From contig DIBV01000017.1 of the NCBI GenBank assembly GCA_002415085.1, positions 705,923 through 769,922 of the forward strand: a stretch of 64,000 nucleotides of DNA, given 5' to 3'. Below the pieces are notes generated by a model. The model was not told the DNA's origin. It worked only from the letters and a program-made list of their open reading frames with translations, and did not search any database. This stretch comes from Arsukibacterium sp. UBA5043 (GTDB taxonomy: Bacteria > Pseudomonadota > Gammaproteobacteria > Enterobacterales > Alteromonadaceae). The stretch's first letter is position 1. Each line of letters starts with the position of its first letter. A program made the position numbers and the translations under genes. Positions 1-64,000 of this stretch are shown here, one piece after another.

Positions 1-725
1 CCAACATGATAACCACTCATTACATCGTCCATATTTACTTCAGTTAGCGAACTAAAAGTATTGCTAAGGTTAAGTGGCATTAAAACCTGTTTCTGAATGT
101 ACTGGAAATTCCCATAACCGAGCTCATCATCCATTATCTTATTAATTAACAAATAGTTCGTATTACAATATTCGTAATCTTCATTGGGCTTAAAATTGGC
201 TGCCTTGTCCAGTATCAATGCAAGACTTGCGGCATAAGTCTGGGTTGGCTCGACCCAAAAGTTAGGCGCGTCGGTAAAATTAGGAATGCCACTACGATGT
301 TGAAGCATCATTCTTAACGTGATTTTATCTGCGTGCTCGATCCTTCCCAGCAGTTCTGGTAAATAATCAGCAATTGTTTTATCCAGCGAAAGCCGCCCTT
401 CACTGACCAGTTTGGTTACAGCCACGGCATCGTATAGCTTACTAATGCTGGCAATTTTAAAAAGGGCTTGAGGCCTGGCGGGTACCTTAGCGTCTCGATC
501 GTGCCATCCTGCAGCGAAATATTGTCCGGGTTGCGCCGTTTGATCAATATAGACAATCACGCCATCAAAACCATGATTAATAGCTTCATCCAACTGCGCT
601 TGTATGGTATTTGGCAGCGGAAGTACCCATGCTTTTACTAAAAGCCACGGTACAAAAAACAAAGAGGATATAGATGCAACTATCAGCGCTATCCGCAACA
701 TCAGTTTTGCTTTATTTTTGTTCAT
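1..725 (-). CDS. Beta-lactamase-related serine hydrolase (SxxK family), 3' end cut by window
   Basis: The reading frame starts at an ATG complementary to 723-725 and runs off the window edge, so only about 241 N-terminal residues are seen. A hydrophobic segment at residues 9-32 suggests a membrane anchor or signal peptide. The SxxK nucleophile motif appears as SISK in KIASISKLY (about residue 97), followed by HRSGIP and a YxN-type motif, YCNTNYLL. These are the first two catalytic motifs of class C beta-lactamases, DD-peptidases and related esterases. The third (KTG/HxG) motif would lie beyond the edge. Substrate unknown; most family members of this kind are peptidases or esterases rather than antibiotic resistance enzymes. 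Confidence 0.8.
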   Translation of the reverse strand, partial: MNKNKAKLMLRIALIVASISSLFFVPWLLVKAWVLPLPNTIQAQLDEAINHGFDGVIVYIDQTAQPGQYFAAGWHDRDAKVPARPQALFKIASISKLYDAVAVTKLVSEGRLSLDKTIADYLPELLGRIEHADKITLRMMLQHRSGIPNFTDAPNFWVEPTQTYAASLALILDKAANFKPNEDYEYCNTNYLLINKIMDDELGYGNFQYIQKQVLMPLNLSNTFSSLTEVNMDDVMSGYHV

Positions 726-1045
726 AACACTTCAGTTGGTTATTTGTTTAATTGGCCAAAGGCTCCACCCTGACGAGCGACCCTTATTACGAAGATAACT
801 CAATAAGCCTTTCAGTTACATATCTGGAGCCAAATCTTATGTCTTGCTGAATTGAGCAGTAAATATTAAAAACTGCCCCCATTGATTGTTAATGCTTGCT
901 AAAACGCTCTTCTGCCCCCAGTTTATCACTACGTTCAGTTAGTCCAGCGCCGCGGTTCACCAAGACGCTAAGGCTTGCCCCTCAATGTATGAGGTAACAC
1001 CGGTTTGCGACAAACCAAACCAGCTAACTCTTTAAGGAGCAAAAA
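726..1045. other. Intergenic region, no gene seen
   Basis: This 320-bp gap separates divergently transcribed genes and should hold both promoters. No convincing -35/-10 pair was found by eye. There is a small hairpin GGTTTG-cga-CAAACC (1002-1016) and another CCTCA-atgta-TGAGG around 980-994, both just upstream of the ribosome binding site TAAGGAGC of the next gene. No open frame here has a plausible start and coding character. Confidence 0.5.
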
Positions 1046-2173
1046 ATGTCGGACAGCAACATCGAACTTATTTCTACCATTAGCGAAGACAACAAACTCG
1101 CACTTTCCTTGCGCGAGATCGCTATGCCTGAGCCTGGCGAAAACGAAGTGGTCATCCGCATTGACGCCGCCCCGATTAACCCCTCCGATCTGGGCGTGAT
1201 GTTCAGCGCAGCCGATATGACAACTGCCAGCCAATCCGGTAGCGACGATCGCCCGGTCATCAGTGCTGATGTCCCGGCAAAATTCATGGCTGCTGTTAAA
1301 AAGCGGGTTGGCCAGCCTATACCTGTAGGCAATGAAGGGGCCGGTACTGTTGTCGCTGCGGGCGCTTCAGCCACTGCGCAAAGTTTACTGGGCAAAACCG
1401 TTGCAGTAATTGGCGGTGGTACCTATCGCAAATATCTCTGTGCCAATGTTAAAAGCTGTCTGGAACTGGCGCCGGGTACTACTGCAGCCGAGGGCGCTTC
1501 AAGCTTTGTCAACCCGCTGACAGCGCTGACCATGGTAGAAACCATGCGCGCTGAAGGTCACAAGGCTATCGTACACACCGCCGCTGCCTCTAATCTCGGA
1601 CAAATGCTTAACCGCATCTGTATCGCCGACGGCATCGACCTGGTCAATATCGTCCGTAAGCCAGATCAGGAGGCTTTACTCCGTGACCAGGGCGCCAAAT
1701 ACGTGATTAACTCCAGTAGCGACAGCTTTATGGCCGACCTGACCCAGGCATTAATCGCCACTGGCGCCACTATCGCGTTTGACCCTATTGGGGGCGGTAA
1801 ATTGGCGAGCGATATTCTTACCTGCATGGAAGCTGCCGTCGCTCGCAATATCACTCAATACAGCGTGTATGGATCTGACATCTATAAACAGGTTTATATT
1901 TATGGCGGGCTTGATCGCGGCCCCATCACGTTAAACCGTAACTTTGGTTTTGCCTGGGGTGTGAACGGCTTTTTATTGTTTAATGCGTTGGGGAAACTCA
2001 GTAAGGAAACCACCTTCGCCATGCGCAAGCGTATTGCTGCCGAGATTAAAACTACGTTCGCCAGCCACTACACTGACGAAGTATCCCTGGCGGGTGCGTT
2101 ACAACTGGATGCGATAGCAGTTTATGGCAAACAGGCTACCGGAGAGAAGTTCCTGATTAAACCACAGCACTAA
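1046..2173 (+). CDS. Medium-chain dehydrogenase/quinone reductase-like zinc-type alcohol dehydrogenase
   Basis: A 375-residue MDR-superfamily protein. The N-terminal GroES-like half contains PEPGENEVVIRIDAAPINPSDL-type sequence and NEGAGTVVAAG; the Rossmann half contains AIVHTAAASNLGQM, where the NAD(P)H pyrophosphate would bind. No cluster of structural zinc cysteines is visible, so it resembles NADPH:quinone oxidoreductases more than true zinc alcohol dehydrogenases. The ATG is preceded by a good TAAGGAGC ribosome binding site. It is transcribed alone and converges on the deaminase of the next operon. Likely a cytosolic oxidoreductase acting on quinones or reactive carbonyls; the substrate is not known. 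Confidence 0.85.
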   Translation: MSDSNIELISTISEDNKLALSLREIAMPEPGENEVVIRIDAAPINPSDLGVMFSAADMTTASQSGSDDRPVISADVPAKFMAAVKKRVGQPIPVGNEGAGTVVAAGASATAQSLLGKTVAVIGGGTYRKYLCANVKSCLELAPGTTAAEGASSFVNPLTALTMVETMRAEGHKAIVHTAAASNLGQMLNRICIADGIDLVNIVRKPDQEALLRDQGAKYVINSSSDSFMADLTQALIATGATIAFDPIGGGKLASDILTCMEAAVARNITQYSVYGSDIYKQVYIYGGLDRGPITLNRNFGFAWGVNGFLLFNALGKLSKETTFAMRKRIAAEIKTTFASHYTDEVSLAGALQLDAIAVYGKQATGEKFLIKPQH

Positions 2174-2225
2174 CTTTTATGCTCTGGCTAGAAGGTCATC
2201 AGCCGTTCTCATGCAGGTTTTCGCG

Positions 2226-2795
2226 CTAGCCGTTATAAATCTGACCGCCGCCGTTGGCATAATGCTGCAGTACCGCATTAGCTGCATCGCGCTGAACCAG
2301 ACGGACGACTTCGATACCGGCATCAGTCAGGTACTGATAGCTGCTGGCCTCTACCGGCCCTTCATCAAAGCCGATGGCTCTGGCATCGTCTGCGGTGGCG
2401 GCGCATACCAGCCGTTTTACCCCGCTCCACAGCGTGCCACCCAAACACATGGCGCACGGCTCACAGGACGTAAACAACTCGCGTCTGACGCCATCGGCAT
2501 TCAGGCTGAAGCTTTGCAGTTGCTGCCCGGCCAGCATTATGGCCACCATTTCGCCGTGGGCTGCCGGGTTATGCATTGGCATTACCCGGTTTACGCCTAC
2601 GCTAAGTAGCTTACCGCTATCACAATCAAAAATGGCACTGCCAAAGGGGCCGCCGGTAGCGCGCAGCACATTTTGCTTTGACAGCTCTACCGCCAGGGCC
2701 ATTTTCTCGTTGTCATCAGCATAAATTTTCTGCCAGTCGACAACGTCGTTAATCCAGTCAGGTAGGCTAATTGTTAACTGTTGTACTGCTGCCAT
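2226..2795 (-). CDS. Nucleoside/nucleobase deaminase (CDA/dCMP family, GuaD-like)
   Basis: A 189-residue zinc deaminase. The zinc site is readable: HGEMVAIM supplies the His ligand and the catalytic Glu, and SCEPCAMCLGG supplies two Cys ligands. Spacing and flanking residues resemble the small bacterial guanine deaminase GuaD and TadA-like enzymes. The ATG at 2795 was chosen over an upstream in-frame codon because it begins 4 nt after the gpt stop codon, and the upstream extension reads inside gpt. It is the last gene of the salvage operon with gpt, deoD and deoB, which supports a purine substrate, guanine to xanthine being the most likely. The exact substrate is inference. Confidence 0.82.
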   Translation of the reverse strand: MAAVQQLTISLPDWINDVVDWQKIYADDNEKMALAVELSKQNVLRATGGPFGSAIFDCDSGKLLSVGVNRVMPMHNPAAHGEMVAIMLAGQQLQSFSLNADGVRRELFTSCEPCAMCLGGTLWSGVKRLVCAATADDARAIGFDEGPVEASSYQYLTDAGIEVVRLVQRDAANAVLQHYANGGGQIYNG

Positions 2796-2799
2796 ATGC

Positions 2800-3270
2800 T
2801 TAGTGCTCCGCCAGCGGCTTGCTGTAGGCCAGTTCCATATCCCAGGGCAGCTGGATCCAGGTATCCTGCTCGATGTCGGTAACATAATGGTCTACCAGGG
2901 GCTTACCCTGCGGTTTGGCATAAACAGTAACAAAACAGGCCTTGGGGAAATGCTCACGCAGCGCGCGGGCGGTTTCACCGGTATCGACTAAATCGTCAAC
3001 AATTAACAGCTTGGCGTTATCTTCCAGGCTGGCATCTTTTAAAATACGTAAACTGCCCTGTTTATCATGCTCATAGCTGGCAACACAAATACTGTCTACT
3101 ACCCGGATATTCAGCTCACGTGCCAGTATAGCAGCAGGCACTAAGCCACCGCGGCTTACTGCCACTATCGCACTGAAGTCCCGGCCCAGTAGTTGCTGTG
3201 CCAGTTCTTTGCTGGCCCGGTGAAACGCTTCCCATGACACATAAAACATTTTATTGGTGGTAAGAGACAT
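2800..3270 (-). CDS. gpt: Xanthine-guanine phosphoribosyltransferase
   Basis: 156 residues, close in length to E. coli Gpt. It transfers the phosphoribosyl group of PRPP to guanine, xanthine or hypoxanthine. The PRPP loop is LLIVDDLVDTGET; other matching stretches are AVSRGGLVPAAILAREL near the N-terminus and QDTWIQLPWDMEL near the C-terminus, both characteristic of Gpt rather than Hpt. It lies between deoD (29 bp upstream) and the deaminase (4 bp downstream), so bases released by phosphorolysis can be recaptured directly as nucleotides. Confidence 0.93.
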   Translation of the reverse strand: MSLTTNKMFYVSWEAFHRASKELAQQLLGRDFSAIVAVSRGGLVPAAILARELNIRVVDSICVASYEHDKQGSLRILKDASLEDNAKLLIVDDLVDTGETARALREHFPKACFVTVYAKPQGKPLVDHYVTDIEQDTWIQLPWDMELAYSKPLAEH

Positions 3271-3299
3271 AATAATTCCGATTTTAATCAGATAAATAA

Positions 3300-4001
3300 C
3301 TAAATTAATGACAGCGCGATTTCAACCATTTCATTGAAGCTGGTCTGGCGTAAATCAGCATCCAGCGCCTCACCGGTACGAATGTGATCGCTTACCGTTA
3401 AAATGGCCAGTGCGTTAATGCCATACTCAGCGGCAACACCATATAAGCCCGCCGCTTCCATCTCTACCGCCAACACGCCATATTTTTCCAGGGTATCAAA
3501 CAGGGTTTCGCTTGGGTTGTAAAATAAATCGGAGGTGAACACATTGCCCACTTTAACGTTAATCTGCTTAGCGCGGGCAGCGTGGACCGCTTTTTCCAGT
3601 AAGTCATAGTTTGCTATCGCGGCAAAATCCATACCTGCCAGACGGTTGCGGTTAACCCCTGAGTCTGTGCTGGCGCCCATGGCGATAACCACATCACGTA
3701 CTTTTACCTCAAGCGGTAAAGCACCACAGGAGCCAATGCGGATAATATTCTTAACCCCATAGAATTTGGCTAGCTCTGTGGCATATAGCGACATCGACGG
3801 AATACCCATACCAGAACCTAATACACTAACAGGCTTGCCTTGATAGGTGCCGGTATAGCCAAACATATTGCGTACTGTATTGACGCAAACTGCATCGGTT
3901 AAAAAGGTCTCAGCAATGTGTTTAGCCCGCAGCGGGTCGCCCGGCATTAAAACGGTTTGCGCAAAAGCATCATCTGCTGCGTTAATATGAGGAGTAGCCA
4001 T
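3300..4001 (-). CDS. deoD: Purine nucleoside phosphorylase, DeoD type
   Basis: 233 residues, the size of the hexameric bacterial DeoD. It splits purine (deoxy)nucleosides with phosphate to give the base and (deoxy)ribose-1-phosphate. Visible signatures are [16 protein letters not shown] at the N-terminus, [25 protein letters not shown], the nucleoside-binding [15 protein letters not shown] and SDHIRTGE with the catalytic Asp. The start is preceded by AGAGAG. Only 9 bp separate it from deoB upstream, so the two are cotranscribed. The sugar phosphate product is the substrate of DeoB. Confidence 0.96.
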
Positions 4002-4010
4002 AGTTCTCTC

Positions 4011-5219
4011 TTAGTGTAATTTAGCAATAAAGGAATCGCCGTGCGCCATCGCGTCCAGCTTAAAATAATCGGCCAGAGTCTGGCCTATGTCAGCAAAGCT
4101 CATGCGCTCGCCTAAATCAGTGCTGGCCAGGCCGTGCTGATACGCCAGCACCGGAATATATTCCCGGGTATGTTCGGTACCCGGCCAGGTTGGATCACAA
4201 CCATGATCCGCCGTCATTAACAACAAGGTATCTTCAGCGCAGGCGTTAAGCAGTTCGGGCAAGCGGCTATCAAAATACTCCAGTGCTTCACCATAACCAA
4301 TTGCATCACGCCGATGGCCGTAATTTTGATCAAAATCCACCAGATTAGTAAATACCAGGCTGTTATCTGGCTGTTTCGCCATTTCAGACAACGTGGTGTC
4401 AATCAGCGCCGCAAGACCAGTGGCTTTAATGTTTTCGCTGATCCCCTGATGAGCATAAATATCCGCTATTTTACCGATGCTGATCACCGTGCCACCTGCC
4501 CCGGTTAGTTTATCCAGCACAGTGGGTGCTGGCGGTAAGACTGAATAGTCACGGCGGTTGCCGGTGCGGGCATAGTTATCAGCGCTATCACCTAAAAAGG
4601 GCCGGGCGATAACGCGGCCAATATTGTATTCATCTAACAGCTCACGGGCTACCCGGCAAAAGCTCAGCAGCTTTTCCAGACCAAAATGTTCCTCATGGGC
4701 GGCGACCTGAAATACGCTGTCAGCAGAGGTATAACAGATTGGCCTGCCGGTTTTAATATGCTCATCCCCCAACTCGCGCAGGATATCAGTACCGGAGGCA
4801 TGACAATTACCTAAAATGCCGGTTACCCCGGTCCGCTTGCATAATTCAGCAATAAATTGTGGCGGAAAACTCTCTGTTTTTGCGTCAAAGTAGCCCCAGT
4901 CAAACAGCACTGGCACGCCGGCCATTTCCCAGTGACCACTGGGTGTATCTTTACCACTGCTAAGTTCACGGGCATAACCATAGGCACCGACCGGCTGTAC
5001 GCTGTCGTCCACTTCTGGGGCTCTGCCTGCGGCAGCAGTTGCCGCCTTTACCAGGCCTAAACGCGCCAGATTGGGTAAGGCCAGCTGACGGCCTTTATGT
5101 TTAACGAATTCACGCGCGATACTGCCAAACGTATTCGCACCCACATCACCAAACAGCTCGGCATCGGGCGCACTGCCAATACCAAAACTATCCAGAACCA
5201 GAATCACTGCCTTTGCCAT
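4011..5219 (-). CDS. deoB: Phosphopentomutase
   Basis: 402 residues (E. coli DeoB 407). It converts (deoxy)ribose-1-phosphate to the 5-phosphate, using two metal ions and a phosphothreonine. Alkaline-phosphatase-fold motifs are clear: [13 protein letters not shown] at the N-terminus, [12 protein letters not shown] with the phosphorylated Thr, and [19 protein letters not shown] near the C-terminus with metal ligands. The ATG at 5219 is preceded by GGGAGT at good spacing; a GTG 15 nt upstream is in frame but falls within that site. It is the first gene of the operon; deoC and deoA are not in this cluster. Confidence 0.95.
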
Positions 5220-5402
5220 ACTGTGGACTCCCACTGCAAAAATGTACCGGCGGGATCTGAGCGCATGCTATGCGAAATCGCGCCGCCCAGAACCTGAAAA
5301 ATAAAAAGGGCACGCACTTTAATACGCGGCCCGGCCTTTTACAAGTTTAACTGCTACTTTGGCGCTTGCAGCTGATTTTATCAAGCTTTACCCTGTTGAG
5401 CG

Positions 5403-5439
5403 CCAAACAAAAAACGGCGCCAATGCGCCGTTTGTTTGG
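5403..5439 (-). terminator. Rho-independent terminator of the prolyl oligopeptidase gene
   Basis: The arms AAACGGCGC (5412-5420) and GCGCCGTTT (5425-5433) enclose a CAAT loop, with an outer CCAAACAAA/TTTGTTTGG extension. Read on the minus strand the stem is followed by a run of T, placed about 35 bp after the stop codon at 5474. Confidence 0.75.
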
Positions 5440-5473
5440 TTAGCCGTACAGTTAAGGACGATTGCTGGCAGTA

Positions 5474-7636
5474 TTACTGCGGTAGCTGCTGATATCCCAT
5501 GTTGTACAGGGTAAAGCTGAAGATATCTGCAGCCTGATCTATCACCATCGATACCGGCATACCCGCACCGTGACCGGCGTTAACATCAATCCGGATCAAC
5601 TGCGGATTAACTTTAGTGGCTTTATCTTGCAGCTCAGCAGCAAATTTAAAGGAATGCGCAGGTACAACCCGATCATCGTGATCTGCCGTGGTCACCATGG
5701 TGGCCGGATACGTGGTACCTTCCTGCACGTTATGCACCGGTGAATAGCCTTTTAAATACTGAAACATATCAGCAGACTGCTCAGCTGTGCCATAGTCATA
5801 GGCCCAGCCCGCACCCGCGGTAAAAGTGTGATAACGCAGCATATCCAGCACGCCCACAGCAGGTAGCGCAACTTTAAATAATTCAGGACGTTGCGTCATG
5901 GCAGCCCCTACCAGTAAGCCGCCGTTTGAACCACCTCGAATAGCCAGTTTGTCAGCAGACGTGTACTGCTGCTGTTGCAAATACTCTGCCGCAGCAATAA
6001 AATCGTCAAACACGTTTTGTTTTTGCTGTTGCACCCCGGCATTGTGCCAGGCTTTACCATACTCACCACCACCGCGCAGATTTGCTACGGCATACACGCC
6101 CCCCATTTCCATCCATACCGCATTTGCTACGCTGAATGAAGGGGTAAGGCTAACGTTAAAACCGCCATACCCATACAAAATGGTCGGGTTAGTACTATCT
6201 TTTTTCAGGCCTTTCTTATAGCTGATGATCATTGGCACCTTAGTACCATCTTTCGACGTATAAAAAACCTGCTCTGAAGTATAGTTTTCAGGGTTAAACT
6301 CAATTTTCGGGCTGTTATATAAATCAGACTTGCCAGTCTCTGGCACAAATGCATAAATGCTGGAAGGGGTGGTGTAATTGGCAAACGAATAATACAGCTG
6401 CTCAGCGTCTTTTTTGCCGCTAAAGCCCCCCACACTGCCAATTCCGGGCAAATTAATGTCTCTGACCAGTTTACCGCTATAGTCATACTGTTTTACTTTA
6501 GCAATCGCATCAACCATGTAGTTAGCAAACAAGTAACCTGCGCCTTTACTGATCCGCAAAACATTTTCGGTTTCCGGAATGAGCTCCTGCCAGTTATCCG
6601 GGGTAGGTTTAGTGGCAGAGGTAACAACCACTTTGCGGTTTGGCGCATTAAGATTGGTCACCAGATACAGTTTGTCGCCGTCATTATCCAATAAATCGGT
6701 ATCCGATTCAGTATGATCAAGAATCGTTACAAACGGACTATTTTCTTTGGTTAAATCTTTTAAAAACAGTTTATTGCCAGAGGTTGATACCGCGGCAGAC
6801 ACCAGCAGGTATCGGTCATCTTCAGTAACAGATGCTCCAACATAACGATGCTTCTGTTCAGCCGAGCCACCAAACACCACGCGATCTTCAGTTTGAGCAG
6901 TACCCAGTTTGTGATAGTACAACTTGTGCTGATCGGTCATAGCCGACAGTTCACTGCCTGCTGGTTTATCATAACTGGAGTAAAAGAAGCCGTCATTGCC
7001 GACCCAGGAGATACCACTGAACTTAACATCAATCAGGGTTGGCTCCAGCTGCTCTTTTGTTTGCGCGTCAATCACGATGATTTTGCGCCAGTCGCTGCCA
7101 CCCTCAGAGATAGCGTAAGCCGCCAGGCTGCCATCACGGGAAAATTCTATATCAGCCAATGAAGTGGTGCCATCTTCACTAAAGGTATTTGGATCTAAGA
7201 ATACTTCAGCTTCGCCGCCATCTTTCTGCCGGTACAACACGAACTGATTTTGTAAACCATCATTTTTATAAAAATAGTGGTATTCGCCTTCTTTAAAGGG
7301 TGCACCAATACGCTCAAAATTCCAGGATTTCTCTAACTTGGCACGAACTTGATCCCGAAATGGTATTTGCTCCAGGTAGGAGAAGGTGACCTTATTCTGC
7401 GCCTTTACCCAGGCTTCAGTTTCGCTGCTGCGATCATCTTCCAGCCAGCGATAGGGATCAGCCACTGCGGTATCAAAATAGGTATCAACGGTCTCGCCCT
7501 TGCGAGTAGCGGGGTATTCTAATTGCTGGCGTTGCTCTGTACTCACGGTAACATCCTGGCTGGGTTTTGGATCTTGTTTAGCACCACCGCATGCACTGAG
7601 CATAGCCGTCGCTAACAGGGTAATCGCGTATTTCAT
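5474..7636 (-). CDS. Prolyl oligopeptidase family serine peptidase (S9A), lipoprotein
   Basis: 720 residues. The N-terminus is a lipoprotein signal: Lys-2, a hydrophobic stretch and lipobox LSAC with Cys16, predicting a lipid-anchored protein outside the cytoplasm. A beta-propeller region (about 80-440) is followed by an alpha/beta hydrolase domain with [15 protein letters not shown], the nucleophile elbow GGSNGG (Ser570), [14 protein letters not shown] carrying the acid residue, and NAGHGAG (His689). This matches prolyl endopeptidases, which cut after proline in short peptides, more than oligopeptidase B. It is monocistronic, with a GGAG site 10 nt before the ATG and its own terminator. Confidence 0.93.
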
Positions 7637-7815
7637 TACAAGTAAACTCCATCGTTATTGTTCTTAAATAGAAGCGCTTATATCTGATGACTTCCTAAAG
7701 GAGTGTAAACAGCAGACCTGACCTGAGCTTACCAAAGATAGCGGCGGCTGCCTATTTCAACTAACTGAAATTTATGTGGACTCACAGGAAATATCGGGGT
7801 GTTATTCGCAAAGCA

Positions 7816-7840
7816 AAACGCCAGCAATATGCTGGCGTTT
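7816..7840 (-). terminator. Terminator of the tRNA-Phe pair
   Basis: The arms AACGCCAGCA and TGCTGGCGTT form a near-perfect hairpin just beyond the CCA end of the distal tRNA-Phe; on the minus strand it is followed by TTTTGCTTT. Confidence 0.75.
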
Positions 7841-7849
7841 CAACTGAGA

Positions 7850-7925
7850 TGGTGCCCAGAGGCGGAATCGAACCACCGACACGCGGATTTTCAATCCGCT
7901 GCTCTACCGACTGAGCTATCTGGGC
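7850..7925 (-). tRNA. tRNA-Phe (GAA), distal copy
   Basis: A 76-nt cloverleaf with encoded CCA. The acceptor arm begins GCCCAGA, the D arm is GCTCAGTCGGTAGAGC, the anticodon loop reads TTGAAAA with GAA, and the T arm contains GGTTCGATTCC. It is identical by eye to the copy 57 bp upstream. Confidence 0.97.
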
Positions 7926-7982
7926 AAAAAAATTGTGCTGGTAATATTGTCCTGCACCTGGCAGCAACAGAACACCAAAATA

Positions 7983-8058
7983 TGGTGCCCAGAGGCGGAA
8001 TCGAACCACCGACACGCGGATTTTCAATCCGCTGCTCTACCGACTGAGCTATCTGGGC
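7983..8058 (-). tRNA. tRNA-Phe (GAA), proximal copy
   Basis: 76 nt with encoded CCA and the same sequence as the copy at 7850-7925. It lies directly after the promoter at 8071-8099, so the two are read as one transcript. Confidence 0.97.
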
Positions 8059-8070
8059 AATGCGGGACGT

Positions 8071-8099
8071 ATTAAACGGATTTTGCTAAGCTAAGTCAA
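8071..8099 (-). promoter_or_regulatory. Promoter of the tRNA-Phe operon with GC-rich discriminator
   Basis: On the minus strand, TTGACT (8099-8094) and TTTAAT (8076-8071) are separated by 17 bp. The bases after the -10 box are GC-rich (ACGTCCCGC), as in stringently controlled stable-RNA promoters. The sites are read directly; regulation by ppGpp is inference. Confidence 0.7.
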
Positions 8100-8237
8100 C
8101 AGATTTTTTCTAAAAGCATTGCAACCGGACAGGGATTAATCAAAGGGTGCTGCTTTGTTCGCCAGCTCCTAAAATTAACACTGCGCCAGCTACAAAAAAC
8201 TTGTTACACTGTCCCCAGTTAACCGGCACGCCTTTCA

Positions 8238-11021
8238 ATGCATTTAGATGGACAGCTGATGGAAAAAACCACCTACACCAAACCTATGTTTCGCCGCCTG
8301 GTATTAATGGCCTTGTTAATTCTGTTATTACAAGCCGCCTTGTTTATCTTGTTTACCTTGCCAGACCAAAACCGGGAAGAACAGCAGCTCGCCCGGTTAA
8401 CTGCCGAGACAACCATCCTGGCCAGCGCATTAAGCGGGCCGCTGCGGGATGATAATATCCAAACTGCCGAGCAATTACTGTTACAAGCCCGTAATGCAGA
8501 TATTCATCGGGCTATATATTTGTATCGCCAGGCCAATCAACAACTGGAATTGATCGCCAATACGGTAAACCTGGCTAATTTCGTACCACAGCCTGAATTG
8601 GCGAATCGTGAAATCCGCCAGGGCAACTACTTAATCGTCAGTAGAATCGTCAGCAATGACGTCGGGACAGTGCTGGTGAATGTGAATTATATTCCGCCAA
8701 CCAGCCAGCTCCCCCTGTTGCTTGCCTTTATCATCAGTGCTGTGGTCGGTGTTTTACTTAGTTTAAGCTTTGCGTATGCCATTTCAGTTTATTTCGGCCG
8801 CAAACTGACGCCATTAGTAAGCGGCACTAAAACTGCGTTAGACAAAAACCAATATGATGGCAGTGTCGAGAGCCATGCCCAGGATAACTTTGGCGTGCTG
8901 GGCAGTTATATCAATAAACTTTTCAGGCGTATCGAGCAGGGGCAACAGGCCCTGAAGAACTCTGAAACCGATATCGCCCAGCTAAAGCAGGAAGTTGACA
9001 CCCGGATTAAAGAACGAACAGACGCTTTAGAAACCGCCAAGCTAACTGCCGAGCGCGCTAATGAAGCAAAATCAACCTTTTTAGCGACCATGAGCCATGA
9101 AATTCGCACACCGATGAATGGCATTATCGGCACCATAGATTTACTGAGAAAAACCCAGCTCTCTACCTCACAATTCAGAATGACGGATACCATCCGTGAG
9201 TCATCTTTCTCGTTACTGCGCATATTGGATGATATTCTGGATTTCTCGAAAATAGAGGCTGGCAAACTGGAGCTGGAGAATATTCCGGTTTCCCTGGTCG
9301 ATATCATTGAGGCGGTCGGTCGCATTCTGGTATCAGTTGCCTATCAGCGGCAAATTGATCTGAAATTATATATCGACCCGAAAATACCTGATGGCTTATT
9401 CGGTGATCCGGTCAGGTTGCGTCAGATATTATATAATCTGGCCGGCAACGCCATCAAATTTACTGAAACCACACCCCAGAAAACCGGCGTGGTGGTGATC
9501 CGGGCGGATTTAATGGAAGAAAACATTGAGTTTAGTCAGGTTCAGTTTAGCGTTGTTGATAATGGCCGGGGCATGACCCAGCGCCAGATTAACCATGTAT
9601 TTCACCCGTTTAATCAGGCAGAAGGGTCTATTACCCGTAAGTTTGGTGGCACCGGCCTGGGGCTGTCTATCTGTCAGCGGCTGACCTCGCTAATGTACGG
9701 TGATATAGACGTGCACAGCGAAGTAGGTAAGGGCACTGAATTTAAAGTCAGGATCCCGATGCGCCGCTCTGACGAAATTGATTATGTTGGCAAAGAGCTG
9801 TTGCGGGATGTGCATATTTGCCTGTTTACCCAGGACAGCGACAATCAGGAACATTTAAGCGATTACTTCCTGCATGCGCATGCGGAACTTGAAGTCTTCA
9901 ACAACATTGAAGCATTATTCAAGCGTGCCTCCGCACAAAAACCACTGCCGCCCAAGCAGGCTGCCGTGTGGGTGCTTGACGCAACCTATGAGCAAATCTC
10001 TGCTGAGCACATTAAAATGCTGCAGCAGGTGCCACAGCTGGAGCCTGTGCAGTTTATTGTAATTACCAATCAGGTTGAGTTATCAGAGCACAGTAATGAG
10101 CAAACGTACTACCTGCATAGCTCTCCTATATGCCGTAGTCATCTGTACGACGCCATTTTAGTAGCCGCCAGGCGCAAAGAGAAACCAAAACCGCAACAAA
10201 CATCCAGTCTGAACTTAAGTAAAGGCGCTCCGGATATTGAAACCGCCAGGCGCGACAGACAGTTAATTCTGCTGGCTGAAGACAATATCATGAACCAACG
10301 GGTGATTGTCGATCAGCTAAATGCGCTCGGTTATGCTGTTGAAGTGGCAGATGATGGCGCTGTTGCGCTGGATATGTGGCGACATTACCATTACCCGTTA
10401 GTGCTAACCGATTTACATATGCCCAATATGAGTGGCTACGATTTAGCCATTGCTATTCGCAAAGAAAGTTTAAACCGGCAGGATGATAGTAACTTCAGTC
10501 GGATTGTCGCCGTTACCGCTAACGCCCTCAAAGGTGAAGAGCAAAAATGTATCAGTATTGGTATGGATGGTTATATTACCAAGCCCCTGGAACTGGTTAC
10601 CCTGGAAACCATGCTCAAACGCTGGCTGCCCAACACGGAAAAAAAGTCGGCCACTGCGGCTGCCAGTAACGCTGAACCAGGCCAGCTACCCTCGCCCATT
10701 TGTTTTACCACCATTGCCAATTTTCTGGGCAATGAACCGGCGAAGCACGAGGAGTACCTTAACTACTTCGTTAAGCACGCCAAAGAGTTATTGGCTGAAT
10801 TAGCCACTGTAGCGAAAGACCAGAATCGCAGCGCGGTCAGGGCTGTTGCCCATCAATTCAAATCAGTAGCCAAAAGTGTTGGTGCCGTTAGTCTGTCAGC
10901 GGAGGCATTAAAACTGGAACGGGCGGCGGAAAATAGTGACTGGTCAGTCATTAATGAACACGGCCGGGTAATGCAGGAGAAATACCAGGAAGTGGTTAAT
11001 TACGTGCGTCAGCGCTATTAA
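8238..11021 (+). CDS. BarA-like tripartite hybrid sensor histidine kinase
   Basis: 927 residues. A first membrane helix (about 20-40), an extracytoplasmic segment of about 115 residues and a second helix (about 155-182) lead into a HAMP-like linker and coiled coil. The HisKA domain carries [11 protein letters not shown] with His287; the ATPase domain has NAIKFTE, DNGRGMT and [12 protein letters not shown] degenerate receiver-like region follows (about 510-640), then a receiver domain (AEDN at 682, phospho-acceptor Asp725 in [11 protein letters not shown]) and a C-terminal HPt domain with His872 in AHQFKS. This order matches the BarA/ArcB class of phosphorelay kinases, but the sensor part is not clearly BarA. 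No partner regulator is adjacent. An ATG at 8259 is an alternative start; neither has a strong ribosome site. Confidence 0.93.
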
Positions 11022-11056
11022 CCAAGGGGCAGGTACCACTGCCGTTACCAACATTA

Positions 11057-11104
11057 TACCCTGTTAAAAAAACCGGCAATATTGCCGGTTTTTTTAACAG
11101 GGTA
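11057..11104. terminator. Bidirectional terminator, perfect 48-bp palindrome
   Basis: The 24-nt arm 11057-11080 is the exact reverse complement of 11081-11104. A GC core (CCGGCAAT/ATTGCCGG) is flanked by A7 and T7, so a hairpin followed by a U-tract forms on either strand. It sits between the convergent kinase gene and kdsA and can stop both. Confidence 0.9.
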
Positions 11105-11123
11105 ACCCCAAACTCAAGCATGA

Positions 11124-11990
<867 letters not shown>

Positions 11991-11995
11991 TTAAA

Positions 11996-12373
11996 TTAAA
12001 GCGGTATAAACACCGGTTGTTTGTCAAGTGCTACCCTAATCATTAATCCCAACCAGCCCAGTGCTCCTAAAAAGCATAACCAGCGTATTGCAATGGTACG
12101 GCCACGCAACGCCATAACTGCCAGCGCGATATAGGCCAGCAGGGCAATCAACTTCTCCGTCAGCCAGCTATTCACAAACGGATACTGATTGATACTGAAC
12201 ATCAGCACCACTGCGGTTAAAATAAGTAAGGTATCAACTATATGGGGGCCAATTTTCAGCAATTTGTGCTGCAACAGTGGCGAGCTGCGTAACATCATAC
12301 CAAAGCGAATAAACAATAAACTGACACTCAGTACCGCAAATAACAAGTGTAAATTTTTAAACGCCATATACAT
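11996..12373 (-). CDS. SirB2 family inner-membrane protein
   Basis: 125 residues with about four hydrophobic helices. The N-terminal KNLHLLFAVLSVSLLFIRFGMML and the central KIGPHIVDTLLILTAV are typical of the SirB2 family, which lies between prmC and kdsA in many gammaproteobacteria. The function is not established. AAGGA precedes the first ATG at 9 nt spacing, though a second ATG lies two codons in. The SirB1 (transglutaminase-like) gene that often accompanies it is absent. Confidence 0.85.
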   Translation of the reverse strand: MYMAFKNLHLLFAVLSVSLLFIRFGMMLRSSPLLQHKLLKIGPHIVDTLLILTAVVLMFSINQYPFVNSWLTEKLIALLAYIALAVMALRGRTIAIRWLCFLGALGWLGLMIRVALDKQPVFIPL

Positions 12374-12420
12374 ACTGCAGGGTCCTTATTTGTATTACAA
12401 CGCGCTACTGGTGCGCCATG

Positions 12421-13977
12421 CTAATCTTCAATATCTGGATATTTTTGTAAAATGGTTTCGAGCGTTTCAACCCGTTGCAGAAATAATTCAACCAGTGCAG
12501 GTTCGAACTGCTTGCCCGACTGAGCCACAATATGTGCTATTACCTCGTCTTTACTCCAGCTTTTTTTGTAGCAACGAGGATGGCGAAGCGCATCGTATAC
12601 ATCAGCCAGAGCAGCAATGCGGCCATACACATGAATATCCTTACCCTTTTTACCCGCAGGGTAACCCGTGCCGTCCCATTTTTCATGATGGTCCTGAGCG
12701 ACAATTGCACCGGCCTGAATAATAACACGTTTTGAGTTTTTCAAAATATCATAGCCAATGCTGCTGTGGGTTTTCATTACTTCCCATTCACCATTATTAA
12801 GCTTGGCCGGTTTATTTAAAATGCCATCAGGAATGCCTACTTTGCCCACATCATGCAGCGGTGAAGCATACATTAGCCGCTCGGCTTCTTCCTCACTCAG
12901 GCCATATGCTTTTGCCAGGTCATAGCAAATAAAGGCAACCCGGCGAACATGGTTTCCGGTTTCTACCGAACGATGCTCCACCGCTTCGCTTAAGCGGTAT
13001 ACAATTTCACGTTGGGTGTCTTCTATTTCATGCTGCAACTGCACATTTTCGTAAGCGATCTGTACATTCTGCGCAAATAACTCGATGAGTTTTTTCTGAT
13101 TGTCACTCACCTGCCCCGGCAAGCCAGAAATATATAGCAGCGAGCCATGGGTAAACTTACTGCAGCAGTAAGCCACCAGATAGTTGTCCCGATAGACGAT
13201 ACTGCGACTGTCCAGTGCAGTTTCAAATGCTGCCAGCAGCTCATGATTTAACACCTCTTGCACCGGTTTGCCCTCTTTTTGGGCGAACTGGCCCTGCCCG
13301 GCAAACACCACTAAATCGCGGGGGCCGGCATCGGATCGCACATTGCCCGCGACCATAGATGAGCTGGCCAGTAAGGCGTTTTCATGACTGCCCAGTATAG
13401 AGGTCAGTTGTTGCAGTACCCCTTCAATAAATTGCTCCATGGAATGTGCAGAAAACAGATCAATTGAAGCATTAATAATTTTTTCCAAGCCCTGACGGCT
13501 ATGTTCCAGCGACAGGATATCGCGATAAGAACGCAGGCTGGACATAATCACGGTAAATAGTTTTTGCGCGGTCAGCTCAGTTTTTGATTTATAGTCGTTG
13601 ATATCATAATTAACGATAACCTGACGCTCTGGTGCCTGGCCCGGCTGACCGGTTCGCAGAATAATCCGCACATGGTCATTTTTCAGCTCTTCCCGCACAT
13701 GCCGTGCTACCAATAAGCCGGCATCGTCGGTTTCCATTACCACATCGAGCAAAATAATGGCGGTATCCGGATGGGCGGCTATCATTTCCCGGGCTTGTGC
13801 ACCCGAATAGGCGCTTAAAAACTCGAGCCCTTTGTTATTGAAGCTAAAATCGCTGAGGGCCAGCTTAGTGACGGTATGAACTTCAGGTTCATCATCAACA
13901 ATTAATACTTTCCAGTAGCCATGATTGACCACCTCAGGGCGTTCAGTTTCGTCAGCAAACAGAAAGGCGTCATTCAT
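12421..13977 (-). CDS. Response regulator with DUF3369 and HD-GYP output domain
   Basis: 518 residues from the ATG at 13977, chosen because GGAG lies 8 nt upstream. The receiver domain begins WKVLIVDDEPEVH and carries the phospho-acceptor Asp in IILLDVVMETDDAG. A central region of about 170 residues matches the DUF3369 type. The C-terminal HD-GYP domain shows HDVGKVGIPDGILNKPAKL and HHEKWDGTGYP, with the residues needed for cyclic-di-GMP phosphodiesterase activity present. It lies between prmC (83 bp upstream) and the sirB2-like gene, an unusual passenger in this housekeeping operon. No cognate kinase is adjacent. Confidence 0.92.
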   Translation of the reverse strand: MNDAFLFADETERPEVVNHGYWKVLIVDDEPEVHTVTKLALSDFSFNNKGLEFLSAYSGAQAREMIAAHPDTAIILLDVVMETDDAGLLVARHVREELKNDHVRIILRTGQPGQAPERQVIVNYDINDYKSKTELTAQKLFTVIMSSLRSYRDILSLEHSRQGLEKIINASIDLFSAHSMEQFIEGVLQQLTSILGSHENALLASSSMVAGNVRSDAGPRDLVVFAGQGQFAQKEGKPVQEVLNHELLAAFETALDSRSIVYRDNYLVAYCCSKFTHGSLLYISGLPGQVSDNQKKLIELFAQNVQIAYENVQLQHEIEDTQREIVYRLSEAVEHRSVETGNHVRRVAFICYDLAKAYGLSEEEAERLMYASPLHDVGKVGIPDGILNKPAKLNNGEWEVMKTHSSIGYDILKNSKRVIIQAGAIVAQDHHEKWDGTGYPAGKKGKDIHVYGRIAALADVYDALRHPRCYKKSWSKDEVIAHIVAQSGKQFEPALVELFLQRVETLETILQKYPDIED

Positions 13978-14060
13978 CAGGCGGGCTCCGAAAACAGATA
14001 GCGATTCAAAAAACGTCAAATAGTTATATGCGCTAATAGCTTGCGGGTCAAAATTTATTG

Positions 14061-14900
14061 TTATTCGTTGTGGCTATTTAAACAACCACCGCTGATCCGC
14101 CAGTTGCCACCGTAGTCTTTGCGCGACTGCACCTTGTTAAAGCCTGCCGTCGTTAATAACTGCTGCACGTCTTCAGCCTGATTGTAGCCATGCTCGAGCC
14201 ATAACCAGCCTTTCGTGGCTAAATAAGCCGGTGCTTGCTGACATATAGTGGCTAAATCTGCCAGGCCCCGCTCTGCAGCAACCAGCGCTGATACAGGCTC
14301 ATATTTCAGCGCCGGTAAATGCGGGTCGTCTGGCTCAATATAGGGCGGATTGCTGACAATAAGATCAAATTGCTGGCCTGTAACCGCACTGAACCAGTCG
14401 CTTGGCGAAATTGTGCAGTTGCTGGCCGCTAAACGGGTTGCATTGCGCCTGGCAAGCGCCACTGCTGCGCTTATTTTATCTACCGCGGTGACCTGCCACA
14501 ATGGCCGGTTACAGGCCAGCGCCAGCGCGATAGCACCGGTACCGGTGCCCAAATCCAGTACTTTGGCATGCTCTGGCAAAGACAGCGATAACGCCTGCTC
14601 AACCAATAGCTCGGTATCTGGCCTTGGGATCAGGGTGCAGCTGGCAACTTCAAGTTCAATATTCCAGAACGGCCAGTGGCCAATAATATAAGCGATGGGC
14701 TCATCCTGCACCGCCCTGTGCAGTAGCTGATTTAGCGCCTGCAGATCTGGCTCTCCCAGCGTATCGTCACCATGACCGTATACATAACTGACGCTGACGT
14801 TTAACTGATGACACAACAACAACCTGGCGTCGTCAGCCGCCAGCGCTGAAACACCGCTAAGCTGGCGGGTTGCCTGTTGCAGCCATTCTGCCAGGGTCAT
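14061..14900 (-). CDS. prmC: Peptide chain release factor N5-glutamine methyltransferase
   Basis: 279 residues. It uses S-adenosylmethionine to methylate the glutamine of the GGQ motif in release factors. The SAM site is VLDLGTGTGAIALAL, and the substrate-binding signature is IVSNPPYIEP; the N-terminal helical region (about 1-85) is the family's factor-binding part. It starts 1 nt after the stop codon of prfA, so the enzyme and its substrate factor are coupled. Confidence 0.96.
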   Translation of the reverse strand: MTLAEWLQQATRQLSGVSALAADDARLLLCHQLNVSVSYVYGHGDDTLGEPDLQALNQLLHRAVQDEPIAYIIGHWPFWNIELEVASCTLIPRPDTELLVEQALSLSLPEHAKVLDLGTGTGAIALALACNRPLWQVTAVDKISAAVALARRNATRLAASNCTISPSDWFSAVTGQQFDLIVSNPPYIEPDDPHLPALKYEPVSALVAAERGLADLATICQQAPAYLATKGWLWLEHGYNQAEDVQQLLTTAGFNKVQSRKDYGGNWRISGGCLNSHNE

Positions 14901-14901
14901 C

Positions 14902-15993
14902 TCAGCGATTTTCGTCTGCCAGCGCTGCCAGTAAGTCAGCCTGGTGTTCCTGATTCAACGGTTCTAAAACTAACTCCAGATCACCTTCCATCACTTCGTT
15001 TAAACGATAAATGGTCAGGTTGATCCGATGATCTGTTAACCTGCCTTGCGGGAAATTGTAAGTGCGGATCCGTTCAGAACGATCACCACTGCCTACCAGA
15101 GAACGGCGGGTTGATTCTTCCGTTAAGCGGCGCTTTTCGTCTTCTGCTGCCTGAATCCGGGATTGCAGTACACTCATCGCACGGGCCCGGTTTTTATGCT
15201 GGGAACGTTCGTCCTGACATTCGACCACGATGCCGGTAGGTAAGTGGGTGATCCGGATAGCCGAGTCGGTGCGGTTAACGTGCTGACCACCCGCGCCAGA
15301 CGCCCGGTAAGTATCCACCTTTAAATCTGCCGGGTTAATTTCTATTGCTTCATTTTCTGGTATTTCCGGCATAATAGCCACGGTACAGGCCGAGGTGTGC
15401 ACCCTGCCCTGTGATTCAGTAGCGGGTACCCGCTGTACCCGATGACCACCAGATTCAAATTTTAAAATACCGTAAGCACCGTCGCCCTGCACGCCAACAA
15501 TCACTTCTTTAAATCCGCCATGCTCGCCTTCGTTAGCGCTGATCACTTCCAGCTTCCAGCGCCGGCGCTCTGCAAAGCGGCTATACATCCGGTATACGTC
15601 GCCGGCAAATATTGCCGCTTCATCACCACCTGCCCCGGCCCGGATTTCGATAAAACAGTTATTGCTGTCATTCGGGTCTTTGGGCAACAATAACAATTGC
15701 AGCTCTTTTTCCAGTTGTTCAATGGCAGCGCGGGCGCTTTTATATTCTTCCTGCGCCATTTCACGCATGTCAGGATCACTATCTTTCTGCATTTCTTCAG
15801 CAGCAGCTAAATCCTGCTGCGCCTGTCGAAAGCGGTTAAACGCTTTACTGACATCTTCCAGCTGACTGTACTCTTTAGAAAGCTCGCGAAAACGTTTCTG
15901 ATCGCCAATAACGCCTGGATCGCTTAACAACGCCTGCACTTCTTCATGCCTTTCGACTAAGCCTTCAAGCTTGCGGTATACCGAATCTTTCAT
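14902..15993 (-). CDS. prfA: Peptide chain release factor 1
   Basis: 363 residues (E. coli 360). It recognises UAA and UAG and triggers peptide release. The GGQ loop is present in [16 protein letters not shown]; the [16 protein letters not shown] stretch and [12 protein letters not shown] are also typical. It begins 18 bp after the end of hemA and is followed at 1 nt by prmC. Confidence 0.97.
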
Positions 15994-16011
15994 GTTAGGT
16001 CTGTTACCTGT

Positions 16012-17259
16012 TTAAATATCTAATAAACTGTTGATTAGTGCCTGCGGCTCACTGGCCTCGTGTTGCAATAACTGACGGATAGTTTTGGTCGGGCTGTGCA
16101 TCAGCCGGTTACTGAGCTTGTTGGCCAGCTCAGCCAGCACTTTCTCAGCATCCTGACCTGCAGCAAGCTGGTTTAATGCCCGGCCCAGCAACTCGGTTTT
16201 AATATTCTCACAGCGCTGGCGGTAATCCCGCACCCAGTCAACGCTGCCTTGCAATTGCAGCCATTGCAGATAATCATCGGCTCCCTGCCTGATTATCACA
16301 CCCGCCTGCTCTGCGGCTTGCTGGCGCGAGCTGACATTTTGCGCCACTATACTTTGCAAGTCGTCGACCGTATACAAATACGCATCTTCCAGCTCAGCTA
16401 CCTGTTGTTCGATATCACGTGGTACGGCCAGATCGACCAGAAACATCGGTTTATGCCGACGCTTTTTTAACGCCTGCTCCACCATGCCTTTGCCAACTAT
16501 CGGCAAGGTACTGGCAGTTGAACTTATCACGATATCCGCCTGCGGTAGCTGCATCGGCACCTGCGACAACGTAATCACCTTGGCATTAAACTGCTCTGCC
16601 AACAGCACGGCCCGCTCATAGGTGCGGTTGGCAACGGTGAGTTCTTTAGCACCCTGTTCGGCCAAATGACGGGCAACCAACTCAATCGTTTCACCTGCGC
16701 CAATTAACAGCACCTGCACTTTTTCAAGTTTACCAAAGATTTGTTTAGCTAAACTAACCGCGGCAAAGGCGACTGAGACTGCATTGGCACCGATATCGGT
16801 GTTGGTCCGGACATCTTTGGCAACAGCAAAGGTTTTTTGAAACAATCGTTCAAATTGCGGATTAATCGTGCCAGCCTGACGTGACTGATTATAAGCCTGC
16901 TTAACCTGGCCCAGGATCTGTGGCTCGCCTAATACCAAAGAATCGAGTCCGGCCGCTACCCGCATCAAATGCTCAGCAGCCAGCCGATCGTAGTGCAGAT
17001 ACAGATGTGGCTGCAATTCATTGACAGCTAACTGATGAAACTGGGCCAACCAGGCAACAACGTGTTCTGCTTGATTATTTGTGCCGTTAAAATACAATTC
17101 GGTACGATTACAGGTCGATAAAATAACCGCATCGGTTACCGCAGTAGCCGTAGCCAGTTCGCGCAAGGCTTCATGCACCTGTTCCGGGGCAAATGCCACT
17201 TTTTCCCGTAAACCAACCGGTGCTGTTTTATGATTAATGCCTAGTGCAAAGATGGCCAT
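16012..17259 (-). CDS. hemA: Glutamyl-tRNA reductase
   Basis: 415 residues from the ATG at 17259. It reduces the glutamate on charged tRNA-Glu to glutamate-1-semialdehyde, the first step of tetrapyrrole synthesis by the C5 route. Signatures are LGINHKTAPVGLREKVAF at the N-terminus, the nucleophilic Cys in ILSTCNRTELYF, LGEPQILGQVKQAY, and the NADPH site VLLIGAGETIELVARHL. The ATG at 17259 fits the start of E. coli HemA; another in-frame ATG lies 15 nt upstream and neither has a clear ribosome site. It diverges from lolB over about 80 bp. Confidence 0.96.
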   Translation of the reverse strand: MAIFALGINHKTAPVGLREKVAFAPEQVHEALRELATATAVTDAVILSTCNRTELYFNGTNNQAEHVVAWLAQFHQLAVNELQPHLYLHYDRLAAEHLMRVAAGLDSLVLGEPQILGQVKQAYNQSRQAGTINPQFERLFQKTFAVAKDVRTNTDIGANAVSVAFAAVSLAKQIFGKLEKVQVLLIGAGETIELVARHLAEQGAKELTVANRTYERAVLLAEQFNAKVITLSQVPMQLPQADIVISSTASTLPIVGKGMVEQALKKRRHKPMFLVDLAVPRDIEQQVAELEDAYLYTVDDLQSIVAQNVSSRQQAAEQAGVIIRQGADDYLQWLQLQGSVDWVRDYRQRCENIKTELLGRALNQLAAGQDAEKVLAELANKLSNRLMHSPTKTIRQLLQHEASEPQALINSLLDI

Positions 17260-17339
17260 CACCTGTATCATCAAGTTTGTCAGGGGCGAATTGTACGAAA
17301 AAGCCCATATTAAGAAAAGCGTAACTAAGGACTTTCAGC

Positions 17340-17945
17340 GTGCCAGCATCAATTAAGTGGCTTATCCTCGCCGGATTACTGCTCATTACCAGTGGTTGCA
17401 GCCTGTTATCAAAGCCCTCACCGGCACCGGCCCTGGACAATAAAAGTCGGCTGGCGCAGCTAACTGCGATCGAACAGTATAGGTTACAGGCTTCAGTCGG
17501 CATTAAAACCCCAGAAGAATCAGTAAGTGGTAACCTGAACTGGCAACAGCATAACACCGAACACTTTAAAGCACGTCTTGCTAATTTTTTCGGGATCAGC
17601 CTGTTTGAACTCACCAATGACGCACAGGGCAGCAGTATTCTGGTGCGTGGCGAGCGCTACCAGGCGGCTGACCCCGGTAGTTTACTCTGGCAACTGGCTG
17701 GCTGGTCGATGCCGTTGGACGATATGCCACTGTGGTTAAAAGGGATACCGGGTGCTAAGGCCAGCGCCGTGGAATACGATGATCTTGGCAGAGTGCTGGC
17801 ATTTCAGCTGGTGGATAGCACCGGAATTATCTGGCAGCTTCGTTATCAGAGCTTCTTCGCTGATGCGCTGGCGTTGCCCCAGAAAATTAAGCTCAGCAGT
17901 GACGATACCACTATTAGTTTTTATATCAGGAGCTGGCAATTATGA
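17340..17945 (+). CDS. lolB: Outer-membrane lipoprotein insertion protein LolB
   Basis: 201 residues starting at GTG. It receives lipoproteins from LolA and inserts them in the outer membrane. The lipobox LITSGC places Cys20 as the lipid-modified residue. The remainder (for example RYRLQASVGIKTPEESVSGNLNWQQ, broken into its core QASVGIKTPEESVSG) fits the LolB fold. It overlaps ispE by 4 nt (ATGA), the conserved lolB-ispE-prs order. Confidence 0.93.
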   Translation: MPASIKWLILAGLLLITSGCSLLSKPSPAPALDNKSRLAQLTAIEQYRLQASVGIKTPEESVSGNLNWQQHNTEHFKARLANFFGISLFELTNDAQGSSILVRGERYQAADPGSLLWQLAGWSMPLDDMPLWLKGIPGAKASAVEYDDLGRVLAFQLVDSTGIIWQLRYQSFFADALALPQKIKLSSDDTTISFYIRSWQL

Positions 17946-18793
17946 CCCTGAGCCTGCCTGCGGTTGCCAAGCTTAATTTATTTTTACATATTACCGGTCG
18001 CCGCCACGACGGCTATCACAATCTGCAAACCTTATTTCAATTGCTGGATGTCGGCGATCAGCTGCATTTCACGCTCCGTCATGACAATAAGCTGACCCTG
18101 CAATGTAATGATCTTAGCCTGCAAGGTGCCGACAATCTGATTATTAAGGCGGCAGTGTTACTGCAACAGCACACCGGTTGCAGCCGGGGCTGTGATATTA
18201 TTCTGGACAAAAATTTACCAATGGGCGGCGGGCTCGGAGGGGGTTCATCCGATGCGGCCACGACCCTGCTGGCGTTAAATGTATTATGGCAACTAAACTT
18301 AAGTACGCCGCAATTGGCAGCACTGGCATTAACGCTCGGGGCTGATGTACCATTATTCGTCTGGGGCCGGAGTGCGTTTGCTGAAGGCATAGGTGAAAAA
18401 TTAGTCGCGGTTGACCTGCCTGAAAAAATTTATTTAGTGGTCACGCCACCTTGCCACATCAGCACAGCAGAGATATTCCAGCATCCCGATTTAACCAGAA
18501 ACAGCCGTGCCCTGAGTTTAGACACGCTGTTTAACAGTCCCTGGCGCAACGATTGCCAACCATTGGTCGAACAGCTGCAGCCGATTGTTGCAATAACCTT
18601 ACAGTGGTTGGTAGAATATGCGCCGTGTCGAATGACGGGTACTGGCGCCAGTGTGTTCGCCGAATTTCCGGACACGGCCAGTGCTCAGCATGCCTTAGCC
18701 AATTTGCCGCCAAATTGCCGCGGCTTTATTGCTAAAGGAGTCAACCAGTCGCCAGTAATGGCGGCGTTGGCAGATACGGAATTTTACGCCTGA
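17942..18793 (+). CDS. ispE: 4-diphosphocytidyl-2-C-methyl-D-erythritol kinase
   Basis: 283 residues. It phosphorylates CDP-methylerythritol in the non-mevalonate isoprenoid pathway. GHMP-kinase signatures are AKLNLFLHITGRRHDGYH at the N-terminus and the ATP loop LPMGGGLGGGSSDAA; MTGTGASVFAEF is the third motif. The start overlaps the lolB stop codon, so translation is probably coupled. Confidence 0.96.
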   Translation: MTLSLPAVAKLNLFLHITGRRHDGYHNLQTLFQLLDVGDQLHFTLRHDNKLTLQCNDLSLQGADNLIIKAAVLLQQHTGCSRGCDIILDKNLPMGGGLGGGSSDAATTLLALNVLWQLNLSTPQLAALALTLGADVPLFVWGRSAFAEGIGEKLVAVDLPEKIYLVVTPPCHISTAEIFQHPDLTRNSRALSLDTLFNSPWRNDCQPLVEQLQPIVAITLQWLVEYAPCRMTGTGASVFAEFPDTASAQHALANLPPNCRGFIAKGVNQSPVMAALADTEFYA

Positions 18794-18854
18794 TGCCATT
18801 TACTCTGGCATTTAATGATTTAACCGGACTCACCACCGCCCTGAGGATCCTACT

Positions 18855-19799
18855 GTGCCCGACATGAAGGTTTTCGCTGGTAACGCCATACCAGAACTTG
18901 CTCGTAAAATCGCCAGCCGTCTCTATATCAAACTGGGAGATGCCGAAGTTGGCCGTTTCAGTGATGGCGAAGTTAGCGTACAAATCAATGAAAATGTTCG
19001 TGGTTCTGATGTTTTTATTATTCAGTCAACCTGCGCCCCCACCAATGACAACCTGATGGAACTGATTGTGATGGTGGATGCATTACGCCGCGCCTCAGCC
19101 GGTCGGATCACTGCAGTTATTCCTTACTTTGGCTACGCCAGACAGGACCGCCGGGTGCGTTCAGCCAGGGTTCCTATCACCGCTAAAGTTGTGGCAGATT
19201 TTTTATCCAGTGTTGGTGTCGACCGGGTATTAACCGTCGACTTGCACGCCGAACAAATTCAGGGTTTCTTCGATGTGCCGGTAGACAACGTGTTCGCCAG
19301 TCCGGTATTGCTGGATGATATGCGCAAGAAAACGTTGCATTCCCCGGTTGTGGTATCACCGGATATTGGCGGTGTGGTGCGCGCCCGCGCAGTCGCAAAA
19401 CTGCTTAACGACGCTGACTTAGCCATTATTGATAAACGCCGGCCCAAGGCAAACGTGTCGCAGGTTATGCACATTATCGGTGATGTTAAAGATCGCGACT
19501 GCATTATCGTTGACGATATGATTGATACTGGCGGCACCCTTTGTAAAGCCGCCGAAGCGTTAAAAGAGCAAGGTGCTAAGCGGGTGTTTGCTTATGCTAC
19601 CCATGCAGTATTTTCTGGCAATGCCCCGGAAATTATCAGCAATTCAGTGATTGACGAGCTAATTGTTACTGACACCATTCCGTTGTCAGCGGCAATGAAA
19701 ACCATCAGCAAAGTACGTCAGTTAACGTTAAGCGAGCTGATGGCGGAATGTATTCGCCGGATCAGCAACGAAGAATCTATTTCTTCGATGTTCGACTAA
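18855..19799 (+). CDS. prs: Ribose-phosphate pyrophosphokinase
   Basis: 314 residues, starting at GTG as in E. coli, with GAGGAT upstream. It makes PRPP from ribose-5-phosphate and [53 protein letters not shown], the PRPP-binding [17 protein letters not shown] and the C-terminal [10 protein letters not shown] are all present and very close to the enterobacterial enzyme. PRPP feeds the gpt reaction encoded at 2800-3270. A terminator follows. Confidence 0.98.
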
Positions 19800-19819
19800 T
19801 ACAGCAAGCCAGCTTAATT

Positions 19820-19842
19820 AAGGCGCCGATGGGCGCCTTTTT
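19820..19842 (+). terminator. Rho-independent terminator after prs
   Basis: AGGCGCC (19821-19827), loop GATG and GGCGCCT (19832-19838) are followed by TTTT, 20 bp after the prs stop codon. Confidence 0.85.
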
Positions 19843-19950
19843 CATTTGCAGCAGGTCGGTGCGGGTGGTAACATGTCGCGCCTTTTGAAAGGGCAATCAG
19901 GTTGGGGCTGGTCGCAAGCCGCAACAACAATCACTTTATTGGAGTACATC

Positions 19951-20568
19951 ATGTCTGATGCAATTTTCGCGTTAACTGCAGAAGTCCGTACTGACCTGGG
20001 GAAAGGTGCGAGCCGCCGCCTGCGTCACGAAGACAAAGTTCCAGCCATTATTTATGGCGGACACAAAGATGCCTTATCTGTTACTTTAGAGCACTCTAAG
20101 CTGTTAAAAGCCCAGAGCTTTGAAGCATTTTATTCTCACATCCTGACCATCACTGTCGGTAAAGAGAAGATCCAGGCTATCGTTAAAGATATGCAACGTC
20201 ACCCGTATAAGCCAAAAATCATGCACGTTGATTTCCAACGCGTTGAAGCAGGCCACGAACTGACCACTATCGTGCCGGTTCACTTCTTAAACGAAGATAA
20301 GCCAATCAAAAAAGGCGGTGTGGTAGTTCACGCCCTGAACGAGATTGAAATCAGCGTATTACCAAAAGACTTACCAGAGTTTATCGAAGTAGACCTGGCT
20401 GACGTTGAAGTAGGTACCACCTTACACCTGACTGACATTAAAGCACCTAAAGGTGTGACTTTTGTTCAGTTAAACAAAGGTGAAGGCCATGACCTGCCAG
20501 TGGTATCTGTGAACAAGCCAGCTGGTAAAGCCGTTGATACAGAAGAAGAAACTGAAACCGCTGAGTAA
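19951..20568 (+). CDS. rplY: 50S ribosomal protein L25, long form with TL5/CTC C-terminal domain
   Basis: 205 residues. The N-terminal half (about 1-95) is the L25 5S rRNA-binding domain, with [20 protein letters not shown] near the start and [19 protein letters not shown]. The second half is the beta-rich TL5/CTC extension that E. coli L25 (94 residues) lacks. The ATG at 19951 was chosen because GGAG lies 6 nt upstream; an in-frame extension to 19846 has no ribosome site. The stop shares one base with the start of pth (TAATG). Confidence 0.95.
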
Positions 20569-21170
20569 TGTCTGACGCATTACCTGCCAATGTTCAGTTA
20601 ATCGTGGGCCTGGGAAATCCAGGCCCCGAATACCAGCATACCCGGCATAATGCCGGGGTCTGGTTTGTTGAAAAGCTGGCTCATGCCTTTAATGTCAGCC
20701 TGAAAAACGACAGTAAATTCTTTGGTTATACCGGCAAATTTAGTTGTGCGGGTCAGGAATTTAAACTGCTTATCCCCTCTACTTTTATGAATCTCAGTGG
20801 CAAAGCCGTATTAGCTATGGCCCAGTTTTACAAATTGGCACCGGAGAATATTCTGGTTGCCCATGATGAGCTGGCACTGGAGCCCGGTATTGCCAAGTTT
20901 AAACTCGGTGGCGGCCATGCCGGCCACAACGGTTTACGCGATATTATGGCGCGCTTAAGTAATAACCCGAATTTTTACCGGTTACGTCTCGGCATTGGTC
21001 ATCCCGGCCATAAAGACAAAGTAACCGGTTTTGTGCTGGGCAAAGCCCCGGCCAGTGAACAACAATTAATTGATGCCAGTATTGATGAAGCAGTCAGCTG
21101 CTTTGACATTCTGGCGCGCGACGGCTTAATTAAAGCCCAGCACCGTTTACACAGTTTTAAAGCCAGCTAG
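20568..21170 (+). CDS. pth: Peptidyl-tRNA hydrolase
   Basis: 200 residues. It frees tRNA from prematurely released peptidyl-tRNA. Signatures are [20 protein letters not shown] with the catalytic His, [22 protein letters not shown] with the active-site Asp, and [13 protein letters not shown]. It starts with a 1-nt overlap with rplY and is followed by ychF, the usual gammaproteobacterial order. Confidence 0.97.
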
Positions 21171-21207
21171 CCTTTTGGCCAGCAATACAGCGTAAAGGAA
21201 AATTATT

Positions 21208-22299
21208 ATGGGTTTCAAATGTGGTATTGTCGGCCTGCCCAACGTTGGTAAGTCTACCTTGTTTAATGCGTTGACCAAGGCAGGCATTGAAGCGGCCAAC
21301 TTTCCGTTTTGTACCATAGAGCCTAATACCGGCGTAGTACCGGTGCCAGACTTACGGTTAGATAAACTGGCAGAAATCGTTAAACCGCAGCGGGTTATCC
21401 CTACCACGATGGAGTTTGTTGATATTGCCGGTCTGGTAAAAGGGGCATCCCGCGGTGAGGGCCTCGGCAATAAGTTTCTGGCCAATATTCGGGAAACAGA
21501 CGCTATCGGCCATGTCGTGCGCTGCTTTGACGATGAAAACATTATTCACGTTGCCGGCAAAATAGACCCGGCTGATGATATCGACACCATTAATATGGAG
21601 CTGGTGTTGTCTGATATGGATAGCGCAGAGCGGGCTATTTTCCGGGTCAGTAAAAAAGCCAAAGGTGGCGATAAAGACGCCAAAGCTGAAATACTGGTAC
21701 TGGAAAAAGTAAAAGCCCATTTAGAGCAAGGCAATACCTTACGCCAGCTTGAACTGGATAAAGACGAAAAGGCGCTGATTGCCTATATGAACTTTTTAAC
21801 CATTAAGCCGACCATGTACATTGCCAACGTTACCGATGATGGCTTTGAAAACAATCCCTACTTAGATATCGTGCAAGCCATTGCCGATAAAGAAGGCGCT
21901 ATTGTGGTACCGGTGTGCGCTGCCATTGAATCTGAAATTGCCGAGCTGGAAGATGATGAAAAAGCCGAGTTTATGGCTGATATGGGCCTGGAAGAGCCAG
22001 GTTTAAACCGGGTTATCCGTGGTGGCTACTCGTTACTGAGCTTGCATACTTATTTTACCGCCGGGGTAAAAGAAGTGCGGGCCTGGACCGTGGAAATTGG
22101 TGCTACCGCACCACAAGCGGCCGGTGTAATTCATACCGACTTTGAAAAAGGTTTTATCCGTGCTGAAGTGGTAGGTTACAATGATTTTGTCAGCTTTAAC
22201 GGCGAAGCCGGTGCCAAAGAAGCCGGAAAATGGCGCCTGGAAGGTAAAGATTATATTGTTAAAGATGGCGATGTAATGCATTTTCGCTTTAACGTGTAA
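21208..22299 (+). CDS. ychF: Redox-regulated ATPase/GTPase YchF (Ola1 family)
   Basis: 363 residues. Its N-terminal G domain has the P-loop [30 protein letters not shown] in place of the usual DxxG, and a changed NKxD motif consistent with ATP preference in this family. A coiled-coil insertion (about 130-200) and a C-terminal TGS domain (about 280-363) follow. YchF binds the ribosome and is linked to stress responses. AAGGA precedes the ATG; a terminator lies 20 bp after the stop. Confidence 0.97.
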
Positions 22300-22319
22300 T
22301 TCCGTTTTAGCACATGAAC

Positions 22320-22346
22320 AGCCGCTGCCATTGCAGCGGCTTTTTG
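22320..22346 (+). terminator. Rho-independent terminator after ychF
   Basis: AGCCGCTGC (22320-22328) pairs with GCAGCGGCT (22333-22341) around a CATT loop, and TTTT follows. Confidence 0.88.
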
Positions 22347-22470
22347 TTTTAAGGCGTGGCTTGCTGCTGGTTACAGACACTTATTCGCCTTGCTGCTTAA
22401 TATTAGCCACCCGATTTGCGTATAAAAACAGCAAACACACCCATGCTACGCACGAAACGCAAAAAAACGG

Positions 22471-22499
22471 TTGACGCTAATATGTCAGATCAGCATAAT
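22471..22499 (+). promoter_or_regulatory. Promoter of the Met-Leu-Gln-Gln tRNA operon
   Basis: TTGACG (22471-22476) and CATAAT (22494-22499) are separated by exactly 17 bp, 30 bp before the first tRNA. The discriminator ACGCGCC is GC-rich, the hallmark of stringently controlled stable-RNA promoters. Confidence 0.82.
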
Positions 22500-22529
22500 A
22501 CGCGCCACTTGCTTAGGACAAGTTAGCGT

Positions 22530-22606
22530 GGCTACATAGCTCAGCTGGTTAGAGCACAGCACTCATAATGCTGGGGTCGCAGGTTCGATTCCCGCTGTAG
22601 CCACCA
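22530..22606 (+). tRNA. tRNA-Met (CAU), elongator type
   Basis: 77 nt with encoded CCA; the anticodon CAT is at 22564-22566. The acceptor arm GGCTACA pairs with TGTAGCC. The body resembles E. coli metT rather than initiator tRNA (which lacks the first pair) or tRNA-Ile2, and the neighbour order Met-Leu-Gln-Gln matches the metT operon. Confidence 0.93.
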
Positions 22607-22624
22607 CTTAATTTTCCTATGTAT

Positions 22625-22709
22625 GCGGGAATGGCGGAATTGGTAGACGCACTGGATTTAGGTTCCAGCGCCGCGAGGCGTGAGAGTTCGAGTCTCTCTT
22701 TCCGCACCA
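22625..22709 (+). tRNA. tRNA-Leu (UAG)
   Basis: 85 nt, with the long variable arm of class II tRNAs. The anticodon loop reads ATTTAGG with TAG. CCA is encoded. Confidence 0.96.
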
Positions 22710-22734
22710 TACTTAGCAAGTAAGCAGTTTCTGC

Positions 22735-22809
22735 AGGGGCGTAGCCAAGCGGTAAGGCAGCGGGTTTTGATCCCGCCATGCCCAGGTTCGAATCCTGGCG
22801 CCCCTGCCA
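22735..22809 (+). tRNA. tRNA-Gln (UUG), first copy
   Basis: 75 nt with encoded CCA; the anticodon loop is TTTTGAT with TTG. The first pair is A-T, and the arm AGGGGCG pairs with CGCCCCT. It differs from the second copy by one base in the variable region (GCCATGCC against GCCACGCC). Confidence 0.96.
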
Positions 22810-22869
22810 TTAACTCAGGCAGTTGATTTTATCTCTCCTTGTGTTTATCTGAACTGCAATCTCTATTTT

Positions 22870-22944
22870 AGGGGCGTAGCCAAGCGGTAAGGCAGCGGGT
22901 TTTGATCCCGCCACGCCCAGGTTCGAATCCTGGCGCCCCTGCCA
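22870..22944 (+). tRNA. tRNA-Gln (UUG), second copy
   Basis: 75 nt with encoded CCA, almost identical to the copy 60 bp upstream. It is the last tRNA of the operon and is followed by a terminator. Confidence 0.96.
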
Positions 22945-22951
22945 TATTTAG

Positions 22952-22976
22952 AAACCCAGCCACGGCTGGGTTTTTG
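22952..22976 (+). terminator. Terminator of the Met-Leu-Gln-Gln tRNA operon
   Basis: ACCCAGC and GCTGGGT, flanked by AAA and TTTTT, form a short strong hairpin 8 bp after the last CCA. Confidence 0.85.
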
Positions 22977-23005
22977 CTTTGTGCTAATCCTGACTCAATC
23001 CTGCC

Positions 23006-23096
23006 GGTTACAACATCTTTTGTGCTCGCCACAGCAACTCACTCACGCTTCGCATTCGCTCAGACACTCTGTGGCTGCGCAAAAAGAGTTCTAACC
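23006..23096. repeat. Intergenic hairpin repeat, copy A
   Basis: A 91-bp imperfect inverted repeat between the tRNA-Gln operon and the 3' end of ubiF. Outer arms are GGTTA/TAACC, then AAC/GTT, TCTTTT with AAAAAGA, and GCCACAG/CTGTGGC nearest the loop. The loop region begins CAACTC and ends CGCTCAGACACT. Copy B at 27283-27375 shares the loop ends and the CACAG/CTGTG base, a C-C mismatch and a bulged A at the same places, but has different outer stem bases that still pair. Function unknown. Confidence 0.75.
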
Positions 23097-23118
23097 TCCC
23101 GGTATTAGAACGTCTAAA

Positions 23119-24300
23119 CTATTTAATCCCAACAGCATAATGAGTAACTAATTTTTTAAGCGCACCACTACGCGACGCAAGCGTCAGCGCCAGTTGGCGT
23201 AATTTACGTAGCGGAGCAATGTCATTGCCAAATAACTGATAAAAGCCATCCATGGTGCTCATCATCAGTAAATTAGCTGGTTTACGTTTACGCTGATACC
23301 CGCTTAACAGTGTCTCATTACCAATATCTTGCTGTTGCTGGTGCGCACTAATAATCAGCTCCGTCAACAGCTTTGCATCGGCAAAGCCCAGGTTTACCCC
23401 CTGCCCTGCTAACGGGTTAATGGTATGGGCAGCATCGCCCGCCAGCACTACCCTGCCCGCAAAATAACGGTTAACATCCATTCGGGCTAATGGAAACCAG
23501 CTGCTGCTTACCACCTTCACCTCTCCGAGCTGTTCAGGGAAAGCCTTTAACAGTTCCCGGGTAAGTTGTTCTGGTTTAAGCGTTGCTAAGTGTTTTACTG
23601 TAGGCGCGTTGTCATACCAGACAATATTACCCTGCTGACCAGGCAACGGTAAAAACGCCTTGGGGCCAGTTGGGGTAAATTGCTGCCAGGTGACATCCTG
23701 CTGTGGGTAGGGTGTATTTACTAACGCCACTAAACAAGCCTGCTGGTATTGCCAGCCGCTAGTACCAATACCGGCCAACTGACGCAGTTGCGAATTGCCA
23801 CCATCGGCAGCAATGACTAATGCGCTCCTTAGCTGCTCGCCACTATCCAGGGTTAACAAGGCATTGTCGGACGTTTGGCTTAATGCGCTAACCGAGGCCG
23901 GACAAAACCGTGTCACCTTAGCGGTAAATTGCTGCCATAGCGCCAACTGCAGCACATTGTTTTCAACAATGTGGCCCAGGTGGCTATTTTTAACCTCGGC
24001 AGCATCAAAGGTGACAATGCTGGCCGGATGTTCAAACGCCTGCAGCCGCTGATAAGGACACAGCCGCATCTGTTGCAATAACTGCCAGGCACCCAGCTTA
24101 GTTAGCCAGGCTTCACTGGCCAGATTAATCGAAGACACCCGCAGATCCGGGGCACTGGCAGAGTCAAACTCAGCAGGCGCCTGTTTCTCAATTAACGCAA
24201 CCTGCAGGCCCGCCTGGCTGAGCGAAAGCGCAATAGCCGCCCCTACCATGCCGCCGCCGACAATGCTGATATCAAATTGCTGTACCGTGTTACTACTCAT
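23119..24300 (-). CDS. ubiF: 2-octaprenyl-3-methyl-6-methoxy-1,4-benzoquinol hydroxylase (FAD monooxygenase)
   Basis: 393 residues of the UbiH/UbiF/VisC family. The FAD-binding site is SIVGGGMVGAAIALSL at the N-terminus, and the second FAD motif is GDAAHTINPLAGQGVNLGF. Stretches such as HIVENNVLQLALWQ, AGIGTSGWQYQQACLVAL and TWQQFTPTGPKAFLPL resemble E. coli UbiF more closely than UbiH, so it should hydroxylate the ubiquinone ring in a late step of synthesis. Assignment within the family is by resemblance only. It is monocistronic. Confidence 0.85.
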   Translation of the reverse strand: MSSNTVQQFDISIVGGGMVGAAIALSLSQAGLQVALIEKQAPAEFDSASAPDLRVSSINLASEAWLTKLGAWQLLQQMRLCPYQRLQAFEHPASIVTFDAAEVKNSHLGHIVENNVLQLALWQQFTAKVTRFCPASVSALSQTSDNALLTLDSGEQLRSALVIAADGGNSQLRQLAGIGTSGWQYQQACLVALVNTPYPQQDVTWQQFTPTGPKAFLPLPGQQGNIVWYDNAPTVKHLATLKPEQLTRELLKAFPEQLGEVKVVSSSWFPLARMDVNRYFAGRVVLAGDAAHTINPLAGQGVNLGFADAKLLTELIISAHQQQQDIGNETLLSGYQRKRKPANLLMMSTMDGFYQLFGNDIAPLRKLRQLALTLASRSGALKKLVTHYAVGIK

Positions 24301-24446
24301 TAAACCTAACCTTATCTGTGCTTAGGGTGCCTATACTACAATTTATTTCACACCAGCCTGAAAGTGAACCTTTACTGCGCCGGTCTTTGATGTTGGGCAG
24401 GTTAACCCACTACTGCCAACAACTATAATGAACTCAGGAATACTTA

Positions 24447-25079
24447 ATGAAACGCTATCTTATCACTGCTTGTGCAACCCTGTTCAGTATCAAACTTATG
24501 GCAGCAACCGGCATTGCCCAGAGCCCAGAGCAGGTCACTCCTCTGCTAAATGGCCTGGCCATTCCTGATGTTACTCTGACTACAGCAGATAACACTAACC
24601 TGGCATTGACTACTCTGGTAAAAAAACAGCCCAGTGTCCTGGTATTTTATCGCGGTGGCTGGTGCCCCTATTGTAACGCCCAGTTGGCAGCACTGCGAAA
24701 TATAGAACCGGATTTAGCAAAGCTAGGCTACCAAATCATTGCCATCACCCCCGACAGTGTCAGTTCGATTAACAACAGCTTAAATGACACCGGCGGCCAG
24801 AAATTAACTTATCAATTATTGTCAGACAGCCAGTTTAAAGCCAGCAGCGCCTTTGGTCTGGCGTATTATCTGGATGATAAGACAGCCGCCATTTATAAAG
24901 GTAAATTAGGCAGCTTAATTACGACTGAAAACGGTACTGAAAAAGTGGTATTGCCCGTGCCAGCTGTCTATATCTTAAATACAGATGGGGAGGTCGTTTT
25001 TAACTATGTACATATCAATTATAAAAGCCGTTTAGAAAGCGAGTTGCTGTTAAAAGCCGCTGAACTTGCCTTGCAATAA
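24447..25079 (+). CDS. Peroxiredoxin-like (AhpC/TSA) exported redox protein
   Basis: 210 residues. A signal peptide of about 19 residues (MKRYLITACATLFSIKLMA) predicts export to the periplasm. The thioredoxin-fold core has VLVFYRGGWCPYCNAQL, a CxxC active site at about residues 73-76, and later IITPDSVSS-like and PAVYILNTDGEVVF stretches typical of AhpC/TSA and redoxin proteins. It probably reduces peroxides or disulfides; the redox partner is not visible. It stands alone between ubiF and aguB. Confidence 0.82.
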   Translation: MKRYLITACATLFSIKLMAATGIAQSPEQVTPLLNGLAIPDVTLTTADNTNLALTTLVKKQPSVLVFYRGGWCPYCNAQLAALRNIEPDLAKLGYQIIAITPDSVSSINNSLNDTGGQKLTYQLLSDSQFKASSAFGLAYYLDDKTAAIYKGKLGSLITTENGTEKVVLPVPAVYILNTDGEVVFNYVHINYKSRLESELLLKAAELALQ

Positions 25080-25114
25080 TATCTGTTTTTTCAGGTTGTC
25101 TCACCTGTTGACAG

Positions 25115-25151
25115 CAGCAACAATCTTTGAGGTTGGCGTTGCTGTTTTTTT
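25115..25151 (+). terminator. Probable terminator after the peroxiredoxin-like gene
   Basis: CAGCAAC (25115-25121) can pair with GTTGCTG (25138-25144) across a 16-nt loop, followed by TTTTTTT. The long loop lowers certainty. Confidence 0.5.
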
Positions 25152-25262
25152 CTGACAAAAACGTTGACGAGCGCACAAAAATACGGCATTTTGCGCGCCC
25201 TGTTTGGCAAGTATTGCTACTAATGCTAGCCTGTTGGTTTAACCCTCTGCTGGAGATAACTG

Positions 25263-26150
25263 ATGCGTAATGTAACCGTTGCTGCAACTCAAATGGTTGG
25301 CGGCTGGAATGTTGAAGAAAACATCGCCCGTGGCGAAAGACTGGTGCGTGACGCAGCGGCTAAAGGCGCCCAGATTATTCTGCTGCAAGAGCTGTTTGAA
25401 CGTAACTATTTTTGCCAGAAACAAAAGCCGGATTATCTGGAATTTGCGACTACCGTTGCAGAAAATCCGGCCGTCAACCACTTTATTAAGATTGCCAGAG
25501 AACTTAACGTGGTGCTGCCCATCAGCATTTACGAGCGTGCTGGCAACTGTTTATATAACAGCGTGGTGATTATCGATGCTGACGGTTCAAACCTGGGCAC
25601 GTATCGTAAAAGCCATATACCGGATGGTCCTGGCTATAATGAAAAATACTATTTCACCCCGGGCGATACCGGCTTTAAAGTATGGCAAACCCGTCATGCC
25701 AAAATTGGTGTCGGTATTTGCTGGGATCAATGGTTTCCGGAATGTGCCAGAAGCATGGCATTGCAGGGCGCTGAATTACTGTTCTACCCCACAGCAATAG
25801 GCAGTGAGCCGCATGATGCCACCATTAATTCCCGCGGTCATTGGCAGCGTACTCAGCAGGGCCATGCTGCAGCGAATTTAATGCCGCTTATTGCCTCCAA
25901 CCGGATTGGTACCGAAACAGAAGCTGACTACCATATTACCTTTTATGGCAGTTCATTTATTGCCGACGCTACGGGTGAAAAAGTGCAGGAAGCGAATCAA
26001 ACCGACGAAGCGGTGTTAATACACACTTTTGATCTGGATGCCGTTGCAGCCAATCGCCGCGCCTGGGGCCTGTTTCGTGACCGTCGAATCGACATTTACG
26101 ATACAGTGCTAACCAAAGATGGCAAAGTAAATCCGGAGAACAGCAAGTGA
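25263..26150 (+). CDS. aguB: N-carbamoylputrescine amidase
   Basis: 295 residues of the nitrilase superfamily. It hydrolyses N-carbamoylputrescine to putrescine, CO2 and ammonia. The Glu-Lys-Cys triad can be read in [23 protein letters not shown] and [17 protein letters not shown] site precedes the ATG. The last 4 nt overlap the GTG start of aguA, so the two steps from agmatine are translationally coupled. Confidence 0.96.
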
Positions 26151-27259
26151 GCCGTTTACTGCCAACCACACCTAAACACGATGGTTTCTCGATGCCCGCC
26201 GAATGGGCCAGGCATAAGCAAACCTGGATGGTATGGCCTGAGCGCACCGATAGCTGGCGTATGGGGGCTAAACCTGCCCAACAGGCATTTTGTGCTGTTA
26301 TTACCGCTATCGCGCGCTTTGAGCCGGTAACGGTAGCGGTGTCAGCGGCGCAGTATGCTAATGCCGAAGCGCAGCTAAGCACAGCCGGCGCATTATACCC
26401 GGTTCGGGTAGTAGAAATTTCCAATAATGACGCCTGGTGCCGTGATACCGGGCCAACTTTTGTTACTAATGACGAAGGTGAAGTACGAGGTATTGACTGG
26501 ACCTTTAATGCCTGGGGTGGCCTCAACGGCGGGTTATATTTCCCGTGGCATTTTGATGATCAGGTTGCCAGTAAAATTTTAGGGATAGAACAGTTACCCC
26601 GCTACCGCACAGAAGACTTTGTGCTGGAAGGCGGCGCTATTCATGTCGATGGCGAAGGCACCTTATTAACTACCGAAGAGTGTTTATTAAACGCCAACCG
26701 TAACTCTGATTTAAACCGCGAGCAAATTGAAGCAAAACTGGCAGAATATTTAGGGATCAGCAAAGTGCTGTGGTTAAAAGACGGTATTTTTAACGACGAA
26801 ACCGATGGTCATGTTGATAATATGGCCTGTTTCGTCAAACCCGGTGAAGTGGTGCTGGCCTGGACAGAGGATCAGAACGACCCGCAGTATGCCCGCAGCA
26901 AAGCGGCGCTGGATTATTTAGAAGCCAGCACTGATGCCAAAGGCCGGAAGATTAAGGTCCACAAGTTACCCCTGCCCAAACCCATTATTGCTGATGCTGA
27001 AGAATACGCGACCGTAGATGTCAATCTGAACTCGGCACCGCGGGAAGCTAACGCCCGACTGGCTGGCTCTTACATCAACTTTTATTTATGTAACGGTGGC
27101 CTGATCATGCCAACTTTTGATGACCCGAATGATAAAGTTGCCGCGGATATATTACAGCAGCTGTATCCTGATCATCAGGTTGTGACCGTACCTGGCCGGG
27201 AAATTTTACTGGGTGGTGGCAATATTCACTGTATTACCCAGCAGCAACCAAGGGGTTAA
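26147..27259 (+). CDS. aguA: Agmatine deiminase
   Basis: 370 residues of the guanidino-modifying (peptidylarginine deiminase-like) fold. It converts agmatine to N-carbamoylputrescine. [18 protein letters not shown] is near the N-terminus, [14 protein letters not shown] carries active-site acids, [10 protein letters not shown] holds the catalytic His, and the nucleophilic Cys is in GGGNIHCIT near the C-terminus. The start is GTG, overlapping the aguB stop codon. The product feeds AguB. Confidence 0.97.
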
Positions 27260-27282
27260 CTCTGCGGAAAGGGTGTAGCTGC

Positions 27283-27375
27283 GATTGCAACACCCGCCCC
27301 GGCTCGCCACAGCAACTCGCGAGTGTTCGCGCACTCGCTCAGACACTCTGTGTCGACCGAAACGGGGTTCCAATC
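27283..27375. repeat. Intergenic hairpin repeat, copy B
   Basis: A 93-bp imperfect inverted repeat between aguA and ppiC, ending 28 bp before the ppiC ATG. Arms: GATTG/CAATC, AAC/GTT, CCCG/CGGG, CGG/CCG, TCG/CGA, CACAG/CTGTG. The tip adds a perfect hairpin GCGAGTG-TTCGCG-CACTCGC. It has the same fold as copy A (23006-23096) with compensating stem changes. Function unknown. Confidence 0.75.
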
Positions 27376-27402
27376 TTCGCGTTTTAATCTCAAGAGAGTT
27401 TT

Positions 27403-27681
27403 ATGTCCAAAGCCTGCGCGTTACACATTCTGGTTAAAACCCGGGAACAAGCCGAAAAGCTAAAACAGCAACTTGCCAAAGGCGCTGACTTTAGCAAACT
27501 CGCCAAACAACATTCGCTGTGTCCGTCCGGCAAAAAAGGCGGTGACTTAGGCGAGTTTCGTAAAGGCCAGATGGTAAAGGCCTTTGACGATGTCGTATTT
27601 AAACTGGCGGTGTTAGAAGTACATGGCCCGGTGAAAACCCAGTTTGGTTTTCACCTGATTAAAACCCTGTATCGGAGTTAA
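27403..27681 (+). CDS. ppiC: Peptidyl-prolyl cis-trans isomerase, parvulin type
   Basis: 92 residues, a single parvulin domain without signal peptide, so cytosolic. [35 protein letters not shown] and [13 protein letters not shown] are the conserved rotamase blocks. It matches E. coli PpiC in length. The stop codon shares TTAA with the stop codon of the converging helicase gene. The hairpin repeat copy B lies in its upstream region. Confidence 0.95.
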
Positions 27682-28949
27682 GCTTTACCTAGCGCTTTGG
27701 CCCGCAATTTGGCTTTTAACTTACCCTGGGCCTGACGCTTCGCCTGGCCATCATTGCGCCCGGGGCGCTGGCCCGGGGTACGGGCAACCGCTTCATTTGG
27801 TGCCTGGTAGCTGGGGTCGTGCTCATAGCCCGGTATCACTTCGGTGCTCAGTACTTGCTGAGTCAGCTTTTCAATATCCTGCAGTGCACCTAAATCTTCC
27901 GGAGTAACCAGGGTTACCGCTATGCCGCTCATGCCAGCGCGGCCAGTGCGGCCAATCCGGTGGACATAGTCTTCGGCAATTTGCGGTAAATCGTAGTTTA
28001 CTACATAGGGTAGTTCGTTAATATCCAGGCCACGTGCTGCAATATCGGTAGCCACTAATACCCGAACCGAACCGGCTTTGAAATCAGCTAATGCTTTGGT
28101 GCGTGCGCCCTGGCTTTTATCGCCATGAATGGCAGCAGTTTTTAAACCGTCTTTTTGCAGTTGTTTGGCTAAGCGGTCGGCCCCGTGCTTAGTGCGAACG
28201 AAGACCAGTACCTGCGGCCAGTTGCGGGCACCAATTAAATGCGACAGCATTTCTCGTTTACGATGTTTATCTACCAGATATACCTGCTGGGTTACGCGGT
28301 CTGCTGTGGCGTTGGCCGCAGCAACCTCAACCAGTACCGGGTTATCTAACAGCTCGTCGGCCAGCTTTTTAATGTCGTTTGAATACGTCGCAGAAAATAA
28401 CAGTGTTTGCCTTTTAGGCGGCAATTTGGCCATGATGCGTTTAATGTCTACCACAAAACCCATATCCAGCATCCGGTCCGCTTCGTCCAGCACCAGTACT
28501 TCCAGCTGGCTTAAATCGATGGTTTGCTGGTGCAAATGGTCAATCAGCCGGCCCGGTGTCGCCACCAGAATATCCAGCCCTTGTTCAGCATCATCGTATT
28601 GGGGCCGGATTGACACGCCACCGTAAAATACCGCACTGCGGCAAGCAACATGGCGACTATAGGTCAGCACGCTTTCATGTACCTGCTGCGCCAGTTCGCG
28701 GGTGGGCGTCAGTACTAAAACTCTGACCTGACCCGCAGTTAACACCATAGGTGCATTGAGCAAGTGCTGCAGCAGTGGTAAAGTAAAAGCAGCAGTTTTA
28801 CCAGTACCCGTTTGTGCGCCGGCCAACAGGTCTTTACCGGAGCGGATAAGCGGAATGCTGCGTTGTTGTACTGGTGTGGCTTCGGTATAGCCCTGCTCGG
28901 TTAATACCCGTAAAATAGGCTCTGCCAGCCCTAAAGATTGAAACGACAT
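27678..28949 (-). CDS. rhlE: DEAD-box RNA helicase, RhlE type
   Basis: 423 residues. Helicase motifs occur in order: the Q motif ([14 protein letters not shown]), Walker [21 protein letters not shown] in [17 protein letters not shown] in LLFSATYS, and HRIGRTGR near residue 320. A short basic tail rich in Gly, Gln and Lys ends the protein. The sequence fits the RhlE group, involved in ribosome assembly and RNA turnover; RhlB and SrmB are less likely. GGAT precedes the ATG. Confidence 0.88.
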
Positions 28950-29039
28950 TGGTTATCCTGACTGCGCCCACGCCAAAATGGCCATGGCTAATTAAAGCGC
29001 GATTATAACAGATGCGCCAATAACAAGATATTCAGCCCC

Positions 29040-29300
29040 ATGACAACAGCACCCTGGTTTCTTTATATGGTACGAACCGCTACAGGCCACTTGTATACCG
29101 GCATTAGTACCGACCCTGCCCGGCGCTTACGCCAGCATAACGGCGAACTGACTGGCGGTGCCAAAGCCCTGCGCGGTAAAGGACCACTGCAGCTGGTTTA
29201 TCAGCAGCCAATGACAAACCGGGCTGAGGCCAGTAAGGCTGAATACCAGTTTAAACAACTTAGTAGAGCTGCAAAAGAGCAGCGGATAAGCGAGCAGTAA
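29040..29300 (+). CDS. GIY-YIG domain protein (UPF0213, YhbQ-like)
   Basis: 86 residues forming one GIY-YIG domain: FLYMVRTATGHLYTGIS followed by RRLRQHN, with the conserved Arg and a late Glu. E. coli YhbQ and relatives have this size; DNA-damage-related nuclease activity has been suggested for some, but the cellular role is unclear. It overlaps the next gene by one base (TAATG), starting an operon of four genes. Confidence 0.88.
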   Translation: MTTAPWFLYMVRTATGHLYTGISTDPARRLRQHNGELTGGAKALRGKGPLQLVYQQPMTNRAEASKAEYQFKQLSRAAKEQRISEQ

Positions 29301-30202
29301 TGGATAATTTTTACCTGGTACTGGCCTATCTGGTTATTGGCTTTATCTTACGCCGGCTGCCGGCAATGCCGGAAAATAGCGGTATTGTCCTGAATATCTA
29401 CGTTTTATATGTGGCATTGCCGGCGCTTATTCTGAAAAACGTGCCATTGTTGCAGTTTTCGGCAGAACTCCTGATCCCGGCGCTAACGCCCTGGTTGTTG
29501 CTGTGCGCCGTGGTGGCGGCCGTACTGGCGCTAAGCAAACTATTTAACTGGACCCGCGAAGTTACCGGAGCCTTGTTAATTGTGTTGCCGCTGGGCAACA
29601 CCTCATTTTTAGGCTTTCCGATGACCCAGGCCCTGTTTGGCAGCAGCGCCATGCCTTATGCCGTGGTGTATGATCAGGTAGGCTCTTTTATTGCTCTGGC
29701 GACCTACGTCACTATCATAGCGGCTATTTACAGCCCGCAAGTCAGTAAGCCCACAGCAAAAAGCATTGCCATTAAAATTATCTCATTTCCGTCTTTTATC
29801 GCGTTGGTCGCGGGCTTGCTGTTGGCTGATGTCAGCCTGCCGCCTCTGGCGGGAGCCTTAATTAATAACCTGGCGGCAACATTAGTACCGGTTGTAATGA
29901 TTGCCGTCGGATTTCAGTTAAGCTTCCGCTTTAGCAAGAGCGAAATCTCGCCCTTAATCTCGGCCTTAGCCATCAAGTTACTCATGATGCCACTGTTAGC
30001 CTGGGCTATCTGGCGCAGTATGGGTCAAAGCGGGCTGGCGGTAGACATCAGTATTTTTCAGGCGGCGATGCCGCCCATGATCTCGGCTGGAGCCATTGCT
30101 ATTATGGCAGGCCTGGCACCGCGTTTAGTCAGCGGCATTGTTGGTTTTGGTATTTTAATCGGGTTGGTAAGTTTGCCCGTAGTTTTTTGGTTATTGCGTT
30201 AA
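29300..30202 (+). CDS. AEC family transporter (auxin efflux carrier superfamily)
   Basis: 300 residues with about ten hydrophobic helices in two halves, an inner-membrane carrier. LPALILKNVPLLQFS and PLGNTSFLGFPMTQALFG match the conserved parts of the AEC superfamily, whose bacterial members export or import small organic acids and similar compounds. The substrate cannot be read from sequence. It overlaps the GIY-YIG gene by one base. Confidence 0.87.
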   Translation: MDNFYLVLAYLVIGFILRRLPAMPENSGIVLNIYVLYVALPALILKNVPLLQFSAELLIPALTPWLLLCAVVAAVLALSKLFNWTREVTGALLIVLPLGNTSFLGFPMTQALFGSSAMPYAVVYDQVGSFIALATYVTIIAAIYSPQVSKPTAKSIAIKIISFPSFIALVAGLLLADVSLPPLAGALINNLAATLVPVVMIAVGFQLSFRFSKSEISPLISALAIKLLMMPLLAWAIWRSMGQSGLAVDISIFQAAMPPMISAGAIAIMAGLAPRLVSGIVGFGILIGLVSLPVVFWLLR

Positions 30203-30211
30203 AGGATGATA

Positions 30212-31522
30212 ATGGAAAAGTTTAACGAAATAGGACGGTCTCTGCTGACCAGCGTGCAACAATTTGAGTTTTGGTGGCAGCTGCTGGCATTAGCCTCAGC
30301 ATTATTGCTGGCTTCACTGGCTAACCAGCGTTTACAGGCATTGTTAGAAAAACAACATACGCTGGATACCGGCTTGCGTCATTTAGCCGTGCGCAGCCTG
30401 CAACGCCTATTGTGGCCGCTGACGGCGCTGGCGGTCTTGGTGCCCGCCAAAATTATCTTTGAAATGAATGCCCTGCCGGTGCAGATTCTCGAAGTTGCCG
30501 TACCCGTGTTACTGGCATTGGCGGTTATCCGCTTAGTCGTGTATATCCTGCGCAAAGCTTTTAATGTCAGTCCGCTATTAAAGTCTTCAGAGAGCTTACT
30601 AACCTGGATTATCTGGTTTGGTGTAGTGTTGCATCTGGCCGGTTGGCTACCCGGATTACTTAAGGTACTCGAAGGGCTCGCCATGACAGTCGGCGAAACC
30701 CGTATTTCAGTGCTGGCAGTACTGAAACTGATTCTGATGGTGGCGCTGGCATTTACGCTTGCGATCTGGCTGGCCGAATTTATTACTCAGCGGGTGCAAC
30801 GTTCTACCCATATCAGCCCAAGTATGCAGGTCGGCTTTGCCAAATTCAGTAAGTTCTTACTGATCACCATCGCGTTTCTGGTGGCGCTCAATGCCGTGGG
30901 TATTAACCTGAGTTCACTGGCCGTGTTTGGTGGTGCGCTGGGTGTGGGCCTTGGCTTTGGTTTGCAACGTATCGCTTCCAATTTCATCAGTGGTTTTATT
31001 CTGGTATTTGACCGTTCCATTAAGCCAGGTGACATTATTACGGTAGGTGATAAGTTTGGCTGGGTTGAACAATTAAATGCCCGATACGTGGTGGTGCGTA
31101 ACCGTGAAGGGGTAGACACTTTGATCCCGAACGAAAACCTGATCACCTCAGAAGTGATTAACTGGAGTTATGCCGATACTAATGTGCGTCTGAGCATTAA
31201 AGTACAAATAAGTTATGATGATGATCCTGAGCAGGCATTAGCCCTAATGCTTGAATGTGCCAAAGTGTCCCCCAGGATCCTGAATACCCCCACCCCAACC
31301 GTGCGGCTAATGGAGTTTGCCGATAGCGGCATCGCATTAGAATTACGAGTTTGGATCACAGACATGGAAAAAGGCACGGCGGAAGTTCGTTCTGATATTA
31401 ATCTGGCAATCTGGCGGGCATTTAAACAAAACAAAATTACCATTCCATATCCCCAGCGCGATTTACATATCAAATCAGGTTGGCCCCTACCTCCCACTGT
31501 GCAAGCTGAAGGTACAGAGTAA
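30212..31522 (+). CDS. Mechanosensitive channel of the MscS family
   Basis: 436 residues from the ATG at 30212, chosen over an ATG 6 nt upstream because AGGA then lies 5 nt before it. Five or so hydrophobic segments precede the pore helix region GGALGVGLGFGLQRIASNF, and VFDRSIKPGDIITVGDK begins the cytoplasmic beta domain. The protein is larger than E. coli MscS (286), resembling YbdG/YnaI-like relatives. It opens under membrane tension to release solutes. The next gene begins directly after its stop codon. Confidence 0.92.
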   Translation: MEKFNEIGRSLLTSVQQFEFWWQLLALASALLLASLANQRLQALLEKQHTLDTGLRHLAVRSLQRLLWPLTALAVLVPAKIIFEMNALPVQILEVAVPVLLALAVIRLVVYILRKAFNVSPLLKSSESLLTWIIWFGVVLHLAGWLPGLLKVLEGLAMTVGETRISVLAVLKLILMVALAFTLAIWLAEFITQRVQRSTHISPSMQVGFAKFSKFLLITIAFLVALNAVGINLSSLAVFGGALGVGLGFGLQRIASNFISGFILVFDRSIKPGDIITVGDKFGWVEQLNARYVVVRNREGVDTLIPNENLITSEVINWSYADTNVRLSIKVQISYDDDPEQALALMLECAKVSPRILNTPTPTVRLMEFADSGIALELRVWITDMEKGTAEVRSDINLAIWRAFKQNKITIPYPQRDLHIKSGWPLPPTVQAEGTE

Positions 31523-32341
31523 ATGCCAGAACTATTACTGATTGGTTTGGGGGATTTAGGCACGCTTATTGCCGCAGAGGCGCTGAAACAAGGTATGGCG
31601 GTGCAAGCGATGCGTCGTAAAGCACAGGGCCTGTCCGGTGTCAGCATGGTGCGGCATGATGCGGCTACAACCTGGCCCGTCATTGCCGGTAGGGTCACTG
31701 ATTTGGTGTTATGTGTTGCACCGGACAACTCTGGCGAGAGTGCCTATCAGCAAGCTTATATCGCGATCGCAAAGCAAGCACTATGCTGGCTCAGGCAACA
31801 ATCGCAGCCTGCCCATGTTTGGCTCGTTTCTTCTACCAGCGTGTATGGTCAGCAACACGGCGAATGGGTTACGGAGCAAAGCCCGCGTTTACCAGCACGC
31901 AGCACAGCAAAAATCCTGGTAGCAGCTGAAGATCTATGGCTGCAAAGTGGTTTTTGCTGCACGATGCTGCGCCCGGCAGGCTTATACGGGCCTGGCAGGG
32001 AGATGATGCTGCGCCAGGCAAAGTCAGGCCAGCAAATTGTCGAATCCCGGCCGGTATACACCAACCGGATTGAAATCTCCGACTGCGCCCGGGCAGTTAT
32101 TCATTTGATTGACCGCCGTCATCAGGGTTTCAGCCCCGAAGTGGCTTATAATCTTACTGATTTGCATCCGGCTCGCTACTGCGAAGTAATTCAGTTTCTG
32201 CAACAACAACTTGCTATTGCACCAGGCACCGAGCAGCACGTCACAAGAGGCAGCAAAAGAGTCAGCGCTGAACGGTTGCAACAAAGCGGTTTCTGTTGGC
32301 AATACCCCGATTATAAAACCGGCTACCAGGCCATGTTGTAA
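31523..32341 (+). CDS. NAD(P)-binding SDR-family protein (YeeZ-like)
   Basis: 272 residues. The N-terminus LLIGLGDLGTLIAAEAL is a Rossmann-type dinucleotide site of the atypical GxGxxG kind. VWLVSSTSVYGQQ carries the SDR Ser and Tyr region and LRPAGLYGPGREMML fits extended SDR (epimerase-like) proteins such as E. coli YeeZ. The reaction is unknown. The ATG follows the MscS gene stop codon with no gap, so it belongs to the same operon. Confidence 0.82.
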   Translation: MPELLLIGLGDLGTLIAAEALKQGMAVQAMRRKAQGLSGVSMVRHDAATTWPVIAGRVTDLVLCVAPDNSGESAYQQAYIAIAKQALCWLRQQSQPAHVWLVSSTSVYGQQHGEWVTEQSPRLPARSTAKILVAAEDLWLQSGFCCTMLRPAGLYGPGREMMLRQAKSGQQIVESRPVYTNRIEISDCARAVIHLIDRRHQGFSPEVAYNLTDLHPARYCEVIQFLQQQLAIAPGTEQHVTRGSKRVSAERLQQSGFCWQYPDYKTGYQAML

Positions 32342-32460
32342 GGGTTTACTGTGAACTGTAATTAAGCGTAACCAACTGTTTGCATTGGTAAAACAGCGTA
32401 GCTATCCTGCCTGTTATTCCTTAGGCTGTGCCGGTTTAACTCACCAGCATGGAACCCGAT

Positions 32461-33804
32461 ATGAAAATAACCTTCTCGACCCAATCCTTATCACTACGCG
32501 CAATACTGACCCGAACCCTGATCCTTAGCACAATGCTAGGCCTGAGCGCGTGTGGCGGCAGCGACGATCAGCCGGAACAAAGCAAAAGCTATATCCAGTT
32601 TTACAACGCTGCGGCTACCAGCGCCAACCCCGAAGTTCGACTGGATGATGCCAGCATCAGCAGCGCCCGCTTTGCCAACGCCACAAACGTCATTGCAGTA
32701 GACAGCGCCAGTTATACCCTGGACTTTCAGGAAACGGGAGCCAGTAGTCCGCTGCTTTCTGCAGAATTCAACCTGACAGAGGATCAGAAGCATTTACTTA
32801 TCCTAACCGAGCGCGAGCAACAATTTGATTATCTGAGCCTTAGTTTTGCCCGTGAAAAAAACCTGGAAGATGAATTTGATCTGTACCTGAGTAATTTAGC
32901 AGTAAGCCAGCCGGCACTCGATGTGTATCTAAGTGCGGCTACAGAGACCTTCGCTGACGCTGATTTACTTGACAGCTTAGCGCTGCACGAACTGAGCAGT
33001 GATGCCAGTCGCAAGGCTACCGGCAAGTATAATCTGTACCTGACAGTACCAGGTGGCAATCAGCCGTTGTTCGTCGCTGAGAATCTCGATTTCGCTTATG
33101 AAAGTACTTATGTTCTGGTGATCCGTGAGCAATATGGTCCCATAGCCAACCAACTTGCCATCGATGTCATTTTAAACTCCAGTAGCGTTGCCCGCTATAC
33201 ACACCACGATGCTCAGTCGCAGTTCCGGTTATACAATAGCTTGCCTCAATCGGTACAGGTGGCATTAGACAACAGTAATGTTGCCAACCTGCCTTCAGGT
33301 AGCCTCGGCAGTTACCATGCCTTGCAAAAAGGTGATTACAGCCTGTCGGTGCGTGACACTGAAGGCCAGTTGTTGCTTAATAGTGCTTTGCTCAGTGCTA
33401 TTGCAGGCGAAAGCCAGCTGGTGCTGTTGTATCAGAACGAAAACGATGTTCTGGAAGCGTTGGCGGTTAAAGAAAGTGATAAACCGCAAATTCAAGCAAA
33501 CGATATCATCGTCAGTAACCTGGTATCCGATTTTAGCCGGCTGCAATTCTATTTTATCCGCCAGGATGAAACCATCGCCACCGCCAGACACCATATTAAA
33601 AATCTGGAATTTAAAAAACAGCAAACGCTCAATTTACCAAAAGACTATTACGCTATCGCGTTGGTGCATGTCGCTGACAATGGCAGCACCACCTTACTGG
33701 ACAAAACCGACAGTATGATGTTACAGCCTGGCGAGCGCTATTTGCTCAGCGCTCAGCAAGATAACAACGCCCCATCTGGCTACCGTCTGCATCTGACTTT
33801 CTAA
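32461..33804 (+). CDS. Predicted lipoprotein with DUF4397-like repeats
   Basis: 447 residues from the ATG at 32461. The lipobox LSAC places the lipid-bearing Cys at residue 31, so the mature protein is membrane anchored outside the cytoplasm. The rest consists of about four loosely similar beta-rich units, each with a short YIQFYNA- or FRLYNSL-like strand followed by a VRLDD- or VQVALDN-like strand, resembling DUF4397. No catalytic motif is seen. An in-frame ATG 12 nt upstream is less likely. Its role is unknown; surface adhesion or structure is possible but unproven. Confidence 0.72.
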   Translation: MKITFSTQSLSLRAILTRTLILSTMLGLSACGGSDDQPEQSKSYIQFYNAAATSANPEVRLDDASISSARFANATNVIAVDSASYTLDFQETGASSPLLSAEFNLTEDQKHLLILTEREQQFDYLSLSFAREKNLEDEFDLYLSNLAVSQPALDVYLSAATETFADADLLDSLALHELSSDASRKATGKYNLYLTVPGGNQPLFVAENLDFAYESTYVLVIREQYGPIANQLAIDVILNSSSVARYTHHDAQSQFRLYNSLPQSVQVALDNSNVANLPSGSLGSYHALQKGDYSLSVRDTEGQLLLNSALLSAIAGESQLVLLYQNENDVLEALAVKESDKPQIQANDIIVSNLVSDFSRLQFYFIRQDETIATARHHIKNLEFKKQQTLNLPKDYYAIALVHVADNGSTTLLDKTDSMMLQPGERYLLSAQQDNNAPSGYRLHLTF

Positions 33805-33945
33805 AAAAATAACCAGCTCAGCCCCGGCATTTTCCGGGGTTGCATCACTATATAGCTGACAAAATTTATTTTTTGGTTAATACTTAGTCATTTTTCGAAT
33901 CGATATTAAATCAGGTACAGGCTCACTCGGGGTTTGTAGGTATGT

Positions 33946-34740
33946 ATGACCGTAGTAAAAGCGACTATAGTAAAACCCGCTACCGTTAGACTGGTAGTAC
34001 AATATTTTTCACTGTTCAGCATGTTGATGGCAGCCACAGCACTTTCGGCTAAGGTTCAGCCGCCGCTGGTGCGAGGTGGCGTGGTCCAATCTTTTCCGGG
34101 GATCACGGTGATCGACGGTAACATAGAACCAGAGCCAGCGTATGGTCATGCTGAAATTATCAGCTGTATTGAGTCAGCGCTGAGCGTCAATATTGAATGG
34201 CAAAATTTGCCCACCGATCGCTTGCTAAAACTAACCCGGGAAAATGAACTGGATCTGATTTATCCGATGGGCTTTACCGCTGAGCGTGACAGCTATCTGC
34301 AATCCAGCGTCTGGTTAAGCAAGGATGATGATTACTTTGTGTTTAAAGCAGGCGCAGTGACAGAAGAATCATTGCAGCAAGCGCAGGCAAAAAACCGGAC
34401 CATTGGCGTTAAACGTGGTTCGCCCCAGTTACACTACCTGCAAAGTCATAACTACCTGCACATTCATCAGGTTTATGACTATCAGCAATTGTTGCCTTTG
34501 TTGCAAAAAGATCGGGTAGAGTTGCTGGCCGTCCCGCAACCGCTGGCAGAGCAGCTTCAGGCTGAAATGGAAGCTGATCCGAACAAGCATAATTTACAAC
34601 TTTACAACTACTATACCCGCGACGCCGGTTTTTATTTGTCGCCCGACTTTGCTGATGCCCACTTGCAGCGGGTCAATAGTGCGGTTATTGAGTGCCGCCA
34701 GCATGTAAAAACCTCTACCGCCATTAAACGAAAAAGCTGA
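33946..34740 (+). CDS. Periplasmic solute-binding-like protein (SBP family 3), orphan
   Basis: 264 residues. A hydrophobic segment (about 17-35) ending in ALSA suggests a signal peptide. The mature part resembles family 3 amino-acid-binding proteins: HAEIISCIESAL, LPTDRLLKLTRENELDLIYPMGFTAERDSYLQ and NRTIGVKRGSPQLHYL. No permease or ATPase gene is adjacent, so a sensing role or a missing partner elsewhere is possible. The ribosome site is poor. A strong terminator overlaps its end. Confidence 0.75.
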   Translation: MTVVKATIVKPATVRLVVQYFSLFSMLMAATALSAKVQPPLVRGGVVQSFPGITVIDGNIEPEPAYGHAEIISCIESALSVNIEWQNLPTDRLLKLTRENELDLIYPMGFTAERDSYLQSSVWLSKDDDYFVFKAGAVTEESLQQAQAKNRTIGVKRGSPQLHYLQSHNYLHIHQVYDYQQLLPLLQKDRVELLAVPQPLAEQLQAEMEADPNKHNLQLYNYYTRDAGFYLSPDFADAHLQRVNSAVIECRQHVKTSTAIKRKS

Positions 34741-34760
34741 CATTACGTCAGCTTTTTTTT
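34731..34760 (+). terminator. Terminator overlapping the end of the SBP gene
   Basis: AAGCTGAC and GTCAGCTT form a stem with loop ATTAC, followed by eight T. The stop codon TGA lies inside the left arm. Confidence 0.88.
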
Positions 34761-34827
34761 AAATGGCGCGTCGTAAGTACAAGGCGTTAACTCAAGCAAA
34801 AACCATTTATACCCATTTACACCATGC

Positions 34828-37545
34828 TTATGCTGTGCCAATCATCCGGCGTAACACATAATGTAAAATACCGCCATGCTGGTAATACGCCAACTCGTTA
34901 CCGGTATCAATCCGACACAGCATGTCAATTTTTTGCTGGTCTCCATCCGGGTACGTAATTAACACACTGACTTTTTGCTTTGGCTTTAAATTATTCAAGC
35001 CGCTGATACTAAAGGTTTCCGCACCTGTCAGTTGCAAATGTTTGCGATCAACGCCGGCCAGGAACTGCAATGGCAATACGCCCATTCCAATCAGGTTAGA
35101 GCGATGGATCCGCTCATAGGATTCAGCAAGAACGGCCCTGACGCCCAGTAGCAGCGTGCCTTTAGCAGCCCAATCCCGTGATGACCCGGTGCCGTATTCC
35201 TTTCCTGCAACCACCACTAACGGCGTTTTCTGCTGGCGATAACGCTCTGCCGCATCATAGATATCCATTTGTTCGGCCGATGGCTGATGTAACGTCACGC
35301 CACCTTCTGTGTCAGGTACCATTTCGTTACGAATTCTGACATTGGCAAAGGTACCGCGCACCATCACCTCGTGGTTACCGCGCCGCGAACCGTAAGAGTT
35401 AAAATCGGCTTTGTTAATGCCAAGCTCTTTCAGATAACGTCCGGCCGGGCTGCTTTCTTTAATGCTGCCTGCCGGCGAAATATGGTCTGTTGTTACCGAA
35501 TCCCCCAATAATGCCAGTACCCGTGCTTCGCTGATGTCTTTTACCGGATCTGGCTCGCGGCCCATACCCTGAAAAAAACTGGGCTGGCGAATATAACTCG
35601 ATTCCGGCCAGGTATAGGTTTTATCCTTAGGCACCTCAATATTCTGCCAGGTCTCATCGCCGCTGAACACATCCGCATATTCGCTTTTAAACATGCTGCT
35701 TTGTACTTTGGCGACTTCATCAGCGATCTGCTGATTATCCGGCCAGATATCCTGAAGATAAACCGGATTACCGTCTTTATCTTCTCCAATAGCCTCTTTG
35801 CTTAAATCAATGTTAACTGTGCCTGCCAGGGCAAACGCCACAACTAACGGCGGTGATGCCAGCCAGTTTGATTGCACCAACGGATGGATCCGGCCTTCAA
35901 AATTACGATTGCCGGACAGCACTGCTGACACATTTAAATTATTTTCACTGATCGCTTGTTCCAGCTGTTTTGCCAGCGGCCCGGAGTTGCCAATACAGGT
36001 GGTACAGCCGTAGCCGACCAGGTGAAAACCCAAATTCTCCAGCGGTTCCATCAGCCCGGCTTTTTCCAGATAACGGGTGACCACTTTAGAGCCGGGCGCC
36101 AGCGAGCTTTTCACCCAGGGCTTACGTTTCAGACCTTTTGCCAGAGCATTTTTAGCAAGTAAACCTGCTGCCATCAACACACTGGGATTGGACGTATTGG
36201 TACAAGAGGTAATCGCAGCAATCACCACCGCATGATGATCAAGTTTAATTCGCTGACCATCCAGTTCAACGTGGTCATCATTATCTTCCGGCTGCGGCTG
36301 ACCACCGCCCTCTTCAACCATTTTTGCTTCACGCTCATTTGCGGCTTTAAGCTGCAGTGCCAATACATCGTCACAATGTTGTTTCAGCTCACCCAGGCTG
36401 ACTTTGTCCTGCGGCCGTTTTGGTCCTGCCAGTGAGGGGACGACTTTTGCCAGATCAAGATGTAACACATCGGTGTAAGTGGCTTTATGGCCGGGCTTAC
36501 GCCATAAACCCTGCGCCTGACAATAGGCTTTTACTCTGGCGATAACCTTGTCATCCCGCCCCGTCAACGCCATATAATCAAGGGTTATCTGGTCTACCGG
36601 AAAAAAGCCGCAGGTTGCGCCATATTCTGGCGCCATGTTAGCGATTGTGGCCCGATCGGCCAGGCTAAGATAATCCAGACCATCGCCGAAGAACTCGACA
36701 AATTTACCAACAACACCGTGTTTACGCAGCAGCTCGGTAACCGTTAGTACTAAGTCAGTTGCCGTGATACCCGCCGCGAGCTTACCGGTGAATTCCAACC
36801 CCACTACTTCAGGAATGAGCATCGATACTGGCTGCCCCAGCATCGCGGCTTCGGCTTCAATCCCCCCCACACCCCAACCTAAAACACCCAAGGCGTTAAT
36901 CATGGTGGTGTGTGAGTCGGTGCCCACCAGGGTATCCGGATAGGCTTGGGTGCCCTGCTCGGTTTCTTTCGCCCAGACACTCTGGCCCAGGTACTCCAGA
37001 TTTACCTGATGACAAATACCGGTGCCTGGCGGCACCACTTTAAAGTTGGCAAAGGCCTGCTGACCCCAGCGTAGAAAGGTGTAGCGTTCAAAGTTACGCT
37101 CCATCTCAATCGCCACGTTCTGTTCGAATGCGTTATCTGTTGCGAAATGATCGACCATAACGGAATGGTCTATTACCAAATCCACCGGAGACAACGGATT
37201 AATTTTCTGCGGATCTTCACCGAGCTCGGCCACCGCCGCCCTCATTGCAGCCAAATCGACCACCGCCGGTACCCCGGTAAAATCCTGCATCAATACCCGG
37301 GCGGGGCGAAACGCAATTTCCCGGTCAGCATGGCCGTGTTTCTGCCAGTCGACCAGCGCCTGAATATCTTGCTCAGTTACGGTGTCCTCATCCGTATTGC
37401 GCAGCAGGTTCTCCAGCAGCACTTTTAAACAAAAAGGCAAACGGTCAACCGTACCATGCCGGGTAGCAGCTTTGGTCAAGCTGAAGATCTGATACTCCTG
37501 TTCAGCAACTTTCAGCACATCGGCGTAGGGATTACTCTGGCTCAT
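34828..37545 (-). CDS. acnA: Aconitate hydratase A
   Basis: 905 residues, in the size range of AcnA (E. coli 891) and not AcnB. It interconverts citrate and isocitrate with a 4Fe-4S cluster. Cluster ligands are in ITSCTNTSNP and YGCTTCIGNSGP. PARVLMQDFTGVPAVVDLAA, LVGTDSHTTMINALGVLGWG and the swivel-domain GKEYGTGSSRDWAAKG are all conserved. Monocistronic, with GAGGA before the ATG and convergent to the SBP gene. Confidence 0.97.
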   Translation of the reverse strand: MSQSNPYADVLKVAEQEYQIFSLTKAATRHGTVDRLPFCLKVLLENLLRNTDEDTVTEQDIQALVDWQKHGHADREIAFRPARVLMQDFTGVPAVVDLAAMRAAVAELGEDPQKINPLSPVDLVIDHSVMVDHFATDNAFEQNVAIEMERNFERYTFLRWGQQAFANFKVVPPGTGICHQVNLEYLGQSVWAKETEQGTQAYPDTLVGTDSHTTMINALGVLGWGVGGIEAEAAMLGQPVSMLIPEVVGLEFTGKLAAGITATDLVLTVTELLRKHGVVGKFVEFFGDGLDYLSLADRATIANMAPEYGATCGFFPVDQITLDYMALTGRDDKVIARVKAYCQAQGLWRKPGHKATYTDVLHLDLAKVVPSLAGPKRPQDKVSLGELKQHCDDVLALQLKAANEREAKMVEEGGGQPQPEDNDDHVELDGQRIKLDHHAVVIAAITSCTNTSNPSVLMAAGLLAKNALAKGLKRKPWVKSSLAPGSKVVTRYLEKAGLMEPLENLGFHLVGYGCTTCIGNSGPLAKQLEQAISENNLNVSAVLSGNRNFEGRIHPLVQSNWLASPPLVVAFALAGTVNIDLSKEAIGEDKDGNPVYLQDIWPDNQQIADEVAKVQSSMFKSEYADVFSGDETWQNIEVPKDKTYTWPESSYIRQPSFFQGMGREPDPVKDISEARVLALLGDSVTTDHISPAGSIKESSPAGRYLKELGINKADFNSYGSRRGNHEVMVRGTFANVRIRNEMVPDTEGGVTLHQPSAEQMDIYDAAERYRQQKTPLVVVAGKEYGTGSSRDWAAKGTLLLGVRAVLAESYERIHRSNLIGMGVLPLQFLAGVDRKHLQLTGAETFSISGLNNLKPKQKVSVLITYPDGDQQKIDMLCRIDTGNELAYYQHGGILHYVLRRMIGTA

Positions 37546-37647
37546 AACATTCCTCGGTTATTGCGTCTTCATCAAGTGTAGTGCATCGGGGCGCAGATGC
37601 GAAAAAGCAAGGTAAATCCGTCGGAAATTTCACTTGGCAACTGGCAA

Positions 37648-37673
37648 TAAAAAGGCCGCACTATGGCGGCCTG
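37648..37673 (-). terminator. Terminator of tyrS
   Basis: AGGCCGC (37653-37659) pairs with GCGGCCT (37666-37672); on the minus strand TTTTTA follows the stem, about 40 bp after the tyrS stop codon. Confidence 0.8.
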
Positions 37674-37710
37674 TTGAGTCACTAATAATTGCTGCCTTAG
37701 CAAAACGACA

Positions 37711-38913
37711 CTAACTCAGGGTTACTTTGGCAAACTTACGTTTTCCTACCTGATAGATCGCGGTACTGCCTTTTGTCACTTCAAGCCGGGTATCGTCAAT
37801 CCGGGTATCGCCATTCAATTTCACTGCACCTTGCTTAATCATTCGCAGCGCCTCTGACGTGCTTGCTACTAAGCCGGCCTCTTTTAGCAGGTTAGCGATG
37901 GGCATGGTTTGCCCTTCACCACTGACAACACGCTCAGGAATATCGTCCGGCAAGGCGTTTTTACTAAAGCGCTGAATAAAATCCTGATGGGCGGCTTCAG
38001 CTGCAGGTTCATCATGAAACCTTGCAATAATTTCTTTTGCCAGGCTGATTTTAATGTCACGTGGGTTAGCCCCCTGAGCCATTTGCTGCTTTAGCTCTGC
38101 AATTTCCGGCAACGGCCGGAAACTGAGTAAGTCGTAATAGCGCCACATCAGCTCGTCTGAAACTGACATAATCTTGCCGAACATTTCTGTGGGCGTATCC
38201 GTGATCCCAACATAGTTACCTAGCGACTTAGACATTTTCTGCACGCCGTCTAACCCTTCAAGTAACGGCACCATCATGACAGTCTGTGGCCGCTGGCCCT
38301 CATCTTTTTGCAATTCACGGCCCATCAGTAAATTAAAACGCTGATCGGTACCGCCCATTTCAATGTCTGCTTCTAACGCAACCGAATCCCATCCCTGTAC
38401 CAGAGGATACAGAAACTCATGGATAGCAATAGACTGATTATTCGCGAAGCGCTTTTTAAAATCGTCCCGCTCCAGCATCCGGGCAACGGTTTGGCGTGAG
38501 GCCAGTTTAATCATGCCCGCGGCGCCCAGCTCGCCCATCCACTGTGAGTTGAAGGCTACCCGGGTCTTCGCCGGATCCAGTATTTTAAATACCTGCTCTT
38601 TATACGTTTCCGCATTGGCCAGCACATCTTCCCGGCTCAGCGGTTTGCGGGTGACGTTTTTGCCACTGGGATCACCGATCATGCCGGTAAAATCGCCAAT
38701 CAGAAAAATAACCTCATGCCCTAGCTGCTGAAAGGTACGTAATTTATTAATCAGTACAGTATGGCCTAAATGCAAATCAGGTGCGGTAGGATCAAAGCCA
38801 GCCTTTACCTTAAGCGGCTTGCCTGTTTTTAACTTGGCAATAAGCTCCTCTTCCAGCAAGATTTCCTCGCAGCCGCGTTTTAATTCAGCTAACGCCTGTG
38901 CCCAATCGGCCAT
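37711..38913 (-). CDS. tyrS: Tyrosyl-tRNA synthetase (TyrS2/TyrZ subgroup)
   Basis: 400 residues. It charges tRNA-Tyr. The class I motifs are [13 protein letters not shown] (HIGH) and KMSKSLGN (KMSKS); the C-terminal S4-like domain covers about 335-400. The N-terminus [19 protein letters not shown] and the motif spacing fit the second bacterial subgroup (TyrZ-like) rather than the 424-residue E. coli TyrS. CAGGAG precedes the ATG. It diverges from the MepM-like gene, a common arrangement in this order. Confidence 0.95.
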
Positions 38914-39048
38914 TTTAAACTCCTGACTTAGTGCTATTTTGTCTAAACAACCGCCATTCTATAGCATGTTCCAGCCAGGGGAAACGCACAAAACTCTGGT
39001 ATCTTCGAAAAAAAACGTTTATGCTCGGTTTTTGTGCGTTTCCAACAG

Positions 39049-40401
39049 ATGACGGGGCTTATGCGGCAACTGGTAGCAAAAATTCCTTCTCAACACCGCG
39101 CGTTAATTCTTGCAGTGTCGGTATGTTTAGCCATTATTTTGTTACTTCCGTCTGAACAGGCGGCAGCGTCGAAAAGCACGCACAGTAACTCGCTGGAAAT
39201 TGGCAAACGCTACAGTTTAGCTATTCCTCAGACTCAGCCATTGGTTAGCGAAAATGATACCAACGACACCACAGAGCCTGACTTCATTGACGATCTGGCT
39301 GCAGAAGATAATCTGCAGTGGTCCAGCCTGCAGGTTCAGCGCGGTGATGTGCTGTCTAATTTATTCAAAAAAGCCAATGTCAGTCAGCAAACTATGCTGG
39401 CAATCCTTGCCCTGGGTGACACCACCAAAACCCTGACCAGACTGTTTCCCGGTGAAACGCTGGAATTTGGCTTAAATGAGCAGGGTGAATTGACCGAATT
39501 GCGTTATGCCATTAACAAACTGAAAACGTTGCGGGTGAGCCGTGATCCGCAGGGCCAGTTTATTGCCCAGGAGCTGGAAAAAACGGTAGAGCATCGCCAA
39601 CAGTTCGCCAGTGCTGAAATTAAATCCAGCTTCTGGAGTGCCGGCATTGAAGCAGGCTTATCTGAAGCGCAGATCATGAATCTGGCCGGAATATTTGGCT
39701 GGGACATCGATTTTGGTCTGGATTTACGCGCCGGAGACAGCTTTAGTGTGCTTTATCAGACCAATTACGTTGATGGTGATTTCGTTGGCTATGGCACTAT
39801 CATTGCCGCTCAATTTCAAAATCAGGGTCAGGTGATTCAGGCGGTACGTCATACCGACGGTAATTATTACAAACCAGATGGCGCCAGCATGCGTCAGGCG
39901 TTTCTACGGGCGCCGGTTAGCTTTCAATATGTCAGCTCGAACTTTAATCCACGCCGCTTACATCCGGTACTGGGCAAAGTGCGGGCACATAACGGGGTAG
40001 ACTATGTCGCACCGGTCGGCACGCCCATTATGGCGGCAGGAGATGGCAAAGTAACCCACTCTGGCTATAACAACTTAAATGGTAATTACGTGTTTATTAA
40101 ACACGCTAATAATATTGTGACTAAATACCTTCATTTGTCCCGGCGTAATGTCAAAACCGGTGACAGAGTTAAACAAAGTGAAACGATTGGCCGGCTAGGT
40201 GCTACCGGGCGGGTTACCGGAGCGCATTTACATTATGAATTTTTGTTAAATGGCGTGCATCGTAATCCCCGTACCGTAAAACTGCCTCAGGCACACCCGC
40301 TGCAGGGCGAAGAGCGTGATCTGTTTATTGCCAGTGCAGCTCCGGTACTGGCAGAGCTACAGACCAAAGAACGGGTGTTGTTAGCTAAAACAGCACCTTA
40401 A
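39049..40401 (+). CDS. mepM: Murein DD-endopeptidase, M23 family (MepM/OapA-like)
   Basis: About 450 residues. A hydrophobic anchor (about 15-35) is followed by an OapA/LysM-like region with LQVQRGDVLSNLFKKANVS and ALGDTTKTLTRLFPGETL. The C-terminal LytM domain shows NPRRLHPVLGKVRAHNGVDY with zinc His and Asp, and GAHLHYEFLLNG. It should cut peptide cross-links in the periplasm during wall growth. The start is uncertain: GTG 39034, ATG 39049 and ATG 39061 are in frame and none has a clear ribosome site. anmK follows after 12 bp. Confidence 0.9.
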   Translation: MTGLMRQLVAKIPSQHRALILAVSVCLAIILLLPSEQAAASKSTHSNSLEIGKRYSLAIPQTQPLVSENDTNDTTEPDFIDDLAAEDNLQWSSLQVQRGDVLSNLFKKANVSQQTMLAILALGDTTKTLTRLFPGETLEFGLNEQGELTELRYAINKLKTLRVSRDPQGQFIAQELEKTVEHRQQFASAEIKSSFWSAGIEAGLSEAQIMNLAGIFGWDIDFGLDLRAGDSFSVLYQTNYVDGDFVGYGTIIAAQFQNQGQVIQAVRHTDGNYYKPDGASMRQAFLRAPVSFQYVSSNFNPRRLHPVLGKVRAHNGVDYVAPVGTPIMAAGDGKVTHSGYNNLNGNYVFIKHANNIVTKYLHLSRRNVKTGDRVKQSETIGRLGATGRVTGAHLHYEFLLNGVHRNPRTVKLPQAHPLQGEERDLFIASAAPVLAELQTKERVLLAKTAP

Positions 40402-40413
40402 GGCTGCAACACC

Positions 40414-41496
40414 ATGTACTACATCGGGATGATGTCGGGTACCAGCCTCGATGGTATCGATCTGGTGCTTGTCAGTTTCAGCCCGCAGCCGCGCTTGATA
40501 AGCAGCCTGCTTTATCCCTTTCCGCCTGAACTCAAATTGCAGCTTCAGCAATTAAGCCAGCCCGGTGACAATGAAATTGAACGGCTTGGCCTGACCGAGC
40601 AGCAACTGGCCAACTGTTACGCCAGCGGCGTCAAGGCTCTGCTGGCACAAGCAGGTGTTGCCGCCAGCACAATTGCCGCTATTGGCTGCCACGGCCAGAC
40701 CATCCGGCACCGGCCCGATGCGTCATTTCCGTTCAGCTATCAGATTGGCGATATGCACAGGCTGGCAATGCTTTGTCACATTCCGGTTATTGCCGATTTT
40801 CGTCGTAAAGATATTGCCTACGGCGGCCAGGGTGCGCCGCTGGTACCGGCTTTTCACCGTGCAGTATTTCAACACCCAAACTACCAACGGGCCATTGTCA
40901 ACATTGGCGGCATAGCTAATGTTAGTGTGTTATCCGCTGATAGGCCGGTAACGGGTTTCGATACCGGCCCGGGTAATGCCTTGCTTGATAACTGGGTTAT
41001 GCAATGCCGCAAAAAGTCCTATGATAATAATGGGGAGTTTTGTAGCGAAGGTCAGCTGATGCCTGAATTGCTGACGGCGATGCTGGCTGACCCTTATTTT
41101 TCAAAGCCGGCTCCGAAAAGTACCGGCCGCGAGTACTTTAATCTGGCATGGTTGCAGCAGTTTGAACCTGAACGCTTTAACCCAGCAGATGTTCAGCGGA
41201 CTTTGTGTCGTTTAACGGCACAAAGTATCAGTAACAGTTTACAAAATAAGCAGCTGCAGCAGGTTTTTGTGTGTGGTGGAGGGGTGCATAACCGGGTATT
41301 AATGGCTGATTTAGCCTTGCTGTTACCAAATTGCACCCTAAGCAGCACCCAAACCCTGGGCGTTAACCCTGACTGGGTAGAAGCACTGGCGTTTGCCTGG
41401 CTGGCCTGGGCTTATCAGCATAATGTCACCGGCAACCTGCCTGAGGTTACCGGTGCCAGTAAAGCCTGCGTATTGGGCGTCGCCTATTTTCCCTGA
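40414..41496 (+). CDS. anmK: Anhydro-N-acetylmuramic acid kinase
   Basis: 360 residues. It phosphorylates and opens 1,6-anhydro-MurNAc during peptidoglycan recycling. MYYIGMMSGTSLDGIDLVL is the family start, with AAIGCHGQTIRHRP, ADFRRKDIAYGGQGAPLVP, VNIGGIANVSVL and FDTGPGNALLD. Its place behind a murein endopeptidase gene couples wall turnover and recycling. Confidence 0.96.
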   Translation: MYYIGMMSGTSLDGIDLVLVSFSPQPRLISSLLYPFPPELKLQLQQLSQPGDNEIERLGLTEQQLANCYASGVKALLAQAGVAASTIAAIGCHGQTIRHRPDASFPFSYQIGDMHRLAMLCHIPVIADFRRKDIAYGGQGAPLVPAFHRAVFQHPNYQRAIVNIGGIANVSVLSADRPVTGFDTGPGNALLDNWVMQCRKKSYDNNGEFCSEGQLMPELLTAMLADPYFSKPAPKSTGREYFNLAWLQQFEPERFNPADVQRTLCRLTAQSISNSLQNKQLQQVFVCGGGVHNRVLMADLALLLPNCTLSSTQTLGVNPDWVEALAFAWLAWAYQHNVTGNLPEVTGASKACVLGVAYFP

Positions 41497-41530
41497 ACAA
41501 TCGGGGAAGATAAGCAATAACGCTGGCTTA

Positions 41531-42661
41531 CTAACCTACCAGCGCCAGTAAAATACCAGCGGCGACGGCAGATCCGATAACCCCTGCCACATTGGGTCCC
41601 ATCGCATGCATTAGCAGGAAATTATGCGGATTCGCCTGTAGCCCTACTTTATTGACGACCCGTGCCGCCATTGGCACTGCAGAAACCCCGGCCGCTCCGA
41701 TTAAAGGATTAATAGGTTGTTTAGATAACTTTGCCATTAACTTAGCCATTAACACACCGGTAGCGGTACCGATAGCAAACGCTATCGCGCCTAATATCAG
41801 AATGCCCAAAGTTTGCGTGGTCAGAAATTTATCAGCGCTAAGCTTGGAACCTACTGCCAGCCCAAGGAAAATAGTAACGATATTAATCAGTTCATTTTGG
41901 GCGGTTTTGCTTAAACGCTCCACGACCCCCGCTTCTCGCATCAGGTTACCCAGACAGAACATACCAATTAGCGGCGCTGCGGTGGGCAATAATAAAATGG
42001 TCAGTAGTATCAGCATTAATGGGAAAATAATTTTTTCCCGTTTACCCACCGAACGCAGCTGGGTCATCTGAATTTCCCGCTCTGCTTTACTGGTCAGGGC
42101 TTTCATAATAGGCGGCTGAATAATCGGTACTAGTGCCATATAGGAATATGCAGCAACAGCGATAGCCCCAAGTAAGTCAGGTGCCAGCTTCGATGCCAGG
42201 AAGATTGCGGTCGGGCCATCGGCACCACCAATAATCGCAATAGCGGAAGCTTCTTTTAAGGTAAAACTTAACCCTGGTACCCAATTCAACGCAATGGCAC
42301 CAAACAGCGTGGCAAAAATACCAAATTGAGCGGCAGCCCCTAAAAACAGCATTCTTGGATTGGCAATTAAGGCACTGAAATCGGTCATGGCTCCCACGCC
42401 CATAAAAATCAACAGCGGGAAGATGCCAGTACCAATCCCGACTTCATAAATCATATACAGCAAGCCACCCGGCTCACCCATGCCGGCCAGTGGAATATTG
42501 GTTAAAATAGCTCCAAAGCCAATTGGCAACAGCAGCAAAGGCTCGAATCCGCGGGCAATGGCAAGATACAACAGCAAAAAGCCCACCAGCATCATCACTA
42601 CCTGGCCAACTGTAAAATGCACGATCCCGGTTGAAGCAATCAGGGTATTAAGCGCGTCCAT
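41531..42661 (-). CDS. oadB: Sodium-pumping oxaloacetate decarboxylase, beta subunit
   Basis: 376 residues, the shorter form of the beta subunit, with about nine membrane helices. It performs the decarboxylation of carboxybiotin coupled to Na+ export. Family stretches include [22 protein letters not shown], the Asp-bearing [17 protein letters not shown] and [18 protein letters not shown]. It is last in the oadG-oadA-oadB operon, 23 bp after oadA, with AAGGA before the start. Confidence 0.95.
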
Positions 42662-42684
42662 GTAAATTCCTTAAGCCGGTAGTA

Positions 42685-44466
42685 CTACTCATAACTAATC
42701 AGCACGTCGCCAGTACTGACTGAATCACCCGCCGCGATATGAATATTAGCGATGACACCATCGGCAACAGCCCGCACTTCAGTTTCCATTTTCATCGCTT
42801 CCATAATGATCACCACGTCGCCCCGCTTGACCGTCGCGCCAACTTTAGTGGTAATTTTCCAGATATTACCGGCAAGCGGTGCATTCAGGGTCGCGCCGCC
42901 GGTAACCGAAGCACTGCCTGGAATGTTCTCTGAAACCACAGGCTTAATGCTGTTTAGCTCGCCACTGGGCGCCACTTCAACTTCATAAGCCTTACCGTCT
43001 ACCCTGACACTGTATGCAGCCGGACCGGAGGTTGCCGTTTTAGGCTTGCCGGACGCCTTACCAGTAGCTTCTTCTTCCTCTTCCGGAGCCGGTTCAAATG
43101 CAGCCGGATTATTACGGTTTTTCAAAAATTTCAGACCCACTTGTGGGAATAAGGCATAGGTCAGTACATCGTCGATGGTATCTTTCGCTAAATCAATGGA
43201 CTCGGCTTTGGCGATATCAAGCAACTCGCTATTGAGCTTATCAAGCTCAGGCTCAAGTAAATCAGCGGGCCGGCAAGTTATCGGTTTGGCACCATCCAGC
43301 ACTTTCTGTTGCAGTTCCTGATTAACCGGGGCCGGGGTTGCACCATATTCGCCTTTGAGCACACCGGCAGTCTCTTTGGTGATACTTTTATACCGTTCAC
43401 CCGTTAATATATTCAACACTGCCTGGGTGCCAACAATTTGCGAGGTGGGTGTCACCAGGGGTAAAAAGCCTAAATCTTCCCGCACTCTGGGGATTTCTTT
43501 GAGCACCTCATCCAGTTTATCCAGCGCGCCCTGTTCTTTTAACTGGCTTTCCATGTTTGTTAACATGCCGCCGGGTACCTGCGCCAGTAAAATCCTGGCA
43601 TCGACGCCTTTGAGTGAACCTTCAAAACGGGCATATTTTTTCCGCACATCGCGGAAATACGCTGCAATTTCGGCCAACAATTCCAGGTTAAGACCAGTAT
43701 CACGTTCAGTACCTTCGGTAATCGCAACCATGGTTTCGGTAGCGCTATGGCCGTAGGTCATGCTCATTGATGAAATAGCGGTATCCAGCATATCAATACC
43801 GGCGTCAATCGACTTCTGATAGGTGGCAGTGCTCAGGCCGGTGGTAGCATGGCATTGCATTGCCAGTGGAATATTAGTCGCCTCTTTGATCCGGGTCACT
43901 AACTCCTCTGCCACATAGGGCTTCAGCAAGCCGGCCATATCTTTAATAAAGATAGAATCACAGCCCATGTCTTCTAACTGGCGGGCCATATCAACCCACA
44001 TGTCGATAGTATGCACGGGGCTGACGGTGTAAGAAATAGTGCCCTGGGCATGCGCACCAACACTAATGGCTGCCTGTACGGCGGTTTGCAGATTGCGGAT
44101 ATCGTTCATTGCATCGAAAATACGGAACACATCCACACCATTAGCATGGGCCCGCTCGACAAAAGCTTTCACGACATCATCGGCATAATGGCGATAACCC
44201 AGTAAATTCTGGCCGCGCAGCAACATTTGCTGCTTGGTATTGGGCATCGCTTTTTTCAGCTCACGGATCCGATGCCACGGATCTTCACCAAGATAGCGAA
44301 TACAGGAGTCAAATGTAGCGCCTCCCCAGGATTCCATTGACCAATATCCAACCTGATCAAGTTTGCTGGCAATAGGTAACATATCTTCCAGACGCAGGCG
44401 GGTAGCCAGTAAAGACTGATGCGCATCGCGCAACACTAACTCAGTTAATAATAAAGGCTTCGACAT
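42685..44466 (-). CDS. oadA: Oxaloacetate decarboxylase, alpha subunit (biotin carboxyl carrier)
   Basis: 593 residues. The N-terminal carboxyltransferase domain starts [19 protein letters not shown] and contains [12 protein letters not shown] and [16 protein letters not shown] linker rich in Glu, Ala and Pro (about 465-500) leads to the biotinyl domain with [11 protein letters not shown], whose Lys carries biotin. It moves the carboxyl group from oxaloacetate to biotin, which the beta subunit then decarboxylates. 12 bp separate it from oadG upstream. Confidence 0.97.
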
Positions 44467-44478
44467 GCCAGCTTCCTC

Positions 44479-44721
44479 TTATTTATGTTGTTGGCGATAT
44501 TGGTGCACTGCAGCACTGATAGCCGCAACGACCGCAGGTGAAACACCCTGCGTTGCTGACTCGGTTTTGCCACCCTGGTTTGCAACCTTGGCAGGCGAAT
44601 AACGCCGCAGTAAGCTGCTCATCGCGTTCATTAGCAACACCAGCAGTAGTAAAAAAGTAAACACACTTACCATTCCAATCACCATTAACGTGGCTGATTC
44701 GAGTAATAAATCAGTTACCAT
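44479..44721 (-). CDS. oadG: Oxaloacetate decarboxylase, gamma subunit
   Basis: 80 residues: one membrane helix (about 10-34) and a short polar tail ending HQYRQQHK, typical of OadG, which assembles the complex and binds zinc. AAGGAG lies upstream of the ATG. It opens the oadGAB operon; the promoter should lie in the 236-bp gap 44722-44957, where no convincing gene was seen. Confidence 0.92.
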   Translation of the reverse strand: MVTDLLLESATLMVIGMVSVFTFLLLLVLLMNAMSSLLRRYSPAKVANQGGKTESATQGVSPAVVAAISAAVHQYRQQHK

Positions 44722-44957
44722 CTGCGTGTTCTCCTTTTCTGGCCTGTGTTTTCAGGCAGCCAGTGTTTCATGACAATAAAACCAATGCAAACAGCATAGT
44801 TTAGCCTTTGCCTGTTTACCGTGTTTCGTAACCGCATTATGGCGCCAAGCACGCCGGCTGAATAATAATCCTGCGTGATGCCAGCCATTTCGGCTGCGAA
44901 TCAACAAAGACTTGTTAACGTCTAGCCGTCCAGAAAGATACCTTGAAGCCATACGGA

Positions 44958-45524
44958 TTACAAGTATTGCTGCTTGAGATCCAACATCAGGTCATCGACT
45001 AATTGTTGCCAGCCCGCGCTTAACGCACTAACCATGGCCGGATAACCGTCCGCGGTTAAAGGCTGCTGATAGCTAAAGCTTCGGGTAGCACGATTATCGC
45101 CAGAAAGCAGCGTGTAATAACCACTAATCACGGCAACGCCATTATCCTGCGCATGAAACCGATCAATGATCAGCTGCAGCCGCATATCAGCGGCGTTGCT
45201 AACCGGGGTCAGCTGCACCACTGGTAACCTTGCCTGCAATTGTTCAGCCAGTAAACGATACATTTGCTGATCCAGCGCATCAGCCCACAAATGGCGACTG
45301 GCAATAACCAGTTCTACGTCTGAGCGCTGCATCACCAGGCCCGCACCATTTAAGTAATTTGCGACCATAACCGGTTGCAGGTGCAGGCTATATTCAGGTT
45401 GCAGCCGCTCGGCAGGATTAGCGCGCGGCGATTGCGACGTACTAAGCTGATAATAGCTTACCGGCGGTGGGCTGCTACAGGCAACTAAACCGATCACAAT
45501 CAGCATCGTCAATAATAATTTCAT
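44958..45524 (-). CDS. pqiC: PqiC-family outer-membrane lipoprotein
   Basis: 188 residues with lipobox GLVAC (Cys16). SSPPPVSYYQLS after the Cys and QLQARLPVVQLTPVSNAADMRL fit the PqiC/YmbA ABC-transport auxiliary family. In E. coli it caps the PqiB tube at the outer membrane, forming a lipid path across the periplasm. Its start overlaps the pqiB stop codon by 4 nt (ATGA). Confidence 0.9.
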   Translation of the reverse strand: MKLLLTMLIVIGLVACSSPPPVSYYQLSTSQSPRANPAERLQPEYSLHLQPVMVANYLNGAGLVMQRSDVELVIASRHLWADALDQQMYRLLAEQLQARLPVVQLTPVSNAADMRLQLIIDRFHAQDNGVAVISGYYTLLSGDNRATRSFSYQQPLTADGYPAMVSALSAGWQQLVDDLMLDLKQQYL

Positions 45525-47194
45525 GGTCTGGCTTTCCTTGGTTCAGGTTCTGGCTTATCACTGGCGTTAAATATTAGCGAGTTACTTTGTTGGTTCAGGG
45601 TTTTAATCACCGGCTGCAGTTCCCTTAATACTTGTTCAAGCGCCTGTAAATTAGCATTAACACTGCCATATGCCGCCCCTTCAGGGCTAAAGCCCTGCAA
45701 GGTATCCCTTAGCTGTTGCAGGCTAAGCTGAATATCTGCCGGCAGCTGTTGCAGCTGTGGCTGATCTACCAGTGCTTGCATGCTAACCATCAGTTGCTGG
45801 GCGTTGTGCATAACCTCATTGGTCGCCGCGAGGGTTTGCTCTCCCTGCGCCAGCATCGATTCAACCGGTAAGTTATTAATTTTATCCAGTGCCATCAACA
45901 GTTTTTGTTCCATATTGCTAAAACCACTGCGGGCTGATGGCAGCGCCGGATAGCCCACGGATCGGCTTAATTGCAGCTGGTCGTTAAATAGCTGTTGTCT
46001 TGCTTTGTCCTGACGCCAGCTGCCATTCATATCAAGGTCTATATACAAGGCGCCGGTAATTAAATTGCCGGTTTTTAATACGGCATGCAAACCATCATCT
46101 ATTGCTCGCTGCAATTCAGCATCAAGCTGTGACACATTTAGTTTTTCATACAACCGGGCCGACTCGATCCGAATAAGAACCGGAACGCCTTGTTGCAAAG
46201 ACACTTCAAACGGTTTATCGATAGCAAAGAAAAAAGGCACCGTCGCCACGGTACCGACCCTCACCCCACGATATTCCACCGGCGCCCCTGCTTTCAAGCC
46301 ACGTACCGATTCGTCGAAAAACACCAGATATTCAATAAATTGGCTATACAGGCCCTCTTGAATACTTTGTTTATCCGGAAACAATTGAAATTCAGCACCA
46401 TCGGCTACCTGCTCACCGGCTGGCCAGCCGTCCATTAAGTCAAAACTGACACCACCGGTTAGCAGCGTGGTTGCAGAACCAATATCAACACTTAACCCCT
46501 CTGCAGACAAATCAAAAGCCAGGCCACTGCTTAACCAAAATCGGATATTGTCTGTCACCAGCTGATCATAGGGTTCCCGGATATACAGCTGAAACGTAGT
46601 ACTGCGCTGCGACACATTAAACTCACTCAACTCCACCGTCCCTACTTCATAACCCCGGTACAATACCGGGTCACCTACCGCGAGGCCGGTGGTGTCCGCA
46701 GAATTTAAATTAACCCGCACGCCAGGGGCATCGGCCGGCGCAACCGGTGGTGAATTTAATAACGGATGGCTCAGCTGAGTTTCGCCGGTGTCACCCGGTT
46801 GCAGTTCAATATATACTCCGGACAACAAGGTATTGAGCCCGGTGACTCCGCCGCGCCCAACCTGAGGCTTTACTACCCAGAATTGTGAACCTGCATTGAG
46901 CAGCGGCGACATATTCGGTTTCATCCTGGCCTGGATTAAAACCTGGGTTAAATCTTCGCTTAATTCAACCGACACTACCTGGCCGACATCGACACTCCGA
47001 TTCTTGATCTGCGTTTTACCCGCCACGATCCCTTCGGCATCTTCAGCAATCAGCAGTAACATTACCCCCTGATGCTGAAAGTGACTAAACAACATCCACA
47101 GACCAATTAATACTGCCGCTATCGGCACCACCCAGATAGGGGACCACTGTTTAATAACCCTGACATTAGCCTTAACCTGTGCCGACTCAGTCAC
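45521..47194 (-). CDS. pqiB: MCE-domain protein PqiB
   Basis: 557 residues. One membrane helix (about 19-38) is followed by three MCE/MlaD repeats (starting near 40, 155 and 285), seen in GVMLLLIAEDAEGIVAGKTQIK, GVRVNLNSADTTGLAVGDPVLY and LVFFDESVRGLKAGAPVEYRG (each a strand-turn-strand with GLxxGxPVxYRG). A long helical tail ends the protein. It forms a tube across the periplasm for lipid transport. The start is GTG, overlapping the pqiA stop codon by 4 nt. Confidence 0.94.
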   Translation of the reverse strand: MTESAQVKANVRVIKQWSPIWVVPIAAVLIGLWMLFSHFQHQGVMLLLIAEDAEGIVAGKTQIKNRSVDVGQVVSVELSEDLTQVLIQARMKPNMSPLLNAGSQFWVVKPQVGRGGVTGLNTLLSGVYIELQPGDTGETQLSHPLLNSPPVAPADAPGVRVNLNSADTTGLAVGDPVLYRGYEVGTVELSEFNVSQRSTTFQLYIREPYDQLVTDNIRFWLSSGLAFDLSAEGLSVDIGSATTLLTGGVSFDLMDGWPAGEQVADGAEFQLFPDKQSIQEGLYSQFIEYLVFFDESVRGLKAGAPVEYRGVRVGTVATVPFFFAIDKPFEVSLQQGVPVLIRIESARLYEKLNVSQLDAELQRAIDDGLHAVLKTGNLITGALYIDLDMNGSWRQDKARQQLFNDQLQLSRSVGYPALPSARSGFSNMEQKLLMALDKINNLPVESMLAQGEQTLAATNEVMHNAQQLMVSMQALVDQPQLQQLPADIQLSLQQLRDTLQGFSPEGAAYGSVNANLQALEQVLRELQPVIKTLNQQSNSLIFNASDKPEPEPRKARP

Positions 47195-48519
47195 TTTATC
47201 TTTCCTTCTGCTTGTCTATATTGGACGGCTTTCGCCGCCGGCTGCTGATTATCCCATAACAAGCGGGGATCAAAACTTACCGCTGCCAGCATGGTAGTAA
47301 TCACTACCGCTGCAAATACCAGCGCGCCAATACCCGGATAAACACTGGCCAGCAAGCCAAAGCGCACCAATGCCGCCATAAACGCTACTACGAGCACATC
47401 TACCATCGACCAGCGGCCAACCCAGTCAACCAACCGGTAGATATTACCACTATGTTTTGCGCCAGCATGCCTGGGCTTAGCCGCCAGGTAACACAGCCAG
47501 AACATCAGAACTATTTTAATAATTGGAATAACCACACTGGCCAGAAAGATAATAATCGCTACCGGATATTCGCCATCCTGCCACATCATAAAAAAACCGC
47601 TAATTATCGTTGAATCCGTAACATCGCCAAATGACACAGTGCGCATTATCGGTAACATATTGGCCGGTATATAAAGCACGCAGGCTGTAATAAGTAAGGC
47701 CAGAGTTTTCTGTATACTGGCTGGCAAGCGAGCGGTTACCTTAGTGTGACAACGGCTACAATGGCGTTGGCGCAGCGGCACCACCGCGGTACAACAATGA
47801 CATAGTTTCAACTGCTGGTCCAAACCCGTGCTGCCCGCAGTGACTTCTGTATCAGGTTGCGGACTGGGTGCGATACTGGCCCACAGCGCATGGCGATCCA
47901 GCACCTGAAAAGTCCGCAAATGTAATAAACAAAACAGACAAAAAGCCCAGAAGCTCATCCCCAGCGAAATTTCTGCCGTCGCCACCAGCTTCACAAAGCT
48001 AATTAACAAGCCCATCAGAAATATATCAACCATACTCCAGGGTTTGAGCATAAAAAGCACCCTGGCTACCCAGATACGGGCAGGTAAATGATAACGCATA
48101 CCAAGTTTCAGATAGATAATTGCCAGCATACAAAAGGCTGGAACCGCCTGAATAAATAGCCAGATTAATATGGCCAATACTTGCTGGTACTCGGTAAAAA
48201 GCACCGCTGAGGTATCAAAAAAATGAATTTCACTGCGATTACCGGCCAGCGCCATACTGACAAAGGGAAACAAGTTAGCGAGTAACAACATCAACAACGC
48301 TGACGCCGCGTACAGCGCCGGGCGCAGAATCGGATTAGGTTGACGGGCATCCAGCTGATGCTGGCACCGCAGACAATGCGCTTGTTCACCCGCTGCCAAA
48401 ACGGGCAGATACTGCAGTAAATCACAATGTGGACACAAAACCAGCTCGTCCTGCCGCGGATCTGCTACCTGATCCGGACAATGGGTCTGACGTGCTGATA
48501 AGGTGGCAGTTGTGTTCAC
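47191..48519 (-). CDS. pqiA: Paraquat-inducible membrane protein PqiA
   Basis: 442 residues, two homologous halves each with a zinc-ribbon-like CxxC pair (CPHCDLLQYLP with CLRCQ, then CHCCTAVVP with CSRC) and four membrane helices. It is the inner-membrane component of the Pqi system. In E. coli pqiABC is induced by redox-cycling agents, but no SoxR/SoxS site was recognised here. The start is GTG after AGGG. First gene of the pqiABC operon. Confidence 0.93.
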   Translation of the reverse strand: MNTTATLSARQTHCPDQVADPRQDELVLCPHCDLLQYLPVLAAGEQAHCLRCQHQLDARQPNPILRPALYAASALLMLLLANLFPFVSMALAGNRSEIHFFDTSAVLFTEYQQVLAILIWLFIQAVPAFCMLAIIYLKLGMRYHLPARIWVARVLFMLKPWSMVDIFLMGLLISFVKLVATAEISLGMSFWAFCLFCLLHLRTFQVLDRHALWASIAPSPQPDTEVTAGSTGLDQQLKLCHCCTAVVPLRQRHCSRCHTKVTARLPASIQKTLALLITACVLYIPANMLPIMRTVSFGDVTDSTIISGFFMMWQDGEYPVAIIIFLASVVIPIIKIVLMFWLCYLAAKPRHAGAKHSGNIYRLVDWVGRWSMVDVLVVAFMAALVRFGLLASVYPGIGALVFAAVVITTMLAAVSFDPRLLWDNQQPAAKAVQYRQAEGKIK

Positions 48520-48623
48520 GGGTTACCCTGAGCTGCTGTGTTAAAGGTAATAGTGTGACAAAGTTACCTTATATAATCAGCAGTATATAACACTTTGCAG
48601 ATAAGCAGAGGCTGAACGAAAAG

Positions 48624-48657
48624 AAAAAACCCGCTAAGGCGTTAGCCGTAGCGGGTT
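48624..48657 (-). terminator. Distal copy of the tRNA-Arg terminator
   Basis: AACCCGCTA and TAGCGGGTT with an inner GGC/GCC pair form a strong stem, followed by TTTTTT on the minus strand. It is a duplicate, with one mismatch nearby, of the hairpin at 48815-48844. Confidence 0.8.
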
Positions 48658-48666
48658 CTTCGTATA

Positions 48667-48685
48667 TGGTGGACGCAGGAGGATT
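48667..48685 (-). pseudogene. tRNA-Arg 3' remnant
   Basis: These 19 bases match the CCA end, acceptor strand and T-arm start of the intact tRNA-Arg copies exactly, and then the match stops. It belongs to a duplicated block (48625-48685 and 48812-48872) with the terminator hairpin. The rest of the tRNA is replaced by unrelated sequence. Confidence 0.85.
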
Positions 48686-48811
48686 GCAGGCGGCTATCCT
48701 GCCGCCTGCCCTTCGGGCCAGCTGAAGCTGTGCCAATTTGCTCCCGGCAAATTGGTCGAACCTTACGGAGCTTCTCAACCACCTGCGTCAGGCAGCATAA
48801 TGTGAGTATAA
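48686..48811. repeat. Hairpin-rich block replacing the tRNA-Arg body
   Basis: Consecutive inverted repeats are GCAGGCGGC/GCCGCCTGC (48686-48709), GCCC-TTC-GGGC (48708-48718) and CCAATTTG/CAAATTGG (48733-48755). No coding function is supported. Such clustering suggests a mobile REP-like or similar repeat element; only one copy is in this window. Confidence 0.55.
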
Positions 48812-48814
48812 AAA

Positions 48815-48844
48815 AACCCGCTAAGGCGTTAGCCGTAGCGGGTT
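48815..48844 (-). terminator. Terminator of the tRNA Ser-Arg-Arg operon
   Basis: The same stem as the distal copy (AACCCGCTA/TAGCGGGTT), 10 bp after the CCA end of the last intact tRNA-Arg and followed by TTTTTT on the minus strand. Confidence 0.85.
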
Positions 48845-48853
48845 GTTCGTATA

Positions 48854-48930
48854 TGGTGGACGCAGGAGGATTCGAACCTCCGACCGCTCGGTTCGTAGCC
48901 GAGTACTCTATCCAGCTGAGCTATGCGTCC
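48854..48930 (-). tRNA. tRNA-Arg (ACG), second copy
   Basis: 77 nt with encoded CCA. The anticodon is ACG in GGCTACGAACC; the body is very close to E. coli argV. Acceptor GGACGCA pairs with TGCGTCC. Confidence 0.97.
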
Positions 48931-48969
48931 TTGGGGTATTACACTATCTGATCTGTATTCTTTTATAGA

Positions 48970-49046
48970 TGGTGGACGCAGGAGGATTCGAACCTCCGAC
49001 CGCTCGGTTCGTAGCCGAGTACTCTATCCAGCTGAGCTATGCGTCC
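48970..49046 (-). tRNA. tRNA-Arg (ACG), first copy
   Basis: 77 nt, identical by eye to the copy at 48854-48930. It lies 14 bp after the tRNA-Ser gene. Confidence 0.97.
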
Positions 49047-49060
49047 GCTCTATAAAAAAA

Positions 49061-49150
49061 TGGCGGAGAAAGAGGGATTCGAACCCTCGATAGAGTTTCC
49101 CCTATACACCCTTAGCAGGGGTGCGCCTTCAGCCACTCGGCCATTTCTCC
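49061..49150 (-). tRNA. tRNA-Ser (GCU)
   Basis: 90 nt with the long variable arm of serine tRNAs. The anticodon loop is CTGCTAA with GCT; CCA is encoded. It heads the Ser-Arg-Arg cluster downstream of csrA, as serV-argV do in E. coli. Confidence 0.96.
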
Positions 49151-49166
49151 GCTCTGTGTTGCGGCG

Positions 49167-49197
49167 TGTATATTAATGTCTCAGGAAAATAAGTCAA
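49167..49197 (-). promoter_or_regulatory. Possible promoter of the Ser-Arg-Arg tRNA operon
   Basis: On the minus strand TTGACT (49197-49192) and TATACA (49172-49167) are separated by 19 bp, longer than ideal; the downstream CGCCGC is GC-rich. Position fits the tRNA operon. Confidence 0.4.
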
Positions 49198-49313
49198 ACA
49201 ATTTTTAGGACAGTAAAGTCTGTTTGCCGACCTTTTAAACAATTCGCTCAATATTTACCGGCTATTGATTAAAACAGGCTGTTTTTGGCTACCAGCATCC
49301 TGCCGGTATTTTT

Positions 49314-49514
49314 TTAATTGGTTTCGTTAAAGTCACCACCAGAGGTATCTTTTTCTGCCTGGATCCGCATATAAATTTCTTCACGATGGACAGACACTTC
49401 CTTTGGTGCGTTAACTCCAATCCGAACCTGATTTCCTTTCACCCCTAACACGGTCACAGTGACTTCGTCACCGATCATCAGAGTCTCACCAACCCTACGG
49501 GTAAGAATTAGCAT
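49314..49514 (-). CDS. csrA: Carbon storage regulator CsrA
   Basis: 66 residues. The small dimeric RNA-binding protein regulates translation and stability of mRNAs with GGA motifs. [35 protein letters not shown] and [10 protein letters not shown] are fully conserved. AAGGAGC precedes the ATG. It lies downstream of alaS, as in most gammaproteobacteria, with a 244-bp gap that may hold its own promoters and two hairpins (around 49656-49672 and 49710-49735). Confidence 0.98.
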
Positions 49515-49758
49515 TCGCTTGCTCCTTTTCCTTGCGTTTACAGTGACCTTTCACCGTTGTTTTCGATAAAACGCCGTATAGTAACTCAGCTGGCCCCTGC
49601 TTGAAAAGCCAACTCCTGATATTTATAAAACAGCCCGGACCTGTTCTTAGCAGAGTGTAGCAACTTTGCTACCGGCCCGGGTAATTTCGCGATATAACAC
49701 AGCTTTAAGACGGCAAAGCGGCGCTTTGCTATTTTTACGCCGCAATCGCCTTGGGCGA

Positions 49759-52386
49759 TCAGCTGTTCAGTTGCTCGCTGATATGTGACTGAGCACTGCT
49801 AAGCACAGCGGGTAACGCACTGGCATCAGTCCCGCCGGCCTGGGCCATATCAGGTCTGCCACCGCCTTTGCCGCCAAGTTGCTGTGCCGCCCAGGCAACC
49901 AGTTGCCCGGCATGAACCTTAGCGGTCAGCTCGCTACTGACACCCGCTATTAAACTAACTTTAGCATCATTCACGGTAGCCAGCAGAATAACCGCCGGGC
50001 TCAGTTTATTTTTCAGCTCATCAAGCATGGTTCTTAAGCTTTTCGGATCAGCCTGCTCAACAGCGCTGATTAACACATTAACGCCTGCTATCTGCTGTAC
50101 CTGGCTTTCCAGTGACGATCCTGCCTGACTGGCCAGCTTCGCTTTCAGTTGTTCAACATCTTTTTCCAGCGCCCGGCTTTTATCCAGCGCTTGCTGCACT
50201 TTATCGGCCAAACTGAACACATCGCCTCTTAACAGCGCAGCAGCCTGTGCCGCCTGCTGCTCCAGCTGTTGAATATACTGCAGCGCCCCGTTACCGCTGA
50301 CAGCTTCAATCCGGCGGATCCCAGAGGCAATACCGGCCTCGGCCACAATTTTAAACAGCCCGATATCACCGGTCCGGCTGACATGCGTGCCACCGCACAG
50401 CTCAATCGAGAAATCGCCCATCGTCAGCACCCGGACTTCTTCATCGTATTTTTCGCCGAACAACGCCATAGCGCCAGCGGCTTTTGCTTGCTCTACCGGC
50501 ATTAACCGGGTTTGCAGCGCGTTGTTCAGCTGAATTTGCTGGTTCACCAGCAGTTCAATTTGCTGTAGCTCGCCGGCCGTAACCGCTTCAAAGTGACTGA
50601 AATCAAAGCGCAACCTATCCGGCCCAACCAGAGAGCCTTTCTGGGTAACATGCTCACCCAATATCTGGCGCAGCGCAGCATGTAATAAATGGGTAGCCGA
50701 GTGATTTTGTTTAATCGCCGCCCGGCGCTCACTGTCAATCCTGGCGGCAACTTTATCGCCGACCTGGATATCAGCTTTGGCCTGGCCCTGATGAGCGAAC
50801 GCTTTGCTCAGCTTGATAGTGTCTGCCACTTCGAACTCGCCCCCCTTGGCCAGTAGCAGCTTACCGCTATCACCCATCTGGCCGCCTGATTCAGCATAAA
50901 ACGGGGTTTGATCCAGCACCACTAAGCCACTGGCGCCGGCAGGAAGACTGTCAACCGCCTGGCCTTCACTGAAAATTTCCACCACAGTGGCATCGCCAAA
51001 TTCATGCTCATAGCCGGTAAAGGCCGTTTGCTGATGCGAGCTTAAGCTTGCATTATAATCAGCACCGAAATTAGACGCCTGCTGCGCCCGCTTGCGCTGG
51101 GCGGCCATTGCTGCTTCAAAACCCGCCTCATCTATGCTCAAATCGCGCTCGCGCGCCACATCATTGGTTAAATCGACCGGAAAACCATAAGTATCGTATA
51201 ACTTAAATACGACATCGCCCGGGATCACGGTGCCGGTCAAATTGGCCAGCTCGTCATCCAGAATAGTCAGACCGCGTTCCAGGGTTTTACCAAATTGTTC
51301 TTCTTCCAGGCGCAGCGCTTTTTCAATAACTGCCTGTTTTTCGGCAAGTTCAGGATAAGCTTCGCCCATTTGCGCTACCAAAGCGCTGACTAACTTATAG
51401 AAAAACGGGCCCGTTGCGCCAAGCTTATTACCGTGACGCACTGCCCGGCGAATAATCCGGCGCAATACATAGCCCCTGCCCTCATTAGCCGGCAACACAC
51501 CATCAACAATTAAAAATGCACAACTGCGGATATGGTCACTGACGACCCGCAGCGATTTATCGCTTAAATCGGTGGCACCGGTAATCTCTGCGGCGGCTTT
51601 GATCAGCGCGGCAAAGGTATCAATTTCATAGTTACTGTGCACGCCCTGCAGAATTGCCGCAATCCGCTCTAAACCCATACCGGTATCAATACTCGGTTTA
51701 GCCAGCGGTTGCATTTCGCCGCTGGTCTGGCGGTTAAATTGCATAAAGACGATATTCCAGATCTCGATAAAACGATCACCATCTTCTTCCGGCGAACCCG
51801 GTGGCCCACCCCAGATATGTTCACCATGGTCATAAAAAATTTCAGTGCAGGGGCCGCAAGGTCCGGTATCCCCCATTGCCCAGAAATTATCTGAGGCATA
51901 AGGCGCACCTTTGTTATCACCAATCCGGACGATTCGCGCAGCCGGCACCCCAATTTCGTTCAGCCAGATATCGTAAGCTTCATCATCAGTGGCATACACC
52001 GTAACCAGCAACTTTTCTTTGGGTAGTTTTGCTACTTCGGTTAAAAACTGCCAGGCATAACCAATAGCTTCGCGCTTAAAATAATCCCCGAAGCTGAAGT
52101 TACCCAGCATTTCAAAGAAAGTATGATGGCGCGCGGTATAACCGACATTTTCCAAATCATTATGTTTACCGCCAGCCCGCACACAGCGCTGGGCAGACAC
52201 TGCCCGGCTGTAACTGCGCTTGTCCTGGCCTAAAAACACATCTTTAAATTGCACCATTCCGGCGTTCGTGAACAATAAGGTCGCGTCATTGCCCGGGATC
52301 AGCGAACTGCTGGCAACTACCTGATGTTGTTTGCTGGCAAAATAATCGAAAAAAGCCTGCCTGATCTTGGCCGAAGTCATCGTCAT
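49759..52386 (-). CDS. alaS: Alanyl-tRNA synthetase
   Basis: 875 residues (E. coli 876). It charges tRNA-Ala and clears misacylated forms. Class II motifs are in [18 protein letters not shown] and NTGMGLER-like [13 protein letters not shown]; the editing domain has [11 protein letters not shown] and CGGTHV with zinc ligands, and the tail carries [19 protein letters not shown] lies 8 nt before the ATG. It begins 4 nt after recX. Confidence 0.98.
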
Positions 52387-52390
52387 GAAA

Positions 52391-52858
52391 CTATCCTGTC
52401 CGGTTAGGTTGGTTTGTTAATTCAGTAAATACTGCCTTTATTTGCTCGCCACTAAAACCCCGACGTTGCAAAAAGGCCATCCGTTTCGTTTTTTCTTTAT
52501 AATCACTTATCGGGCTGTCGCCATATTTTTTCTGATATGCAGCGCTAGCCAGGGCCCACCAGTCAATTGCCAGCGATTGCAGACAATCATTTAGCTGCTG
52601 CGCACTGATTTTTTGCGCCCGGCATTCCTGCAACAGGTAATTATAACCATACCCCTGCCGTGCCCTGTTTCGTACCAGCATACTTAAATACCGGCTTTCA
52701 TCAAGGTACTGTTGTGCTTTGCACCAGTCTATAATGGCGGTTAACTGCTCTGGTAACGCCCCTTTCTGGCGCAATTTCTGACTCAACTGAGCTTCACTGT
52801 AGTCCCGCCGGCTAAGCCAGTTTAATGCGTTTTTCTTCAGCTCAGCGAGTTCAGCCAT
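52391..52858 (-). CDS. recX: Regulatory protein RecX
   Basis: 155 residues of tandem three-helix units, as in RecX, which modulates RecA filaments. [19 protein letters not shown] and [13 protein letters not shown] match the first and last repeats. In most relatives recA lies directly upstream; here the upstream gene (52861-53607) encodes a membrane protein instead. Confidence 0.93.
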
Positions 52859-52860
52859 GG

Positions 52861-53607
52861 CTACACCTCTAATACGCCGTCATCAGGCAATTTTACCTGC
52901 AACGCAAATACATCGTTGAAAGATAAAAAGAAGGCAATGTTCAATAGCGGTAACACCACAATTAAGCCAATAAAAAACGTTGGCAAGGTTAGCAGTACCA
53001 GCGCCATGCTCAGCAACCCGAAAATAAGCAACGCCGAGACATTACGCCAACAGGCAATAAAGCTGGTTTGCACCACGGCCAGAATACGTTGTTCTTTTAA
53101 AAAGTAAGCGATGGCTACCGCATAAGCAAATAGCATAAACACCAGTGAAAACAACGCCACTAATAACAGCAATTGCCAGCTAATGCTGATATCAGCTGTG
53201 CTCTGGTTCTCGATGGCAGCAGACATCGGTAGCAGCAGTTTTTGTTGAAAACTGATTAAAGGTGTTAGCAACAATACTTTAAGGGCGCCTATCGCTAACA
53301 GAATTAAGCGGCATTGGGGCTCAGCTAACGGCTTAAAAACCCAGTCAACTGTCACGTTTTGCTGGTGCTGGATGCCAACAATGGCTTTATAGAATCCGGC
53401 CGTTAAAAACGGATTCAGAAATACCCAAACGATCGCCGACAGCTGATTCAGTTGCAATAAGAAACCCAGGCAGGCGGTCAGTAAAAACATTGCCATAAAC
53501 ACTATTGGCGCTTTTTTAAACAGCTGCCAGGCACCAGCTAACCATCGCAGCGATGAAGTGGTGCTGACCCTTCTGATAATCAGTTTCAGTTGAAACGGTT
53601 TTTCCAC
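52861..53607 (-). CDS. Multi-pass membrane protein (BPSS1780-like)
   Basis: 248 residues from the GTG at 53607, chosen because AGAGGT lies 4 nt upstream; ATG 53637 is an alternative in frame. About six hydrophobic helices follow a short cytoplasmic start. SLRWLAGAWQLFKKAPIVF and FLNPFLTAGFYKAI are reminiscent of the BPSS1780 family of uncharacterised inner-membrane proteins. It ends 2 nt before recX, occupying the place usually held by recA. Function unknown. Confidence 0.7.
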   Translation of the reverse strand: MEKPFQLKLIIRRVSTTSSLRWLAGAWQLFKKAPIVFMAMFLLTACLGFLLQLNQLSAIVWVFLNPFLTAGFYKAIVGIQHQQNVTVDWVFKPLAEPQCRLILLAIGALKVLLLTPLISFQQKLLLPMSAAIENQSTADISISWQLLLLVALFSLVFMLFAYAVAIAYFLKEQRILAVVQTSFIACWRNVSALLIFGLLSMALVLLTLPTFFIGLIVVLPLLNIAFFLSFNDVFALQVKLPDDGVLEV

Positions 53608-53800
53608 ATCTACCTCTTGCCTGCACCTAAAACTCATGCTTCCATTAAAGCCCGCTATCATACTGCAAAACCGCTTAAAATAAGAGAGCTGCGATTAATT
53701 TCAGCATCTGCGGCAGAAATATTGCAAATGCCAGGCAACCGGGCTTGCTTTGCTGCGACCGGACCGCATAATAGCAACTTCATTCTATTGAGGCGTTACT

Positions 53801-54307
53801 ATGGAAAAGTTTGTTGAAAACCTTATTTATTCTGCCCGCTGGATTATGGCACCAATTTATCTGGGGCTAAGTCTGGCACTAATGGCGCTGGCAATTAAGT
53901 TTTTTCAGGAAATTATTCATATCATCCCTATTATTTTCAGCATGAAAGAGGTCGAGCTGATTTTGGTAGTGCTGTCGTTAATTGATATTGCACTGGTTGG
54001 CGGCCTGTTGGTTATGGTGATGTTTTCCGGGTATGAAAACTTCGTATCAAGGCTGGATTTAGAAGGCAATGACGATAAGTTAAGCTGGTTAGGTAAACTT
54101 GACGCGGGTTCGCTGAAAAATAAAGTGGCTGCCTCGATTGTGGCCATTTCGTCTATTCACTTACTAAAAGTGTTTATGAATACTGAAGTCATCGAAAATG
54201 ACAAAATACAATGGTATTTACTTATTCACATTACTTTTGTGTTGTCTGCTTTTGCCATGGGTTATCTGGACAAATTATTGCGGGATGACAAAACCAAAAC
54301 ACTCTAG
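53801..54307 (+). CDS. UPF0114 membrane protein (YqhA-like)
   Basis: 168 residues with three or four helices. [20 protein letters not shown] at the start and [12 protein letters not shown] in the middle are characteristic of UPF0114/YqhA. Function not established. It shares the four bases CTAG of its stop codon with that of the converging binding-protein gene. Confidence 0.9.
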
Positions 54308-55065
54308 CTATCAGTGCATAATAAGCGGTGTTGCAGACTTTGGTTTTCCTCACCAAAATATTTGCGCTGCAATCGTTGATACCAGCTATCCAGCATCACA
54401 CTGAGCAGGGCCCGGTCAAAAGCACGTTGCAGCTTAGCATCCCGGAATGCCGCCCGATAAGCCGTGTTATTAAATAATGGATGCATAGCCATGTCTTCGG
54501 CATTATCGTGCTGCAAGCGGTAATAATTGAAAATATTTCGATCCATAACCACCACCTGCACCCGTTGCGACAATAGCATGGTCAGTTGCGCTTGCTGATC
54601 GACCGTCTCACGGTAGTCGTCTGAGATTCTGGCCATATCGGTATAATCCGGCCCCAGGACCAGGCGAGCATTCTGAAAAGCAAGTACCGAGTAACGGGCC
54701 AAATCACTGCTTTGGTTAATTGCCAATTGATTTTTTGCCAGACTGATCGCAATGTTCTGATAACGAATGTAAGGGTTCGAGTAAAACAAGTCTGCTTCAC
54801 CATTGGTAACAGGTTGTAAACTGGCAATATCGCCCTCGCCCTGCAACAGCAATGGTTTAATCCTGGCATTAGGAACAAATAAAAATACCGGCTCGTAGCC
54901 CATTCTGCTGACCACCTCGGCCAGCAGGTCTACCTCGTAACCAGAAATATTCGCCGTATTAATGTATGGAGGCTTTTGCTGGCCTACCAGCACCGTAAGG
55001 GGCGCGGCTGCCAGTACACCTTGCGCAGCCACGAGCAACAAGACCAGGATCCAATTCAGTCGCAC
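54304..55065 (-). CDS. Periplasmic solute-binding-like protein (SBP family 3), orphan
   Basis: 253 residues with signal peptide [20 protein letters not shown]. The mature part has the family 3 pattern, with [39 protein letters not shown] and [12 protein letters not shown]. No transport genes are next to it. It diverges over 156 bp from a large hybrid kinase, so it may serve signalling; this is inference. The direct repeat TTGATCA, spaced 9 bp (55131-55146), lies between them. Confidence 0.8.
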
Positions 55066-55221
55066 AGGCGCACCCCTTACCTAATGTTTTAATGAGCATA
55101 ACGTCTTTTCTGTAAACTGAAAGAACTTATTTGATCAGCTTGATCATGCCAGAATACTTGGCTCGGCAGAATTCTCCGGTTAAGATAGCCTGCTTGTCAG
55201 TACGACAGCAGCGGCTAAGAA

Positions 55222-58200
55222 ATGGAGTTCACAGTGCCCGACTTTAGGTGGTTTCCTGACCAGAGCTACAGCTTACTGGTCCGGATTACGTTGCTCATAA
55301 TCGTTGTGCTGGCGCCAATACCGGCACCGGCTAATACATTTGAGCATGGTATGCCGATGCTGCATAACCTGAAACCAAAAGATTATCATGCCGGCACCCA
55401 AAATTGGGCGTTACTGCAAGATCAACGTGGGGTAATGTATGTCGGCAACAATGTCGGCGTGCTCGAGTATGATGGCCAGAACTGGCGGATCATGCAAACC
55501 GGCAACAAATCGGTTGCCCGCTCGCTTGCTTTGTCTGCCGATGGCCGGATTTATGTTGGCGCGAAGGGCGATATCGGTTATATCGATCACAGTGAAGGAC
55601 AATCCCGCTATCATTCTTTACTACATTTGGTGCCAGCCAGCTTTCGCGATTTCCGGGATGTCAGACAAACTTTTGTCAGCAACGACAGCGTTTATTTTGC
55701 CAGTCGCGATTACGTTTTCCGGCTACGCCATGAAAAAATAGAAGTATGGCGCAGCAACAGCAGTTTTTTAAAAGCATTCTGGGTTAATCAACGACTTTAC
55801 ATCAGGGAACAAGGCACGGGGTTGCTGGTGTTGACGCAGGGACATTTTCAGTTGGTTCCCGGCGGCGAGCATTTCGCCGATGAAAGTATTTTTGTGCTCG
55901 AATCTTTCTCAGATAACACCTTACTGGCTGGTAGTCGGGAAACGGGTTTGTATTTAATTGACGACAACGGAGTACACCGGTTTCCAACCCCTTACGATCA
56001 GCAGTTAAAGCAGGCAGTACTATATTCAGGCCTGACTCTGCAAAATGGCGATATTGCCCTGGGCACGGTAAAAAACGGGGTTTACCTGCTGAACCGGCAA
56101 GGCAAACTGGTTGGTCACTACAATCGCAATTCTGGTTTGCTTGATCAGAATGTCAGAGCCTTATATCAGGATCATCAGGGCGGACTCTGGCTGGGGTTAG
56201 ATCATGGTTTATCAAGGATTGCACTACATTCGGCGATCACCGCACATCATGGCGCCAGCGGCCTGGCGGGCAATGTGCTGGCGCTGACCCGTTATCAGCA
56301 GCAACTTTACGCCGGTACCAGCCTGGGCTTATTCCGCCTACAGGCACAACAAGATGGCAGCGGCCAATTTGTTCAGCTCGCGCCGCTACAAAAGCAAACC
56401 TGGGGCTTTGCTGAATTTCAACAGCGCCTGCTAATTGCCAACAATGACGGCGTTTTTCAGCTGGCAGATGAACAATTGACGCTTATCAGGCCCTCGGTTC
56501 AGGCCAGCAAAGTTTTACAGGTATCAACGCGCGATCCCCACCGGGTTTATGTCGGCCTGCAAGATGGCCTGGCAACAATGCGTTTTGTTAACGGTAAATG
56601 GCAGGATGAAGGTCGGGTGCCAGGGGTCGAGGGTAACTTAAACAGCATCGTCGAAATGGAAAACGGTCAGCTCTGGCTGGGCACCCTGGCCCATGGTGTT
56701 TATCGCTTACACTTACCAGCATCCTGGCAAGGTGGTGCGTCACTGCCGCTGGCAATAACGCGTTTTACTAAAGATCATGGTTTGCCCAGCCTGAACAGAA
56801 ATTCTGTTCATCTTTTTGATCACCAGCTTTTTATCGCCTCAGTCAGTGGCATTCTAAGTTACACGCCAGGGTTACAACAGTTCGAACTGGCTAAGCCTTT
56901 TAGCGCCTTATTCAGTCAGGAGCAGCCATGGGTCCGTCACCCCATTGCTGACACTCAGGGCAGGATCTGGATGTTGTTATGGGATAATATTAGTGGCACC
57001 CGTTCAGCGGGGGTCGCTATTCCTGACGGCAACGGCAGCTATCAATGGCATGACAATGCATTACAACCACTATCTGATATTCCGCTGGATACCATGCTGG
57101 TTGAATGGCCGCTGATCTGGTTTGGCGGTGCTGAGGGGGTTTTCCGGTTTGCCGATGATCAGTATCAGCAACATCAGCCTAAACCTCCGCTACTACGAAA
57201 AGTTTTGGTCGATCAGCATCAGCTTATTTACAATGGCGGAAAATTGCCCGAATTGATCGCGTTAAACAGCGACCAACGGAATTTACGTTTTCAGTTCAGC
57301 AGCCCCAATTACAATCCACTGCAGCCCGATCAATTGCAGGTGCGACTGGTTGGCCATGACGACCAGTGGTCCAGCTGGCGCCAGGAGCATTATCGTGAAT
57401 ACACCAACCTGAAAAGTGGCTACTATCAGTTTCAGCTCAGAGCCAGAAACGTGTCAGGCCAGATTAGCACTGCCGATAGTATGCATTTTCAGATAGCCAG
57501 CCCCTGGTACTGGCACTGGGGTATGTTACTCGTTTATCTGCTGTTGATTGTAAGCTTATTGTATTTGCTACACAGATGGCGAATGCACAGCGCCATTGTA
57601 GAACAACAGAGGCTTAGCCAGCAGGTGGCGTTGCGCACAGAACACCTGGAGCAAACCATGCAGCAGTTACAACACGCACGGGAGACGGCTGAAAGCGCCA
57701 CCATGGCCAAAACCCAGTTCCTGGCGAATATGAGCCATGAACTGCGCACCCCGCTTAATGCTGTACTGGGTTTTGCTGAACTGGCAGAAGCAACCGCAGC
57801 AGTAGAGCACAAACAGCAATATCTGGTTAGAATTCGTGCCGCCGGAAAAATTTTGCTCAGTATTATCAATGATATTCTGGATTTCTCGAAAATTGAGGCG
57901 GGTAAACTGGTCCTGGAGCAAACCGAATTTTCATTGCGTGCTACCCTCGGCCAGGTTGAAGACCTGTTCAGTAATCAGATCGCGGCCAAAGGCCTCAGAT
58001 ATCAGCGCCTGCTGGCTGACGATATTGCAGACTGGCGCAGCGGCGATCCACTGCGGTTAAGTCAGGTACTGATGAATTTACTAAGTAACGCCATCAAATT
58101 CACTGAAAAAGGTGACATTAAACTGCAAATCAGCGCCCAAAGCGCTGAGCAGCTGCTTTTTTCCATAAGCGACACCGGCATTGGTATCGATGGCGCTACT

Positions 58201-58845
58201 CAGGCTCAGTTATTTCAGCCTTTTCAGCAAGCCGATAATTCTGTCAGCCGCAAATATGGCGGTACCGGCCTGGGCCTGACAATCTGCCAGCGCCTGGTAA
58301 GCCTGATGGGATCAGAATTGCAGTTAACCAGCCAGCCCGGCGTTGGCAGCACGTTCAGCTTCAGCCTGCTGCTGCCGGTGGCCAAACGCCAGCAGCTGGC
58401 TGGCTCAGCAGCGTCGCCAGAGCCCGAATTCAGCCCTGGCCTTCAAAATAAGCAACAATCAGAGCCGCAACCTGAACCGCAACCGCGACAGATCCTGGTG
58501 GTCGATGACAATTATTTTAATCAGAATCTGCTGAAGCTAATGCTGGAAAAACTCGGCTATCTGGCGCATGTGCAAAGCAGTGGCCAGCAGGCACTGGACT
58601 GGCTGGAGCAGCATCGTCCGGCTGTTATTTTACTGGACATTGAAATGCCCGGCCTCAACGGCTTCGCTACGCTTAAAGCAATCCGGCAACAAGCAGCGCT
58701 GAACAAGGTACCAGTAATCGCCCTGACTGCCCATAATTCGGCAGAACTGCTCAGTCAGATCGAGCAAAGTGGCTTTAATACTACCCTGATCAAACCGATA
58801 GAATTGGCAGCGCTGGCCGCTACCCTGCAGCAGCTATTGCCGTAA
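55222..58845 (+). CDS. Hybrid histidine kinase with periplasmic two-component propeller (Reg_prop/Y_Y_Y)
   Basis: 1207 residues. A signal peptide (about 20-38) leads to a periplasmic sensor of repeated Reg_prop units (for example GLWLGLDHGLSRI, QLWLGTLAHGVYRL) forming beta-propellers to about residue 670, then a Y_Y_Y domain and one membrane helix (about 763-785). Cytoplasmic parts are HisKA with His839 in MSHELRTPLNA, an ATPase domain (NAIKFTE, DTGIGI, GGTGLGL), a Gln/Pro/Glu linker, and a receiver with Asp1139 in ILLDIEMPG. Such proteins resemble the HTCS sensors of carbohydrate use, but lack the AraC output domain here. The ligand is unknown. Confidence 0.92.
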   Translation: MEFTVPDFRWFPDQSYSLLVRITLLIIVVLAPIPAPANTFEHGMPMLHNLKPKDYHAGTQNWALLQDQRGVMYVGNNVGVLEYDGQNWRIMQTGNKSVARSLALSADGRIYVGAKGDIGYIDHSEGQSRYHSLLHLVPASFRDFRDVRQTFVSNDSVYFASRDYVFRLRHEKIEVWRSNSSFLKAFWVNQRLYIREQGTGLLVLTQGHFQLVPGGEHFADESIFVLESFSDNTLLAGSRETGLYLIDDNGVHRFPTPYDQQLKQAVLYSGLTLQNGDIALGTVKNGVYLLNRQGKLVGHYNRNSGLLDQNVRALYQDHQGGLWLGLDHGLSRIALHSAITAHHGASGLAGNVLALTRYQQQLYAGTSLGLFRLQAQQDGSGQFVQLAPLQKQTWGFAEFQQRLLIANNDGVFQLADEQLTLIRPSVQASKVLQVSTRDPHRVYVGLQDGLATMRFVNGKWQDEGRVPGVEGNLNSIVEMENGQLWLGTLAHGVYRLHLPASWQGGASLPLAITRFTKDHGLPSLNRNSVHLFDHQLFIASVSGILSYTPGLQQFELAKPFSALFSQEQPWVRHPIADTQGRIWMLLWDNISGTRSAGVAIPDGNGSYQWHDNALQPLSDIPLDTMLVEWPLIWFGGAEGVFRFADDQYQQHQPKPPLLRKVLVDQHQLIYNGGKLPELIALNSDQRNLRFQFSSPNYNPLQPDQLQVRLVGHDDQWSSWRQEHYREYTNLKSGYYQFQLRARNVSGQISTADSMHFQIASPWYWHWGMLLVYLLLIVSLLYLLHRWRMHSAIVEQQRLSQQVALRTEHLEQTMQQLQHARETAESATMAKTQFLANMSHELRTPLNAVLGFAELAEATAAVEHKQQYLVRIRAAGKILLSIINDILDFSKIEAGKLVLEQTEFSLRATLGQVEDLFSNQIAAKGLRYQRLLADDIADWRSGDPLRLSQVLMNLLSNAIKFTEKGDIKLQISAQSAEQLLFSISDTGIGIDGATQAQLFQPFQQADNSVSRKYGGTGLGLTICQRLVSLMGSELQLTSQPGVGSTFSFSLLLPVAKRQQLAGSAASPEPEFSPGLQNKQQSEPQPEPQPRQILVVDDNYFNQNLLKLMLEKLGYLAHVQSSGQQALDWLEQHRPAVILLDIEMPGLNGFATLKAIRQQAALNKVPVIALTAHNSAELLSQIEQSGFNTTLIKPIELAALAATLQQLLP

Positions 58846-58902
58846 AGCGAAGCCGGCGTCACCACTGCCGGCAAGCCGCTACTGCCAACAGTGCAGTGCC
58901 GC

Positions 58903-61524
58903 TCAGCGAATATTGGGTGCCAGCCAGCTTTCTGCTTCAGTGCGACTCCAGCCCTTTTTGGCGGCATATTCGTTTAGCTGATCTTCAGCAATTTTACTGA
59001 CCGCAAAGTACTTGCTGTCCGGGTGGCCAAAATACCAGCCGCTTACCGCGGCACCCGGCCACATGGCGTAGCTTTCGGTAAGGGTAATACCGGTTTGCGC
59101 TTCAACGTCCAGCAGCTGCCATAACGTGCCTTTTTCGGTATGCTCCGGGCAGGCCGGATAGCCCGGTGCGGGCCTTATTCCCTGATACAGCTCACGGATT
59201 AACTGCTCATTGTTTAAATCTTCAGTGGCGGCATAACCCCAGTACTCCCGTCGCACTTTTAAATGCAGGTATTCGGCCAGGGCTTCCGCTAAGCGGTCAG
59301 CCAGTGCTTTGACCATAATGCTGTTGTAATCGTCATGCTCTGCGGCAAATTTGGCGGCAAATTCATCAGCGCCAAAACCGGTGCTAACAGCAAAAGCGCC
59401 AATATAATCGTTAACGCCACTATCAACCGGGGCAATAAAATCAGCCAGGCTGCAATTAGGCGCATTGTTTCTAAGCTGTAATTGCTGGCGAAGATTATAT
59501 AAACGGGCTTTTTCGACCTGTCGCGATTCGTCGGTGTACACCACAATATCGTCACCGTCACTGTTGGCCGGAAATAAACCAAATACCGCTTTGCCTTTAA
59601 CATGGCCATCGTTAATCATGGTATCGAGGATGGCGTTAGCATCTTTAAATACTCGGCGGGCCTCCATGCCCACTTCGGCATGGTTTAAAATGGCTGGGTA
59701 TTTGCCCGATAACTGCCAGGTTAAAAAGAACGGCGTCCAGTCGATATAGTCACGCAGCAGGTTTAAGTCCACATCCTGCCATAAATGCACCCCGGGCTGC
59801 TTCGGTGCCGGTGCCACCTTGCTTAAATCAAGCGGAAATTTATTGGCTGTTGCTGCAGCCAGACTTAATAGCTTCTCGCCGGGTCGGGCGCGGGCGTGCT
59901 GCTCACGCGCCACCACATATTCGTTTTTTATCCGAGCCAGGTAATCGGCTTTGCTGTCCGGGGTAATTAATGACTGCACCACTGACACGCTGCGCGAGGC
60001 ATTAGGCACATACACCACGCCGTTGGCGTAATTGGGCTCTATTTTTACCGCAGTATGCGCTTTTGAGGTGGTGGCACCGCCAATTAACAATGGCTGGGTA
60101 AAGCCCAAACGGGTCATCTCTTTGGCGACATGAACCATTTCATCCAGCGATGGGGTGATAAGGCCTGATAAACCAATTACATCAACCTCACGCTCTTTCG
60201 CTACCCTGAGCAGTTCAGCGCACGGCACCATCACGCCTAAGTCAATCACTTCAAAGTTATTACACTGCAGCACCACCCCGACAATATTTTTGCCAATATC
60301 GTGCACATCGCCTTTTACTGTCGCCAGCAGCACCTTGCCCTGGGCGCGACCGCCTTCTTTTTCCTGCTCAATAAAGGGCTGTAAATAGGCGACCGCTTTT
60401 TTCATTACCCGGGCCGATTTTACCACCTGCGGCAGGAACATTTTGCCTTCGCCAAATAAGTCGCCGACCACATTCATACCGTCCATTAACGGCCCTTCAA
60501 TCACGTGCAGCGGTTTTGCTGCCTGATGCCGTGCTTCTTCGGTGTCCGATTCGATAAAGTCGGTAATGCCTTTTACTAAGGCATGTTCCAGCCGTTTATT
60601 GACCGGCAGGCTGCGCCAGGCATCATCCATCTTCTCCGCAACGCTGCCATCACCTTTAAACTGGGCAGCAATTTCCAGCAGCCGTTCGGTGGCATCGTCC
60701 CGCCGGTTGAGAATAACATCCTCTACCCGCTCCTTTAACAGCGGCGGAATATCGTCATAGACGGTAAGCTGGCCGGCATTAACAATACCCATATCCATGC
60801 CAGCTGCGATGGCATGGTATAAAAAGACGGAGTGAATAGCCTCGCGCACGGCGTCATTGCCGCGAAACGAGAATGACACGTTAGAGACACCGCCGGAAAT
60901 TTTCGCATGCGGGCATAGGCGTTTTATCTCGCGGGTGGCTTCAATAAAATCGACCGCGTAGTTATTGTGCTCTTCTATGCCGGTGGCGACCGCAAAGATA
61001 TTCGGGTCAAAAATAATGTCTTGTGGCGGAAAACCTATCTGCTCAGTCAGAATTTTATAAGCACGCTGACATATTTCGACTTTACGGGTTTTGGTATCGG
61101 CCTGGCCCTGCTCATCAAAGGCCATTACCACTACCGCAGCGCCATAACGGCGCAGTAACCGTGCCTGCTGTAAAAACGGGCTTTCGCCTTCTTTTAGCGA
61201 AATAGAGTTAACCACTGCCTTGCCCTGAATGCATTTCAGCGCCGCTTCAATCACTTCCCATTTTGATGAGTCGACCATAATCGGCACCCGGGAAATATCC
61301 GGTTCAGAGGCCAGCAAGGTTAAATAGCGCACCATGGCCGCTTTGCTGTCGAGCATGGCCTCATCCATGTTGATATCAATAATCTGCGCGCCGTTCTCCA
61401 CCTGCTGGCGGGCGACATCAAGCGCCGCCTCATAGTCGCCGTTTAAAATCAGCTTTTTAAACCTGGCCGAGCCGGTGACATTGGTCCGCTCGCCTACGTT
61501 AATAAATCGGGCCTGTTGCTGCAT
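58903..61524 (-). CDS. metH: Methionine synthase, folate/cobalamin/activation subunit (split MetH, C part)
   Basis: 873 residues covering three of the four MetH modules: the pterin-binding domain ([19 protein letters not shown] at the start), the cobalamin domain with [11 protein letters not shown] holding the B12-ligand His, and the C-terminal activation domain with [15 protein letters not shown] and [19 protein letters not shown]. The ATG at 61524 shares its A with the stop codon of the upstream gene (TAATG), and GGAG lies 5 nt before it within that gene, so this is a real reinitiation start. A GTG six bases upstream is less likely. It transfers methyl from methyl-tetrahydrofolate via cobalamin. 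Confidence 0.93.
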
Positions 61525-62588
61525 TACCACTCCAGAGAAAAGGCTTCAAGGCCGGCTAAATGAAAACTGTGGCCCGGCGCCTTCGGCTGGCGGGCCGGCG
61601 CCTGTTTTACCGCATCATAAATCGCTTTAATATGCTCGGGCGTAGTGCCACAGCAGCCGCCGACAATATTTAAAAAACCCTGCGCGGCCCAATCGGCAAT
61701 TTCTGCTGCCATCTCTTCAGCGCCTAAATCATATTCGCCAAACTCATTGGGCAGGCCGGCATTGGGGTGCACCGAGACATAAGCTTCAGATATACCCGAC
61801 AAGGTTTCGACATAAGGGCGCAATAAATCCGGCCCAAGCGCACAGTTAAGGCCAAAACACACCGGCTCAATATGGGCCAGGCTATGATAAAACGCCTCGG
61901 TTGTCTGGCCCGATAAGGTCCGGCCGGACGCATCGGTGATGGTACCGGAGATCATTACCGGCAGTTTAAAGCCCACTTCATCAAACACCTGCAGCACGGC
62001 AAAAGCAGCCGCCTTGGCGTTTAAGGTATCAAAAATGGTTTCCAGCATAATAATGTCGGCGCCACCTTCGATAAGCGCATGGGTTGATTCAGTGTAAGCA
62101 TTTACTAACTCATCAAAGCTGACATTGCGAAAGCCCGGGTCATTTACATCGGGCGATATCGAGGCAGTGCGGTTAGTGGGGCCCAGCACCCCGGCCACAA
62201 AGCGCGGCTTGTGCGGTTCAAGCGCGGTTATCTCGTCGCAAACTTTGCGGGCCAGCGCCGCCGCTTCACGGTTAATCCGCGCTGACAAGCCTTCCATCTG
62301 GTAATCTGCCATCGCTATGCTGGTGGCATTAAAACTGTTGGTTTCTACAATATCAGCGCCGGCCAGCAGATACTGGCGGTGAATATCGGCAATTAAGTCC
62401 GGCTGGGTCAGCACCAGTAAATCGTTGTTGCCTTTAACATCACTCGGCCAGTTGGCAAATTCGCTGCCGCGATAATCGGCTTCTTCCAGCCGGTGCTGCT
62501 GGATCATCGTGCCCATAGCGCCATCAAGAATAAAAATGCGCTCAGCGAGCAACTTACGAAAATGGTCCGGGGTCAGTCTTGCGTTCAT
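61524..62588 (-). CDS. metH: Methionine synthase, homocysteine-binding subunit (split MetH, N part)
   Basis: 354 residues matching the homocysteine S-methyltransferase barrel. [13 protein letters not shown] is near the start, [11 protein letters not shown] carries the first zinc Cys and [13 protein letters not shown] carries the other two. The protein ends SLEW exactly where the linker to the pterin domain begins in E. coli MetH. It is 43 bp behind metA and overlaps the second half by one base. The two halves must work together for homocysteine methylation. Confidence 0.92.
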
Positions 62589-62631
62589 AACATGCTCTTT
62601 ATAATGCTATCGGGCGTAGGCCCGGTATAGT

Positions 62632-63558
62632 TTATACGCTGTGGCCAATCTGATTTAATTCAAACGGCGTGGCCTGATACACATAATAGTTCAGCCAGTT
62701 GCTGAACAGTAAAAAGGCATGGCTTTGCCACAATTTTTGCGGTCCCTGCAACGGGTCGTTATTGCGGTAATAGTTCTCCGGCAGCTTAGGCGCGGCGCCA
62801 GCGGCCAGGTCACGCTGATACTCTTCATCCAGCGTGGTTAAATCGTATTCCGGGTGGCCGGTAACAAACACCCGGCTACCACTGCTGTTCTGCAACAAAT
62901 AAGCGCCGGTAACATCGGCCTGCGCCAGAATATGTAAATCGTCATGCTGCTGGTAACGCTGTTCTGGCACCTGGGCATAACGTGAATGCGGTACTAAAAA
63001 CTGATCATCAAAGCCGCGCACCAACGGGCACAGTGGCTGGGTAACCTGCTGCCAGTAAACACCGGATAATTTTTCGCCGCGAATTTCCCGTTGCAAACCA
63101 TAGTATTGATACAACGCGGCATGGGCGGCCCAGCATAAAAATAAGGTCGAGGTTACATTGTTATCGGCCCAGCGCAGAATATCGCCAAACTGATTCCAGT
63201 AGGTAACATCTTCGTAATCCACCAGTCCCAGCGGCGCGCCGGTAATAATTAAACCATCGTACTTTTGCTGCTGTACTTCTGAGAAATAACGGTAAAAGCA
63301 GTTTAAATGGCTCGGTGGGGTGTTCTTGCTGACATGATCATCAATCCGCAATAAATCGACATCCACCTGCAACGGGCTATTGGCCAGCAAGCGCAGCAGC
63401 TGTACCTCAGTGGCAATTTTATTCGGCATCAGGTTTAAAATGGCAATTTTCATTGGCCGGATATCCTGCGACTGCGCCCGGCTCTCGGTCATGACAAACA
63501 CATTTTCGGCCGACAGCGCTTCTACCGCCGGCAACTGATCGATTACTTTAATAGGCAT
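62632..63558 (-). CDS. metA: Homoserine O-acyltransferase (succinyl/acetyl)
   Basis: 308 residues from the ATG at 63558 (E. coli 309); a GTG six bases earlier is in frame. It activates homoserine, the first committed step to methionine. AENVFVMTESRAQSQDIRPM, GLIITGAPLGLVDYEDVTYW, the catalytic Cys in STLFLCWAAHAAL, and FVTGHPEYD are conserved. Acyl specificity (succinyl or acetyl) is not settled here. It is followed by the two metH genes on the same strand. Confidence 0.95.
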   Translation of the reverse strand: MPIKVIDQLPAVEALSAENVFVMTESRAQSQDIRPMKIAILNLMPNKIATEVQLLRLLANSPLQVDVDLLRIDDHVSKNTPPSHLNCFYRYFSEVQQQKYDGLIITGAPLGLVDYEDVTYWNQFGDILRWADNNVTSTLFLCWAAHAALYQYYGLQREIRGEKLSGVYWQQVTQPLCPLVRGFDDQFLVPHSRYAQVPEQRYQQHDDLHILAQADVTGAYLLQNSSGSRVFVTGHPEYDLTTLDEEYQRDLAAGAAPKLPENYYRNNDPLQGPQKLWQSHAFLLFSNWLNYYVYQATPFELNQIGHSV

Positions 63559-63611
63559 AGCCACACCCGGTTAACTGACATAGCGGCTATGTTGCGTAAA
63601 ACCACTGGCAA

Positions 63612-63638
63612 TGTCAACTTCTATACGTTTAGATGGCT
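63612..63638 (-). promoter_or_regulatory. Probable MetJ operator overlapping the metA promoter
   Basis: Three consecutive 8-bp units, CAACTTCT (63615-63622), ATACGTTT (63623-63630) and AGATGGCT (63631-63638), match the met box AGACGTCT at 5, 6 and 6 of 8 positions, with exact 8-bp phasing. On the minus strand a perfect TTGACA (63617-63612) overlaps the array, and a weak -10 (CAACAT) lies 17 bp on. MetJ binding is inference. Confidence 0.6.
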
Positions 63639-63697
63639 AAATAATGCGATTGGTTGTGTTGTTGCTAAGCATGCTTCTGGGCGTTATCCGCAATTAC

Positions 63698-63991
63698 TCA
63701 AAATACCTTTTTTATATCGCGATAAAAGTTCTCATGAGAACCAAGCGCAATCAGCTCTAATGTGACGGTGCCATCTTCATAGCTATAACCGAGAAGCGTA
63801 AGTTGCTTTACCATATTAAACTTGTGAACCCGTAAAAATGACAAATCACCTTTCTTTTGCTCACCCAGTAGCGGATTATCAATTAGTTCTTTGACGGCTT
63901 TGTCTAAATCCTTCTTTTGATTCTGGTGCAGTTTTTTCACCGCCTTTTTAAAACTCGTTGTCTGTAAAACACTGGTTATTGTCACCGGCAA
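63698..63991 (-). CDS. RelE/ParE-family type II toxin, start near window edge
   Basis: About 97 residues. LQTTSFKKAVKKLHQNQKKD, GDLSFLRVHKFNMVKQLTLLGYSYE and ALGSHENFYRDIKK match the RelE/ParE superfamily (mRNA interferase or gyrase toxin fold). The first codon would be TTG, with GTG 63985 as an alternative, and the frame stays open to base 64000, so the true start may be beyond the window. The antitoxin gene, usually just upstream, is not visible. It lies 139 bp from metA. Confidence 0.78.
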   Translation of the reverse strand: MPVTITSVLQTTSFKKAVKKLHQNQKKDLDKAVKELIDNPLLGEQKKGDLSFLRVHKFNMVKQLTLLGYSYEDGTVTLELIALGSHENFYRDIKKVF

Positions 63992-64000
63992 TGTAAAACT

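Follow-up and report, generated by a model that had tools for sequence, protein, structure and literature searches.

A dispersed hairpin repeat of Arsukibacterium that may act as folded single-stranded DNA

In a 64,000-nucleotide stretch of the genome of Arsukibacterium sp. UBA5043 (the window), two intergenic hairpins of about 90 bp share a fold although their outer stems differ. What kind of element keeps its fold while its stems change, and is the molecule that folds RNA or DNA? Our answer, which we hold at somewhat better than even confidence, is that the two hairpins belong to a dispersed family of REP/BIME-like palindromes, which code for nothing and work as folded single DNA strands. 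The family is probably not RNA.

The two copies and their family

Both hairpins lie where the sequence-only reading had placed them, copy A at 23006-23096 and copy B at 27283-27375, each given on the plus strand as in that reading, although we think that the functional fold is on the complement. They fold at lower energy than shuffled sequences on both strands, more strongly on the minus strand (DNA energy -17.9 kcal/mol, z -2.91 for A; -29.3 kcal/mol, z -4.72 for B) than on the plus strand (-14.1 kcal/mol, z -2.36 for A; -22.8 kcal/mol, z -3.20 for B). The parts that had been described are visible in the sequence: the feet GGTTA/TAACC (A) and GATTG/CAATC (B), the C-C mismatch, the bulge, CACAG/CTGTG, and the loop ends CAACTC and GCTCAGACACT.

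In copy A, sequence and pair counts place the inner stem CACAG at 23030-23034 and its partner CTGTG at 23069-23073, and sequence and conserved columns place the 5' core CAACTC at 23035-23040 and the 3' core GCTCAGACACT at 23058-23068, all on the plus strand. The same evidence puts the two cores of copy B at 27313-27318 and 27337-27347 (plus strand), and sequence and folding put its apical hairpin, GCGAGTG..CACTCGC, at 27319-27338 (plus strand). The bulge had been called a bulged A; its position is conserved and its identity as A is not (column 17 of the alignment of 20 own copies). CACAG/CTGTG is not essential, as another copy in the same genome (L013:4456-4565) has CGGGG/CCCCG instead. The genes adjoining A, B and the other copies are varied. 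Judging from translations, we take the ORF upstream of copy B (ending at 27259) to be agmatine-deiminase-like and the short ORF downstream (ATG at 27403) to be PpiC-like.

A and B are two of 24 copies in their own genome, which disposes of the earlier doubt that there might be few others. The family model gives 27 matches there at E <= 0.01 and matches 28 of the 31 genus genomes, with 14-32 matches in 22 of the 31 and no copies in G003, G005 and G011. An order-level search with stricter filters gave matches in 2 of 197 genomes, one of them the own genome. The organisation is BIME-like, with inverted doublets (C8 and C13) and an alternating a-b-a-b array (C18), and paired copies also occur in G017, G035, G037, G041 and G082. 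None of the 24 own copies has a gene inside its loop, and the longest core-to-core stretch is 104 nt.

The sequence-only reading did not recognise the family, and Rfam had no match over threshold at any copy in the window or eleven related loci. We take two results as chance: a SNORD10 match at L347:1493-1561, which overlaps a distant copy and scores 20.2 bits where the threshold is 37 (E 1.4), and nine matches to Gordonia phages (33 nt, E 0.02). Searches of plasmids by blastn gave no match for copy B or for the G082 repeat. The core strings were not found in the literature searched, and among the papers listed by searches on Rheinheimera repeats and REP-like repeats none names the family in its title or abstract opening; we call it uncatalogued in the sense that it was not found in Rfam or by these searches.

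Covariation, core and tip

The fold is kept through covariation that exceeds the controls among the own copies and again among copies from relatives, contrary to the possibility that it would vanish when more copies are aligned. The own-copy alignment holds 20 of the 24 copies, omitting three with long loops and L013:4345-4451, which is nearly identical to an L012 copy. It has 69 double-change cells against 21.1 in shuffled controls (reached in 0/500 shuffles), and 29 further pair types against 29.0, which is no excess. The relatives supply 122 distinct copies, in which 91.4% of cells are paired, 413 cells show double changes against 102.7 shuffled (0/500 shuffles) and further pair types number 52 against 44.9 (3/500 shuffles). 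In both sets the cells are not independent events, as related copies are counted repeatedly. Alignment A3 was drawn from 100 of 113 loci. In alignment A6 the stems are out of register.

Paired changes had been read as a sign of selection on structure. The fold is indeed kept through them, but paired change alone is no proof of selection, because the two arms of a palindrome can be rewritten together when a template switches or when copies exchange sequence, a mechanism described in the available text of PMC8794818. We argue for constraint instead from the invariant unpaired core and from the conserved C-C mismatch, which copying of this kind would tend to repair.

The core, stem-AACTCGC-tip-GCTCARACA-stem, is near-invariant and unpaired and flanks a variable tip. 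It recurs with unrelated stems across Gammaproteobacteria, giving 338 matches in 88 of 369 genomes against 26 matches in 23 genomes for the reversed pattern; 48 genomes have two or more core matches and 2 have as many for the reversed pattern. A flanking stem of at least 5 is present in 41 of 57 occurrences examined, where 4.3 were expected, 12 of the 57 coming from G448 (mutually close relatives) and 2 from G082 (the window's family). In viral contigs the strict core has no matches. A generic core has at least 117 usable matches there, and among those listed a flanking stem of at least 6 occurs in 6, with 0.2 expected, so most are chance and a few real. The core may mark a class-wide superfamily of single-stranded DNA hairpin signals, in which one uncharacterised protein family would read a bulged motif capped by a DNA tip of extra stability, whatever the stems, the Rheinheimera repeats being one branch; we offer this tentatively, as a possibility that falls short of even chances.

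The tips follow a rule that we found by looking and did not predict beforehand. On the minus strand, opposite to that of the first reading, 69 of 93 tri- and tetraloops in the genus have the form G..A, counts drawn from 108 distinct apical sequences that share descent and are thus not independent. Distant copies give 17 of 21 tri- and tetraloops (out of 32; viral contigs contribute 13 of the 57 copies), split as 13/16 in genomes and 4/5 in viral contigs. On the plus strand the form occurs in 1/93 and 0/21, and shuffles give 9%. C-G closes 65 of the 69 genus tips and 15 of the 17 distant ones. Of 566 other hairpins from the window and from 80 loci, 74 have such tips on either strand, 23 of them C-G closed. 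According to the available text of PMC4686876, a DNA mini-hairpin is extraordinarily stable when its loop is GNA or GNNA and it has two or more G-C pairs. In the own genome 9 of 15 tri- and tetraloops follow the tip rule, as do only 3 of 14 in the related repeat of G082, G033 and G031.

Copies A and B are not among the 69. By the same rule (PMC4686876), copy A has a possible DNA mini-hairpin at 23047-23053 on the minus strand (GCTTCGC on plus, GCGAAGC on minus), which was not scored as GNA because tip calling chose another register of the same length, with loop AAG and a G-C closing pair. Copy B has a six-base minus-strand loop, CGCGAA, and is an exception. In 39 GNNA loops the third base is G in 7, A in 13, C in 14 and T in 5; it is free, which points to the DNA mini-hairpin rule and not to RNA GNRA.

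Which molecule folds, and how copies arise

The earlier proposals of a covariance model and RNA-seq implied an RNA, which now looks less likely given the scarcity of wobble pairs, the family's GNA/GNNA tips and the variety of neighbouring genes. A cis-acting RNA hairpin near mRNA 3' ends, selected as RNA for stability, processing or attenuation, would fit the strong covariation, the lack of a clear DNA tip in A or B, and the intergenic position of copies, which are rarely in divergent gaps (53 convergent, 50 tandem and 6 divergent among 109 classed copies of relatives, as raw counts). We nevertheless consider it unlikely. Of 2907 pair cells, 2558 are Watson-Crick, 100 are G-T (80 within two columns), 81 are A-C and 168 are other; as a test of strand, wobble is ambiguous, with 81 minus-strand G-T against 20 on plus when two columns of one subtype are excluded and 81 against 100 when they are included. 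The third base of GNNA loops is not restricted to purines and GNA triloops are many; Rfam offers no match over threshold; orientation in tandem genes is only slightly uneven (37 opposite, 26 same in own and related copies, with copy B wrongly classed as convergent); and neither A nor B has a T run directly 3' of its stem.

More improbable still are functionless palindromes whose arms stay matched solely because templates switch or copies exchange sequence. The mechanism is a described one (PMC8794818), paired changes with few intermediates agree with it, and so do the A-site orthologues, in which apical parts differ and the stem is kept. By itself, however, it leaves unexplained the invariant unpaired core among unrelated stems, the conserved C-C mismatch and the tip rule. 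Mobilisation by a RAYT (Y1 transposase), as in REP/BIME proper, is very unlikely. It would suit intergenic bulged hairpins in inverted doublets, and the own genome has two Y1_Tnp genes, but other repeats flank both. Y1_Tnp and copies are not coupled across the 31 genus genomes: G007, G013, G035 and G040 have no Y1_Tnp match yet carry 22, 17, 8 and 30 copies, and the copy-free G003, G005 and G011 have Y1_Tnp. The REP rule of GTAG/GTGG (or CGTC) at the hairpin foot, as given in the available text of PMC6006769 and PMC3733652, is seen as a GT[AG]G or CGTC tag at 1 of 40 strand ends (first 9 nt, 20 own copies).

We prefer a folded single DNA strand. The strand complementary to the one first read would fold when single-stranded, during replication or by supercoil-driven extrusion, and would display the bulged core TGTYTGAGC..GCGAGTT to a predicted protein reading both sequence and structure. 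That protein would most likely be a transposase or recombinase whose action in trans dispersed the copies; its fold requirement would keep the arms matched, perhaps with some help from template switching inside the palindrome. Several results count against this explanation: we found no protein that binds or moves the repeat and no clean target-site duplication, the A-site pattern given below looks like loss, neither A nor B is scored as GNA/GNNA, and the tip rule is seldom followed in the related repeat of G082, G033 and G031.

The repeat may nonetheless be mobile. Among 30 loci at the B site, 12 have a copy in the plus orientation, 3 in the opposite one, 3 are undecided and 12 have none, the next gene following closely. 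At the A site, the copy is missing from scattered species in which flanking sequence is missing as well, as if a copy inherited long ago had been lost; a second A-site copy has a possible CCTGCTT duplication, seen by eye only. A search of 341 sequences for empty sites gave 597 candidate pairs, and among the pairs listed and examined the gaps were wider than the hairpin.

If the preferred reading is right, covariation from a genome scan here indicates a DNA fold and not an RNA, and the core with its GNA/GNNA tip is a concrete signature for tracking down the protein responsible for a repeat that is widespread. The repeat would then also offer a natural test of whether such tips extrude in living cells beyond phage N4.

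Comparison with known systems

Integron attC sites also act in folded, single-stranded form; they carry bulges, vary at one end and have the consensus RYYYAAC ... GTTRRRY at the foot. Our copies are dispersed, unlike attC, and these boxes were found on neither strand of any of the 20 own copies, so we rejected that identity. ERIC and MITE-like imperfect palindromes are about 100 nt long, intergenic and present in many copies; in our family, unlike theirs, much of the stem is free to covary around a fixed core. ERIC resembles it in folding as a single long stem-loop (PMC2267715, available text). The likeness to REP, BIME and REPIN elements lies in dispersed intergenic bulged hairpins, inverted doublets and alternating arrays (PMC6006769); the differences are the length of about 90 nt, the near absence of the foot tag, the lack of a tie to Y1 and the conserved core near the tip. 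From the early promoters of phage N4 our repeat differs in core and stems. What the two share is the tip, as extrusion of the N4 promoter hairpin requires a loop-closing G:C pair with G at the 5' and A at the 3' end of the loop, according to the available text of PMC4496689.

Structure and variation of the repeat

The hairpins A (23006-23096) and B (27283-27375), which were confirmed at these positions, belong to a real, dispersed hairpin repeat family whose structure is maintained. Both have a foldability above that of dinucleotide shuffles, an excess that is clearest on the minus strand (the sequence-only reading had described the plus strand). The covariance-model search that it proposed returned 27 matches in the own genome at E <= 0.01. 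A separate search of the genome at E <= 10 gave 29 matches, several of them chance or half copies, and 24 copies remained after the matches were read. The core, AACTCGC-tip-GCTCARACA between two stem arms, has a core-to-core stretch of less than 50 nt in 21 of the 24 and of 93-104 nt in the other three. The unpaired CAACTC and CTCAGACAC side, the C-C mismatch, and the position of the bulge are all near-invariant, while the tip between the core halves varies in length and sequence, differing even among orthologous A-site copies with a common stem.

Paired changes that preserve the fold had been proposed from A and B, and the larger sets bear this out. In the own genome (20 copies, 24 pairs), pairing holds in 88.7% of cells and falls to 35-43% when the partner is shifted by 1-3 columns, and double-side changes occur in 69 cells versus 21.1 in shuffles; further pair types did not exceed shuffles (29 versus 29.0). 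The 122 distinct copies of relatives are 91.4% paired with 413 double changes versus 102.7, in an alignment fitted to the model's structure and hence biased towards it. At the A site, most orthologues have the outer stem GGTTA/TAACC and two compared genomes (G034, G007) have GATTA/TAATC; G015 shows a G-T intermediate and G009 a mismatch. The inner stem is found as both CACAG/CTGTG and CGCAG/CTGCG, and here G015 has A-C and G034 has G-T.

Distribution and the core beyond the genus

Model matches were found in 28 of 31 genomes of the genus, 22 of which have 14-32 matches, and the same search gave zero matches in G003, G005, and G011. Among the seven matches of G033 and two of G031 at the genus cut-off is a longer, related repeat, which shares the core but differs in its flanks; G082 has it too. 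In the order, 2/197 genomes match, the own genome and G082. Among the 80 matches listed from a pattern scan of 84,980 species genomes are Rheinheimera, Arsukibacterium, Alishewanella, and Gammaproteobacteria MAGs.

A core-only model (E 0.001, stricter filters) matched 7/369 class genomes and 7/398 phylum genomes, the own genome being included in both counts, and every match, those of the phylum search included, falls within the same class. The bare pattern AACTCGC-N(0-25)-GCTCARACA gave 338 matches in 88 of the 369 class genomes versus 26 in 23 for the reversed pattern, and 48 versus 2 genomes had at least two matches. A perfect flanking stem of at least 5 is present in 41 of 57 distinct core occurrences read, versus 4.3 with flanks re-paired randomly; the stems share no common sequence. 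We did not find the core catalogued in Rfam or in the literature searched.

Possible movement, gene context, and neighbouring repeats

At the A site, laid out in 16 species, 11 have a plus copy, one a remnant, and four none, and six have a second, inverted copy. The B site (30 loci) has a plus copy in 12, an opposite copy in three, an undecided state in three, and no copy in 12, where the next gene lies within ~130 nt. This pattern of presence and absence is partly loss. Inverted doublets occur at two own-genome sites (C8, C13), a third (C18) being an array, and also in G017, G035, G037, G041, and G082. We infer that copies spread in trans in the past. Y1 transposases were considered as the mover, and the tests made speak against them.

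In raw counts from a simple gene caller, 109 classed copies in relatives are convergent in 53 cases, tandem in 50, and divergent in six (a further 13 lie at locus edges and two inside ORFs), and the 24 own copies are convergent in nine, tandem in 13, and divergent in two, copy B being wrongly classed as convergent because its downstream ORF is short. The window also has tandem pairs of tRNA genes with equal or similar scores at 7853-8058, 22735-22941, and 48857-49046.

Other repeats adjoin the family. A second hairpin family, TCTTTTCTTCGACC..GTCGAAGAAAAGA, is found at the B site of G014, G007, G036, G040, G039, and G015 (loci L319, L322, L324, L325, L328, and L331, respectively), between GCGAAGTAG and CTGCGG-like sequence, which are joined in G013 (L323); judged by eye, it is likely an insertion adjoining GTAG. 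At the B site of G004, G002, and G032 (L313, L321, L326), an opposite-oriented A/B-family copy has beside it a hairpin-like sequence of a third family (AAGGTAACAACACACAGGGACGCC.. and similar). Several A/B-family copies carry, nested in their tips, an insert containing GTTCAAATNCGTTCC.GACG.ATTTGTC, which is also nested in another hairpin family (L020:3436-3611, L023:3380-3544, L024:3672-3838, L313). Palindromes of a separate repeat, AAAAAGGGTCAGAGTGA, lie on either side of one Y1 transposase gene of the own genome (L047:1369-1412, 2147-2190). At L291 (~4000-12300) of G033, a gene block lies between arrays of the related repeat that are in plus orientation on one flank and in minus orientation on the opposite flank, and we take one of its genes, from the translation, to resemble a class D beta-lactamase; in the same genome, the model match to a tandem repeat around CACTCCGGTACTGGT (L310, ~4755-4855) is probably chance.

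DNA or RNA

Watson-Crick pairs fill 2558 of 2907 cells, against 100 with G-T and 81 with A-C. Minus-strand tri- and tetraloop tips have the form G...A in 69/93 genus cases (65 C-G closed) and 17/21 distant cases, a rule that was noticed before it was tested and on sequences that share descent. On the plus strand the counts are 1/93 and 0/21, the frequency in shuffled apical sequences is 9%, and among other hairpins from the window and from 80 genus loci it is 74/566 on either strand. In the own genome alone, 9/15 tri- and tetraloops obey the rule; copy A has two tied registers, of which the tip caller's choice goes against it, and copy B has a six-base loop outside it. The related repeat of G082, G033, and G031 follows it in 3/14. 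The third base of 39 GNNA loops is G in 7, A in 13, C in 14, and T in 5, so the tips do not follow the GNRA rule of RNA.

The hairpin repeat likely acts as DNA, and we infer that a protein recognises the folded single strand. A GNA or GNNA loop with at least two G-C pairs is described as giving an extraordinarily stable DNA mini-hairpin (PMC4686876), and extrusion of the N4 promoter requires the loop-closing pair and the G and A of the loop (PMC4496689).
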